From positions 1 to 44,789 of the IMG/VR virus record IMGVR_UViG_3300035145_001847: 44,789 nt of DNA; one strand, 5' to 3'. Position 1 is the stretch's first letter, and each line of letters starts with the position of its first letter. Position numbers and translations under genes: made by a program. Shown here in pieces: positions 1-44,789 of this stretch. The DNA is from a virus. The notes beneath the pieces are model-generated. The model saw nothing but the letters and a program-made list of their open reading frames with translations. It searched no databases and was not told the origin of the DNA.

Positions 1-119
1 TTAAAGTTGGTGATTTCACAGCAGACAGTCAAACAACTGTAAACTTTATACTAGAAGGTGCAGACAACTTAGCAAACGGTGACCTAGCAGGACACGTTAT
101 CGCAGACGTCTCATTCTAA
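1..119 (+). CDS. 3' end of a probable virion protein (partial)
   Basis: An open frame enters from the left edge (codons starting at base 3) and stops with TAA at 117-119, giving the last 38 residues of a protein, ending in HVIADVSF. The fragment is rich in D, N, G, T and V, as in beta-rich phage structural proteins, but no family can be recognised. It is followed directly by a strong terminator, so it is the last gene of its transcript. The structural role is inferred only from composition and from the late genes downstream. Confidence 0.6.
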   Translation, partial: KVGDFTADSQTTVNFILEGADNLANGDLAGHVIADVSF

Positions 120-134
120 GTTAAACAACTTAAT

Positions 135-165
135 AAAAAATCCTCACTAGTTGGGGATTTTTTTT
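135..165 (+). terminator. Rho-independent terminator
   Basis: A ten-base-pair stem (AAAATCCTCA paired with TTGGGGATTTT, one G-T pair) with a five-base loop CTAGT is followed by a run of eight T. It lies 15 bases after the stop of the left-edge gene and before the late promoter at 187. Confidence 0.85.
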
Positions 166-186
166 GATCTGGAAATCTGAAATCCT

Positions 187-194
187 GATAAATA
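187..194 (+). promoter_or_regulatory. T4-type late promoter (GATAAATA)
   Basis: GATAAATA followed by GTAC matches the T4 late -10 consensus TATAAATA. Predicted start is near base 200, giving a short leader with GGAG at 205-208 ahead of the ATG at 215. It probably drives the block starting at 215. Confidence 0.75.
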
Positions 195-214
195 GTACAA
201 AGACGGAGACACAC

Positions 215-619
215 ATGAGTATATCAAGATCAGGAGCAATGGGTAGTTCGGAAGTAGTATCCGGAAATATTGAGTTTTACACATTGTTCACAACTATAGA
301 TATCACTAGAACAGGTGACTATACAGACAATACACAGAAAGATTTTGAAAGTGTTGTACAGGTGATAGGATTAAGGGCACAACCAGTTGTAATGAATAAT
401 CCAGTTGCACTTAATGGAGCCGGTGCTAATGTTTTAGAAAATTATGGAGCACCAACACTTACAGGAGCAGGTTGGATTTTTAAATTTGCTTTTGAAAGAG
501 AAGGTGTGCATTCTATACAAACACTAAAAGATGAATTAGATGGAATTGTACTGAACGGAGGAACTATAGATACTAAAAGTTCAGTTAATATGGAATTTAC
601 TAAACAAGATTTATTATAA
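215..619 (+). CDS. Hypothetical late protein, probable virion component
   Basis: 134 residues. I start at the ATG at 215 and not at the longer frame from 164, because the 17 extra codons run through the terminator T-tract and the late promoter, and the ATG at 215 has GGAG seven bases upstream. The sequence is soluble, with no membrane segment or cysteine, and rich in T, N, G and V with alternating hydrophobic stretches, typical of small beta-rich phage structural proteins. First gene of the late block; no family recognised, and the virion role is inferred from position only. Confidence 0.75.
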   Translation: MSISRSGAMGSSEVVSGNIEFYTLFTTIDITRTGDYTDNTQKDFESVVQVIGLRAQPVVMNNPVALNGAGANVLENYGAPTLTGAGWIFKFAFEREGVHSIQTLKDELDGIVLNGGTIDTKSSVNMEFTKQDLL

Positions 620-627
620 GAGAAAAA

Positions 628-867
628 ATGCCTAAAAAGAACAAACCGGAACTTACACCAAAACCTTATGTTGAGAGCGGTAACATAGAGGCACATATTA
701 TTGCAGATATGCTTAGAATAGAAAGTATTACTGCAGAACTAAGAGAATTCAAGGAAACAACTAAAAGCAGGCTAGACAAATTAGAAAGTTGGATTATTGC
801 TATTGTTGGACTAACTGTTACAACATTAATTTCTACAGTTGTAGGATTAGTATTAAAAGTGTTATGA
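628..867 (+). CDS. Small tail-anchored protein, XhlA/holin-like
   Basis: 79 residues. The N-terminal half is charged and helical (about residues 30-50, a short coiled coil with spaced L and I). The C-terminal 25 residues form one membrane segment (WIIAIVGLTVTTLISTVVGL). A coiled coil followed by a C-terminal membrane anchor is the plan of haemolysin XhlA-type phage proteins that work with holins. Shine-Dalgarno AGAGA at about 620. It overlaps the next gene by 4 bases (ATGA), so translation is probably coupled. A holin or lysis accessory role is an inference from topology; a virion membrane-contact protein is the alternative. Confidence 0.6.
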   Translation: MPKKNKPELTPKPYVESGNIEAHIIADMLRIESITAELREFKETTKSRLDKLESWIIAIVGLTVTTLISTVVGLVLKVL

Positions 868-1145
868 GATTAGACGAATTTACAGAAGATCCTATATACG
901 AAGCCAGGATGGTATGGCGTAAGGTAGGCAATAAGATTAAACGTGCTGTCAGATGTACTGCTGGTAGGCGTAAGGGAAGAGTCGTTTCTAATCCTAGTCA
1001 GTGTAATGCACCTATAGATTATAAAAAAAGAATACAGTTAAAAAGGACAAAATCACGTTTAGGTGCAAGAATGGCAAAGAAAGCAAGAAGAACAAAAAGA
1101 TTTAATTCGCTGAGTAAAAGAGTCGCTAAATTGAATAGGCGTTAA
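864..1145 (+). CDS. Small basic internal-head-type protein
   Basis: 93 residues. The ATG at 864 is chosen because it forms an ATGA overlap with the preceding gene; the longer frame from 789 would sit inside that gene. The N-terminus MRLDEFTEDPIYEA resembles the short leader of head-targeted T4 proteins, with a possible prohead-protease site after IYE. The rest is extremely basic (CTAGRRKGRVV, then arginine- and lysine-rich blocks to the end LSKRVAKLNRR). This suggests a DNA-binding protein packaged in the head. Similar Arg/Lys-rich small proteins are common in marine T4-like phages. The function is inferred. Confidence 0.65.
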   Translation: MRLDEFTEDPIYEARMVWRKVGNKIKRAVRCTAGRRKGRVVSNPSQCNAPIDYKKRIQLKRTKSRLGARMAKKARRTKRFNSLSKRVAKLNRR

Positions 1146-1146
1146 A

Positions 1147-4100
1147 ATGAAGTTTACAGATGTTAAAACATTAGAACATTTTTTAAAGGAATATTCTTAT
1201 AATAGTTCAGGAAAACCTACACCCTCTGGCCAACAATCTATAGGTCAAAATGCAAAAGCAGACGATAAAGATTCTATTACTCCACAAATTCAACCTATAC
1301 CTATAAAAAATATAAAAAAAGATACTGCGGTAGTTGATAAGAAGGGCAACGAATTAGGTACAGTAGTATCTACTGTAGGAAATTTACCAGCAAAAGATAG
1401 TGTAGTAGTACAAGATAAAAATAAAAAATTACAAGTTTTAGACAAAGACACCCAAGTAGATGTTGCCAGCATGGAAGAATCTAAATTGTCTAAATTAGCA
1501 AAACGTAAAAATAAAAAACTTCAAATTAAAAAAATAGGAAGTAAACTTAAAAAATTATCAAGAAAAAGATTAAAAGAAGCAGACCCAAAACTTTTTGAAA
1601 TAAACTTTAATAGAAAAGAAGTAGCAACAGAAGCCTTAGATATGCCAGTAAAATGTGGCTTTGAAGCAGAAACATTCTTTTATAGTGTAAACGATAGTCG
1701 AACAAACGTAGATGATATGTCTATAGGTGATATAGAATACGAATTCGGTGATCTACCTGATCAAGCATATCAAGACTATCAAGATTGGCTATATGATAAA
1801 GGGCAATCAGAATATTTAGACGACTTAGTATCTGAAAAAATAGATGAAGTTAGAGAAGATGAAGAATGGTTAAATGATTTCATAGACAGCAGTAGTGGCC
1901 CAAGTTCAGAAGCAATCGAAATATACAAAAAAGATTTTGAAGAAGCAGACCCACAAGAATACGAAAACCGTGAGGAAGATGGTTGGGAATACATGAACTG
2001 GGTCAGAGAATATGTAGAAGAAGAATACGAAGAAGAGTATATGGCTTGGTTAGACTCAGCAGTTCGTGAAGAATACGATTTAGATGATGAAGCAACTGAA
2101 AATGCTAGAAGTGATTACAGTATGGAAGACTGGGTATACGACCTTTACAGTTACATGAGCAGTTTCCTCGATGACTACGGATATGATTACAGTACAGAAG
2201 GATCAGTAGACGGTGTTGCAGATGAATTGTATAGATGGATACAGGATAATAGTGTATTTGATTCTTTTCCGGAGACAGGAGATTACGGAGATACTTATAC
2301 TACAACCGGATGGGCAGTAGAAAAGGATAGCAGTATTGATCCAGATGAAGGCGCGGCGGCAGAATTAATTTCACCAGTGTATAGTTCTCCTAGAAAAATG
2401 CTAGAAGAAATGAGAACTTTATTTAAATGGAGCGAAGATAATTTTGGTACTAACAATACTACTGGCCTACATGTTACAATGAGTTGGAACGGTGAGCCTG
2501 ATGCACCTGTAAATGATGATGGTGAAAAAGACAGCCAAGAGCCAAACAAACTAAAAATGGCATTATTATTAGGTGATGAATATCTACTAGCACAATGGAG
2601 TAGGCTAAGAAATACTTACACAAAAAGCCAATATCAAAATGTGTTAAGATATGCAGAAGGAATGAAACGCGGTGATAAAGAAAGTTTTAAGAATTTTGAA
2701 AAAGAATTATCTAAAGGCATTAGCAGAGAAAAATTCAGTAGTATACATTTTAAAAATCAAAGAGACGAAGATACCAACAGTGAACTTATAGAATTTAGAA
2801 TTATGGGTGGTGCTGATTATAACACAATGTATGAAAAAGTTGTTAAAACAGTTGTAAGATATGCAACCATAATGCAGGCAGGTTATGACGAAGATGCTTA
2901 CAGGAAAGATTATGTAAATGCTGTATTTAGATTATTGCGTAAGAGTCAGGAAATAGATCCTAAAAAGTTAAAAGATTTAGAATCACTTAATCATCCAGTT
3001 ATAGATGCGGCCAAAGAAATTGTAGGTAAAAAAGATTACTTTGACGTTGTAAGAATGTTAAATAATTCTGTAAGTAGTTACAATGAGTATCAACAATTAA
3101 CAGAGCCTGATGCTGATAAAGAATGGAAACAGGAAGTAGCAGATTTTGAAAAAGGCACCGGTGAAAAATTAAGTATTGTAGAAGTTGAGGAAGGTGAACC
3201 AATCAGAGGTTATATAGAACCTAACAGACTATCACCAAGCAAAAGAGCACCAGCAATATTACAAAAGGCACAAGACTCTTTTGCTAGGGCAATTACAGTA
3301 CTTGCTAGAGATATTGCTGATGGTAAGGCTAGAAGCAAGCCAAATGCAAAAAGTATAAGAATATTTAGAGAATATGCTTCTGAACTTAAATTAGATAATA
3401 AAAAAATACAAGATTTAATTATACAAAGTATAGATAATCTTAATTTTAATGGCACCGATAAAGACAATATTTTAAGACTGGAAAAAGGTATATCGTCTTT
3501 ATTTAAACAAGACATAATTCAAAAACCTGAATTCATAACCCCTCAACAAATAGATGTAATTTTAAAAAAATCTTGGCAATTCGCAATGTCAGATGACAGA
3601 AAAGATAACAAAAAAGTAGATCAATTTATAAAATTATTACAAAAAGTATCACCTTATTTGGATTATGATCAAATCGCAGGAAGTTTAGAATCAGTACTGA
3701 AAGCCAGACAGGAAAATGAATTTGCTAGATACATGAAATCTGGTTCCTATGGAGATGCTGGGATACTTAAAACAGGAAAAGTTACTACTCCAGGTGCTCC
3801 AGAAGAACTTTTAAAATTTTTAGAACCATATAGTGGTTACAAACATCCAACAAGTCCAGAGCATCATGTAAATATAAGAAGTGACGATCGTTACTCACAA
3901 GTATTTCAAATGAGATTGATGCAGAGATTGAGAGATAGATTAGAACACTTGAGAGAATTGGAAACAGATGATCCTGAAAAAGCAAATAAACTCAAAGAAA
4001 AATTATGCGACATTGGAATGGATTTACTGGAAGGTTTAAAGCCTCAACCAGATCTTTGGGACGAAGAAAAAAGTGGTTATAGAAGAGGAAATGACAGTCC

Positions 4101-7100
4101 AAAACATTTGGCCACACATGATACCTTAGAACGTTGGAACGATGCCGCAGATAAACTTGCACGAATGAAAGGCGAAATTGGCGAAGATGACTGGACATAC
4201 AATTTCAGTAGTGCATACGACGATTATGTTCTAGGTTCTATACACATAGATAGATACTTTAGTTGGAAAGAAACCGAAGGACCAGAACAAGACTATGTGT
4301 TGAAAGAATTACATAAAGAAAGATTCGCGGCAATTAAAAAGTTTTATACACAATTTGATAAAATATTCCAAGGGGAAGGTTTTGTAAATCTAAAGGCTGA
4401 GATACAAGCCAAGAACACATTGGATAGACGAAATAAAGATTTTGAAAAGAATGTAAGAGACAAAGCAAGAGCAACATTTAATATTCCTAGTCACAGTTAT
4501 GTGTATATGGAAAGAGAATTTTTTGATACAATTACAGACGAAAATTATAGCGATAGAGCCGCATATTTAGATGCTCATCTTGAGCATTTTAATGAAAAAG
4601 TAAATAATGGTGAAAAAGTATATGTTATACCGGCGGCTCATATGTCACAGGCTGATGATGCATATGATGGATTAGACTTAATATCAACTTTAGAACAAGA
4701 AAATAACTTTTATACTAGTTGGCGAAAAACAGGTTATAGAAAAATACTACAGAAATTTTTTAGAGTATATAATATAACATATAATGATTTAACAAGTTAT
4801 AATGGCAAAAAATTCTTTCAGGTTGGTGGCGATGAGTATCAAAAGTTAGCAGAGCTAGGTATAGATATCACTAGAAAAGGTGATAGCAGAACAGGAATGC
4901 CTGGCCAGTCAGATCTAATAGATCCTGAAGAATTAGAAAATCCTATAAGCGGCGAGCCTATCAATAGAGGTAGTGCCAGTTACTGGATGTCAGATGATGA
5001 CGAAGCCAAAGAGGAAATGAGATTTAAAGCCTTTGATTGGAGTATATATCCAGAACCAGTAAAAGGTTTAGTTGCTAAAGAATTAAAAGGTATGAAAGAT
5101 GACCAGGGATTTTACAGTTTAAAACTTGCTATAAAAGATGTCATAGATAGAATACAAAAAGGTGACACAGGTATCAGTTTAAATAGTGTGGATAATGCTG
5201 AAGGACTTATAATGGCGGCTGATGTAGATGGTTACAGAAAAGATCATTCAGCCAAAATTGGTGCTGAAACTAATTGGAGTAATTTAGCAGATTATTTAAA
5301 AATAGAACGAGGAGTAAATGATCAGGGTGTAGATCTCTTAAAACAAACATACTATATGTATGATAATAATTCTAGTGGTGATTTTGCCGCAACGGGTGTT
5401 TCTCTGGAAAGATGGGTAGATGCGGTACAAAAGTCATACAAATATATTACCACAAATTATACAGTAAGTGGCGGCAACTATTTTAGAGGCGAAGATTATA
5501 TTGGTGCTAGACACGGTGGTCCTGATAATGCAGATAAAACAATAACAACACCACCTGAAAAGGAATTTAATTCAGATTACGATAAGGCCAGACAGGATTT
5601 TCCTATGTTTGATAAAATGATGCAAAACGGTATGCAGAATTATTTAGCAAGAGGTCATGTAAATGATCTGGTAGGATTTTTAAATAATATAGATAATGAC
5701 CATAATTTTAAAGCAACGGTATTGAACACACTTTTGAATGCACCAGAAAGTGGTATGGGTGCTTTTGATGATTTTCAATCTGCTTTAGCATCGGCAAGGA
5801 TGAATATGTCTAGACAAAATGCATCTACAGAAAGTAAGATAAATAGTGATATGCCTAGTATTTTTGAAAAGTTTGAAAACCTATCTTTAGAAAAACAGTT
5901 AGAAGTTTTGTCTAAAATCGAATCTAAAAAGATAGATGAAGCATATAAAAAGGCAACGCAAGTAAAAGCAAAAGAGAAAAAACCTAAGAAACGTAAACCT
6001 AGTAAAGGACACCAAAGCCCACATCCTTATAAAGGCAGATTAGTTGGTGAGAGTGTGCCAGATAACACAAAAATCCGAATGTTAAATCATTTACTTTCTG
6101 ATAAAATGCCTGCAAACGATATTAAAAAGCAAATGGATGCCTTTTTTGCTTTACCAGACCCTAAAATGATAAAAGCCTTTAGAGATAGACGTGCTACGGG
6201 CGGAGATGATGCATGTTTGAGGCCTATATTAAGAAGTTTTATAAAAAGACAAATGGCTGATACACAGCAAAAATTTATAAATTTAAATGAATCTAAATTA
6301 AACGAATACAGATTTGATAATATAGATTCTGAAAGTCCTGACCCAGAAAGATTTTTAATAGTAGATAGTCAAGGAAACGTGATCAAAATAGGTGCAAATA
6401 TAGGTAGTGCTAAAATTATAGGCATAGTTCCGCCTAGCGGAGATAATTTAGGATCTATTATAACTACTAAAGGTAAATTACCTATACCTAACAAATTAGG
6501 ACTTAAAATTATAGATAAGAAATTTAAACAACAAGAACTTCCTTTGCCTAACCCAGAACCTACACAATTAGAGTTGCCTGGTATGAATAAAAAGAAGGAA
6601 GAGTCTTTGAAGGAATACGAAGACTTAGAAGCCGAAAAAACTAAGATTCAGGACATTGTTAGTAAGTTAGACATTGAAAACGAAAAAGACAGAGAACTTA
6701 TAGATCAAATCTGGAGAATACTAAATGCAGATCATATTCAAACTGTAATCGGTAAATTAGTTGTAAAGCCTATTGCTGATGAAACAGCAATGAATAAAGA
6801 AGCGGCAACTAAAGTTTTAACACAGGTAATTTATCAAATAGAAAGCAGTTACGATAAAATTAAAGAGTTTTTAGATGATTTAGAAAAAACAGGTTCTGCG
6901 TATGATGTAGATGCATTGAAGCAACCTATAAATGCTTTATCAAATGTATTTAAATCAGATGTAGGATATACTGTATTTAAAACATTATTACCTTATGGAG
7001 TAGGCTCTAATAAGAAAGGCCCGGGCGAATTTGCTCTTGCTATGTTAAGTGATAGAGTACAATTGAGCGATACTACAGGAGACATTGTAGTAGACGGTGA

Positions 7101-7659
7101 ATTAGTTGAAGTAAAAGCAAGTAAAAGTGAAACAAGTTCAGGCGGCGGTAGATTAGGTATGGGCGGCATGCCACAGTTACAAGCAAGAGATTTATTGCTA
7201 AGATACAAAGATGTTATACCGTCAGTTGCTTCACACTTAGATGATGAAGGCAATAAAACATTGGGTATAAGTAACTTTGTAAAATATTTAAATCAAGATC
7301 TTCCAGTAGGAGATAAGCGAAGATACGATATTACTAAAGAGTTTTATAAGGATCTTTTTATACCAGCATCAGTTGAAAAAATTGCAAAAGCATTCCAAAA
7401 TTCAGACAGTGATAGAGAGATTGCACTACAATATGCAGGTGCTAATTACGTTGACTATTTAACAAAAGGACAATTTGAAGCATTATTGGCAATAGATATG
7501 TACACAGGTAAAACAGCATACATATCAAATGAAGAAGAATTTATGGAGTTCCAGAAGGGAGATCATTCAGGTGCTATGGGTATTAGTGTGGTGCCTTCAA
7601 ATTCAGGTCCAACAGAATCATTTGTCCAGATGACATTTATAAAGAAGGGAAAAATATGA
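1147..7659 (+). CDS. Giant virion-associated protein with amidoligase-like and PD-(D/E)XK-like domains
   Basis: 2170 residues, the largest gene here. The N-terminus (KFTDVKTLEHFLKE, then YS) looks like a T4 capsid-targeting leader with a prohead-protease site LKE. Residues about 40-160 are Lys-rich. Residues about 168-600 fit the amidoligase (COOH-NH2 ligase, glutamine-synthetase-like) family: GFEAETFF at 171, W389-AVEKDSSI, ELISPVYS near 406, a GLHV motif near 440 and EFRIMGG at 549. A highly acidic D/E/W/Y insert interrupts it at about 190-385. Residues about 1955-2000 hold a nuclease-like motif, GPGE (E1961) and GDIVVDGELVEVKAS (D1979, E1988, K1990), as in PD-(D/E)XK enzymes. The middle is unassigned. 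The gene ends with an ATGA overlap. Domain calls come from motifs read by eye; the in-virion role is inference, by analogy with T4 Alt, a large head-packaged enzyme. Confidence 0.75.
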   Translation: MKFTDVKTLEHFLKEYSYNSSGKPTPSGQQSIGQNAKADDKDSITPQIQPIPIKNIKKDTAVVDKKGNELGTVVSTVGNLPAKDSVVVQDKNKKLQVLDKDTQVDVASMEESKLSKLAKRKNKKLQIKKIGSKLKKLSRKRLKEADPKLFEINFNRKEVATEALDMPVKCGFEAETFFYSVNDSRTNVDDMSIGDIEYEFGDLPDQAYQDYQDWLYDKGQSEYLDDLVSEKIDEVREDEEWLNDFIDSSSGPSSEAIEIYKKDFEEADPQEYENREEDGWEYMNWVREYVEEEYEEEYMAWLDSAVREEYDLDDEATENARSDYSMEDWVYDLYSYMSSFLDDYGYDYSTEGSVDGVADELYRWIQDNSVFDSFPETGDYGDTYTTTGWAVEKDSSIDPDEGAAAELISPVYSSPRKMLEEMRTLFKWSEDNFGTNNTTGLHVTMSWNGEPDAPVNDDGEKDSQEPNKLKMALLLGDEYLLAQWSRLRNTYTKSQYQNVLRYAEGMKRGDKESFKNFEKELSKGISREKFSSIHFKNQRDEDTNSELIEFRIMGGADYNTMYEKVVKTVVRYATIMQAGYDEDAYRKDYVNAVFRLLRKSQEIDPKKLKDLESLNHPVIDAAKEIVGKKDYFDVVRMLNNSVSSYNEYQQLTEPDADKEWKQEVADFEKGTGEKLSIVEVEEGEPIRGYIEPNRLSPSKRAPAILQKAQDSFARAITVLARDIADGKARSKPNAKSIRIFREYASELKLDNKKIQDLIIQSIDNLNFNGTDKDNILRLEKGISSLFKQDIIQKPEFITPQQIDVILKKSWQFAMSDDRKDNKKVDQFIKLLQKVSPYLDYDQIAGSLESVLKARQENEFARYMKSGSYGDAGILKTGKVTTPGAPEELLKFLEPYSGYKHPTSPEHHVNIRSDDRYSQVFQMRLMQRLRDRLEHLRELETDDPEKANKLKEKLCDIGMDLLEGLKPQPDLWDEEKSGYRRGNDSPKHLATHDTLERWNDAADKLARMKGEIGEDDWTYNFSSAYDDYVLGSIHIDRYFSWKETEGPEQDYVLKELHKERFAAIKKFYTQFDKIFQGEGFVNLKAEIQAKNTLDRRNKDFEKNVRDKARATFNIPSHSYVYMEREFFDTITDENYSDRAAYLDAHLEHFNEKVNNGEKVYVIPAAHMSQADDAYDGLDLISTLEQENNFYTSWRKTGYRKILQKFFRVYNITYNDLTSYNGKKFFQVGGDEYQKLAELGIDITRKGDSRTGMPGQSDLIDPEELENPISGEPINRGSASYWMSDDDEAKEEMRFKAFDWSIYPEPVKGLVAKELKGMKDDQGFYSLKLAIKDVIDRIQKGDTGISLNSVDNAEGLIMAADVDGYRKDHSAKIGAETNWSNLADYLKIERGVNDQGVDLLKQTYYMYDNNSSGDFAATGVSLERWVDAVQKSYKYITTNYTVSGGNYFRGEDYIGARHGGPDNADKTITTPPEKEFNSDYDKARQDFPMFDKMMQNGMQNYLARGHVNDLVGFLNNIDNDHNFKATVLNTLLNAPESGMGAFDDFQSALASARMNMSRQNASTESKINSDMPSIFEKFENLSLEKQLEVLSKIESKKIDEAYKKATQVKAKEKKPKKRKPSKGHQSPHPYKGRLVGESVPDNTKIRMLNHLLSDKMPANDIKKQMDAFFALPDPKMIKAFRDRRATGGDDACLRPILRSFIKRQMADTQQKFINLNESKLNEYRFDNIDSESPDPERFLIVDSQGNVIKIGANIGSAKIIGIVPPSGDNLGSIITTKGKLPIPNKLGLKIIDKKFKQQELPLPNPEPTQLELPGMNKKKEESLKEYEDLEAEKTKIQDIVSKLDIENEKDRELIDQIWRILNADHIQTVIGKLVVKPIADETAMNKEAATKVLTQVIYQIESSYDKIKEFLDDLEKTGSAYDVDALKQPINALSNVFKSDVGYTVFKTLLPYGVGSNKKGPGEFALAMLSDRVQLSDTTGDIVVDGELVEVKASKSETSSGGGRLGMGGMPQLQARDLLLRYKDVIPSVASHLDDEGNKTLGISNFVKYLNQDLPVGDKRRYDITKEFYKDLFIPASVEKIAKAFQNSDSDREIALQYAGANYVDYLTKGQFEALLAIDMYTGKTAYISNEEEFMEFQKGDHSGAMGISVVPSNSGPTESFVQMTFIKKGKI

Positions 7660-8510
7660 AAATAAATGATATAAAAGAAAATTTTGCCCTACCTGATATA
7701 AAATATAACAGATATGGTATGCCTGATTATACGCCTTATTTAAAACTAATTTCAAAGGCTTTAGAAGCAAAGTTAGGAAGAGTTCAAATTCAAAAACATC
7801 TAGAAAAGACATTACGAATAAACGCAAGGTCAGCCAGAGAACTTATTAAAAAATGGGAAACAATTAATAAGCAAGTAATACCTATGAAACTCAATGCCGA
7901 AGCCGGTGGCGGTGGTGGTGCTGGTGGCGGTGGTGCTGGTGGCGGTGGTGCTGGTGGCGGTGGTGCTGGTGGCGGTGGAGCCGCAGGTGGCACTGGCGGA
8001 GCAACAGGCGGAACAAGTTCAGGTGGAGACGGAGGGTCTGCAGATGGTGGTAGCACCGGAGATAGTGGTACTACATCCTCCGATTCCACTCCTAGTGATG
8101 CACCTAGTATGGATGCTCCTAGGGGATATGCTTTTTTAGGTAGTATGATGCCTACAAAGAAGAAAAAGAAAAAGAAGAAAAAGAAATCTAAAATAAAATT
8201 TGGTGGTAGCATATACGAAAATGTTGAGCAGATGAAAGATAGACTTTCCGAATTAGAAATTGCCTTACAACGAGCAAAAGAAATCAATAAAAATATTAAA
8301 CGTGATGACACACATATTAATATAATTTCTAAATTAAGTGTAATAGCAGAAGAAGTAGGTTTAGAATTAGATGGTTATCAAGAGACTCAAGTTTTACGAC
8401 TACATAATAAATTAGAAAGTGCATGTTATGAATTAGAAGAAGTATTCAAGGATGCTATAAGAGATATCAAAAACCAAATAGACGAATTAGAATACGATGA
8501 AAATATTTGA
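7656..8510 (+). CDS. Probable internal virion protein with Gly4-Ala repeats and polylysine
   Basis: 284 residues, overlapping the giant gene by 4 bases. The N-terminus MKINDIKE then NF looks like a short T4-type capsid-targeting leader (site IKE). Residues about 1-80 form a helical domain. Residues about 83-150 are a low-complexity linker of GGGGA repeats followed by G/S/T/D-rich sequence. A run of ten lysines lies near residue 170, and residues about 190-284 form a charged coiled coil. The plan suggests a flexible tether joining two helical modules with a DNA- or RNA-contacting lysine patch. No known family is recognised. The Gly repeats are encoded by a 15-bp minisatellite far richer in GC than the surroundings. 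Confidence 0.65.
   Translation: MKINDIKENFALPDIKYNRYGMPDYTPYLKLISKALEAKLGRVQIQKHLEKTLRINARSARELIKKWETINKQVIPMKLNAEAGGGGGAGGGGAGGGGAGGGGAGGGGAAGGTGGATGGTSSGGDGGSADGGSTGDSGTTSSDSTPSDAPSMDAPRGYAFLGSMMPTKKKKKKKKKKSKIKFGGSIYENVEQMKDRLSELEIALQRAKEINKNIKRDDTHINIISKLSVIAEEVGLELDGYQETQVLRLHNKLESACYELEEVFKDAIRDIKNQIDELEYDENI
7902..7979 (+). repeat. 15-bp coding minisatellite (Gly-Gly-Gly-Gly-Ala)
   Basis: Four in-tandem copies of GCTGGTGGCGGTGGT occupy 7920-7979; the first three are identical and the fourth differs in its last base. A degenerate related stretch precedes them at 7902-7919. Near-identity of the units suggests recent slippage or unequal recombination. The array keeps the reading frame and lengthens a flexible linker. 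Confidence 0.9.
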
Positions 8511-9879
8511 TGCTATACAACAGGTAGTTCCTTGCCCAAAAACAAAATCTAAAGGTTGCCAATGTGATAGAGTTGAAACTATCAAAGAAGCAGAAGAAGT
8601 TGTTAAAGCAATAGCACAATTAGAACATACTGTAGACGATGTACAAGGTTTTGTAAAGTTCAAACAAAAACCCGGCCAACCCACAATAATAAAAGGCATA
8701 GTAAAAGGACTAACTCCAGGTAAACATGGATTTCATATTCATGAGTTCGGAGATCTTAGTGATGGTTGTGCAAGTGCAGGTGGTCATTATAATCCAGACG
8801 GTGTAGATCACGGTAGTTTGGATAAAGGTCATGTGGGAGATTTAGGAAATGTTGTAGCAGATCAATCTGGTACTGCAAGATTTCAAATAAAAGCAGAACG
8901 TGTAGTATTATCTGATATAGTGGGTAGAGCAATAGTAATACATGCTGACGAAGATGATTTAGGCAGAGGCGGTGATGAAGAAAGTTTAAAAACAGGTAAT
9001 GCTGGTGACAGAGTTGGTTGTGGTGTAATACGTTTAAGAGAAGTTGTAGAGGAAGAATATCAAAGAAGTGTTAGTGATAAACATTTTGATAGAAACCAAT
9101 TACCACAGATAAGAAGAAACCACATTGAAAAATCACAATTTGATCACAAAGAAGGTAAAATAAGTATAGATAAAATAAAGCCTGTTCAAACTCAACGTGT
9201 AAAAGGATTGAGTAAGAAAGCAGAAGATGTATTTTTAAATAATGCCGATAGGCCTTTTATAATTGACAGAAAAGGATATTTAATAAACGGACATCATAGA
9301 TATGATGCGGCTCATATGTTAGGAATTAAACGTGTCCCTGCAATAATGATAGATGCAGACATAGAAGATGTGATGAAACATTTTTCTCATACAAGTAGTA
9401 ATGTTGAAGTAATGGACGAAAATTATTTTAAAAAATTACTACAAGAAAAAATGGATAATGTTATATATAAGAACTTTAGACGTGATCAATCAATTGAAAA
9501 ACAAATAAATCCAAAAGAGCCACAAGAAGCCTGGGACGCCTATACCGGAGATTATCTTCCATATTATTTTAGCAATGGTATGAAACTAAACTTAATGGAC
9601 GAAGATTACGATCCTAATTATGATGTTTGGGTATTTACTGATTTGAATGGTAATGAAACAAAAGGCGAAAAAGCAAAAGATCTTTACAACTTGTTGCAAG
9701 ATATGACGCAGATACCTATAGAAGAAGCAACAAGTTCTCCAGGCAGAGTAAAACGTGCAGGTGCAAGTTGCAAAGGTTCTGCAACGGAACTTCGCAAGAA
9801 GGCTAAAAAGTATAGCGGTGAAAAAGGAAAGATGTATCACTGGTGTGCCAACATGAAGAGTGGTCGTAAAAAATCTTAA
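8497..9879 (+). CDS. Cu/Zn superoxide dismutase fused to a ParB-like domain and a basic Cys tail
   Basis: 460 residues, start overlapping the upstream gene by 14 bases. Residues about 45-180 are a complete Cu/Zn superoxide dismutase, which converts superoxide to peroxide and oxygen: copper ligands H80, H82, H97, H149; zinc ligands H97, H105, H112, D115; disulfide cysteines C91 and C175; active-site R172. Residues about 195-310 resemble a ParB/Srx-type domain, with RPFIIDRKGYLINGHHRYDA carrying the GHHR signature (H266, H267, R268). The last 45 residues are basic with C and HWC (ASCKGSATELRKKAKK, MYHWCANM). There is no Sec signal. The N-terminus MKIFDAIQQ resembles neighbouring leaders, with IKE at 28-30 as a possible processing site. 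The fusion suggests a nucleic-acid-associated enzyme carried in the virion; that is inference. The SOD assignment is firm. Confidence 0.85.
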   Translation: MKIFDAIQQVVPCPKTKSKGCQCDRVETIKEAEEVVKAIAQLEHTVDDVQGFVKFKQKPGQPTIIKGIVKGLTPGKHGFHIHEFGDLSDGCASAGGHYNPDGVDHGSLDKGHVGDLGNVVADQSGTARFQIKAERVVLSDIVGRAIVIHADEDDLGRGGDEESLKTGNAGDRVGCGVIRLREVVEEEYQRSVSDKHFDRNQLPQIRRNHIEKSQFDHKEGKISIDKIKPVQTQRVKGLSKKAEDVFLNNADRPFIIDRKGYLINGHHRYDAAHMLGIKRVPAIMIDADIEDVMKHFSHTSSNVEVMDENYFKKLLQEKMDNVIYKNFRRDQSIEKQINPKEPQEAWDAYTGDYLPYYFSNGMKLNLMDEDYDPNYDVWVFTDLNGNETKGEKAKDLYNLLQDMTQIPIEEATSSPGRVKRAGASCKGSATELRKKAKKYSGEKGKMYHWCANMKSGRKKS

Positions 9880-9886
9880 ATAAATA
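9879..9886 (+). promoter_or_regulatory. Late promoter (AATAAATA), leaderless arrangement
   Basis: AATAAATA, then five bases GTCGT, then the ATG at 9892. It begins in the stop codon of the SOD gene. Predicted transcription start coincides with the ATG; no Shine-Dalgarno site is present. Confidence 0.8.
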
Positions 9887-9891
9887 GTCGT

Positions 9892-10914
9892 ATGTCCGAC
9901 GAAAGTAAAATTTATATTGATGATGCTTTAGAATATACAGGGCAAGACTGGATTGATAAAGTACTATTGCATCAAGTAGGTAAGTTAGAGGGAACTGAAG
10001 AACACCCAGACGATACCTTACAAAAAATATTTCAAACTATAACAATGAGTCATTTACAAAATGTAGGCTCTATAGAACCCATAAAATTATCACAATATTC
10101 TGATTATTCTACACAATACAAATGGTATCCCTCAGATACTGAAGAACAGTTTAATATGCATTGGCAAGATCCTAATACTAGAGGAATACTGTACAAATAT
10201 AATTGGGCAGATAAAAATGGTAAGCCGACACCAGTACATTACGATATAAATGACTTTGGATTTAGATGTAAAAACTTTAGTGACAAAGATGGTATATTAT
10301 TTTTAGGATGTAGTTTAACGTTTGGTGTAGGTGTAAGAAGAGAAGATACATGGACACAAATAGTTGCTGATCATTTTGGTTTAGAGAATTGGAACTTAGG
10401 TATGCCAGGAAGAGGGTTAGATATAATAGCATTATATTTAAGATTGTTTATAAATAATTTAATTCCTAATATTAAAGCAATTTGTATTTACATGCCTCCT
10501 ACTGGAAGAAAAAGTATTTTTTTAGAAACAAAACTTAAAGGACCAGAAGCACAAAATACAGCACCGTTAGAAATTGCACATCTAAATGGCATGGATTGGA
10601 AAAACGATGATTTTTGGGACAAACCCTTGCCAAGGCCTTTGTACAAAGATTTTATAGAAAATATTGTCTCAGAAAAAGATATTTTTTTAAACTGGATGTG
10701 GAAAAGAGAAAACACATTTTATAATGAATTGGCCTCAGTTGCTATAATTAAAACAATAGCAGACGAAAGGGAAGTTCCGTTAGTTATTTTAAATTCTTTT
10801 GATAATATTTTTCAAGATCATAAAGATTTAGGTAGAGATTTATTACATCCTGGACCTAATAATCATAAGGCTCTCGCAGACAAGTTTATTTTAAATTTAA
10901 ATTTGGATAAATAG
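9892..10914 (+). CDS. SGNH/GDSL-type hydrolase-like protein, copy 1
   Basis: 340 residues. A conserved core begins near residue 115: block I is FLGCSLTFGVG, matching the GDSxTxG nucleophile block of SGNH hydrolases with Cys in place of Asp. It is followed by NLGMPGRGLD (block II-like), and near the C-terminus by DLLHPGPNNH (block V DxxH). SGNH enzymes are esterases or acyl hydrolases acting on lipids, acetylated sugars or thioesters; the substrate is unknown. The N-terminal 110 residues are unassigned. Paralogue of the gene at 11070. The C-terminus LNLDK is encoded by the late promoter of the next gene. The start lies exactly five bases after a late octamer. Confidence 0.75.
   Translation: MSDESKIYIDDALEYTGQDWIDKVLLHQVGKLEGTEEHPDDTLQKIFQTITMSHLQNVGSIEPIKLSQYSDYSTQYKWYPSDTEEQFNMHWQDPNTRGILYKYNWADKNGKPTPVHYDINDFGFRCKNFSDKDGILFLGCSLTFGVGVRREDTWTQIVADHFGLENWNLGMPGRGLDIIALYLRLFINNLIPNIKAICIYMPPTGRKSIFLETKLKGPEAQNTAPLEIAHLNGMDWKNDDFWDKPLPRPLYKDFIENIVSEKDIFLNWMWKRENTFYNELASVAIIKTIADEREVPLVILNSFDNIFQDHKDLGRDLLHPGPNNHKALADKFILNLNLDK
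10906..10913 (+). promoter_or_regulatory. Late promoter embedded in the end of the upstream gene
   Basis: GATAAATA reads as Asp-Lys-stop at the end of the SGNH gene and is followed by GTAGT and the ATG at 10919. Leaderless arrangement. Confidence 0.8.
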
Positions 10915-10918
10915 TAGT

Positions 10919-11083
10919 ATGCTTATTAAAGATATTATTAATGAAACTTCATCAGGTGCTATAGCAACAGTGGCAACACCTATGGGTAAAATGATAAAGC
11001 GGCCTAATCCTAGTGTTTTTTCTAAAACTAAAGTAAAGAAAAAGAAAAAGAATAAGAAAAAACAAAAACGTGTCAAAGTATAA
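10919..11083 (+). CDS. Small basic internal-head-type protein
   Basis: 54 residues. The N-terminus MLIKDIINE then TSSGAIA fits a T4 capsid-targeting peptide with a prohead-protease site INE. The middle has ATVATPMGKMIKRPNP, and the C-terminus is a dense lysine tail (KVKKKKKNKKKQKRVKV). Likely a packaged DNA-binding peptide; comparable short proteins occur in marine T4-like phages. The start is exactly five bases after a late octamer, with no Shine-Dalgarno site. The 3' end overlaps the GTG start of the next gene by 14 bases. Confidence 0.7.
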   Translation: MLIKDIINETSSGAIATVATPMGKMIKRPNPSVFSKTKVKKKKKNKKKQKRVKV

Positions 11084-11891
11084 AGCAAATCTCCTCACTC
11101 TAGATAAATTTTATAGTGCTATTTCTAATAGTCATAATGTATGGGAATCAACTATAAATTCTGATTATACTCATTACAAATTTATTTCTCCTGATGATTA
11201 CGACACTTTTGAATACAATGTTGAGACCAATATTAAATCTTTACAAGATAGTAATTGGGTAGATCAAAATAAAAATATTATAGATATAGATTATAAAATT
11301 AACAAGCAAGGGTTTAGATGTAATCACTTTAGTGATGAAGAAGGTATATTATTTTTAGGATGTAGTTATACCTTTGGAGTAGGTTTACATGAACACCAAA
11401 CATGGGCATATAAAGTTGCAGACTATTTTAAAACAAATTGTTGGAACTTAGGAATCCCTGGACACGGATTTGATATTCATTCTTATTTTGTAAATTGTTA
11501 TTTAAAGGATGAATTGCCTAATATCAAAGCAGTATGTATGTTACAGAATCCCCCGGATAGAATAAGTTTGCTTCAGGACAAAGGTGATGAAATAGTACTA
11601 CAGGATTATTTTACAATATTACAAGCAAATGAAGATAAGGCCCATACAATTATGTATAAAGATTTTTTACAGTCTTTAGAAATGACTTATGAAATGCATA
11701 ATTTAAAAAATAGAAAAAGTATAGAAAATTATTGTAAATTACATGGTATACCTTTTGTTTATATGCAGATAAAATCTGCATTAAAGGATTTTTCTATGAA
11801 GCCGTCTGTTGCAAGAGATTGTCAACATCATGGAGAGACAGAAAACACTCATATAGCAAACAAAGTGATAGAAAAACTAGATAAATACTAA
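11070..11891 (+). CDS. SGNH/GDSL-type hydrolase-like protein, copy 2
   Basis: 273 residues from a GTG start. The GTG is preferred because no in-frame ATG occurs before the conserved core; the real start could be another non-ATG codon. Core motifs parallel the upstream paralogue: GFRCNHFSDEEGILFLGCS near 75-95 (GCSYTFGVG nucleophile block), NLGIPGHGFD, and a C-terminal DCQHHGETENTH that could supply the DxxH-type dyad. It lacks much of the N-terminal region of copy 1. Two adjacent divergent copies point to an old duplication. The C-terminus LDKY is written by the next late promoter. Confidence 0.7.
   Translation: MSKYKANLLTLDKFYSAISNSHNVWESTINSDYTHYKFISPDDYDTFEYNVETNIKSLQDSNWVDQNKNIIDIDYKINKQGFRCNHFSDEEGILFLGCSYTFGVGLHEHQTWAYKVADYFKTNCWNLGIPGHGFDIHSYFVNCYLKDELPNIKAVCMLQNPPDRISLLQDKGDEIVLQDYFTILQANEDKAHTIMYKDFLQSLEMTYEMHNLKNRKSIENYCKLHGIPFVYMQIKSALKDFSMKPSVARDCQHHGETENTHIANKVIEKLDKY
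11880..11887 (+). promoter_or_regulatory. Late promoter embedded in the end of the upstream gene
   Basis: GATAAATA codes Asp-Lys-Tyr with the next base, just before the stop of the second SGNH gene. CTAAT then separates it from the ATG at 11893. Leaderless arrangement. Confidence 0.8.
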
Positions 11892-11892
11892 T

Positions 11893-12114
11893 ATGAGAGC
11901 AGTAAAAGGTAAAAATAATTTTTTAAGTTTAATTAATAATCCAGAAACAGCATTATTCAATAAATGTGACATGGAAAAGTTTCTAGACGTAAATACATTA
12001 AACGAAAGAGAGTTACATCTTGCAGAAGAACTATATAAAAGAGATGTATTTAATAAAGTTAGAAAAGGTAATAAAGTTGGTTACAAAACGTACAATCAAA
12101 AACAAAAAATTTAA
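11893..12114 (+). CDS. Small hypothetical protein
   Basis: 73 residues, charged and helical, starting MRAVKGKNNFLSL and ending GYKTYNQKQKI. It contains NERELHLAEELYKRDVFNKV, a clearly amphipathic helix. No membrane segment, no known family. Start placed by the late octamer with five-base spacing; no Shine-Dalgarno site. The following gene lies in the +1 frame and its open frame extends back under this one. Confidence 0.65.
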   Translation: MRAVKGKNNFLSLINNPETALFNKCDMEKFLDVNTLNERELHLAEELYKRDVFNKVRKGNKVGYKTYNQKQKI

Positions 12115-12145
12115 TAAGCCAAATCTTGCTAGAAAACTTGATAAC

Positions 12146-12490
12146 ATGGCAAAAAATATTGCTAAAAAAGGTGTTTATATTGTAGCAAAAACCGAACCTG
12201 GATACAATATTGTTAATTACATTACCAAAGAGGTTTTACTTGAAAATATACCTTTTAGTAAAGTTGCAAACAATTTAAATCGAGAATTAAACAAATCTAA
12301 AGATAAACCTGCTATGGGGAATTATCAATCTCACATAGATAGATATTATAAGCATTTTAACGACATACAGTTTTACAAACATACAATACGAACTAGTAAA
12401 GATATTACCAAAGTATTTTCAGCAGGTTGTAGAATGCAAGATTCTATACAAATGATGAATCAAGCCAGAGAGTACATACGAAGTTTTTAA
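12146..12490 (+). CDS. Hypothetical basic protein, late region
   Basis: 114 residues from the ATG at 12146 (MAKNIAKKGVYIVAK). The open frame extends upstream to 12020, but that part overlaps the preceding gene by about 95 bases and has no good start. There is no clear Shine-Dalgarno site at 12146, so a non-ATG start just upstream, or a +1 frameshift from the preceding gene near 12108, are alternatives. The protein is Lys/Asn-rich and ends MNQAREYIRSF; a conserved-looking segment FSAGCRMQDSIQMMNQ lies near the C-terminus. No family recognised. Confidence 0.55.
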   Translation: MAKNIAKKGVYIVAKTEPGYNIVNYITKEVLLENIPFSKVANNLNRELNKSKDKPAMGNYQSHIDRYYKHFNDIQFYKHTIRTSKDITKVFSAGCRMQDSIQMMNQAREYIRSF

Positions 12491-12507
12491 AAAAAATCTA
12501 CATATAT

Positions 12508-12515
12508 GATAAATA
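12508..12515 (+). promoter_or_regulatory. Late promoter (GATAAATA)
   Basis: GATAAATA followed by AGACT. Predicted leader of about 28 bases to the ATG at 12550, with AGGA upstream of the start. A conventional, led late promoter. Confidence 0.75.
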
Positions 12516-12549
12516 AGACTATATAACAAATATAGTTTAGGATATTATC

Positions 12550-13971
12550 ATGCAAATAAAAGATTTTAATTTACAGGGTACAACGAAGATTTCAAAAATC
12601 AATGCTGTACTGAAAGAAGAATTTGGTATGAGCATTTCAGCAGGTTTCCCTCAAAAGGAAAAACTTGAGACCATTAAAGAAATGTCTGAAATGGCTATTA
12701 TCAAATTAAAAGATACTTCAAAACACTTTCAATTAGAACCTGAGTACGCAAAGTTTTTGGGTGTGAAAGATGTTATTGATACAATGTTATCAGAAGGCCA
12801 ATATGCTGATTCACCAGCATATAAAAAAATGAAAGAAGAACTTTATGCTAGTGTTGTCACTCTAATGGACAGTGGATGCACAAATGAAGAAGCAGTAGCA
12901 CAAACAATGAACGAGTTCAGAAAGAACCCTAATTATTGTTATGATGATAGGCATATAGAACCCATTGTTATCAAGATGGTAAAAGAGTATATGGGCGAAG
13001 GTGAAGTTGGTACATTAGCAGGTGGTATTGCAGGTTATAAAGCAGGAACGGCCGCTGGTGCAAAAATAGGCGGTAGTATTGCTGGAGTACCAGGAGCGGC
13101 TATAGGCGGAGCACTTGGAGCCATAGGAGGCGGAATCATAGGTGACAAACTTACTGATTCAGTATTAAGAGGACTTTCAGAAGAAATCGGTATACCAGTT
13201 GAAGATTTAGAAAGTTATGATGCAATAGAAGAAAAACTGGACCTATTTGCAGAAGTATCAGGTAAAAGCAGAGAATCAGTTATAGGCTTCCTAAACGGCC
13301 TTGAAGAAGATGCTTTACCACAAGGTATACAAATGTTCGGCAGAAAAATTGCAGAGAAAAAATTAAATGACAGCATTCAATATATGTATAAACTTAAAAA
13401 AGACGGTAAGAGTGTTGAAGAAATTGCAAAAGAACTAGATATGAAACCAGAAGAAGTTAAAGATGCAATGAGTAAAACAGCAGAGTCTGTAGAGGAAAAC
13501 AAAATGAATATGTTTGATGATATAATAGCAGACTTACTTTCAGAGGAAGTTAAAGTTGAAGAAGCAGAAGTTGTAATGGCTGTAAGAGCATTAGCAGATG
13601 ATATACAAGATCAAATTGAAAGAGTTGGAAGAATGGTTAACGAAGATATTCCAGCGATTGCTGATCAAATGAGTTCCGAAATGGGTGCTCAACAGGCGGC
13701 TCAATTTAAAGATAGTATGGAAGGAGTTTTATCAGGTCACTTAGAAGCAACTAAGGCAAGTAAGGATAGCATAGACGGTATTATAGGCGGACTTACAGGT
13801 GAGGGTAGTGTTGGAGCATTAGGTGATTTAGCAGAACCTAGTATGGATGACGAAATGCCAAGCGACTTAGCACCTGAAGAACCAAGCATTGATGATTTAG
13901 CAGTTGATGATAACGTACCAGCGGCGGCAGGACCAGTAGATGAGCCTTTAGGCAGAGCCCCAATAGAGTAA
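12550..13971 (+). CDS. Virion protein with a glycine-zipper segment
   Basis: 473 residues. Residues about 1-150 are helical and acidic. Residues about 155-200 are a glycine-zipper block (GTLAGGIAGYKAGTAAGAKI and GAAIGGALGAIGGGIIG), a motif that packs membrane helices in pore-forming or membrane-inserting proteins. Residues about 200-330 include a helix-turn-helix-like stretch (KSVEEIAKELDMKPEEVKDA). Residues about 340-420 are coiled coil, and the C-terminal 50 residues are acidic and Pro-rich. Late-promoter driven and placed among virion genes, so probably structural. A role in membrane contact or DNA ejection is a speculative reading of the zipper. Confidence 0.65.
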   Translation: MQIKDFNLQGTTKISKINAVLKEEFGMSISAGFPQKEKLETIKEMSEMAIIKLKDTSKHFQLEPEYAKFLGVKDVIDTMLSEGQYADSPAYKKMKEELYASVVTLMDSGCTNEEAVAQTMNEFRKNPNYCYDDRHIEPIVIKMVKEYMGEGEVGTLAGGIAGYKAGTAAGAKIGGSIAGVPGAAIGGALGAIGGGIIGDKLTDSVLRGLSEEIGIPVEDLESYDAIEEKLDLFAEVSGKSRESVIGFLNGLEEDALPQGIQMFGRKIAEKKLNDSIQYMYKLKKDGKSVEEIAKELDMKPEEVKDAMSKTAESVEENKMNMFDDIIADLLSEEVKVEEAEVVMAVRALADDIQDQIERVGRMVNEDIPAIADQMSSEMGAQQAAQFKDSMEGVLSGHLEATKASKDSIDGIIGGLTGEGSVGALGDLAEPSMDDEMPSDLAPEEPSIDDLAVDDNVPAAAGPVDEPLGRAPIE

Positions 13972-13973
13972 TA

Positions 13974-14300
13974 ATGCGATTACATGAACTTTTACAGGAA
14001 TCTTATGACGACGAACTGATATCAGCAGTTGGCGATTTAATATCTATCGCTATTACAAAAGACTTAAAAAAGATTTCTACCGAAAAGTTTCAAGGAGTTT
14101 TAGCAAAGCAAGGTTATCCTGCAAGTATAGAAGAAATTATACAAGCAGTTGATAAGAGTGGATTTGCATCATCAGTGAATAAAATAGAAATAATACCTAA
14201 TACAGAATTAGGAATAGAACTTAACAAAGAAGAACCAACAGTGGATGTTGGTAATATGGCAGGCAATCAAGCAATAAGTGATATTAAATCGGAGTTATAA
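13974..14300 (+). CDS. Small protein with a capsid-targeting-like leader
   Basis: 108 residues. The N-terminus MRLHELLQE then SYDDE is a close match to T4 capsid-targeting peptides, with a prohead-protease site LQE. The body is acidic and mixed alpha/beta, ending ISDIKSEL. It starts two bases after the preceding stop and overlaps the next gene by one base (TAATG), so the three genes 12550-14620 are probably one operon. Likely an internal head protein; inference. Confidence 0.65.
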   Translation: MRLHELLQESYDDELISAVGDLISIAITKDLKKISTEKFQGVLAKQGYPASIEEIIQAVDKSGFASSVNKIEIIPNTELGIELNKEEPTVDVGNMAGNQAISDIKSEL

Positions 14301-14620
14301 TGGCAAACATTTTTACAAATGCTACCCAGGCAAGAAAAGATACTAGAAATAATGTTACAGTTCATGGAGAAGTAACAAGTATCGAAAGTAAAGTACTTGC
14401 TAATATAGATGCTGGCGTATTGTATGCAAATGTATCTGCTAATACAACAATGACTACTAGTAATGCGTACTACAATGCATTCAACGGAATCACAACAGAC
14501 CCTACAAAATTAGATCAAATAAATTATGTTAAAAAACACTTTGTAGATTTAGGCTACGGTGTAAGCATAACTACAAATACAGAATCCAATAATACTATCG
14601 TTTGGAATATATCCTGGTAA
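14300..14620 (+). CDS. Small structural-type protein
   Basis: 106 residues with GGAG ahead of the ATG. Beta-rich N/T/S composition. The C-terminal half contains DQINYVKKHFVDLGYGVSIT, which resembles segments of small virion proteins of marine T4-like phages. No enzyme motif. The structural role is inferred from operon position and composition. Confidence 0.6.
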   Translation: MANIFTNATQARKDTRNNVTVHGEVTSIESKVLANIDAGVLYANVSANTTMTTSNAYYNAFNGITTDPTKLDQINYVKKHFVDLGYGVSITTNTESNNTIVWNISW

Positions 14621-14649
14621 ATATCTTTACTTAACAAAGTAAAAGATAA

Positions 14650-15318
14650 ATGCTGAAAAACAAATACGAATACCCTAATCTCAAACGAGTACAAACCAAA
14701 AAAGGCAGACAATATGTAGGAGAGGACAATAATCCTGTTCCTAGTGTTACTACTATCTTAGGAGATACAGGAGATAAGACTGCTCTTATAGCCTGGCGTA
14801 AACGTGTAGGAGAAGCAGAAGCAACTCGTATAAGTACAGAGTCTGCAGGACTTGGAACTAAAGTACACAATGCACTAGAAAAATATATACTACAAGAAGA
14901 TTATGAAATAAAAGGTAATAATCATATTAGTGTAATGGCTAAAAACATGGTTACAGAAATGATAGACAAAGGTTTATCTAAAGTAGATGAATTATATGGT
15001 GTAGAAGTTGGGTTAATTGCAGAAGGATTATATGCAGGTACGGCAGATGGAATAGGCATGTGGCAAGGGGAAGAAGCAATTATCGATTTTAAGACTGCAA
15101 AGAAAATTAAAAAACGTGAATGGATAGAGGATTACTTTTTACAAGGTTGTGCTTATGCATTAGCACATAATGAAATGTTTGGAAGTAACATACAAAAGGT
15201 AGCAATATTAATGATAGACAGAGAAGGCAAATATGCTGATTTTGTTATTGAAGGTGAAGAATTTAATGAATATTGTGACAAATGGTCCTCTAGACTAGCA
15301 GACTATTATTCCAAGTAA
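14650..15318 (+). CDS. RecB/Cas4-like PD-(D/E)XK exonuclease
   Basis: 222 residues. The PD-(D/E)XK nuclease core of the RecB/Cas4 type is readable: LGTKVHNALEKYIL (His motif), YGVEVGLIAEGLYAGTADGI (E and the TADG aspartate), IIDFKTAKK (D-x-K metal and catalytic residues) and FLQGCAYALAHNEMFG (Q...Y motif). Such enzymes degrade DNA or process ends in phage recombination or host DNA breakdown. No strong Shine-Dalgarno site. A short hairpin (TTTACTT paired with AAGTAAA) lies at about 14625-14643, just before the ATG, and a GGTAAATA at 14617 could be a weak late promoter. Confidence 0.8.
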   Translation: MLKNKYEYPNLKRVQTKKGRQYVGEDNNPVPSVTTILGDTGDKTALIAWRKRVGEAEATRISTESAGLGTKVHNALEKYILQEDYEIKGNNHISVMAKNMVTEMIDKGLSKVDELYGVEVGLIAEGLYAGTADGIGMWQGEEAIIDFKTAKKIKKREWIEDYFLQGCAYALAHNEMFGSNIQKVAILMIDREGKYADFVIEGEEFNEYCDKWSSRLADYYSK

Positions 15319-15329
15319 TACCATAAGAT

Positions 15330-15337
15330 GATAAATA
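15330..15337 (+). promoter_or_regulatory. Late promoter (GATAAATA)
   Basis: GATAAATACTA followed by a short leader with the Shine-Dalgarno site TTAGGAG at 15345-15351 and ATG at 15361. A led late promoter, in contrast to the leaderless ones. Confidence 0.8.
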
Positions 15338-15360
15338 CTACTAGTTAGGAGACTTTTAGT

Positions 15361-17883
15361 ATGGCAACATCAAACAATAGTGTAATTGTTTCAAGAATAC
15401 AAAACAGACGAGGGCTGAAACAGGACCTTCCAAGCCCATTACGACCTGGTGAATTAGGACTAGCAACAGATAGTCAGCAACTTTACATAGGAACTGATCC
15501 TAGTTTAAGTAATGAAAACGGTAAAACATTACAAACAGAAAATCACACTGGTTCTGTAAGAGATACTGTAGCAATATCTCACAATCAGATTATAAAATTT
15601 ACAGTACCTCATATAAGATTTCCTGCCGGTACATTCTCAGGTACTGAAAAAACTATAAGTTATACTCCTAGTACAGAAAAAACGTACACATTACCAAATT
15701 CAGGTAGTGATACAAGAAAAACATTTAGGGAAACAGTTGCCGATGGCAACTTTATTAATTTAGAAAATAATTTGGCATTTACAGCCAATACTATCACAGT
15801 AGTGAAAAACGGTGAAATTTTAAATGGTGATGATGATGCTACCGTGTCAACTTTAATTAGTAATGATTATATATTTTCATGTAATACTGCATTAGCAAAT
15901 ACACATACGGCTACATTTAGAAATCTACTTACAGCAACTGATGAAGTTGCAATAACATATTATGGTAATAGTGCAGTAATACAATCTTTAGATGGTCATG
16001 AAACTGCAGATTCTAGAATTACATTTTATAGTCCCTCACAAAACTTTTATAGCCAGTACTCTATTCCGGATTTCAGAAAAATAGATGAAAAATTTGTAAG
16101 AGTTGCCGCAGATACAGGTGTGGGGCATATTGGTTTAGAGTATAAGCATATATCTATTGTTGCTGATAGTGGTGCAAATATTAGTTTTGCTTCATTAGGA
16201 AACTTATTAACAAGTCAGGTAACTGAAACAGCAAACGTAGTAACATTTACACCAGTAGGTGCATCAGATGTAACTGTTGCGTATAATAACTCTGGTGAAG
16301 ATTATAATGCCAGTAGTTATTTTAATCACGTATATGTAGAAGAAGTTACCAATAGTTGGGTAAATAATAAAACTATACCTTTAACAGCAAGTAATTCAAC
16401 AAGTATATCATTTACTCTACCTTCAGGAAATGCTTGGCAAACAGCAAGATCATGTACTGCCGCAGAATCATCAGGTGGTACTACAACTATTACTGGTAAT
16501 GTTGATGGCCTTACTGCAAATGATTATGTTAAATTTATAGGTTCTAACGCAACACAATTTAATGACACCGACAAAATATATCAAGTACAAAGTGTAAGTA
16601 CGGGTTCATTTACGGTTACTGAAGACAACGTAAGTTCAGCAATTACGAGTAATTTAGATTATATAAATTATGGTTCTGATAATAGTGGAGCCAATGTACA
16701 GATTTTTTCACCTTTACATGGTGTACCAGTTGGAGCAGATTTTAAACTTGCAGGAAGCACATCAACTGGGCAGGTAGCAAATGGAAATGCTACACTTATA
16801 GGAACAGCAACAGATAATACATTCTTTATAGTGGCGGCAGGCGCAGGAACATCAAATGTTACAGGTACAGCAGATGTTGTATTTGGTAGTGATACGTCTG
16901 GGAACATATCTCGTGTTAGAAGCACAGATTTAAGTAGTGCAACGAATCTTACTGAAGCAGTAACTATTGTAAGTGATTTATCAGATGCAGATGTATGGGA
17001 AAGTTTACAATTAGTACCAGATGGATTTAATAACAGAGTATTCTTTACTAGTAAGGCATCTAAGACATCAACACCGTTTGATTTTAGACTACATAACGAT
17101 AGTGCAGATACATTAGGTACACTACAATTATTAGATAATGATTATGTTTATGGTAGTAAAGTATATGATAAGAATACTTCAGTAAAGGCAAAGTTAGAAC
17201 TTTGGTTACAGGAAAAATTAATTGATACTGAAATAAATTTATTTGAATCTGTAGCAATTAATACTACTTCTTATTCTCCTACTTCTTCAATTGCTAATAT
17301 TGAATCATATAGTACTGTTGTAGATAGTGAGTTTAAAGATATAGATTTTACTAGTAAAGAAGAAGCAGAAAATTTTGCATATATTTTAAATAATCTATAT
17401 TTTAGATCTTCTACAGATGTAGAATCCAAAGGTCTAGTAAATACCAAATTAAATGTTGAACTACTTACAGCACAAGCATCAGCATCTGGACAAGCATTAA
17501 CTACATTCTCTTCTACTAATACTGCTACTATAAAAGCAAATGGTACTATAGAAGAAAATGAAGCACCTTTTGTTATAGACACCACTACATACGATACTCA
17601 TGTATTAGAATATAGTGTAAAATATGATGGAACATCTGATGGTAACTACAGAAGAGTAGGCACCATATTTTTAAATACATATGAAAATAGTGTTACAGGT
17701 AATTCAGGTGTTATAATTCAGGATATTGCAAGTGATGTAAGTGATACATTATCTGGAAATGTTTCTTTTAGTGCCTCATACGATGCAAGTAATAATACAA
17801 TATCATTATCAAGTACAAATAACGTAGGAGGATCTGGCGAAGATCTAACTATGAATTGGATACAAAGGCGTTGGAGTTCCTAA
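15361..17883 (+). CDS. Tail-fibre-like structural protein
   Basis: 840 residues. The N-terminus reads IVSRIQNRRGLKQDLPSPLR then PGELGLATDSQQLYIGTD, the hallmark start of many phage tail-fibre and baseplate-attached proteins, in which an RRG...LRPGE...D..x.YIG unit binds the tail. The remainder is a long T/S/N/G/V-rich beta-structure repeat region, typical of fibre shafts and receptor-binding regions, with no catalytic motif seen. Strong late promoter and Shine-Dalgarno site. Most likely an adhesin or host-contact protein; the receptor is unknown. Confidence 0.75.
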   Translation: MATSNNSVIVSRIQNRRGLKQDLPSPLRPGELGLATDSQQLYIGTDPSLSNENGKTLQTENHTGSVRDTVAISHNQIIKFTVPHIRFPAGTFSGTEKTISYTPSTEKTYTLPNSGSDTRKTFRETVADGNFINLENNLAFTANTITVVKNGEILNGDDDATVSTLISNDYIFSCNTALANTHTATFRNLLTATDEVAITYYGNSAVIQSLDGHETADSRITFYSPSQNFYSQYSIPDFRKIDEKFVRVAADTGVGHIGLEYKHISIVADSGANISFASLGNLLTSQVTETANVVTFTPVGASDVTVAYNNSGEDYNASSYFNHVYVEEVTNSWVNNKTIPLTASNSTSISFTLPSGNAWQTARSCTAAESSGGTTTITGNVDGLTANDYVKFIGSNATQFNDTDKIYQVQSVSTGSFTVTEDNVSSAITSNLDYINYGSDNSGANVQIFSPLHGVPVGADFKLAGSTSTGQVANGNATLIGTATDNTFFIVAAGAGTSNVTGTADVVFGSDTSGNISRVRSTDLSSATNLTEAVTIVSDLSDADVWESLQLVPDGFNNRVFFTSKASKTSTPFDFRLHNDSADTLGTLQLLDNDYVYGSKVYDKNTSVKAKLELWLQEKLIDTEINLFESVAINTTSYSPTSSIANIESYSTVVDSEFKDIDFTSKEEAENFAYILNNLYFRSSTDVESKGLVNTKLNVELLTAQASASGQALTTFSSTNTATIKANGTIEENEAPFVIDTTTYDTHVLEYSVKYDGTSDGNYRRVGTIFLNTYENSVTGNSGVIIQDIASDVSDTLSGNVSFSASYDASNNTISLSSTNNVGGSGEDLTMNWIQRRWSS

Positions 17884-17890
17884 TTGAATA

Positions 17891-18313
17891 ATGTTTCATA
17901 AGAACTTATCTGGATCAGAAAGATTAAGTATATGGCGCAACGTTAGACAGAAGACTCACAATAACATTTTAGAAGTCTTAGAAGATTTCTCTACAATAGA
18001 ACCATTACCAAGATATCTAGATTACTACACACCCTCTAGTTGGCCTAATGTTTTTGAAATAGTAAACGAAGGTTACTTTTGTCAAAGTGGTATAAGTTTA
18101 GTATTGTTATCCACACTAATTAATAAAGGTTTCATATCTAAAGATACAATACAACTTCCTGTGATAAGTAATAATATATTAGGGACATCAGGGCTAGTTA
18201 TATATGATAGAGATTTAGTATATAATTTTACACCTGGTGAAATAGTTTCTTGGGAATACGTTAAAGAGAATGCCACCATATTCCAAATTCATAAAACATT
18301 TGAATTAGCATAG
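17891..18313 (+). CDS. Hypothetical protein adjacent to the tail fibre
   Basis: 140 residues, starting MFHKNLSGSERLSIWRNVRQ. Mixed alpha/beta, no membrane segment, no recognised motif. It begins seven bases after the fibre stop and is presumably co-transcribed with it, so it may be a fibre chaperone or attachment protein. The Shine-Dalgarno site is weak, and no function can be stated from the sequence. Confidence 0.6.
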   Translation: MFHKNLSGSERLSIWRNVRQKTHNNILEVLEDFSTIEPLPRYLDYYTPSSWPNVFEIVNEGYFCQSGISLVLLSTLINKGFISKDTIQLPVISNNILGTSGLVIYDRDLVYNFTPGEIVSWEYVKENATIFQIHKTFELA

Positions 18314-18320
18314 AAACTTA

Positions 18321-18365
18321 TTGACATTTATATAGTTTTATATTAAAATGATATAGAAATAAATA
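18321..18365 (+). promoter_or_regulatory. Promoter region of nrdA: sigma70-type plus late-like octamer
   Basis: TTGACA at 18321-18326 and TAAAAT at 18344-18349 (17-bp spacer) fit a sigma70-type promoter. A second element, AATAAATA at 18358-18365, fits the late octamer. Either or both could drive nrdA. GAGGA precedes the ATG at 18393. Confidence 0.6.
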
Positions 18366-18392
18366 TATCGTATAAACAGACTGAGGACACAC

Positions 18393-20681
18393 ATGCAAGT
18401 TAAAAAGAGAGACGGCACACTTGAAGACTTAAACATAGATAAATTACACAAAGTTGTCATGTACGCCTGTGAAGACATTTCAGGTGTTAGTGCCTCAGAA
18501 GTAGAAATCAATAGTCAAATTCAGTTCTTTGAAAGTATTGCAACAGAAGATATTCAAGAAACACTTATCAAAAGTGCCGCAGATTTAATCTCAGAAGAAA
18601 CACCAAACTATCAGTATGTAGCAGGTAGACTAATTAACTATCATTTGCGTAAGCAAGTTTATGGTGAGTTTGTACCACCTTGTTTGTGTGATATCATTCA
18701 AGATAATATAGACGCAGGATTTTACGATGCGGAGTTTACTGAACTATATACTAAAGCAGAAATAGATGAACTTAACTCTCATATTAAACATGAGAGAGAT
18801 GAAGTTTTAACTTATGCGGCTATGGAACAATTCCGTGGCAAGTATCTTGTGCAGAACAGAGCAACTGGTGAAATATTTGAAACACCACAAGTTGCGTACA
18901 TGATGATTGCGGCAACATTATTTGCAAAGTATCCTGCAGAAACAAGAATGAGTTATGTAAAAGCATATTACGATGCTATTAGCACATTTAAAATTTCCTT
19001 GCCTACGCCTGTTATGGCGGGTGTAAGAACACCACAAAGACAGTTTAGCAGTTGTGTACTTATAGAAACAGACGATAGTTTAGATAGTATCAATGCAACT
19101 AGTAGCAGTATCGTAAAGTATGTAAGTCAGAAAGCAGGTATAGGTATTGGTGCAGGACGTATTAGAGCAGTTGGATCTAAAATTAGGAGCGGAGATGCAA
19201 CTCATACAGGAGTTATTCCTTTCTATAAAATGTTCCAGTCAGCAGTAAAAAGTTGTAGCCAAGGTGGTGTAAGAGGCGGAGCGGCCACACTATACTATCC
19301 TATTTGGCATTTGGAAGTTGAGGACTTATTAGTATTAAAGAATAATAAGGGCACAGAGGACAACAGAGTGCGTCATATGGACTATGGTGTACAGTTTAAT
19401 AAACTTATGTATGAAAGACTTATTAGTGGTGGAAATATTACTTTGTTTAGTCCTAACGATGTGCCTGAATTATACGATAGTTTCTTTAACGATCAAGAGA
19501 AATTCCAAGAACTATATGAGAAAGCAGAACGTATGACTAGTATTAGGAAAAAGTCTATACCTGCAATAGAACTTTTCAGTGCCTTTGTAACAGAACGAAA
19601 AGACACAGGTAGAATTTATTTAATGAATGTTGATCATGCTAATACTCATGGGTCTTTCATTGAGGAAGTTGCTCCTATAAAACAAAGTAATTTATGTTGT
19701 GAAATTGATTTACCTACAAAGCCATTAAATGATGCAAAGGATGAAGAAGGTGAAATAAGTTTGTGTACATTAAGTGCAGTCAATTGGGGTGTAATTAAAG
19801 ACTTACAAGAGATGGATAAAATTTGTAACCTAGCAGTCAGAGGTTTAGATGAATTACTAGATTATCAGGAATATCCTGTAATAGCGGCAGAACTTAGCAC
19901 TAAGAAAAGACGACCTTTAGGTATAGGAATTATTAATTTTGCATATTGGCTAGTTAAAAATGATAGTAATTATCAAGATCCTAACTTAGAACTTGTTGAT
20001 GAGTGGGCAGAAGCATGGAGTTATAGTTTAATCAAAGCAAGTGCAGATTTGGCTGTAGAAAAGGGTACTATAGAAGGTAATGAAGAAACAAAATATGGGC
20101 ATGGTATTACGCCTAATCAAACATACAAAAAAGATGTTGACGAATTAGTTAAACACAAAGAAAGACAAGACTGGAAAGGTTTGCGTAAGCAGTTAAAAGA
20201 AACAGGTATTAGAAATAGTACACTAATGGCACTTATGCCTGCAGAAACTTCTGCACAGATAAGTAATAGTACAAACGGAATAGAACCTCCACGCAGTTAT
20301 GTAAGTATAAAACAAAGTAAACATGGAGTATTGAAACAAGTAGTACCAGGGTATCCATATTATAAAAATAAATATGATTTGTTATGGGATCAAAAGTCCC
20401 CACAGGGTTATTTAAAAATAATGGCGGTCCTACAAAAGTACATAGATCAGGGAATTTCGGTAAATACATCTTACAATCCAGAACATTATGAAGATGAGAA
20501 AGTGCCAATGAGTGTACTTATACAGGATATCTTAATGTTTTATAAATACGGCGGTAAACAGTTATATTATAATAACACTTATGATGGACAAGGTGAAATA
20601 GATATACATAAAGAAGATAAACAGGACGAATTAGCAATATCAGAAATAGATGACGAAGATTGCGAGAGTTGTAAAATATAA
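18393..20681 (+). CDS. nrdA: Class Ia ribonucleoside-diphosphate reductase, large subunit
   Basis: 762 residues, near the full length of T4 and E. coli NrdA. It reduces ribonucleoside diphosphates to deoxyribonucleotides for phage DNA synthesis, with NrdB. An ATP-cone allosteric domain starts at MQVKKRDGTLEDLNIDKL. The ten-stranded barrel shows FSSCVLIETDDSLDSI (redox Cys), GIGIGAGRIRAVGS, KSCSQGGVRGGAATLYYP, QSNLCCEIDLP (the catalytic N-x-C-x-E) and SLCTLSAVNWG. The C-terminus DCESCKI is the mobile cysteine pair that thioredoxin or glutaredoxin reduces. Good Shine-Dalgarno site. It abuts nrdB (last base shared), so the pair is translationally coupled. Confidence 0.97.
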   Translation: MQVKKRDGTLEDLNIDKLHKVVMYACEDISGVSASEVEINSQIQFFESIATEDIQETLIKSAADLISEETPNYQYVAGRLINYHLRKQVYGEFVPPCLCDIIQDNIDAGFYDAEFTELYTKAEIDELNSHIKHERDEVLTYAAMEQFRGKYLVQNRATGEIFETPQVAYMMIAATLFAKYPAETRMSYVKAYYDAISTFKISLPTPVMAGVRTPQRQFSSCVLIETDDSLDSINATSSSIVKYVSQKAGIGIGAGRIRAVGSKIRSGDATHTGVIPFYKMFQSAVKSCSQGGVRGGAATLYYPIWHLEVEDLLVLKNNKGTEDNRVRHMDYGVQFNKLMYERLISGGNITLFSPNDVPELYDSFFNDQEKFQELYEKAERMTSIRKKSIPAIELFSAFVTERKDTGRIYLMNVDHANTHGSFIEEVAPIKQSNLCCEIDLPTKPLNDAKDEEGEISLCTLSAVNWGVIKDLQEMDKICNLAVRGLDELLDYQEYPVIAAELSTKKRRPLGIGIINFAYWLVKNDSNYQDPNLELVDEWAEAWSYSLIKASADLAVEKGTIEGNEETKYGHGITPNQTYKKDVDELVKHKERQDWKGLRKQLKETGIRNSTLMALMPAETSAQISNSTNGIEPPRSYVSIKQSKHGVLKQVVPGYPYYKNKYDLLWDQKSPQGYLKIMAVLQKYIDQGISVNTSYNPEHYEDEKVPMSVLIQDILMFYKYGGKQLYYNNTYDGQGEIDIHKEDKQDELAISEIDDEDCESCKI

Positions 20682-21778
20682 TGACAGTATTAAATACAAA
20701 AAATAGAGTAGATCATACTAAAGTAAAAATGTTCTTAGATCCAACAGGAGGTCCTGTAGTCCAACGATATGATACTCTTAAATATAAACAGTTTGACAAA
20801 TTAACAGATAAACAGTTAGGCTTCTTTTGGCGTCCAGAAGAAGTAGACATACTTAAAGACGCAACAGATTTTAAAAACCTATCAGAACACGAACAACATA
20901 TCTTTACCTCCAACTTAAAGAGACAAATACTATTAGATAGTGTGCAAGGCCGCTCCCCTAATATTGCTTTTCTGCCTGTGGTTAGCCTTCCTGAATTAGA
21001 AACATGGATTGAAACATGGGCATTTAGTGAAACAATACATAGTAGAAGTTATACACATATTATAAGAAATGTATATGCTAATCCTAGCAAAGTATTTGAT
21101 GAAATGCTAGACATAAAAGAAATATGTGATTGTGCAGATAGCATTACTGAAAACTACGATAGGCTTATAGAATATAATCTACTTAGAGATTCAGGCAGTA
21201 AGAAATATGACTTATACGAACATAAGAAAAGAATTTGGAAATGTTTAATGAGTGTAAATATTTTAGAAGGTGTTCGCTTTTATGTATCATTTGCATGTAG
21301 TTGGGCATTTGCTGAACTTAAAAGAATGGAAGGTAATGCTAAAATTATCAAACTTATTGCACGTGACGAAAATGTACACTTAGCAAGTACACAACAGATG
21401 CTAAAATTCTTACCACAAGAAGATAAAGACTTTGCAAAGATTAAAAAAGAAACAGCAGAAGAATGTAAGCAAATGTTTATAGATGCTGTAGAACAAGAGA
21501 AAGCATGGGCAGAATACTTGTTTAAAGATGGTAGTATTATTGGACTAAATGCTGAACTATTAAAACAATATGTAGAATTTATTGCGGCCAAACGAATGCA
21601 CGCCGTAGGCTTAGAAAAGATATATAATAGTGGTACAAATCCTTTACCTTGGACTCAACAATGGATTACAGGTAGTTCAGTACAGGTTGCACCACAAGAG
21701 ACAGAAATATCATCCTACGTTATAGGTGGAACAAAACAAGACGTAGATGGAGACACATTTAAAGGCTTTAGTTTATGA
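20681..21778 (+). CDS. nrdB: Class Ia ribonucleoside-diphosphate reductase, small subunit
   Basis: 365 residues. It carries the di-iron site and tyrosyl radical that start catalysis in NrdA. Motif SETIHSRSYTHIIRN gives E117, H120 and the radical tyrosine Y124, equivalent to E. coli E115, H118, Y122. A later RDENVHLASTQ supplies the second ExxH iron ligands. All key residues are present, so an active enzyme is expected. The C-terminus GDTFKGFSL is the usual docking tail for NrdA. Starts on the last base of nrdA. Confidence 0.97.
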   Translation: MTVLNTKNRVDHTKVKMFLDPTGGPVVQRYDTLKYKQFDKLTDKQLGFFWRPEEVDILKDATDFKNLSEHEQHIFTSNLKRQILLDSVQGRSPNIAFLPVVSLPELETWIETWAFSETIHSRSYTHIIRNVYANPSKVFDEMLDIKEICDCADSITENYDRLIEYNLLRDSGSKKYDLYEHKKRIWKCLMSVNILEGVRFYVSFACSWAFAELKRMEGNAKIIKLIARDENVHLASTQQMLKFLPQEDKDFAKIKKETAEECKQMFIDAVEQEKAWAEYLFKDGSIIGLNAELLKQYVEFIAAKRMHAVGLEKIYNSGTNPLPWTQQWITGSSVQVAPQETEISSYVIGGTKQDVDGDTFKGFSL

Positions 21779-22104
21779 TAGTAGATTTAAAAGAATTTCT
21801 TAATAAAGTAGTTACAATTAAAACATTAACAGGGTTAGAACTTATAGGTAAATTTATAGGTACTGATGACGATAATAAACTAATTGTACTAACACATCCT
21901 AAAATGGTTGTTTTAACTAATTCAGGTGACAATCAAGACAACTCTATAGCAGTTGTGCCATTCACATTTTCTTCTGTAACAGAGCAAATAGATCTAAGTA
22001 CTGATAAAATCTTGTCTATTAGCGAATCTATAAAAGAATGTGCAAAAGATTACTTAGATATTGTAGAAGGAAAATCAGAAGAAAAGGCAGAAGACGATAG
22101 TTAA
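21775..22104 (+). CDS. Small hypothetical protein, possibly Sm-like fold
   Basis: 109 residues, overlapping nrdB by 4 bases (ATGA). The first 70 residues have the rhythm of an Sm-like beta barrel: LNKVVTIKTLTGLELIGKFI, then a short acidic turn, NKLIVLTHPKMVVL, and IAVVPFTFSS. The last 35 residues are acidic and helical. Sm/Hfq-like proteins bind RNA, but the key RNA-binding residues cannot be confirmed by eye, so this is only a fold guess. Co-expression with nrdAB is implied by the overlap. Confidence 0.6.
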   Translation: MIVDLKEFLNKVVTIKTLTGLELIGKFIGTDDDNKLIVLTHPKMVVLTNSGDNQDNSIAVVPFTFSSVTEQIDLSTDKILSISESIKECAKDYLDIVEGKSEEKAEDDS

Positions 22105-22107
22105 TTA

Positions 22108-22115
22108 GATAAATA
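22108..22115 (+). promoter_or_regulatory. Late promoter (GATAAATA), leaderless arrangement
   Basis: GATAAATA, then CTATT, then the ATG at 22121. No Shine-Dalgarno site. Confidence 0.85.
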
Positions 22116-22120
22116 CTATT

Positions 22121-22390
22121 ATGCCTAGTTTAGCAAAACAATTCAGTCTGGTAGGTACTGGTATGATCCAGGCTCCATGTGCAACATCCGTTTTTTGCGA
22201 AGGTACTGCTGTATCTTTAACAGGAGACACAGTTTCTCCTCACGGCGAAACTCCTCACACTAACTCTTTCGTTGTATTAGGTAGTTTTACTGTTTTTGTT
22301 GAAGGTAGAAGTGTAACAATTACTGGAAGTCCTACTAGTTGTGGGCATACAGTTAGCATGGGTTCCCCTACAGTATTCGTAGGAAGTTAA
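22121..22390 (+). CDS. PAAR-domain spike-tip protein
   Basis: 89 residues. The sequence follows the PAAR plan: an N-terminal hydrophobic start, GTAVSLTGDTVSPHGETPH, SFVVLGSFTVFVEGRSVTIT, SCGHTVSMGSPTVFVG. The His and Cys residues (H in SPHG and TPH, C and H in SCGH) can bind the zinc that stabilises the cone. PAAR proteins cap the central spike of contractile tails (T4 gp5.4) and sharpen it for membrane piercing. A late, leaderless promoter fits a virion protein. Confidence 0.85.
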   Translation: MPSLAKQFSLVGTGMIQAPCATSVFCEGTAVSLTGDTVSPHGETPHTNSFVVLGSFTVFVEGRSVTITGSPTSCGHTVSMGSPTVFVGS

Positions 22391-22402
22391 TAACTTACTA
22401 AA

Positions 22403-23416
22403 ATGGCTAGCCTGATCTCTGTAAAAGGCCCTCACGCCAGAAACGATAATAACTTTATTCGAATACAATGGAACATGGGTAATTCATGTAATTACGAATG
22501 TGAATATTGTCCCCCTCAATTACATGACGGAAGTAAGCCTTGGCTCAGCAAAGATCAATATATAGATGCTATAAATAAATTTTCTTCGTATTATAATGGT
22601 TTAGGTAAACGTGTAGACTATGAATTGATAGGCGGAGAGGTAACAGTAATTCCAGGCTTTGAGGATATTATAAGAGCAATAAGTGAATATAATACATCTA
22701 GTACAGTCTATACAAATGCTAGTAGAACTGTTAATTGGTGGTCTAAGGCTAAACACTACATGAATGCAGTAGTATTAACATTTCATCCTTTAACACAAGA
22801 AAAGCAACACTTTATAGATGTAATAAATGAAATAAAAGAGCACGTTTTTATAGATATTAATATTGCTGGTGTAGGCGGACAAGTATTAGATTTAGGTAAT
22901 TATGTAGAAGAATTAAGAAATTTGTTTTTAAATTGTGAGCATAATGACTATAATCATGTCAGTATATGTGTAAAGACCATGTATAAGAAGCTCTTAGGGC
23001 GTCACAGTAAGCAACAAACATACTGGGATTACACAGAACAGGAAAAAGAAGTCTTAGAAAGACCAGGAATTAAACAACAAGAAGTTAGAAGAGAATCGAA
23101 TGTAGAAGATGATTCCCCCGCTCCCGATCCAAATGCATTTATGACAGAGTTTTTATATGATGACGGAACTGTAGAATATGTACAAGGGCATCAAATAATA
23201 GATAAAGGACTTAACAGATTTAGAGGACTAAGATGCCATTTAGGATTCGAAAGTTTAAACATAGATGCAAGTGGAGAAATTTATAGTAGTTGGTGCGGTG
23301 CAAAAAACTTTGGTAATATATCTAATAATACTTGGGAATTGCCTGAAACTAAAACTGTTTGCCCATTTGATTTTTGTAATAATATATCAGATATTTCTAT
23401 AACAAAGACTCTATAG
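22403..23416 (+). CDS. Radical SAM enzyme with a C-terminal SPASM-like cysteine region
   Basis: 337 residues. CNYECEYC (C29, C33, C36) is the CX3CX2C motif that binds the catalytic 4Fe-4S cluster and S-adenosylmethionine. YELIGGEVTVIPGFEDII is the GGE-type SAM contact. The C-terminal part has further cysteines in a SPASM/Twitch-like arrangement (RGLRCHLGF, SWCGAKNFG, TVCPFDFC), suggesting an auxiliary cluster. SPASM enzymes modify peptides or carry out difficult oxidations; the substrate here is unknown. It starts 12 bases after the PAAR gene without a clear Shine-Dalgarno site. Its 3' end overlaps the convergent minus-strand gene by 20 bases. A ferredoxin gene at 28451 could supply electrons. 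Confidence 0.85.
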   Translation: MASLISVKGPHARNDNNFIRIQWNMGNSCNYECEYCPPQLHDGSKPWLSKDQYIDAINKFSSYYNGLGKRVDYELIGGEVTVIPGFEDIIRAISEYNTSSTVYTNASRTVNWWSKAKHYMNAVVLTFHPLTQEKQHFIDVINEIKEHVFIDINIAGVGGQVLDLGNYVEELRNLFLNCEHNDYNHVSICVKTMYKKLLGRHSKQQTYWDYTEQEKEVLERPGIKQQEVRRESNVEDDSPAPDPNAFMTEFLYDDGTVEYVQGHQIIDKGLNRFRGLRCHLGFESLNIDASGEIYSSWCGAKNFGNISNNTWELPETKTVCPFDFCNNISDISITKTL

Positions 23417-24395
23417 TATCTTTTTTACCATTTACAAACTCACATAATATGTTATAAATGTTTTGCACATATACATCTTTATATCTAATTCTATGATTAA
23501 ATTTATCTGGAGTCCAATCAGGTATATAAGCATTAGTTACTGCTGTCATTTCTTCTATACTATTAAAAATATGACCTTTGTATGATATGCATGTTAAATT
23601 ATTAAAAGATTCTTGTGATTTTATATCAGGTAATGATGTATCTAATATGCTTATACCTTTATCATTTACATAATTTTTTAAAAGATGCCAGCCTTCATTT
23701 GTCTTTGTAAAATTAAAATCTTCTTGTTCAAATTTACTAAATATTTCTTTTAATTCTTTAAACTCATTAAAAGGTTTATAAAAGCAATCTAAATTGTATT
23801 CTTCAACGCCATGAATATCATAAAGCCATTCACCTTCTTCTGTTATAATGTGGTTTAAGTTATTATAGACACATACACCAGGGTGTATTTCTAATGTATA
23901 ATTATTCTTTTCACATATATCTATTACATATTTAACATCTGACAAATTATGTTTATATAGCATATACTGGATTCTTGGCCTTACTTTAAAATCTAATTGT
24001 AAATTTTTAAATAATATATTACTATAATCAGGTATTGTTAAACCTATAGTATCTTTATATCCATATATTTTAAAACAAAATTCTATATTATGAGCTAATG
24101 TTTTTTCAATTTTATTACTAAATCCATTAGTATTAATATTTACAACTATATCTGATCTTCTACAAAATAGTAATAAATCTAATATTCTTGAATACTCCAT
24201 AGGATCTCCAAGAATGCTGTAAAGAGTTATTTGTTTTGGAGATGTCTTTTTAAGATATTTTTTAAGTAAATCAAAATTTAATTCTTCATTGTTAAAAAGT
24301 CTTTTACCAAATCTGTGAAATAACCAAGATCCCTGTGACTCCACACATACATATTGATTATTTTTAGATGTAAGATCAATAAAGATATTATCCAT
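23397..24395 (-). CDS. Radical-SAM-like protein lacking the cluster motif
   Basis: 332 residues. A segment KQITLYSILGDPMEYSRILD then RRSDIVVNINTNGF matches the GEP and TNG elements of the radical SAM barrel, but the CX3CX2C cluster motif is absent from the N-terminus. It may be a catalytically dead partner or an unrelated TIM-barrel protein. The start at 24395 is exactly five bases after a minus-strand late octamer, with no Shine-Dalgarno site. It converges on and overlaps the active radical SAM gene, so simultaneous late transcription would produce complementary 3' ends. Function unknown. Confidence 0.65.
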   Translation of the reverse strand: MDNIFIDLTSKNNQYVCVESQGSWLFHRFGKRLFNNEELNFDLLKKYLKKTSPKQITLYSILGDPMEYSRILDLLLFCRRSDIVVNINTNGFSNKIEKTLAHNIEFCFKIYGYKDTIGLTIPDYSNILFKNLQLDFKVRPRIQYMLYKHNLSDVKYVIDICEKNNYTLEIHPGVCVYNNLNHIITEEGEWLYDIHGVEEYNLDCFYKPFNEFKELKEIFSKFEQEDFNFTKTNEGWHLLKNYVNDKGISILDTSLPDIKSQESFNNLTCISYKGHIFNSIEEMTAVTNAYIPDWTPDKFNHRIRYKDVYVQNIYNILCEFVNGKKDTIESLL

Positions 24396-24400
24396 ATCTC

Positions 24401-24408
24401 TATTTATT
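24401..24408 (-). promoter_or_regulatory. Minus-strand late promoter (AATAAATA), leaderless arrangement
   Basis: On the minus strand AATAAATA is followed by GAGAT and then the ATG whose first base is 24395. Identical geometry to the plus-strand leaderless genes. Confidence 0.8.
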
Positions 24409-24438
24409 TGATCTTATTTGAATATTAGTTAAGAACGA

Positions 24439-25956
24439 TTATTCTTTACCTGAGGTAAAGTTTACTACTTGGTCAAAACTAGTACCATCATAATAGTATT
24501 CAGGTGCCGCATCAAGATCTGTTTCTTGACCGCCTACAGCATAAACACCAATGGTATATTCTTCAACTCTGGTCACCCCACTAACGTCACCTCTTACTGC
24601 AAAATGATATTTTCCTGGGACTGTAACATTAGCCATATTAGCAGATGTATCTACAGCACAAATACCAGTAGAAGTATCAAATGTTGCAAATGGTGGTACA
24701 GGACTGAATCCTAATACTGTTACGTTTGAAGCACCACTATTCAAGCCTATATCAACATTGCCTGCTTGACCTTGCTCTAAAGATATAATTAGACCAGAGC
24801 TTGATGTAGCCAAATCAATTGCACCTACTTGAGGACTTGTTCCTATAGATTTTTTAAGTAAACTTGCATTAGCACCAGTTGAAGTAATTAAGTTTGCATC
24901 AAAAGTAATATTAGCACCTTTTCTTAAAGCACTTCCTTCTGCAACAATAAATGACTTAATTTGTGTTGCTGATGATGTTGGTGCTTGTTGTACATATTGT
25001 GCTGATAATCCTGCAATAATGGCAGTAGATGGGCTAGTTCCGTAAGATGTACCATAATTACTAGTATTACTATAATCTGCAATACTTACATTAGAACCTA
25101 ATGCGTAAATATCAACTTCTTCACCTAAGTTACATCCTGCTGAGCCACCGCTCCATGTAGCACTTGCACCAAAGGCTCCTACTTCATAACTAGGATTATA
25201 TGCTCCAACAGTCATAACCTGATCCAAACCTGCTGGGGAATAATTATCTACATCTGCGGCATCATTACCTGCTGAACATACTACCATTATGTTATGAGAT
25301 TCTAATTCTTGTAGTTTTGCGTCTATTAAACTATTTTTTGCTGTTGTCCAAGGCATACATATAGTTTTAACTTTACTAGGTGTATTTGCATTGTGATGAA
25401 CTAAAGCGGCGTTCATTGCCTCTATAATTGTGCCTACTGACACTGAAGAGGATAAACCATTACTAAATTTGAGATTCATTAATGTTGCACTTGGAGATAC
25501 ACCAATATTCTCACCTACAATTAAACTTGCCATTGCAGTACCGTGTCCTACTGTATCTGCATAATCTGAATCAAATGCTGTATATAAATTTGTAATAGTA
25601 GCATTGGCAAATTCTGTATGTGCTTCATTAATACCAGTGTCCATTAAATAAACAGTAGACCCGTTTCCATTATATTGAGGGTTGTATGCTCTTGCTAAAC
25701 TGTTATTATAAGGATTAGCAAGGTGCTTTAAGTGGTCTGTAGAGTATTGTACAGTAACATTTTCAGTTGCACTTTCAAGTGAACTATGCAAAACACCTGC
25801 TATTGCGGCAAGTTGCTCTGCTGTACAGTCAATTTTGTACGTTAAATTAAAAGAGTATGTCTCCGTAATCGTTGCCCCTGCGCCTGTAATAGCACTTTGA
25901 GCCGCTGTTGCGTCAGCATGTGTTCCGCTATCTAATGCTACAATATATGCCGCCAT
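24439..25956 (-). CDS. Subtilisin-like serine protease (family S8)
   Basis: 505 residues. Residues 1-75 look like an I9-type inhibitory prodomain (AAYIVALDSG start). The catalytic domain spans about 95-330 with all S8 residues: D106 (LMDTGIN), H138 (VGHGTAMAS), oxyanion N231 (CSAGNDAA) and S308 (YGTSPSTAIIAG). Residues about 370-475 look like an Ig/cadherin-type beta domain. There is no Sec signal peptide, so it probably acts in the cytoplasm or as part of the virion. Late promoter at 26003-26010 and Shine-Dalgarno GGAG. Possible roles are virion maturation, receptor or S-layer cleavage, or peptide maturation with the neighbouring radical SAM gene. The protease call is firm; the substrate is unknown. 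Confidence 0.9.
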   Translation of the reverse strand: MAAYIVALDSGTHADATAAQSAITGAGATITETYSFNLTYKIDCTAEQLAAIAGVLHSSLESATENVTVQYSTDHLKHLANPYNNSLARAYNPQYNGNGSTVYLMDTGINEAHTEFANATITNLYTAFDSDYADTVGHGTAMASLIVGENIGVSPSATLMNLKFSNGLSSSVSVGTIIEAMNAALVHHNANTPSKVKTICMPWTTAKNSLIDAKLQELESHNIMVVCSAGNDAADVDNYSPAGLDQVMTVGAYNPSYEVGAFGASATWSGGSAGCNLGEEVDIYALGSNVSIADYSNTSNYGTSYGTSPSTAIIAGLSAQYVQQAPTSSATQIKSFIVAEGSALRKGANITFDANLITSTGANASLLKKSIGTSPQVGAIDLATSSSGLIISLEQGQAGNVDIGLNSGASNVTVLGFSPVPPFATFDTSTGICAVDTSANMANVTVPGKYHFAVRGDVSGVTRVEEYTIGVYAVGGQETDLDAAPEYYYDGTSFDQVVNFTSGKE

Positions 25957-26002
25957 TATGATTCTCCATATGTTAAAGTTTATGATAACTAATTACTATA
26001 TG

Positions 26003-26010
26003 TATTTATC
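26003..26010 (-). promoter_or_regulatory. Minus-strand late promoter (GATAAATA)
   Basis: GATAAATACATATAG on the minus strand, about 41 bases of leader and a GGAG site before the subtilase ATG at 25956. A led late promoter. Confidence 0.8.
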
Positions 26011-26035
26011 AATTTAATAGGATTTTTATTTTTTT

Positions 26036-27121
26036 ATGGAAACTTTTATACAATTAGGTGATAACCCAGGTTTAGAAATAGACATATCTCCGGCATATTA
26101 TGTTAAATTTCATGCTATTAAAACAGAACAATCTGTTTTATCCTGTACACAAGAATTGTTAAAAGATTTAGACAAAGTAAATTTATCACTTAGTGGTGGA
26201 ATAGATAGCCAATTTAGTTTACTGGTAGCAAAAGAATTAAAAAAAGATATTACAGCATACACATACAGAGCGATGTGGGATAACACTATTGTTAATGCTG
26301 AAGATGTATATATGGCACAACACATGTCGGATATTAACGATGTAAAATTAAATATCTTAGATATAAATTTAAGAAAGTTTTTTGATAATAATATGCATTT
26401 TCAATATGGGAAAGAATATGGAAATACTAGCCCTCAACTTTCTGTACACTTACATTGGATAGATCTATTACATTCAAAATATAAAATAAAAAATATACTA
26501 ATGGGAGGAGATCCACCTCTATTTAAATATTCTTCTGTAAATACTAATAATAATAAAGTAAGGATGAACGATTCTTTCTATCAAGATATTCTTACGCCTT
26601 ATTATTTGTTTTGCAAATCAAAAAATATTTTATGTTTAAGGGATATGTACTATCATAATCCAAAAATAGTTTATGCTGGATTCAAAAATAATATTGATGT
26701 AGTTGCTAAAAAGAAAATTTATATTGAAAACGATATAAGAAGAGTAAAATCGTTTGATGGTACAACTCACAGATCTGCAAGTCCTTTTTTAACAGATAAT
26801 TATGTTTTTAAATATGAATGGTATAGTAATATAATAGAAGGTTTAATACCACAACAATCAGGTATCACAGGGTTTGAAACCTTAAAGAAAATATTAGCAT
26901 CTGAAAGTGGTGCGTATAATAGATTTGATCAATTGTACAGATATCCTATGTGGGATCAAGGTGTTAATACTGTTAGAATGATGATTAAGACTAGTAAAAT
27001 TAGAAACAAAAGCAGAAATATAATTGTACCAAGTGAAATAATAAATTTATTTAAAAAGTTTCAAACACAAGTTAAAAAATCCGAAGCCAAACCTGTAAAT
27101 CGTTATAGATTCGATTTCTAA
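26036..27121 (+). CDS. PP-loop ATPase, asparagine-synthetase-C-domain-like
   Basis: 361 residues. NLSLSGGIDSQFSLLVAKEL at about 49-68 is the SGGxDS PP-loop of the ATP pyrophosphatase family, which activates a carboxyl or carbonyl as an adenylate before amide or thio transfer. A later LMGGDPPLF resembles the second nucleotide-contacting loop. The N-terminal glutaminase domain of asparagine synthetase is absent, so the amine donor must come from elsewhere or the reaction differs. Divergent from the subtilase gene. AGGA lies 13 bases before the ATG, which is far, and no plus-strand late octamer is visible. Substrate unknown; peptide, glycan or nucleotide tailoring are possible. Confidence 0.75.
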   Translation: METFIQLGDNPGLEIDISPAYYVKFHAIKTEQSVLSCTQELLKDLDKVNLSLSGGIDSQFSLLVAKELKKDITAYTYRAMWDNTIVNAEDVYMAQHMSDINDVKLNILDINLRKFFDNNMHFQYGKEYGNTSPQLSVHLHWIDLLHSKYKIKNILMGGDPPLFKYSSVNTNNNKVRMNDSFYQDILTPYYLFCKSKNILCLRDMYYHNPKIVYAGFKNNIDVVAKKKIYIENDIRRVKSFDGTTHRSASPFLTDNYVFKYEWYSNIIEGLIPQQSGITGFETLKKILASESGAYNRFDQLYRYPMWDQGVNTVRMMIKTSKIRNKSRNIIVPSEIINLFKKFQTQVKKSEAKPVNRYRFDF

Positions 27122-27185
27122 AAAAACTGCAAAAAACCAAATAATCCAAAATTGGCCTATAATCTAGGTGTTTCAAATATACCTG

Positions 27186-27193
27186 TATAAATA
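27186..27193 (+). promoter_or_regulatory. Late promoter (TATAAATA)
   Basis: TATAAATACC is a perfect match to the T4 late consensus. It lies about 46 bases upstream of the first of a chain of tiny genes starting at 27239. The stretch 27122-27238 otherwise shows no gene. Confidence 0.75.
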
Positions 27194-27238
27194 CCGCATA
27201 TATTATATTATAAACTGAAATTATATCAACCTCCCATC

Positions 27239-27367
27239 ATGATTAGAAGTTTATTCACAATATGGTTAAGTTTGTCTATCCAGACATCCGATAACCTATT
27301 CGGTGCATTACGAAGTGTTCGGGACGTTGTTGACTGGAGCATAAGTGATGAGCGAGAAAAAATTTAA
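27239..27367 (+). CDS. Tiny ORF, 42 residues, hypothetical
   Basis: MIRSLFTIWLSLSIQTSDNL then LFGALRSVRDVV-type amphipathic sequence to DEREKI. It has a moderately hydrophobic N-terminus. No Shine-Dalgarno site. It overlaps the next ORF by 20 bases, in the manner of the other small genes here. Supported only by position after a perfect late promoter and by the tight packing; may not be a real gene. Confidence 0.4.
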   Translation: MIRSLFTIWLSLSIQTSDNLFGALRSVRDVVDWSISDEREKI

Positions 27368-27452
27368 TAAAATTAAAGATCAATTAGAACTTACCGTCCT
27401 AGTGACTTTGTTTATAGTATCTATACTGGCGGTATCACCGCCTGGTGTTTAA
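27348..27452 (+). CDS. Tiny single-span membrane protein, 34 residues
   Basis: MSEKKFNKIKDQLELTVLVT then LFIVSILAVSPPGV. A charged, Lys-rich N-terminus leads into one C-terminal hydrophobic span. GGAG at about 27336 supports the start. No family recognised. First convincing member of the tiny membrane-protein run. Confidence 0.55.
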   Translation: MSEKKFNKIKDQLELTVLVTLFIVSILAVSPPGV

Positions 27453-27480
27453 CATTTACAGATAGAGAGATAAAAAAGAA

Positions 27481-27612
27481 GTGACAACATTAATTTATAA
27501 ATTAAAACATAATGAAAGTGTGTGTAAATTTTGTGATTTTGTGGAAATGTTGGCTATAATGGCCATTCCCTTTGCAGTACCATTCTTCATTATGTATGCA
27601 TCAGCAGTATAA
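27481..27612 (+). CDS. Tiny single-span membrane protein, 43 residues (GTG start)
   Basis: Starts with GTG after an AGAGAGA site. N-terminal TTLIYKLKHNESVCKFCDFV has a C-x-x-C pair, followed by the hydrophobic span EMLAIMAIPFAVPFFIMYAS. It ends nine bases before the EF-hand gene, whose Shine-Dalgarno site AAGGAG overlaps its stop region. Function unknown; the CxxC could bind a metal or be redox-active. Confidence 0.5.
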   Translation: MTTLIYKLKHNESVCKFCDFVEMLAIMAIPFAVPFFIMYASAV

Positions 27613-27621
27613 GGAGAAAAA

Positions 27622-27867
27622 ATGAAAAAATTATTTGCTATTGCCGTATTAGGACTATTTGTTTCTAATGCTAATGCCGATTGGAGAATGGAAAAGTATG
27701 ACATAAACCAAGACGGATTTGTTATTAAAGAAGAACTACTAGAAGCAGGTTGTACTGTTAAAGTAGGATTATTTAAGGCCGCAGACAAAAACGATGACGG
27801 AAAACTTTCTAAGAACGAACTTAGAAAAGCATCAGAATATATTGTTAGACGTAGGTGTCCTAAGTAA
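27622..27867 (+). CDS. Secreted EF-hand calcium-binding protein
   Basis: 81 residues. A Sec signal peptide (KKLFAIAVLGLFVSNANA, cleavage before DW) should send it to the periplasm or outside. Two complete EF-hand loops follow: D27-INQDGFVIKE-E38 and D55-KNDDGKLSKN-E66, each with D/N/D/G and a final Glu in the correct 12-residue spacing. Two cysteines (C44 and the one near the end) could form a disulfide in the oxidising periplasm. Strong Shine-Dalgarno AAGGAG. A host-like gene; calcium sensing or envelope stabilisation during infection are possible roles. Confidence 0.85.
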   Translation: MKKLFAIAVLGLFVSNANADWRMEKYDINQDGFVIKEELLEAGCTVKVGLFKAADKNDDGKLSKNELRKASEYIVRRRCPK

Positions 27868-27944
27868 TGAAAAGATTATTTAATATAATTTTTAAATACT
27901 GGATTGCACCTTGGTCTCCTAAGGGATCTATAAGGAACGTATAA
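27867..27944 (+). CDS. Tiny ORF, 25 residues
   Basis: MKRLFNIIFKYWIAPWSPKG then SIRNV. The start overlaps the EF-hand stop by one base (TAATG) and its stop overlaps the next start by one base, a coupled arrangement. Basic with an aromatic, membrane-surface-seeking N-terminus. Too short for a family call; supported by packing only. Confidence 0.45.
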   Translation: MKRLFNIIFKYWIAPWSPKGSIRNV

Positions 27945-28072
27945 TGGAAATATTATTCATATCACTATTCGGTATAATTATTTCTGCATTGTATATAAAA
28001 CATGCTCCAATGAATGATTTGAGACTTGCTATGTATTATGCAGATTTACAAAACAACAAAGAGAAAAAATGA
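27944..28072 (+). CDS. Tiny single-span membrane protein, 42 residues
   Basis: An N-terminal membrane span (MEILFISLFGIIISALYI) is followed by a soluble tail KHAPMNDLRLAMYYADLQNN and a Lys-rich end. One-base overlap with the previous ORF and four-base overlap with the next, so translation is probably coupled. No family recognised. Confidence 0.5.
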   Translation: MEILFISLFGIIISALYIKHAPMNDLRLAMYYADLQNNKEKK

Positions 28073-28248
28073 AATACGAAGTAAGAGATGCAACTCCTGA
28101 AGAATTTGCAAAATGGAGAGAAACAGACTATTGGAACAAAATGGATTTTGATCCTTTAGTAATGTTCGTAGTTATCCCAACAATAATTCAGTTAATGGCT
28201 GTAGGAATGATGGGTGCTGTAATGTATCTTAATTCTATTTTGTTTTGA
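28069..28248 (+). CDS. Small single-span membrane protein, 59 residues
   Basis: The N-terminal half is acidic and soluble (MKYEVRDATPEEFAKWRETD), followed by a long hydrophobic segment (FVVIPTIIQLMAVGMMGAVM) and a short end. GAGAAAAAATG-type site with a four-base overlap upstream; four-base overlap downstream with a TTG start. No family recognised. Confidence 0.55.
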   Translation: MKYEVRDATPEEFAKWRETDYWNKMDFDPLVMFVVIPTIIQLMAVGMMGAVMYLNSILF

Positions 28249-28403
28249 TCAAAGAAGCAGTTAAGGCCGTCATAGGCGTAGGCAAAAATGGCGGCCAATT
28301 TAAAATCACACCTTTGCGAATTCTCTTATTCGCATTTTTAGTAGCAACAATATTTTTAGGTACAGTGGCGTCTTTACTGACCCTTGCCTCATTTTTTACT
28401 TGA
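28245..28403 (+). CDS. Small single-span membrane protein, 52 residues (TTG start)
   Basis: The TTG start overlaps the previous stop by four bases (TTGA). A basic, Gly-rich N-terminus (IKEAVKAVIGVGKNGGQFKI) is followed by one C-terminal span (ILLFAFLVATIFLGTVASLL). The stop codon lies inside the -35 box of the ferredoxin promoter. The TTG start is inferred from packing; no ATG is available. Confidence 0.45.
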   Translation: MIKEAVKAVIGVGKNGGQFKITPLRILLFAFLVATIFLGTVASLLTLASFFT

Positions 28404-28445
28404 CAAACACAAATTAGTAAGTATAATATTGATTTTAGATAAGTA
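28400..28445 (+). promoter_or_regulatory. Dual promoter of the ferredoxin gene
   Basis: A sigma70-type promoter is formed by TTGACA (28400-28405), a 16-bp spacer and TATAAT (28422-28427). A late-like octamer GATAAGTA (28438-28445) follows, with exactly five bases (CAGTT) to the ATG at 28451. Early transcripts would have a leader of about 17 bases, and late ones would be leaderless. Confidence 0.75.
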
Positions 28446-28450
28446 CAGTT

Positions 28451-28786
28451 ATGAGTTTTGTAGTAGGTAGTCCATGTGTCGGATGTAAAGACACAAAATG
28501 CGTAGAGGTATGTCCTGTAGATTGTTTCTATGAAGGACCTGATATGCTAGTTATTAATCCAGACGAATGTATAGACTGTGCATTGTGTGAACCAGAATGT
28601 CCAGTTGAAGCAATATGGAGTGATGATGAACTACCGCCTGAACAGATACCATTTATAGAAATAAATGCAAAATTATCTGAAGTATGGCCAAACATAACTG
28701 AAACAAAAGAACCAATGGCACATAAAAGTCCATACAGTACAGAAGAAGCAATAGAGATAGGTGAGAAACATGCCGAAGAAAATTAG
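28451..28786 (+). CDS. fdxA: 7Fe ferredoxin, FdxA type
   Basis: 111 residues, close to FdxA of proteobacteria. Cysteines C9, C12, C17, C21 and C25 (in [17 protein letters not shown]) and C40, C43, C46, C50 (in [12 protein letters not shown]) give one 3Fe-4S and one 4Fe-4S cluster. The FdxA body [14 protein letters not shown] and the tail [14 protein letters not shown] are also conserved. A soluble low-potential electron carrier in the cytoplasm. It could feed host redox enzymes during infection or the phage radical SAM enzyme. Unlike the plant-type 2Fe-2S petF ferredoxins of cyanophages, this is the heterotroph type, which bears on host identity. Confidence 0.92.
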
Positions 28787-28913
28787 TAAACCAAAAACAA
28801 GATCGCACTTGCAGATGTTTACGCATGATACACCTTACGGACATAAAGTGCAAAGAGATAAAACAAAGATTATACCTCGTAAAGAGAAGTATAAGGATAA
28901 AGAAAATGATTGA
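28770..28913 (+). CDS. Small basic hypothetical protein, 47 residues
   Basis: [20 protein letters not shown] then TPYGHKV, continuing Lys-rich to the end. It starts inside the end of the ferredoxin gene (17-base overlap, GAGAAAC upstream). Short proteins of this style recur in marine T4-like phages, in my recollection. Soluble, strongly basic; function unknown. Confidence 0.6.
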
Positions 28914-29082
28914 TGGTGTAATACTATTGGCTGTTTTAGTACCTGCTATAATTGGTATGTTTTCCTTAATGGTATCTGTAATAAACGAAACAGGCGGCAC
29001 CAAAGGTATAACACAACCATATATAACCAAGTCAGGTAAAAAACATACAGCAAAAAAAGAAAGGTCAAATTATATAGTCTAA
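28906..29082 (+). CDS. Small single-span membrane protein, 58 residues
   Basis: I start at the ATG at 28906, preceded by AAGGATAAAG; the longer frame from 28825 lies inside the preceding gene. The N-terminal span [20 protein letters not shown] is followed by a basic tail (KSGKKHTAKKERSNYIV). Eight-base overlap with the previous gene. No family recognised. Confidence 0.55.
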   Translation: MIDGVILLAVLVPAIIGMFSLMVSVINETGGTKGITQPYITKSGKKHTAKKERSNYIV

Positions 29083-29085
29083 ACT

Positions 29086-29116
29086 GATAAATACTACTAT
29101 AATAATTTTTATTATT
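29086..29116 (+). promoter_or_regulatory. Late promoter (GATAAATA) plus leader hairpin
   Basis: GATAAATACTAC at 29086-29097 is followed by a perfect hairpin AATAAT-TTTT-ATTATT at 29101-29116, then TTAGGAG and the ATG at 29129. The hairpin would sit at the 5' end of the lipase mRNA and could protect it or position the ribosome site. Confidence 0.75.
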
Positions 29117-29128
29117 TAGGAGTAACAA

Positions 29129-29935
29129 ATGTCAGTAAAAGATATGTCTTACCGCGAACGCGGATTATTACTTAGTATGTTCGCTCACCAATGTTATTGC
29201 GAACCTAAGGATTTATTGAAAAAGAGACCAGGTATTAAAGACTTGGAACCTCTTAAAAAGTTTTTAAACAAACCATTACCACCAACATATATAGATGTTG
29301 ATGGTGCTCAGGCTTATGTAATGAGTGACAGCAAAGATGTCCTTATTGCATGTAGAGGCACAGAGCCAACGCAACTGAATGACATATTAGCAGATTTAAA
29401 AATGTTTCCAGTGAAGCATCATTTAGGTGGTAGAGTTCATAGAGGTTTTTATGCAGAGTATGATAAAGTAATTCCAGGTATTAAAGAAGCTCTTGAAAAA
29501 CACAATAAGAAAGGCGATAAGACAGTTTGGGTTACGGGACATAGTTTAGGTGGAGCAATGGCAGTATTAGTTGCCGCAGAGTTACAACCAGATGGAGGAT
29601 TACATACATTTGGACAACCAAGAGTTGGAAACGCCGAATTCCTTAAATGTTTAGATAACATAAAGTATTACAGGTATAGAAACAATAATGATGTTGTTAC
29701 AGCAGTTCCTCCTTCATGGTTATTCTTTAGACACGGTGGTGTACTTAGATATATTAACACTTTTGGTAATATAAGGAAAGCAACATACTGGCAAAGATTT
29801 AAAGACAAATGCAGAGGTCACTGGCAGGCATTAAAATCATTTAACCTAATAGATGGATTCGCTGATCATTCTATGGGTCTATATCATGAATACTTGTTTA
29901 ACATGGATGACAACGGTGATCAATTACCAAAATAG
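29129..29935 (+). CDS. Class 3 lipase (alpha/beta hydrolase)
   Basis: 268 residues. Fungal-type lipase-3 fold: VLIACRGTEP (oxyanion region), GRVHRGFYAEYD, VTGHSLGGAMAVL with nucleophile S139, FGQPRVGNAEF, NNNDVVTAVPP with D188, and a C-terminal His in FADHSMGLYHEYL (H247 or H253). The complete triad suggests an active lipase or phospholipase. No signal peptide, so it would act on membranes from inside, or after lysis or from the virion. Late promoter and strong Shine-Dalgarno site. A lysis or membrane-remodelling role is inferred. Confidence 0.88.
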   Translation: MSVKDMSYRERGLLLSMFAHQCYCEPKDLLKKRPGIKDLEPLKKFLNKPLPPTYIDVDGAQAYVMSDSKDVLIACRGTEPTQLNDILADLKMFPVKHHLGGRVHRGFYAEYDKVIPGIKEALEKHNKKGDKTVWVTGHSLGGAMAVLVAAELQPDGGLHTFGQPRVGNAEFLKCLDNIKYYRYRNNNDVVTAVPPSWLFFRHGGVLRYINTFGNIRKATYWQRFKDKCRGHWQALKSFNLIDGFADHSMGLYHEYLFNMDDNGDQLPK

Positions 29936-29944
29936 GAAAATATA

Positions 29945-30202
29945 ATGAACTGGTTAATAATTTTAGCATTAAAAAGTATTCTATCAAGTATAATTGGTAG
30001 TAGTTTTTATCAATGGTTTAAAAATACTAAAATGGGTGTTTGGTTTCAAGTCAAAATGGATAACACAATGGAGTGGTTAGCAGAAAGATACGATTTAGAA
30101 ATTGCTAGTCGCGAAGAAAAATGGTTAAAGCAGTATCCATTACTTGGACAAAGAATAGTAGACTTGGAAAAAGAAGTTGCAAAACTTAAAAAGAAAAAGT
30201 AG
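29945..30202 (+). CDS. Small membrane-anchored coiled-coil protein
   Basis: 85 residues. An N-terminal hydrophobic segment (NWLIILALKSILSSIIGSSF) anchors it, residues about 35-60 are amphipathic, and the end is a coiled coil (RIVDLEKEVAKLKKKK). It follows the lipase by nine bases with a GGAAAATATAATG start region and is probably co-transcribed with it, so it may be a membrane partner. No family recognised. Confidence 0.6.
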   Translation: MNWLIILALKSILSSIIGSSFYQWFKNTKMGVWFQVKMDNTMEWLAERYDLEIASREEKWLKQYPLLGQRIVDLEKEVAKLKKKK

Positions 30203-30235
30203 CAATACATAGTTTTAACTGATACTCAAATGCTT

Positions 30236-30243
30236 GATAAATA
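30236..30243 (+). promoter_or_regulatory. Late promoter (GATAAATA)
   Basis: GATAAATATAAG, then a leader with AAAGGA before the ATG at 30278. A monocistronic unit, ending at the terminator at 30461. Confidence 0.75.
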
Positions 30244-30277
30244 TAAGCATAATAATATAGGTTAAAGGATTTAAAAC

Positions 30278-30448
30278 ATGTCTAACAAAACACCATACGA
30301 GATACGTTTGGATTTAGTAAGAGAGGCGAAAGAAATTCTTCAGGCAAAAGCAAAAAATCCTGAGGACATGCCTACTACGGAAGAAGTACTAAAAGAAGCA
30401 GAGCGATTAAACGAATTTGTTTCTAAAAAGCCATTCTCAGACAAATAA
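30278..30448 (+). CDS. Small acidic hypothetical protein, 56 residues
   Basis: MSNKTPYEIRLDLVREAKEI continuing with AKNPEDMPTTEEVLKEAERL and NEFVSKKP. Helical, no membrane span. It has its own late promoter, a good Shine-Dalgarno site (AAAGGA) and its own terminator, so it is a single-gene late unit. Similar short proteins occur in marine T4-like phages, from memory. Function unknown. Confidence 0.7.
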   Translation: MSNKTPYEIRLDLVREAKEILQAKAKNPEDMPTTEEVLKEAERLNEFVSKKPFSDK

Positions 30449-30460
30449 TTTCTATTAATT

Positions 30461-30489
30461 AAAGAGCACATTTAATGTGCTCTTTTTTT
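30461..30489 (+). terminator. Rho-independent terminator
   Basis: An 11-bp perfect stem AAAGAGCACAT / ATGTGCTCTTT with loop TTA is followed by a T run to 30489. It separates the late gene at 30278 from the tRNA region. Confidence 0.92.
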
Positions 30490-30533
30490 CTGAATTCAAT
30501 TCCATCTTTACACTAAATAATTGCTTATATAAG

Positions 30534-30609
30534 GCTGGATTAGCTCAGTTGGTAGAGCAACTGATTTGTAATCAGTAGGTCGTCAGTTCGAATCCGACAT
30601 CCAGCACCA
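30534..30609 (+). tRNA. tRNA-Thr (anticodon TGT)
   Basis: 76 bases with encoded CCA. Acceptor GCTGGAT pairs with ATCCAGC, D-arm TAGCTCAGTTGGTAGAGCA, anticodon stem ACTGA/TCAGT around loop TTTGTAA (anticodon TGT), T-loop TTCGAAT. It reads ACA, a frequent codon in this AT-rich genome. Confidence 0.97.
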
Positions 30610-30624
30610 ATTTAAGGAAATAAT

Positions 30625-30825
30625 ATGGCAAAGACAAAAACAACAAAAGCAAAGGCACCAGCAAAGAAAACCGCTAAAAAAGTAACCAAGAAAAAAGTTG
30701 TAGCAAATTTTGATTGGAATAATGTTGGGGAAAATGTAAGAAAAAATGCAGAACAAATAAGTGCTAACATTAGAAAAAATGCTGAAAGAATAGGCAATAA
30801 TGTAAGAGCATTAATGGATAGATGA
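30625..30825 (+). CDS. Histone-H1-like mini protein with 11-residue repeats
   Basis: 66 residues between two tRNA genes, with AAGGAAATAATATG as start site. The N-terminal half is a Lys/Ala/Thr-rich tail (AKTKTTKAKAPAKKTAKK) like bacterial H1 homologues. The C-terminal half has an 11-residue periodicity (NVRKNAEQISA, NIRKNAERIGN, NVRALMDR) giving an amphipathic helix. It probably binds nucleic acid. Whether it is related to tRNA expression or to nucleoid takeover cannot be told from sequence. Confidence 0.75.
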   Translation: MAKTKTTKAKAPAKKTAKKVTKKKVVANFDWNNVGENVRKNAEQISANIRKNAERIGNNVRALMDR

Positions 30826-30831
30826 TAATTT

Positions 30832-30907
30832 GGGGCGGTAGCTCAGTTGGGAGAGCGCCTGGTTTGCAACCAGGAGGTCGCAGGTTCGACCCCTGTTCGC
30901 TCCACCA
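30832..30907 (+). tRNA. tRNA-Ala (anticodon TGC)
   Basis: 76 bases with encoded CCA. Acceptor GGGGCGG pairs with TCGCTCC (two G-T pairs), anticodon stem CCTGG/CCAGG around loop TTTGCAA (anticodon TGC), T-arm GCAGG-TTCGACC-CCTGT. It reads GCA. Markedly more GC-rich than its surroundings, as expected for a tRNA. Confidence 0.97.
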
Positions 30908-30923
30908 TTTATAAGGAAGATGA

Positions 30924-32060
30924 ATGGAATTAAATAAATTAGATCATAGATGGGATAATCAATTAATAAATCATGATCATGAAAAGTATAATTGGCGTCA
31001 GTATTTTATAGATGCTGTACAAGAAAAATATCCACAGGTTAAAGAATTAGAAAAACTACATGAAGTAATGGCACCTAACGAAATTAATGATTTTGTTTGG
31101 GACGTTCAACGTATATGTAAAACCGAAGAGTTTGCTAGAAAGTTAGATGACTTTATGGACGATGTTGCAAGACCCAGATTAGATGGTGCTGACTTTATGG
31201 TACAAGATGTTGTTGGTGTAAGAGTAGTTATTCCTAATCAAGCAAAACACGGTAGAACACTAAACTTTCATCAGGGTATTTGGTTTGGGCATGGCCCAGG
31301 TATGTTTAGTATTTGGAGTCCAATTACAGAAGCATGGGACTCCAACACTATGCAAATTTTACCTTGGGAAGAAAGTAGAATGATAACACAAAAAGCATAC
31401 GATGAACAATTAAGTTATCAGGATATACAAAAACTTTGTTTAGAACATAGTATTCCATGTAATGCATCTCCCGGACAAAGTTGGTTGTTCCAACAAGGGC
31501 ATCTACACGGTAATATAAACAATGAAACAGATATTACACGTTGGAGTTTTGATACTAGAGTTTTAGTTAAAGGCGGTAACTATGGTAGACGTAGACCAGG
31601 TGGGTATTTTAGATTGCATAGAACTTACAGACAGCCTTTAAGCAATATAGATACAAATAAAACCTGGATAAACTATATTGATATGAATAGCAGATTTTGT
31701 GAAACAACTCCTTTCTTTGTAACCAGTATGATAATGCAACAGTTTTGTAAAGACGTTGGCATAGAACCAGCAGACTATCCTTTAGAACTTTCGTTTTGTC
31801 ATTGGGAGCCTATGTTAGAAGACTTTATTAAAGATCCAAATATCCAGGGTATAGTATTTCCAAGTATTTTAGGAATCACCTATGACAAAGAACGCAGAGA
31901 CGAACTTATAGATATGGCATTTGCAAATAATACCGATCTTTTGTTTGTGGATGAAAGGATATTGTTAAATAATGACAAGGAAAGAGATTACTTGGATAAA
32001 ATATTTGAGTACATAAACGATGAAGAAGACCCAGATTTATTATTAGGACACACAAGGTAA
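30924..32060 (+). CDS. 2OG-Fe(II) oxygenase-like protein with HxG in place of HxD, fused to a second domain
   Basis: 378 residues. The first ~215 residues resemble the sporadic carbohydrate cluster 2OG-Fe(II) oxygenase family: LNFHQGIWFGHGPGMFSIWS, then SNTMQILPWEES, and WLFQQGHLHGNINN with RWSFDTR. The candidate iron ligands are H116 and H193 or H195, with an Arg (206 or 212) to bind 2-oxoglutarate. The expected HxD aspartate is Gly (H116-Q-G118), as in non-haem iron halogenases. Residues about 245-340 resemble the LIC12192-type protein of the same carbohydrate clusters. It has AAGGA and begins a three-gene unit with two glycosyltransferases. A sugar-tailoring role is inferred; halogenation is a hypothesis. 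Confidence 0.65.
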   Translation: MELNKLDHRWDNQLINHDHEKYNWRQYFIDAVQEKYPQVKELEKLHEVMAPNEINDFVWDVQRICKTEEFARKLDDFMDDVARPRLDGADFMVQDVVGVRVVIPNQAKHGRTLNFHQGIWFGHGPGMFSIWSPITEAWDSNTMQILPWEESRMITQKAYDEQLSYQDIQKLCLEHSIPCNASPGQSWLFQQGHLHGNINNETDITRWSFDTRVLVKGGNYGRRRPGGYFRLHRTYRQPLSNIDTNKTWINYIDMNSRFCETTPFFVTSMIMQQFCKDVGIEPADYPLELSFCHWEPMLEDFIKDPNIQGIVFPSILGITYDKERRDELIDMAFANNTDLLFVDERILLNNDKERDYLDKIFEYINDEEDPDLLLGHTR

Positions 32061-32063
32061 AAA

Positions 32064-33005
32064 ATGGCAAAGAAAAAAGCAAAGAAGGTTGAAAAGCCTG
32101 AAGTACAAAATAATGACAACGATGTCATGTTCAAATTACTAGACGAAAAAATAGAAGTACCTTTAGGACTTTTAAGACAAAAACATATTTTTATTGCAAC
32201 GCCTTGTTATGGTGGGCAGTTGGGAGAACCATATTTTAGAAGTATGATGAGGTTAGCAATATTATTTAATAAGTATAACATTCAATATACAGTAAGTACT
32301 CTTGCTAATGAAAGTTTAGTTACCAGAGGAAGAAATACATTAACAAGTTTCTTTATGGAAAACCAATCAGCAACTCATTTATTTTTTATCGATGCGGATA
32401 TAGAATTCAATCCAGAAGATATTTTGAGAATGGTTGCATATGATAAACCAATTGTTGTTGGCGCCTATCCTAAAAAAGCAATAAATTGGAATAGTATTAT
32501 AGGTGCCGCAAGAAATCCTGATTTAAATGAAGACGAAAATACCATAGAAGGACACAGTTCTAACTATGTTGTAAACTTTGATTTTGTAACAGACAAAGAC
32601 GGAAACAAAACACCGCAAGTACAAATAGAAGATAATTTAGTAAAACTTAAAGATGCAGGAACAGGCTTTATGTGTATTAGGAAAGACGTAATACAGCAAA
32701 TGTTTGATAAACATCCTGAATACAAATATGTGAATGATATTAATGTAGATCAAAAGTTTGAACCTTATATGTATGCATTGTTTGATACAATGATTGATCC
32801 TGAAAGTAGACGTTACTTATCAGAGGACTATATGTTTTGCAGAACATGGCAAAATATGGGAGGTACTGTTTACTTAGATCCACGTACAGCTCTTAATCAT
32901 GTAGGTCATTACACATTCCGTGGAAATATTAGAAAATTATTTACAGGTGAAAACAGTCATCACAGAAAAACAGAGGTAAGTCAAAATGGCAAAACAACAA
33001 CCTAA
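32064..33005 (+). CDS. GT-A-fold glycosyltransferase
   Basis: 313 residues. HIFIATPCYGGQLGEPYFRS begins a GT-A nucleotide-sugar binding fold, THLFFIDADIEFNPEDIL carries the metal-binding DxD (D-A-D), and LSEDYMFCRTW fits the ED acid/base region. The N-terminal 25 residues are a Lys-rich tail. It would transfer a sugar from a nucleotide sugar to an unknown acceptor (phage DNA, virion protein or host glycan). It starts four bases after the oxygenase and overlaps the next glycosyltransferase by 20 bases, so the three form one operon. Confidence 0.8.
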   Translation: MAKKKAKKVEKPEVQNNDNDVMFKLLDEKIEVPLGLLRQKHIFIATPCYGGQLGEPYFRSMMRLAILFNKYNIQYTVSTLANESLVTRGRNTLTSFFMENQSATHLFFIDADIEFNPEDILRMVAYDKPIVVGAYPKKAINWNSIIGAARNPDLNEDENTIEGHSSNYVVNFDFVTDKDGNKTPQVQIEDNLVKLKDAGTGFMCIRKDVIQQMFDKHPEYKYVNDINVDQKFEPYMYALFDTMIDPESRRYLSEDYMFCRTWQNMGGTVYLDPRTALNHVGHYTFRGNIRKLFTGENSHHRKTEVSQNGKTTT

Positions 33006-33864
33006 AACAGAAAAATCAGTTATATCAGTGCTACTACCTACTAGAGGTCGTAGAGAAGTATTAAGAAAAAGTTTAGACTCATTAGTTAGTAAAGCAAGTA
33101 ATCCTGAAAGACTGGAAATACTTTTTGGTGTTGATGAAGACGACCAAACAGTTATAGATTATATTAAAGAGGAAATAGCAGAAGACCTTAAAGAAGTAGG
33201 TATAGAAGCCAGAGCTAGTATTTTTAAACCACTTGGATATGAAAACTTGCACATATACGTTAATACACTTGCAGGAGCGGCTACAGGAGATTGGTTCTTT
33301 TTCTGGAACGATGATTGCTTAATGGTATCAGAAGGCTGGGACAATGTTATAGATCAGTACAATGGGCAATTTAAATTACTAGGTCCTAAAGATAATCATA
33401 ACGGCCATCCTTATGCTATACTACCTATTGTTCCTAGAGATTGGTTTATTCTAATGGGCCATTTAAGTCAAAATCCTCAAAACGATGCCTGGCTGAGCCA
33501 TATTGCTTACATGCTAGATATATTTGAAAGAGTAGATTTCGAATTTATACATGACAGAGCAGATATTACAGGTAATAACGATGACGAAACCTTCCAAAAC
33601 AGAAAGTATATGGAGGGTAATCCTAGTGATCCTAAGGATTTTGGACATACAGACATGCAAAATGCTCGTGTAAATTCAGCACACAAAATTGCATGGTTCC
33701 TAGATAAAATAGGAACACCGTCGGAGTTTTGGGAAAAAGTTAAAGAAGGTAAGCAAGATCCTTTTGAAAAAATGGTTTGGCAAGAAGGAGTTAAAGGTGC
33801 AGGACAATTGGCTCCTATAAATGAGACACCTGAATTACCAGACGATCACAAAATTACTCTATAA
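32986..33864 (+). CDS. Glycosyltransferase family 2-like protein
   Basis: 292 residues. VISVLLPTRGRREVLRKSLD is the classic family-2 N-terminus, LEILFGVDEDD the nucleotide site, and WFFFWNDDCLMVSEGWD the acidic metal-binding motif (N-D-D). Good Shine-Dalgarno GAGGT inside the preceding gene. The last 40 residues are Pro/Glu-rich. Together with the oxygenase-like gene and the other glycosyltransferase it probably builds or edits one glycan. The acceptor is unknown. Confidence 0.8.
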   Translation: MAKQQPKTEKSVISVLLPTRGRREVLRKSLDSLVSKASNPERLEILFGVDEDDQTVIDYIKEEIAEDLKEVGIEARASIFKPLGYENLHIYVNTLAGAATGDWFFFWNDDCLMVSEGWDNVIDQYNGQFKLLGPKDNHNGHPYAILPIVPRDWFILMGHLSQNPQNDAWLSHIAYMLDIFERVDFEFIHDRADITGNNDDETFQNRKYMEGNPSDPKDFGHTDMQNARVNSAHKIAWFLDKIGTPSEFWEKVKEGKQDPFEKMVWQEGVKGAGQLAPINETPELPDDHKITL

Positions 33865-33891
33865 AAACTTCAAAAATATGTTGTAAAAAGG

Positions 33892-33919
33892 TTGACAACT
33901 CCTTAATTTGTGCTATCAT
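33892..33919 (+). promoter_or_regulatory. Early sigma70-type promoter with extended -10
   Basis: TTGACA (33892-33897), a 16-bp spacer, TGC just before TATCAT (33914-33919). The leader ends in a 27-base segment (33933-33959) identical to that at 36478-36504, including GGTAGGAG. Drives the 33954-35598 unit. Confidence 0.9.
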
Positions 33920-33953
33920 ATATACATAAATTAATAAAAAGGTAGGAGTTTTT

Positions 33954-34529
33954 ATGCAATACGACATTTATCAAATCAAAGTTACTGACGAGATATCAGA
34001 TTACGTTAATTCAAATGACAGAGGACACTTTGGTGCCGCTGAAAAATATCCTCTATACCATGCAAAAATGGAAACAATGCGTAGTTTAGAAGATAAAATA
34101 AACTTTAAATCAGAATATTTTTCACACTATACTAAAGTTTGTGAAGTAGATGGTAGATTTAACGGCCTTACAGAAGGTGATAGAGATTATACTGTTACCA
34201 GCAAAAATGAAGTATTCTCAATTCTAAATCAATGTTATTTAGATGAAGACACAGGTGAGGACATTGTTTTTGATAAACATGTATCAGGTTTTAAAATGAA
34301 AACAATTACTCGTAAAGACGGTGAAGTAATTACATACAGAGATATGCACTCACTATCAGTAGGTGATATTATTGCTGAAGTCCCACAAATAGGTTACGAA
34401 GTTTTTAAAACAGAAGATATCGTAAAAGAAACCAGATATTATATTGTTGAAGATTATGGTTTTAGTGATATCACAGATATTATAGATGAAAGTGATATTG
34501 CTGTAAACAGAATTGCGGAGGCTGTTTAA
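33954..34529 (+). CDS. Early hypothetical protein, YodL-like motif
   Basis: 191 residues, acidic, first gene of the early unit with a strong leader (GGTAGGAG). Near residue 135, YRDMHSLSVGDIIAEV resembles the SLSVGD element of YodL-family proteins found in phages and mobile elements. No catalytic motif or membrane span. It shares promoter, leader and first codons with the gene at 36499. Possibly a host-takeover or antirestriction-type protein, which is inference only. Confidence 0.7.
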   Translation: MQYDIYQIKVTDEISDYVNSNDRGHFGAAEKYPLYHAKMETMRSLEDKINFKSEYFSHYTKVCEVDGRFNGLTEGDRDYTVTSKNEVFSILNQCYLDEDTGEDIVFDKHVSGFKMKTITRKDGEVITYRDMHSLSVGDIIAEVPQIGYEVFKTEDIVKETRYYIVEDYGFSDITDIIDESDIAVNRIAEAV

Positions 34530-34900
34530 TGATTAAGAATAGAAACACACAAATTCTTTCCAAAGACTACAAATCAACTGAACAACTTAAAGAATTTATG
34601 GAAGTTGTTGTTGGGTTAAAGTTAAGACCAGTATATGGTAAAGACAATGCTTTTTGGGTAACTGGTGAAAAAGACGGTGATTATATAGATGGTTCTAAAT
34701 ACTATAAAATAGTATTTGGGCATGTTGCAATGGAAAAATTTGTTAATGGTCCTGACGGCTATCAGGTGAAACAAGTTAAGGAAGGCTATGGATTTGATTT
34801 ACAAGCGACTGGTGACTACAATGCTTGGAGTATGCTAGGTAGGTACAGAGATAAAATTAAGGAAGCCTTAGAAAATAAAAAACAAGCGGAGGCAGTATAA
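34529..34900 (+). CDS. Early hypothetical protein
   Basis: 123 residues, overlapping its neighbours by one base on each side, with GGAGG before the start. Mixed alpha/beta with Gly/Tyr/Lys-rich segments (YYKIVFGHVAMEKFV, GYGFDLQATGDYNAWSML). No membrane span or motif recognised. Second gene of the early operon; function unknown. Confidence 0.65.
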   Translation: MIKNRNTQILSKDYKSTEQLKEFMEVVVGLKLRPVYGKDNAFWVTGEKDGDYIDGSKYYKIVFGHVAMEKFVNGPDGYQVKQVKEGYGFDLQATGDYNAWSMLGRYRDKIKEALENKKQAEAV

Positions 34901-35058
34901 TGGCAGTTAGACATATTGAAAGTGGTTGGGCTGATTTAGAAAGAGCCAAACAAAGAAAAAAGGAAGGCCTCAACGGAGAACAATTAGAAGAAAACCAATG
35001 TATATGTGGTGAGTTTGACTGCAAAGAAGAATATGCACATTGGACATCAGGATTTTAA
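34900..35058 (+). CDS. Small early protein with a possible zinc knuckle
   Basis: 52 residues, one-base overlap upstream, GGAGG site. The first half is a charged helix (DLERAKQRKKEGLNGEQL). The second half has CICGEFDCKEEYAHW, three Cys and a His that could bind zinc. It ends directly against the start of the exonuclease gene. Function unknown. Confidence 0.65.
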   Translation: MAVRHIESGWADLERAKQRKKEGLNGEQLEENQCICGEFDCKEEYAHWTSGF

Positions 35059-35598
35059 ATGGCAACTCATGCAATGATAGATATAGAAACACTAGGTACT
35101 TTACCTGAAAGTGTTATCTTATCTGTGGGCGGAGTAAAGTTTGATCCTTTTACATCTAACGAACCTTTTGATGGAAAGCATTGGAAATTAGATGCAGATT
35201 CTCAAACTAAAAAGGGCAGATTCGTTGATGACAAAACACTAGAATGGTGGGCTAAACAAGATCAAGCCATACAGGATGTTGCCTTTACAGACGAAGGCAG
35301 AGTACCTGTGGATACCTTTATGAAAGAACTTAATGCTTGGTTAACAGGGTGTGAAACAATCTGGTGCCAAGGTCCTCAATTTGATATGGTTATTATAGAA
35401 CATTTATTCAGAGACTTTGATCATCATATGAATTGGTTTTTTTGGCAAGTAAATGATTGTAGAACATTATTTAAAATGATGCCCGTAGATCCTCGTAAAG
35501 CCATACAGCAAAATTTACACGATGCTCAGGCTGACGCACACTGGCAAGCAGTATGCGTTCAGCAATTTTATCGTGATTATAAAGTATTACCTAGGTAA
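35059..35598 (+). CDS. dexA: DEDD 3'-5' exonuclease, T4 DexA-like
   Basis: 179 residues. MIDIETLGT (D8, E10) is ExoI, CQGPQFDMVIIEHLF holds the ExoII Asp, and LHDAQADAHWQAVCV is the ExoIII HxxxxD-type motif. Length and motif spacing fit the short T4 DexA / Rv2179c-type exonuclease family, which removes nucleotides from single-stranded 3' ends of DNA or RNA. Last gene of the early unit begun at 33954. The DEDD call is firm; DexA orthology is likely. Confidence 0.85.
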   Translation: MATHAMIDIETLGTLPESVILSVGGVKFDPFTSNEPFDGKHWKLDADSQTKKGRFVDDKTLEWWAKQDQAIQDVAFTDEGRVPVDTFMKELNAWLTGCETIWCQGPQFDMVIIEHLFRDFDHHMNWFFWQVNDCRTLFKMMPVDPRKAIQQNLHDAQADAHWQAVCVQQFYRDYKVLPR

Positions 35599-35667
35599 TA
35601 GATAATTTTACGACTTTATTGAGTCTTCCTGATTTCATTAATTTATGAAATTTATTAAATATTTTCT

Positions 35668-35973
35668 TCATGCTATTCTTTCCAAGTTACTGAATCTACA
35701 TGTTGAAAAGCCTTCATTGTGTTGAACTCCAAAGGAGTTGTGTATTCTATCATTGAATACATATCTGTAATGTTGTTTTCGTTTGAAGTCACATCTATTA
35801 GATCTAATGATATCTCCACGATAGACAGATTCGTCTTTCATTTGAAAATAAATTTCATTTGATTTAGTAAAAATAACTTTGTCCACATCTGTTTTATCGA
35901 TGTGATTATCAGCCAATGCTGGACCGCTAATGAGTAGGGTTAGCATGGCTACTATACCTAATGGTTTCGCCAT
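35668..35973 (-). CDS. Secreted small cysteine-containing protein
   Basis: 101 residues. I start at 35973 because it has AGGAG seven bases upstream and begins a clear Sec signal peptide (AKPLGIVAMLTLLISGPALA, cleavage before DN). The mature part has two cysteines (NRCDF and FSTCRF) that can form a periplasmic disulfide and a beta-rich middle (IYFQMKDESVYRGDII). Only minus-strand gene in the early region. Its leader holds the phased GTTACA repeats. Family not recognised. With the EF-hand protein it is one of two phage proteins predicted to be exported. Confidence 0.7.
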   Translation of the reverse strand: MAKPLGIVAMLTLLISGPALADNHIDKTDVDKVIFTKSNEIYFQMKDESVYRGDIIRSNRCDFKRKQHYRYVFNDRIHNSFGVQHNEGFSTCRFSNLERIA

Positions 35974-36048
35974 ATTTTTCTCCTGTAATGTGGTAACCAA
36001 CTGTACCTAACTGTTCTTTACTTTATCACTAAGTGAACTGTAAAATGT

Positions 36049-36097
36049 GTTACAGGTTTGTTACAATTTTGTTACAGTTTTATTTATCATCTGTAAC
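36049..36097. repeat. Phased GTTACA repeats with an inverted copy, probable operator
   Basis: GTTACA occurs at 36049, 36060 and 36071, exactly 11 bp apart (one helical turn). The last copy, GTTACAG at 36071, is inverted as CTGTAAC at 36091-36097. They lie between the secreted-protein gene (minus) and the strong early promoter at 36105 (plus). Confidence 0.8.
36081..36088 (-). promoter_or_regulatory. Minus-strand late promoter (GATAAATA)
   Basis: GATAAATAAAAC on the minus strand lies between the arms of the GTTACAG/CTGTAAC inverted repeat. It could drive the secreted protein at 35973 with a leader of about 100 bases that contains the three direct repeats. Confidence 0.55.
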
Positions 36098-36104
36098 AAT
36101 AAAC

Positions 36105-36132
36105 TTGACAATGAATGGAAAAATGCTATAAT
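36105..36132 (+). promoter_or_regulatory. Strong early sigma70-type promoter
   Basis: TTGACA (36105-36110), 16-bp spacer, TGC before a consensus TATAAT (36127-36132). The best promoter in the window; drives the single gene at 36166. Confidence 0.93.
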
Positions 36133-36165
36133 ATATCTTACATTAAACAAAACCGAGGAGGTTAT

Positions 36166-36393
36166 ATGAATAATGTAATAAGCATGGTACAGGATTTTGT
36201 AGTAGGAATTACAAAAATCTTTGTAGCATTAATACCGTTAGGTGTAGTTGCTAGTATTGTATTTGGTAACACACTTATTATAGGCGATGTAGTAGGTAAC
36301 TTAGTTGCTCTAGTACAAGGCTTAGGTGAAGCAGGCCTAGTAGGACTTATTGTAGTTTTACTATTAGCATCTGTTTTTGGTAACGGTAAGTAA
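36166..36393 (+). CDS. Early two-span membrane protein
   Basis: 75 residues. The ATG at 36166 is chosen because GAGGAGG lies just upstream; the longer frame from 36115 overlaps the promoter. Two hydrophobic spans: about 14-40 (ITKIFVALIPLGVVASIVFG) and about 50-71 (EAGLVGLIVVLLLASVFG), with a Gly-rich turn and few charges. It has its own consensus promoter, strong ribosome site and terminator, so it is made early and heavily. Candidate superinfection-exclusion, membrane-takeover or antiholin protein; no family recognised. Confidence 0.8.
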   Translation: MNNVISMVQDFVVGITKIFVALIPLGVVASIVFGNTLIIGDVVGNLVALVQGLGEAGLVGLIVVLLLASVFGNGK

Positions 36394-36400
36394 AGTAATT

Positions 36401-36425
36401 AGGGCATATTTATATGCCCTTTTTT
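36401..36425 (+). terminator. Rho-independent terminator
   Basis: A nine-bp stem AGGGCATAT / ATATGCCCT with a TT turn is followed by six T. It closes the single-gene early unit. Confidence 0.92.
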
Positions 36426-36437
36426 CTAAAAAAAAGG

Positions 36438-36465
36438 TTGACAATATCCAAAAAAATGCTATACT
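36438..36465 (+). promoter_or_regulatory. Early sigma70-type promoter, near-copy of the 33892 promoter
   Basis: TTGACA (36438-36443), 16-bp spacer, TGC before TATACT (36460-36465). Followed by the 27-base leader segment shared with 33933-33959. Confidence 0.9.
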
Positions 36466-36498
36466 ATATGTATATTAAATAAAAAGGTAGGAGTTTTT

Positions 36499-36870
36499 AT
36501 GCAAGGTATTTACACACAAAATCAAAGCAAGGACAAAATTAGATCTGTTAATGGATTTATTATTAATACAGTTACTTGCTATAATGATAACAATGACGAT
36601 TCAGTCAACATTCAACTTACAGGATTAGAATCCATGTGGTACAATCACGAAGAAATGATTGATCATCCTGAAGGCAGTGAGTATCCAACAGGAGTTAATG
36701 AGCCATTTAGAAAATTAATGTTAGAAAGAATTGCTAACAGTATTTTAGCAAGAACTGGTTATGATATCAGAGATTATGATCATGTTATACATGCTTCATG
36801 TCACCCTGCTAGAGATGAAAATGGTAACATTATTGACCATGCAGGTTCAAATTTAGTGAGGAATGTTTAA
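36499..36870 (+). CDS. Early hypothetical protein
   Basis: 123 residues. Begins in the duplicated leader (GGTAGGAG, ATGCAA). Acidic with a His-rich C-terminal part (DYDHVIHASCHPARDENGNI) that could bind a metal. It shares a final base with the ligase gene, so it is first in the ligase operon. No family recognised; not obviously homologous in sequence to the 33954 product despite the shared leader. Confidence 0.7.
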   Translation: MQGIYTQNQSKDKIRSVNGFIINTVTCYNDNNDDSVNIQLTGLESMWYNHEEMIDHPEGSEYPTGVNEPFRKLMLERIANSILARTGYDIRDYDHVIHASCHPARDENGNIIDHAGSNLVRNV

Positions 36871-38144
36871 TGAATCCTTGGAACATTATACAAAAATTAG
36901 AATCAGATAACAGCAGACTTTTTAAGGAGTCTGTTGTTGCAGAGCATATTGACAATAAAGAATTTGTCAAAGGTGCTCAGTATGCCTTAGATCCACTTGT
37001 AACATTTGGAGTTCAACAAGTTCCATTTAGTGAAACAGATGGTAAAGGTATTTTAGAAAAAGACTTTTATGCAATCGCTGATATGCTAGTTAATAGAGAA
37101 TTAACAGGACACGCGGCCAGAGATGCCATACAGGAATTATCTGACTTAGCAACCAATGAGCAATGGAACGATTGGTATAGAAGAATACTTATTAAAGACT
37201 TTAGATGTGGAACAAGTGTAAAAACATTTAATGGTGTAAAGAAAGGCATTATTCCAGTGTTTGGTTGTATGTTAGCACATGATGGTGCTAAACATCCTAA
37301 AAAGATTAAAGGCGAATGTTTTGTAGAATACAAGTATGATGGCGTAAGAGTTATTGCTATTGTACAAAATGGCTCTGCTACATTGTATTCTCGTAATGGT
37401 AAAATACTTCCTAACTTTCCTCACATAGAAGAAGCATTAGGTAAGCCAGAGTTTGAGGGTTTAGTATTTGATGGTGAAGTAATGAGTGACGACTTCCAAA
37501 GTTTAATGAAGCAAGTACACAGAAAATCAGGTGCCAATACAGAAGATGCATACTTGGCACTATTTGATATGCTTACACTTGCAGAATTTAATGCAGGTGG
37601 AACCAGTAAAGACGCAGTAGTAAGACGTAAAAGACTTATTGAATTAGACGATCATAATCTACTTCCTGACAGTATCAGAATAGTTGATGCATATAGTGTA
37701 AACTTTGATACTGAAGAAGGCAGAGCAGAGTTTGATAAACTTAACAAAACTGCATTAGCAGAGGGTTATGAAGGACTAATGATCAAACCAATTAGTGAAG
37801 GCTATAAATGTAAACGTTCACATGCTTGGTTAAAAGTAAAGCCATTTATTGAAGTAACACTTAAAGTTATTTCATTAGAAGAAGGCACAGGCAAAAACGA
37901 AGGCATGTTAGGCGCTCTTGTAGTAGAGGGAGAAGACGATGGTAAGTTTTTTCATGTAAACGTTGGTAGTGGTCTTAGTGACGACATGCGTAAAGATGTA
38001 TGGGCGGCACAAGATAAAGTTATAGGACAACTTGTTGAAGTAAGAGCAGATGCGGCCACTATAGGACAAGATAGTGACACTTGGAGCCTTAGGTTCCCAA
38101 GGTTCAAAACTTTTAGAGGATTTGAACTAGGAGAGAAATTATAA
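36870..38144 (+). CDS. 30: ATP-dependent DNA ligase, T4 gp30-like
   Basis: 424 residues. Seals nicks in double-stranded DNA during replication and repair. Motif I YKYDGVR with the AMP-accepting K155, motif III LVFDGEVMS, motif IV EGLMIKPI and motif V AWLKVKPF are all present. N-terminal ~140 residues form the DNA-binding domain, and a C-terminal OB-type region follows (TLKVISLEEGTGKN to the end). Shine-Dalgarno GAGGAA. Early operon with the 36499 gene and small membrane genes downstream. Confidence 0.95.
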   Translation: MNPWNIIQKLESDNSRLFKESVVAEHIDNKEFVKGAQYALDPLVTFGVQQVPFSETDGKGILEKDFYAIADMLVNRELTGHAARDAIQELSDLATNEQWNDWYRRILIKDFRCGTSVKTFNGVKKGIIPVFGCMLAHDGAKHPKKIKGECFVEYKYDGVRVIAIVQNGSATLYSRNGKILPNFPHIEEALGKPEFEGLVFDGEVMSDDFQSLMKQVHRKSGANTEDAYLALFDMLTLAEFNAGGTSKDAVVRRKRLIELDDHNLLPDSIRIVDAYSVNFDTEEGRAEFDKLNKTALAEGYEGLMIKPISEGYKCKRSHAWLKVKPFIEVTLKVISLEEGTGKNEGMLGALVVEGEDDGKFFHVNVGSGLSDDMRKDVWAAQDKVIGQLVEVRADAATIGQDSDTWSLRFPRFKTFRGFELGEKL

Positions 38145-38314
38145 TGACTGGTTATATATTATTTGTAGCGGTATTTGTTTGGATAGTATCCTATGTAAGA
38201 CTGCCCAAGTGGACCTTTCCACAGGTAAACGTAGTACAAAGAAGTAACTTTGCTACTCTTAATAGTATCTTTGTAATAGTAGTTTATATAATGTTTATGT
38301 TGGCAAACGGATGA
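38144..38314 (+). CDS. Small two-span membrane protein, 56 residues
   Basis: One-base overlap with the ligase stop (TAATG), GGAG upstream. Spans: TGYILFVAVFVWIVSYV at the N-terminus and NSIFVIVVYIMFMLANG at the C-terminus, separated by a short basic loop (RLPKWTFPQVNVVQRSN). Helical hairpin in the inner membrane, early expressed. Function unknown. Confidence 0.65.
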   Translation: MTGYILFVAVFVWIVSYVRLPKWTFPQVNVVQRSNFATLNSIFVIVVYIMFMLANG

Positions 38315-38400
38315 TTGAATTTATGCAAACAATATTTACAAGTGCCTTGTTTTTAACAATAACACGTTTTGGTGTTAGGGACGGATTTTATCGTGATTAA
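38311..38400 (+). CDS. Tiny ORF, 29 residues
   Basis: MIEFMQTIFTSALFLTITRF then GVRDGFYRD. Overlaps the previous ORF by four bases (ATGA) and the next by eight. Amphipathic N-terminus. Supported by packing only. Confidence 0.4.
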   Translation: MIEFMQTIFTSALFLTITRFGVRDGFYRD

Positions 38401-38485
38401 TTGGGTATTTGGTTGGATTAGTATAGATTACCTTATTGAAAAAGGAGTGATTAAAAATGACAAGCAAACAGAAAAAGCAAATTAA
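38393..38485 (+). CDS. Tiny ORF, 30 residues (GTG start)
   Basis: Begins GTG inside the previous ORF and reads INWVFGWISIDYLIEKGVIK then KNDKQTEKAN, overlapping the next gene by 29 bases. The first 14 residues could lie on a membrane surface. It may be only the ribosome-delivery region of the next gene (AAAGGAG lies within it). Confidence 0.3.
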   Translation: MINWVFGWISIDYLIEKGVIKNDKQTEKAN

Positions 38486-38816
38486 TAACTTTATTCAATC
38501 TACATTAAAAATTGTAGGGTGCTCTGCATTGTTTATTGGAATGACTGTGGCATTAGGTGAAAGTCCTGACATGGAAATATTTGCATATTTGTCAATGATA
38601 TTAGGAACAACATTTGTAATTATACATAGTTTCAGAGCAAATGATCATATGTATCTGTTAGTTTCTAGTGCAGGATTTTTACTTATTGGTAATGCGTTTC
38701 TAGGAACAGAAACAGCACTCATGCTTATGCCTGAATTAGCAATGACTGAAGATCAAGGTTGGTTTGCAAAATACGGCAAAGTAATTGTTGAAGTATTAAA
38801 AACGGTGGTAGGATAA
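38457..38816 (+). CDS. Multi-span membrane protein
   Basis: 119 residues, AAAGGAG nine bases upstream. Three hydrophobic spans: about 17-34 (LKIVGCSALFIGMTVALG), 40-57 (IFAYLSMILGTTFVIIHS) and 63-90 (MYLLVSSAGFLLIGNAFLG). The C-terminus (WFAKYGKVIVEVLKTVV) is amphipathic. Early inner-membrane protein of unknown function; one-base overlap with the next gene. Confidence 0.65.
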   Translation: MTSKQKKQINNFIQSTLKIVGCSALFIGMTVALGESPDMEIFAYLSMILGTTFVIIHSFRANDHMYLLVSSAGFLLIGNAFLGTETALMLMPELAMTEDQGWFAKYGKVIVEVLKTVVG

Positions 38817-39079
38817 TGAAAATATATTTAAAAGAAACAAATAAAGTACATGACGGTATACAAAAAGTATATAGTTTTCCAAATGGCTACGGTGCTAGTG
38901 TTGTGAAGCACAGTTATAGTTACGGTGGTAAAGATAATAAATGGGAATTAGCAGTTCTCAAAGATGGGGATTTATGTTATGACACAGATATCACATCAGA
39001 TGTACTTGGATATTTAAATGATCCTGAAGTAGATAGTTATTTAAGACAAATAGAAAAATTAGAGGTGGCAAATGCCTAA
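38816..39079 (+). CDS. Small early hypothetical protein
   Basis: 87 residues, TAGGA before the start. Begins MKIYLKETNKVHDGIQKVYS; beta-rich, with Tyr/Gly/Lys repeats (YGASVVKHSYSYGGKDNKWE). No membrane span. It overlaps the Api92-like gene by eight bases, whose Shine-Dalgarno site lies in its end. Function unknown. Confidence 0.65.
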   Translation: MKIYLKETNKVHDGIQKVYSFPNGYGASVVKHSYSYGGKDNKWELAVLKDGDLCYDTDITSDVLGYLNDPEVDSYLRQIEKLEVANA

Positions 39080-39602
39080 TTGGTGTAATAATCATATAAG
39101 ACTAGGTGGTCCTACTGAAGAGATAGAAAGAATCTGGAACATAATTGAAGATCAAGATACTGATGAAGGCTTATGTACTGCATTAGTACCATTAAAAAAC
39201 GGCTGGGAATATAACGATGCTGTGTCAACTTGGGGTACTAAATGGGACATTACTGATGGTTTCTTGGAATTTGATAAGCAAGGAGACTATTCAGAAATTA
39301 CAGGTTCTTTTGAAAGTGCCTGGAGTCCTCCTAAAGAAGCAGTATTAACATGGTTAGAAAATAATCCTGATTGTGATGCTGACTTACTCTTTTGTGAATT
39401 TGCTAACGATTTTATGGGAAATTTAGACAACGAATATGATATAAGTTCAACTCCAGTTACTTGGTTTCTTTCTACTGAAGAAGGAGCCGAATTGGATGAA
39501 GTATTTGATATTATAGGTATGAAAGAAGAATTACTTGAAGAAGAATATAAAGAAATACTTAACGAACCACTAACATTAAATGATCCAGAAACCGAGGTAT
39601 AA
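39072..39602 (+). CDS. Api92-like early protein
   Basis: 176 residues. The N-terminus MPNWCNNHIRLGG is the signature of the phage Api92-like (DUF1281) family, a ferredoxin-fold domain found in phage early genes. SEITGSFESAWSPPKEAVLT fits the second conserved block. The C-terminal third is very acidic (ELLEEEYKEILNE). GAGGTGG site. Likely a host-interaction protein; biochemical role not known. Its stop codon is part of the late promoter for the next gene. Confidence 0.75.
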   Translation: MPNWCNNHIRLGGPTEEIERIWNIIEDQDTDEGLCTALVPLKNGWEYNDAVSTWGTKWDITDGFLEFDKQGDYSEITGSFESAWSPPKEAVLTWLENNPDCDADLLFCEFANDFMGNLDNEYDISSTPVTWFLSTEEGAELDEVFDIIGMKEELLEEEYKEILNEPLTLNDPETEV

Positions 39603-39605
39603 ATA
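39598..39605 (+). promoter_or_regulatory. Late promoter (TATAAATA), leaderless arrangement
   Basis: TATAAATA, then TTATT, then the ATG at 39611. It overlaps the stop codon of the Api92-like gene (TAA at 39600-39602). Confidence 0.8.
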
Positions 39606-39610
39606 TTATT

Positions 39611-39895
39611 ATGGGACAATACGACTACAAAGTTGAAAGACAAAGACTGCTACTAGAAGCAGAAGAATGGGCACAAGGTGTTAAAGACATACATGCATTT
39701 AATACAAACGAAACTAAAATGTGGTATGAAAAACGACCAGAAGATGGTAGGGTAATAGATACTAGATATAATGATGAACGCATTAAAAGAGAATTATGCG
39801 GAGACAGACCCAAAGGTACCAAACGCACTATTTGGCTTTCAGGTAATCAACTCAAAGGCGACGATCTAATAAATGCTTATACTAAACAAACATAG
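39611..39895 (+). CDS. Hypothetical protein, leaderless late gene
   Basis: 94 residues, basic and charged, MGQYDYKVERQRLLLEAEEW start and a GTKRTIWLSGNQLKGDDLIN segment near the end. No membrane span, no known motif. Start defined by five-base spacing from the octamer; no Shine-Dalgarno site. Confidence 0.65.
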   Translation: MGQYDYKVERQRLLLEAEEWAQGVKDIHAFNTNETKMWYEKRPEDGRVIDTRYNDERIKRELCGDRPKGTKRTIWLSGNQLKGDDLINAYTKQT

Positions 39896-39896
39896 G

Positions 39897-39924
39897 TTGA
39901 CAAATTTTAATAAAAACGTATAAT
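39897..39924 (+). promoter_or_regulatory. Sigma70-type promoter immediately before an ATG
   Basis: TTGACA (39897-39902), 16-bp spacer, TATAAT (39919-39924), then AACAT and the ATG at 39930. The start site would fall at or next to the ATG. It could also feed the candidate RNA and tRNA-Glu downstream. Confidence 0.85.
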
Positions 39925-39929
39925 AACAT

Positions 39930-40181
39930 ATGAGCAAAGACATTTACAACGACGAAGAATTTAACAATCAAGTAGATGTCGAGGCGATATGTAAAAAGCA
40001 TAAAATGGGCAGATATGATTTAATAGAATTTACTGCCTTTGTGGCTAGACAATTAGATATAAAGCCACACGATGCTATGAAACGTATTTTAAAAGAAGAC
40101 GACTTAGTTGCATTTAAAAGTCAGTTAGAAGAACGCAGAGTAACTGCTGAACTTTCAAGGCAATTAAGAAAAAATAATTGA
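39930..40181 (+). CDS. Small early hypothetical protein
   Basis: 83 residues, helical and charged: EAICKKHKMGRYDLIEFTAF then VARQLDIKPHDAMKRIL. The spacing of helices resembles a small helix-turn-helix or adaptor, but no family can be named. No Shine-Dalgarno site. Probably translated from a leaderless or near-leaderless mRNA. Confidence 0.65.
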   Translation: MSKDIYNDEEFNNQVDVEAICKKHKMGRYDLIEFTAFVARQLDIKPHDAMKRILKEDDLVAFKSQLEERRVTAELSRQLRKNN

Positions 40182-40183
40182 GG

Positions 40184-40390
40184 AGCCCGAGTGGTATTTC
40201 GTAAACTGGGTTTGGGTAAAAAGGTGAGTGTAGTGACTACTGTTCCCCATGGTAAATTCCCAATGTGTACTGCTCCTCACACCTATTTATCAATAGGGGG
40301 TTAATAACCTCGGGTAAGGGACAGGTCCACGAAGCAACACCAGTCCACAATTTATTACACGACATGAGTGTAAAGTGTGGACCATCCCTC
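40184..40390 (+). ncRNA. Candidate structured non-coding RNA
   Basis: About 207 non-coding bases, richer in GC than neighbouring genes, with nested complementarity. CCCGAG (40186-40191) pairs with CTCGGG (40309-40314). Inside it GTGAG (40224-40228) pairs with CTCAC (40276-40280), TTGGG (40212-40216) can pair with CCCAA (40259-40263), and hairpins form at GTAGTGACTAC (40230-40240) and CCTATT/AATAGG (40282-40297). Downstream GGGA-CA-GGTCCAC (40318-40330) pairs with GTGGACC-A-TCCC (40377-40388), enclosing TTACAC/GTGTAA (40355-40373). GTCCACA (40343-40349) competes for the same strand (40376-40382), so two folds are possible. It precedes tRNA-Glu by ten bases. Of described RNAs, the manA motif of marine phages would be a comparison; I cannot establish identity. 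Confidence 0.6.
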
Positions 40391-40399
40391 CAGATTTGT

Positions 40400-40474
40400 G
40401 CCCTGTTCGTCTAGTGGTTAGGACACATGGTTTTCATCCATGCAACAGGAGTTCGATTCTCCTACAGGGTACCA
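40400..40474 (+). tRNA. tRNA-Glu (anticodon TTC)
   Basis: 75 bases with encoded CCA. Acceptor GCCCTGT pairs with ACAGGGT (first pair G-T), anticodon stem CATGG/CCATG around loop TTTTCAT (anticodon TTC), T-loop TTCGATT. Reads GAA, the commonest Glu codon here. Confidence 0.96.
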
Positions 40475-40475
40475 T

Positions 40476-41021
40476 TTAATTTGATAGATTAATTGTATAT
40501 TCTATAATTTCCCAACACTCTTTATCTGACTTAGGTTCACTAAAAGCACATTTAAAAGGTTTAGATTTATCTATTATAAAATGTGGTGCAGACTTTACTA
40601 GAGGTTCTCTTACCATATGTGTAATTACTGAAGGCGTCAGCAATTCTATTCTATGTAAAACATCATGATCCATAAAATAAGATGTACCTTCAATATTGTC
40701 AAATCTACAAGTTTCTTTAAACTTTATGTTATCCTGCACAATAACTCTTTCTGAACCTTCTTTACATTCTCCATACTCTAATCTATAATTAGAATTAAGA
40801 TCTTCTCCGTCTATTTTGTATAGTATGTTCCTTAACGTGCCTTTTAAAATTGTTGAGTTAAATCCACTACGATGATCATGTATGTCATCTATTAGTAATT
40901 CTGCTTTATCTGAATAAAAATTGTATACATTATAACCTCTGTTTAAAAGCAATTTGATAGTGCCGGTACCAACATACATAGTTTTACCGCCCATCTTTCT
41001 AAATTGATCAATTGTATACAT
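40476..41021 (-). CDS. Cupin-like protein
   Basis: 181 residues. LIDDIHDHRSGFNSTILKGT near residue 50 is a cupin motif 1 (HxH plus a downstream G), and SYFMDHDVLHRIELL near 120 supplies the later His of motif 2, enough for a metal-binding small beta barrel. Such cupins include dioxygenases, epimerases and isomerases; the substrate cannot be told. Start at 41021 set by the minus-strand octamer GGTAAATA with five-base spacing, without a Shine-Dalgarno site. Divergent from the ATP-grasp gene. The 3' end abuts tRNA-Glu head-on. Confidence 0.65.
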   Translation of the reverse strand: MYTIDQFRKMGGKTMYVGTGTIKLLLNRGYNVYNFYSDKAELLIDDIHDHRSGFNSTILKGTLRNILYKIDGEDLNSNYRLEYGECKEGSERVIVQDNIKFKETCRFDNIEGTSYFMDHDVLHRIELLTPSVITHMVREPLVKSAPHFIIDKSKPFKCAFSEPKSDKECWEIIEYTINLSN

Positions 41022-41026
41022 AATAC

Positions 41027-41034
41027 TATTTACC
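41027..41034 (-). promoter_or_regulatory. Minus-strand late-type promoter (GGTAAATA), leaderless
   Basis: GGTAAATA on the minus strand, then GTATT, then the ATG at 41021. One base off the usual NATAAATA. Confidence 0.65.
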
Positions 41035-41063
41035 GTTTTGAATTATAGGTATTACTGCTTTTA

Positions 41064-41071
41064 GTTAAATA
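41064..41071 (+). promoter_or_regulatory. Late-type promoter (GTTAAATA), leaderless
   Basis: GTTAAATA, then AGATT, then the ATG at 41077. It is 29 bp from the opposite promoter at 41027-41034, a back-to-back pair. Confidence 0.65.
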
Positions 41072-41076
41072 AGATT

Positions 41077-41928
41077 ATGTTTTACATTTATAGTCAAATG
41101 AATATCCATGGTACTAGAAAACGAGATAAAGATTATCTACTACTAATGGATACACTTGAAAGGTTGAATATAAAATATGAACATCTTCCGGAAGATATAT
41201 CTAAATATAATTTTACAAAAAATGATTTAATTTTTTTAAATTTTGGAGCAATAAATATAGATTTTTTATTAGAGCATAAAGATTTTAATAATACCAATGT
41301 TTATCCATCAATAGAAACGTGTAAAATTTATAACAAAGATAAATTTAATAAATTCTGTGAAAAAAATAATTTATCTATACCAAAAACTTTTTATTCTTTA
41401 GAGCAAACTAATGAAGATAATTTTCCTCTTCTATTTAAACCAGTATCTGGTTCGTTATCTGAATATTTAACATTATGTAACAGTAAAAACGATGTTTTGG
41501 AACAAATTAAATTATTAGAAAATGACAAATTTTATAGAAACAAAAATTATATTTTACAAGAGTTTATAGATACTGGTAATCCTGTAATTAAATATAGAAC
41601 AATTTTTTTAGGGGACATAACTTTAACATATAAAGCGGTATCACAAGAAGATAGTGCCTTTGTTACTTTAGGTGATAATGGAGTAGTAGGTGAAATAAAT
41701 CCAGATAATAAAGAAGTAGAAAATATATCAAAAAAATTTATAAGTGTAGCAAATAAAAATAATATAAATTTTGGTGCATTAGATATCATACAAGATTTGG
41801 AAGGTAAATGTTACCTTCTAGAAATAAATGCTCCTACTAAATTATACAGAGCATCGCAAGGTTTAGGTATAAATCTTTATGAAAGCATATTAAAATATAT
41901 CTTGACAAAGGACACAAATAAGTTATAA
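41077..41928 (+). CDS. ATP-grasp ligase
   Basis: 283 residues. ATP-grasp fold: FPLLFKPVSGSLSEYLTLCN (ATP-binding Lys and Gly loop), NYILQEFIDTG (adenine-contact region), VIKYRTIFLGDITLTYKAVS, and the metal-binding end FGALDIIQDLEGKCYLLEIN (D...E-x-N). Similar to RimK/glutathione-synthetase-type enzymes that join a carboxylate to an amine or thiol through an acylphosphate. Substrate unknown. Leaderless late-type promoter, divergent from the cupin. More AT-rich in codon use than its neighbours, which may indicate separate acquisition. Confidence 0.8.
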   Translation: MFYIYSQMNIHGTRKRDKDYLLLMDTLERLNIKYEHLPEDISKYNFTKNDLIFLNFGAINIDFLLEHKDFNNTNVYPSIETCKIYNKDKFNKFCEKNNLSIPKTFYSLEQTNEDNFPLLFKPVSGSLSEYLTLCNSKNDVLEQIKLLENDKFYRNKNYILQEFIDTGNPVIKYRTIFLGDITLTYKAVSQEDSAFVTLGDNGVVGEINPDNKEVENISKKFISVANKNNINFGALDIIQDLEGKCYLLEINAPTKLYRASQGLGINLYESILKYILTKDTNKL

Positions 41929-41929
41929 T
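41902..41929 (+). promoter_or_regulatory. Sigma70-type promoter immediately before an ATG
   Basis: TTGACA (41902-41907), 16-bp spacer, TATAAT (41924-41929), then AAGACG and ATG at 41936. It lies in the end of the ATP-grasp gene. Predicted start coincides with the ATG. Confidence 0.85.
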
Positions 41930-41935
41930 AAGACG

Positions 41936-42343
41936 ATGCATGTAAATATTACAGGGAGAATTGCAAAGAAAAAACAGATCGAACTGTTTGTTTACAATGT
42001 TATGCAATATCTTATGCCTAGACTTAAAAGACAAGTTGGTATAGATATTGCAGTAGTTTCAAAGTGCGACGGAAATAATTCAGCACTTTGTTGGGGCGAT
42101 AAGGATGGTGTCGAGATAGAAATAGCAAGACAGTCTTTTGATTATAAATTTACATTAGAAGAAATGATGTTAAATTTATCACATGAACTTGTTCATGCCA
42201 AGCAATTTATTAAAGGAGATTTACACCCAAATCTAAACAAATGGAAACGTATAGATTTTTCAAATGTACCTTATAGTAGAACACCTTGGGAAAAAGAAGC
42301 ATACTTATTGGAAGATAAATTAGTAAATAAATTTTGGAAATAA
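41936..42343 (+). CDS. Zincin-type metalloprotease-like protein
   Basis: 135 residues. LSHELVHAKQF contains HELVH (HExxH, residues 83-87) and WEKEAY (E121) gives a downstream Glu ligand, the layout of a minimal gluzincin or SprT-like protease. No signal peptide. Small single-domain zincins of this type occur in large phages and may cut a host or virion protein; the substrate is unknown. The promoter is sigma70-type with no room for a leader, so it may be an early gene inside a late region. Confidence 0.75.
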   Translation: MHVNITGRIAKKKQIELFVYNVMQYLMPRLKRQVGIDIAVVSKCDGNNSALCWGDKDGVEIEIARQSFDYKFTLEEMMLNLSHELVHAKQFIKGDLHPNLNKWKRIDFSNVPYSRTPWEKEAYLLEDKLVNKFWK

Positions 42344-42499
42344 ATGGCAATATATAAAAAAACAAGTGCAATAGTATCTACTAGAAAATCAACATCTCAA
42401 GGCACAGGCGGCAGAGGTAGAAGAGTTAAAGTTAGTATGTCTACTATGAACAAATCAAAGAAAAGATCATACAAAAAGTATAGAGGTCAAGGCAAATAA
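42344..42499 (+). CDS. Small basic protein, 51 residues
   Basis: MAIYKKTSAIVSTRKSTSQG then GGRGRRVKVSMS and NKSKKRSYKKYRGQGK. Arg/Lys/Gly-rich and presumably nucleic-acid binding, like the basic head peptides at 864 and 10919. It follows the metalloprotease stop without a gap and without an obvious Shine-Dalgarno site. Function unknown. Confidence 0.65.
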   Translation: MAIYKKTSAIVSTRKSTSQGTGGRGRRVKVSMSTMNKSKKRSYKKYRGQGK

Positions 42500-42501
42500 C
42501 T

Positions 42502-42509
42502 AATAAATA
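42502..42509 (+). promoter_or_regulatory. Late promoter (AATAAATA), leaderless arrangement
   Basis: AATAAATA, then GTAGT, then the ATG at 42515. Confidence 0.85.
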
Positions 42510-42514
42510 GTAGT

Positions 42515-43057
42515 ATGTTAGAACCTACTGATAAATGGCTATGCGAACTAGTTGAGCCTAAACATCCTGCTCTACATAAACCTGCGGATATAGATCCTTT
42601 TACTGCTCCAGAAGATGCCAATTGGGCACAAAGGGAAGTAGACATGTTTGAACTTATGCACAATAGACATGGCATAGGATTAGCAAGTCCACAAATAGGC
42701 AATAGTTATAATATGTTTGTTATGAATTTACATGGTTCAGGAGATGTAGGTGTTTACAATCCTAAGATACTTGAATTCAGCGAAGAAACTGTAAACATGG
42801 AAGAAGGTTGTTTAACATTTCCTTTATTATATTTTATGGTTAATCGTCCTGCAAAATGCAAAGTAAGTTATACTCTTTATGATGGTGTTACAGAAGTAGA
42901 AGATTGGTTAGATGGGATAGATGCAAGGTGCTTTCAACATGAATTTGAACACTTACAGGGAAAACTTTATCTTGATCATGCTAGTGAACTTAAATTACAA
43001 CGTGCTAAAAAGAAAAGAGACAAATACTTTAAGGAAATACAAAGGGCAACTAGATAA
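42515..43057 (+). CDS. def: Peptide deformylase
   Basis: 180 residues. Removes the formyl group from the N-terminal Met of new proteins. Motif 1 GIGLASPQIG (G53 to Q60 region; Ser replaces the usual second Ala), motif 2 EEGCLTFP (metal ligand C99) and motif 3 QHEFEHLQGKLY (H142, E143, H146) are all present. It uses an N-terminal extension typical of bacterial enzymes, and the C-terminal helix is basic. Phage deformylases are known from marine myoviruses. Leaderless late promoter; shares its last base with the GH6 gene. Confidence 0.93.
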   Translation: MLEPTDKWLCELVEPKHPALHKPADIDPFTAPEDANWAQREVDMFELMHNRHGIGLASPQIGNSYNMFVMNLHGSGDVGVYNPKILEFSEETVNMEEGCLTFPLLYFMVNRPAKCKVSYTLYDGVTEVEDWLDGIDARCFQHEFEHLQGKLYLDHASELKLQRAKKKRDKYFKEIQRATR

Positions 43058-43905
43058 TGTTTAATTATCCTTTTTGGGTAAACGACTTTGACAGAGTAAA
43101 AGATCACAGAATTACCCATCCAGAAGTTGCAAAAATATTTGAACAACCTGTAGCATTCTGGTACGGGGCAAAAAAGAACAAAAATGCAACAAAAAATTTA
43201 GATAAAAGTCTTAAACGTCTTTTAAAAAGAACACTTCCAGGGTTACCTTACTTTGTGTTATACAACTTACCTAACAGAGATTTAGGACATTACAGCAAAG
43301 GAGGAGCCTCTGATGCCACAGAATACTTATTATTCCTACAAGAGTTTTGTGCAGGCATTGAAGGACATAAACCAATTGTAATATTAGAGCCTGATGCCTT
43401 ACCTCATACTACATTAATGAATAGCGATCAAGCAGAATATCGTATAAACTTATTACAAGCAGGTATTGATATACTTACAGAAGAAAGTGATGCTTATGTG
43501 TATGTTGACATAGGACACAGTAATTGGTTAGACCCTAAAGACGCCGCTGAACTGATCACAAGGGTCTCTAATGACCGTGTTAGGGGGTTTAGTGTTAATG
43601 TTAGTAACTATAGATCAACAAAAGAAAGCATGGAATGGGCCTTAAAGATATGTGAATATAATGATAATTGGAACTTTGTTATAGATACAAGTCGCAATGG
43701 TAATGGCCCTCACGGTAATGATTGGTGTAATCCGCCGGGTAGACTAGTAGGAGAATTTCCAACATGTAATACAGGTGAGGAAAAATGTGATGCATTCTTA
43801 TGGATTAAAATACCCGGAGAGTCAGATGGAAAAGGTAATGGTGGACCCAGAGCTGGAAAGTTTTGGCCTGAGATGGCTACAGAATTAGTTAAGGATATTA
43901 ACTAA
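43057..43905 (+). CDS. Glycoside hydrolase family 6 (cellulase-type) enzyme
   Basis: 282 residues. Family 6 signatures are complete: YNLPNRDLGHYSKGGASD with D75 (equivalent of Trichoderma Cel6A D175), VILEPDALPH with D113 (the D221 proton donor), YVDIGHSNWL, FSVNVSNYRS, FVIDTSRNGNG, DWCNPPGRLVGEFPT and LWIKIPGESDG with D257 (D401 equivalent). GH6 enzymes cut beta-1,4-glucan by inversion. There is no signal peptide, linker or carbohydrate-binding module, so this is the catalytic domain alone. It would act after lysis, from the virion, or on an internal glucan. It overlaps the deformylase by one base and the convergent gene by eight bases. A depolymerase role against a beta-glucan surface is inferred. 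Confidence 0.9.
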   Translation: MFNYPFWVNDFDRVKDHRITHPEVAKIFEQPVAFWYGAKKNKNATKNLDKSLKRLLKRTLPGLPYFVLYNLPNRDLGHYSKGGASDATEYLLFLQEFCAGIEGHKPIVILEPDALPHTTLMNSDQAEYRINLLQAGIDILTEESDAYVYVDIGHSNWLDPKDAAELITRVSNDRVRGFSVNVSNYRSTKESMEWALKICEYNDNWNFVIDTSRNGNGPHGNDWCNPPGRLVGEFPTCNTGEEKCDAFLWIKIPGESDGKGNGGPRAGKFWPEMATELVKDIN

Positions 43906-44275
43906 CACCTGAAGGATCAGAAACGTCAACAGTATCTGGACTAGGTTCTACCTCATGATCTGCTCTTGGTGAATTTAATTCTGCTTCTAAATAGTTTTTA
44001 GCACCTTGTAAATAACTATGTGCCTTAACAATTTTTGCTTGCCACCAATGAGGGAAATCTGAATCAGGTAAGTCTTTTAACATTTTATGTAAGTCAATAG
44101 CATTTTTACCAATAAGATATAATTCTTTAGAGATCATACCCCTTTCATTATCTATGTGACCTACAGCAACTTTTTTAGTATCGCCTTCACCAGTATCTGA
44201 TTTATAATCAACGCCTGGCTCACCGTCTTCGTTTACTATTCCTGCTAATTGTTGTAGTCTATCTATTTCGTTCAT
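43898..44275 (-). CDS. Hypothetical protein with head-leader-like N-terminus
   Basis: 125 residues. The start at 44275 (MNEIDRLQQLAGIVNE then DGEPG) is chosen because it lies exactly five bases after the octamer; the longer frame begins inside the promoter. The first 16 residues resemble the leaders of head-targeted proteins, with NE as a possible cleavage site. The rest is acidic with a helical core (FPHWWQAKIVKAHSYLQGAK). Convergent with the GH6 gene (eight-base overlap). Function unknown; may be virion-packaged. Confidence 0.65.
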   Translation of the reverse strand: MNEIDRLQQLAGIVNEDGEPGVDYKSDTGEGDTKKVAVGHIDNERGMISKELYLIGKNAIDLHKMLKDLPDSDFPHWWQAKIVKAHSYLQGAKNYLEAELNSPRADHEVEPSPDTVDVSDPSGVS

Positions 44276-44279
44276 ACAC

Positions 44280-44789
44280 TTATTTATCAAATATTTTAAA
44301 AAATTCTTTTTCTAATTTTACAAGTTCTGGCTTAGTCCTAAAGTGTTCTTGATTGTGTTTACATAAATCTAAAATTTCATTAGTATTTAATTTTTCTTCC
44401 AGTTGAGAAAGAGATAGATTACTTAAATCTTTTAACATTTTAAGATCATTTAAAATACAAGTTTTATAATCTTTGGTGTCGCCTACGCCTCCTAATACTT
44501 CGTTGAAGGACCTATATCCATATTCTTCATGAATAGTTTTATTAAAAGGTAGTCCTAATGTTAAAAAGGGCATGCCTGCCACCATAGGCTTGAATGTCTT
44601 TTCAGTAAAATATATCCTTTTGCAATCTGTTTCAGTGTATAATAATTCTAAATTTTCGTAAAATACATGTAAATCATGTGTTAAACATATACCACAATCT
44701 AAATGATGTCCGTAAGAATCCCATTCGCCTGGGCCATCTATTGGGCATTCTAAAGGTATTTCAGGAATATTATATTCGTCTTTTACTAT
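44280..44789 (-). CDS. Glycosyltransferase-like protein (5' end outside the window)
   Basis: The minus-strand frame is open from the right edge, so at least 169 residues are present and the start lies beyond the window. IYFTEKTFKPMVAGMPFLTL resembles the donor-binding TEK...aG.PF motif of phage and GT10-type glycosyltransferases, followed by a segment YGYRSFNEVLGG. It ends FFKIFDK, whose last codons plus stop form the late promoter of the downstream gene. The family call rests on one motif only. Confidence 0.5.
   Translation of the reverse strand: MVKDEYNIPEIPLECPIDGPGEWDSYGHHLDCGICLTHDLHVFYENLELLYTETDCKRIYFTEKTFKPMVAGMPFLTLGLPFNKTIHEEYGYRSFNEVLGGVGDTKDYKTCILNDLKMLKDLSNLSLSQLEEKLNTNEILDLCKHNQEHFRTKPELVKLEKEFFKIFDK
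44281..44288 (-). promoter_or_regulatory. Minus-strand late promoter embedded in the end of the upstream gene
   Basis: GATAAATA reads as Asp-Lys-stop of the glycosyltransferase-like gene, then AGTGT, then the ATG at 44275. Leaderless arrangement. Confidence 0.8.

Follow-up and report, generated by a model that had tools for sequence, protein, structure and literature searches.

A phage that carries a cellulase-type enzyme raises the question of what such a protein would cut, and how it would reach its substrate when it has no export signal. We addressed this question for one gene of the window, which is a whole virus record of 44,789 bases. The gene and its two catalytic codons are as follows.

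43057..43905, + strand: GH6 (endo-beta-1,4-glucanase type) gene, 282 aa, single domain, without signal peptide; assigned by Pfam, PDB, fold and catalytic residues
43393..43395, + strand: Asp113 codon, equivalent to the catalytic acid Asp117 of T. fusca Cel6A; invariant in 72/72 distinct viral proteins
43825..43827, + strand: Asp257 codon, equivalent to the proposed catalytic base Asp265 of T. fusca Cel6A; invariant in 72/72 distinct viral proteins

Family, fold and active site

The sole Pfam match of the reading frame is PF01341 (Glyco_hydro_6), with E=2e-50 and 172.8 bits against a cut-off of 27, and this match is far beyond chance. The top PDB sequence matches are the endoglucanases 1up0/1uoz (M. 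tuberculosis), 6fao (compost metagenome) and 1tml (T. fusca). An AlphaFold model built on 45 aligned sequences reached a pLDDT of 90.3 and a pTM of 0.91. GH6 endoglucanase structures matched this model with TM values of 0.83-0.90 (1up0: 0.90/0.87), and cellobiohydrolases ranked below them, with target-normalised values of 0.46-0.65. A tentative assignment to the endoglucanase subtype, in which the cleft is open and lacks the long tunnel loops of cellobiohydrolases, is based on length and on the best matches being endoglucanases. A fold search of BFVD returned no GH6 match, and NCBIfam and PHROGs yielded no family matching the protein. Membership of the window protein in GH6 is practically certain.

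The active site was mapped on T. fusca Cel6A as reference, using 72 distinct viral proteins. Residues W35, Y69, R74, D75, D113, D151, W157, N184, R213, K251, E255 and D257 are invariant in all of them, and H154, S183 and W223 are close to invariant. The Tyr73/Asp79/Asp156 network of Cel6A thereby corresponds to Y69, D75 and D151 of the window protein. In eight of the 72 proteins, W231 and C232 are replaced by H and F. The original prediction of a complete GH6 catalytic domain in a phage, with its catalytic motifs intact, is borne out: the Pfam match spans 15-298 of the 305 profile positions, none of the mapped catalytic and substrate residues of Cel6A is missing, and the predicted fold is compatible with the family (TM up to 0.90). 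As also predicted, neither a signal peptide nor a binding module is present: the reading frame starts at the catalytic domain.

A viral GH6 clade in two phage lineages

Pattern scans of IMG/VR revealed about 205 stretches that encode GH6 relatives, of which the best 80 were retained for comparison. Identities range from 98% down to 44%, and each of seven long records searched holds one GH6 copy. We calculated a tree of 27 viral representatives and 29 other sequences (26 bacterial loci, T. fusca Cel6A, the Gilgamesh record and a fecal phage record). All 27 viral representatives formed a single clade apart from bacterial GH6, with support 100/100. The cellular sample was limited to the best 80 bacterial matches listed, most of which are Streptomyces proteins with 36-46% identity. 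A scan of genome contigs with a phage-only GH6 alignment found no bacterial relative, whereas a mixed alignment did find them. Ratios of dN/dS were 0.03-0.15 in 13 viral pairs, one further pair being saturated, and indicate that viral GH6 is under strong purifying selection. Since about two hundred viral contigs carry it and it forms a separate viral lineage, GH6 has the appearance of standard equipment in these phages.

Artefact or contamination as the source of the gene was ruled out by the many independent contigs, the viral neighbours and the single clade. A recent transfer from host to phage was ruled out as well, because no cellular protein falls inside the viral clade. The gene might also be an auxiliary one that feeds the host on environmental cellulose, as viral GH6 from Mariana Trench sediments has been interpreted (PMC8725595). 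We regard this as highly improbable here, since the clade is viral and deep and represents no recent copy of a host gene, and since a leaderless enzyme would stay in the living cell unless another route exists. The stem of the viral clade is long (0.88 changes per column), which, together with the H and F replacement described above, would suit an enzyme that retained the GH6 fold and took up a new, non-cellulolytic substrate. The invariance of the catalytic and of most sugar-site residues argues against such a change, and we consider it improbable.

Clade members occur in two phage lineages, namely Group I, the large, gp23-bearing group to which the window belongs, and Group II. The T4-type assignment of the window's lineage is taken from the Group I relative G015 (339,794 bases) and not from the window fragment; G015 encodes T4 gp23 (E=2.3e-81) and a T4-type terminase. 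A search for gp23 in 14 shorter records found none, so the lineage is set by this 340-kb relative. Compared with the Pseudomonas phages PA5oct, MIJ3 and Paride, the last filed as Arenbergviridae, Wroclawvirus, this relative shows 70% identity in the capsid protein and 56% in the terminase. For a clamp loader encoded on another contig of Group I, identity to the same phages is 55%. GH6 was not detectable by tblastn in PA5oct, MIJ3 or Paride. In Group II, GH6 (44-47% identity) follows an unknown gene and lies near gp32 and UvsX, and the UvsX is 52% identical to a Microcystis phage UvsX. The description of the phage as T4-like thus holds for the lineage. Of what had been proposed about the gene, the cellulase-type identity, the absence of export parts and the T4-type phage stand. 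The view of family 6 as an oddity in this phage does not, given that the viral clade is widespread and that two further phage records have GH6 of separate origin.

By eye, a 110-kb relative (G003, 60,001-80,000; L042) contains a gene run resembling SufC, SufD and SufS of iron-sulphur assembly. The window itself encodes three tRNAs (Thr, Ala and Glu, at 30534-30907 and 40400-40474).

Leaderless form, gene context and late promoter motif

In the 72 distinct viral proteins the reading frame opens with the catalytic domain or with no more than a few residues ahead of it, and none of them has a signal peptide, lipobox, binding module, anchoring or extra domain. The retained proteins are all single-domain and mostly 272-290 aa long, with a maximum of 318. 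T. fusca Cel6A has two disulphides, C80-C125 and C232-C267. The positions of C80 and C125 lack Cys in 72/72 viral proteins, and a C267-equivalent Cys (GESDGxC) is retained in 13/72 and absent from the window protein. As judged from the alignment, both disulphides of secreted GH6 are gone in most viral proteins, a loss that is consistent with folding in a reducing cytoplasm and no proof of it. C224 and C244 are each found in 64/72 proteins and are co-present or co-absent in the printed motifs. The marks of a secreted bacterial cellulase, a signal peptide or lipobox and the two Cel6A disulphides, are accordingly not found in the viral enzymes.

The genes and the motif that surround GH6 in the window are the following.

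42502..42509, + strand: AATAAATA, late promoter motif of T4 type, with a gap of 5 nt to the deformylase ATG (42515)
42515..43057, + strand: peptide deformylase gene (PF01327, E=2.9e-36); stop codon and GH6 start share 1 base (TAATG)
43898..44290, - strand: convergent gene of cluster c0 with an LQQLAGI motif; a common downstream neighbour, c0 occurring in 68/90 loci

A deformylase neighbours GH6 in 60 of 90 viral loci and lies directly upstream in 45, with gaps of -23 to +8; this is the usual Group I arrangement. Deformylase and GH6 travel together, because among the 80 loci listed GH6 lies downstream of 17/17 deformylases of the window's subfamily and of 0/63 other deformylases. Glycosyltransferase-like genes are found upstream of GH6 in Group I. 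The convergent c0 gene has no Pfam or PHROG match. Its LQQLAGI resembles LRKLAGL at the end of a gp23-adjacent protein (L240, 2595-3707, - strand), and LxxLAG might be a head-targeting signal. Elsewhere in the window, a subtilase-family protease (24439-25956, - strand), a class 3 lipase (29129-29935) and a Cu/Zn superoxide dismutase domain (8497-9879) are of types that are usually exported, and no signal peptide was obvious in them by eye.

These neighbourhoods bear on the possibility that GH6 belongs to the virion, either attached to tail or baseplate or enclosed in the head, and acts as a depolymerase does, by cutting through a glucan coat during entry. The late-type motif on the GH6 unit would fit a structural protein, a minor tail gene stands two genes ahead of GH6 in Streptomyces phage Gilgamesh, and the two-domain cellulases of phage S6 have N-terminal domains that may attach to the particle (PMC9544554). 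However, an attachment domain occurs in 0/72 viral proteins, and the immediate neighbours are a deformylase, an SprT-like protease or gp32/uvsX, with neither tail genes nor a tail fusion. Head packaging by an LxxLAG-type signal was considered and rejected, as GH6 lacks this motif of head-region proteins. Taken together, we consider a virion protein rather unlikely.

The late promoter reads TATAAATA in T4 and NATAAATA in the T4-like cyanophage S-PM2 (PMC2984593). A scan for (T/A)ATAAATA covered the window plus 19 pieces taken from five long contigs of Group I (L039-L057); 40 of 91 sites lay within 60 nt of a gene start. The gap to the gene start is exactly 5 nt in 21 of these 40 and 6 nt in 3, while five permuted motifs in the same scan gave a single case at gap 6 and no case at gap 5. 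The window sites are 9879, 24408 (- strand), 39598 and 42502. Applied to a T4 region, the same scan found gaps from 14 to 35, most of them 24-28, together with ribosome sites, and never a gap of 5; 47 kb examined of Paride contained no gap-5 motif. With any base allowed at the first position, the motif heads the GH6 unit in 26/56 distinct Group I loci, usually at gap 5, and in one locus (L210) it stands directly before GH6, with no deformylase preceding. It is absent from the GH6 unit in the other 30/56 Group I loci and in 15/15 Group II loci. TATAAATA was not enriched when counted over the 300 bases that precede GH6 itself; the motif was seen only at the head of the transcription unit. In T4 the late motif is centred at -10. 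If the same holds here, a gap of 5 would place the RNA start at the A of the ATG. The gap-5 motif in Group I suggests late expression, perhaps from leaderless mRNA.

A leaderless enzyme might instead work within the infected cell, in a metabolic or anti-coat role, with a beta-1,4-glucan or another glycan made by host or phage as its substrate. The missing export signal and lost disulphides, the replication genes adjoining GH6 in Group II and the glycosyltransferase-like genes of Group I agree with such a role. Against it, the late-type motif fits a late product better, and bacteria are not generally known to have a cytoplasmic pool of cellulose. Intracellular action appears distinctly unlikely.

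The best reading, to which we assign a probability of roughly 0.5, is a late cytosolic GH6 that is freed by lysis and opens a cellulose-like matrix around host cells. GH6 would be a genuine inverting endo-beta-1,4-glucanase, kept as a lineage gene by large T4-type phages and made in the cytoplasm from a unit shared with the deformylase and headed by the T4-type late promoter motif. It would accumulate until lysis and then be set free alongside the progeny. Once free, it could act on the matrix around the host and neighbouring cells, cutting its cellulose or cellulose-like beta-1,4-glucan and so helping virions to leave and to reach new cells. Catalytic activity, late timing, release and substrate are what we infer here. 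Counted in favour are the computed family and fold, the invariant active site, the leaderless form, the lost disulphides, the conservation seen in dN/dS and the viral clade; further support comes from the deformylase linkage in the neighbourhood, the late motif and the phage S6 precedent. Counted against are the reported activity of some GH6 enzymes on xylan or chitin (PMC9040799), the missing carbohydrate-binding module and the loci in both groups that lack the late motif. The Group II site near gp32/uvsX is not an obvious lysis setting and also speaks against it. Release of progeny, which had been proposed from the start, is favoured by the missing signal peptide, the late-type motif in many relatives and the lost disulphides.

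More tentatively, and at somewhat less than an even chance, large T4-type phages may share a core, late, cytosolic GH6 that is released only by lysis and aimed at a cellulose-like coat, on hosts for which no such coat is known. On this view, some of the late genes would be read from leaderless mRNAs starting at the ATG of NATAAATA-N5-ATG.

Meaning and comparison with known systems

That GH6 has been retained in about two hundred contigs and across deep divergence implies that these phages regularly meet a beta-1,4-glucan as an obstacle or target in their life cycle, and points to cellulose-like coats on their hosts. GH6 can serve as a marker gene for these phages. Enzymes with neither leader nor the usual disulphides should, furthermore, pose few problems in expression and testing.

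T. fusca Cel6A (1tml) and M. tuberculosis Cel6 (1up0) share fold and catalytic and substrate residues with the phage protein at 33-34% identity. In contrast to them, the phage protein lacks signal peptide, binding module and the Cel6A disulphides and belongs to a separate viral clade. Judged by description, CslZ of the Streptomyces cslA-glxA locus is likewise a GH6 without binding module, but it is a putative lipoprotein, whereas phage GH6 has no leader (PMC9040799). Streptomyces phage Gilgamesh and the fecal phage record MT836874 carry a GH6 domain like the window, yet these are about 33-34% identical and are placed among bacterial GH6, outside the viral clade. A viral GH6 from Mariana Trench sediment was also annotated as a cellulase; it is a single report of an auxiliary gene of bacterial origin and is set beside the clade by description only (PMC8725595). 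Viral GH6 was thus known before, and the widespread clade appears to be unreported: we found no account of it in the literature searched, which left most subscription journals out of reach. A precedent is Erwinia phage S6, which requires host cellulose for infection and has an active GH5 cellulase (PMC9544554). Its gp094 (GH48) and gp095 (GH5) are phage-encoded cellulases like the window GH6, but they belong to other families, have two domains and are possibly attached to the particle.
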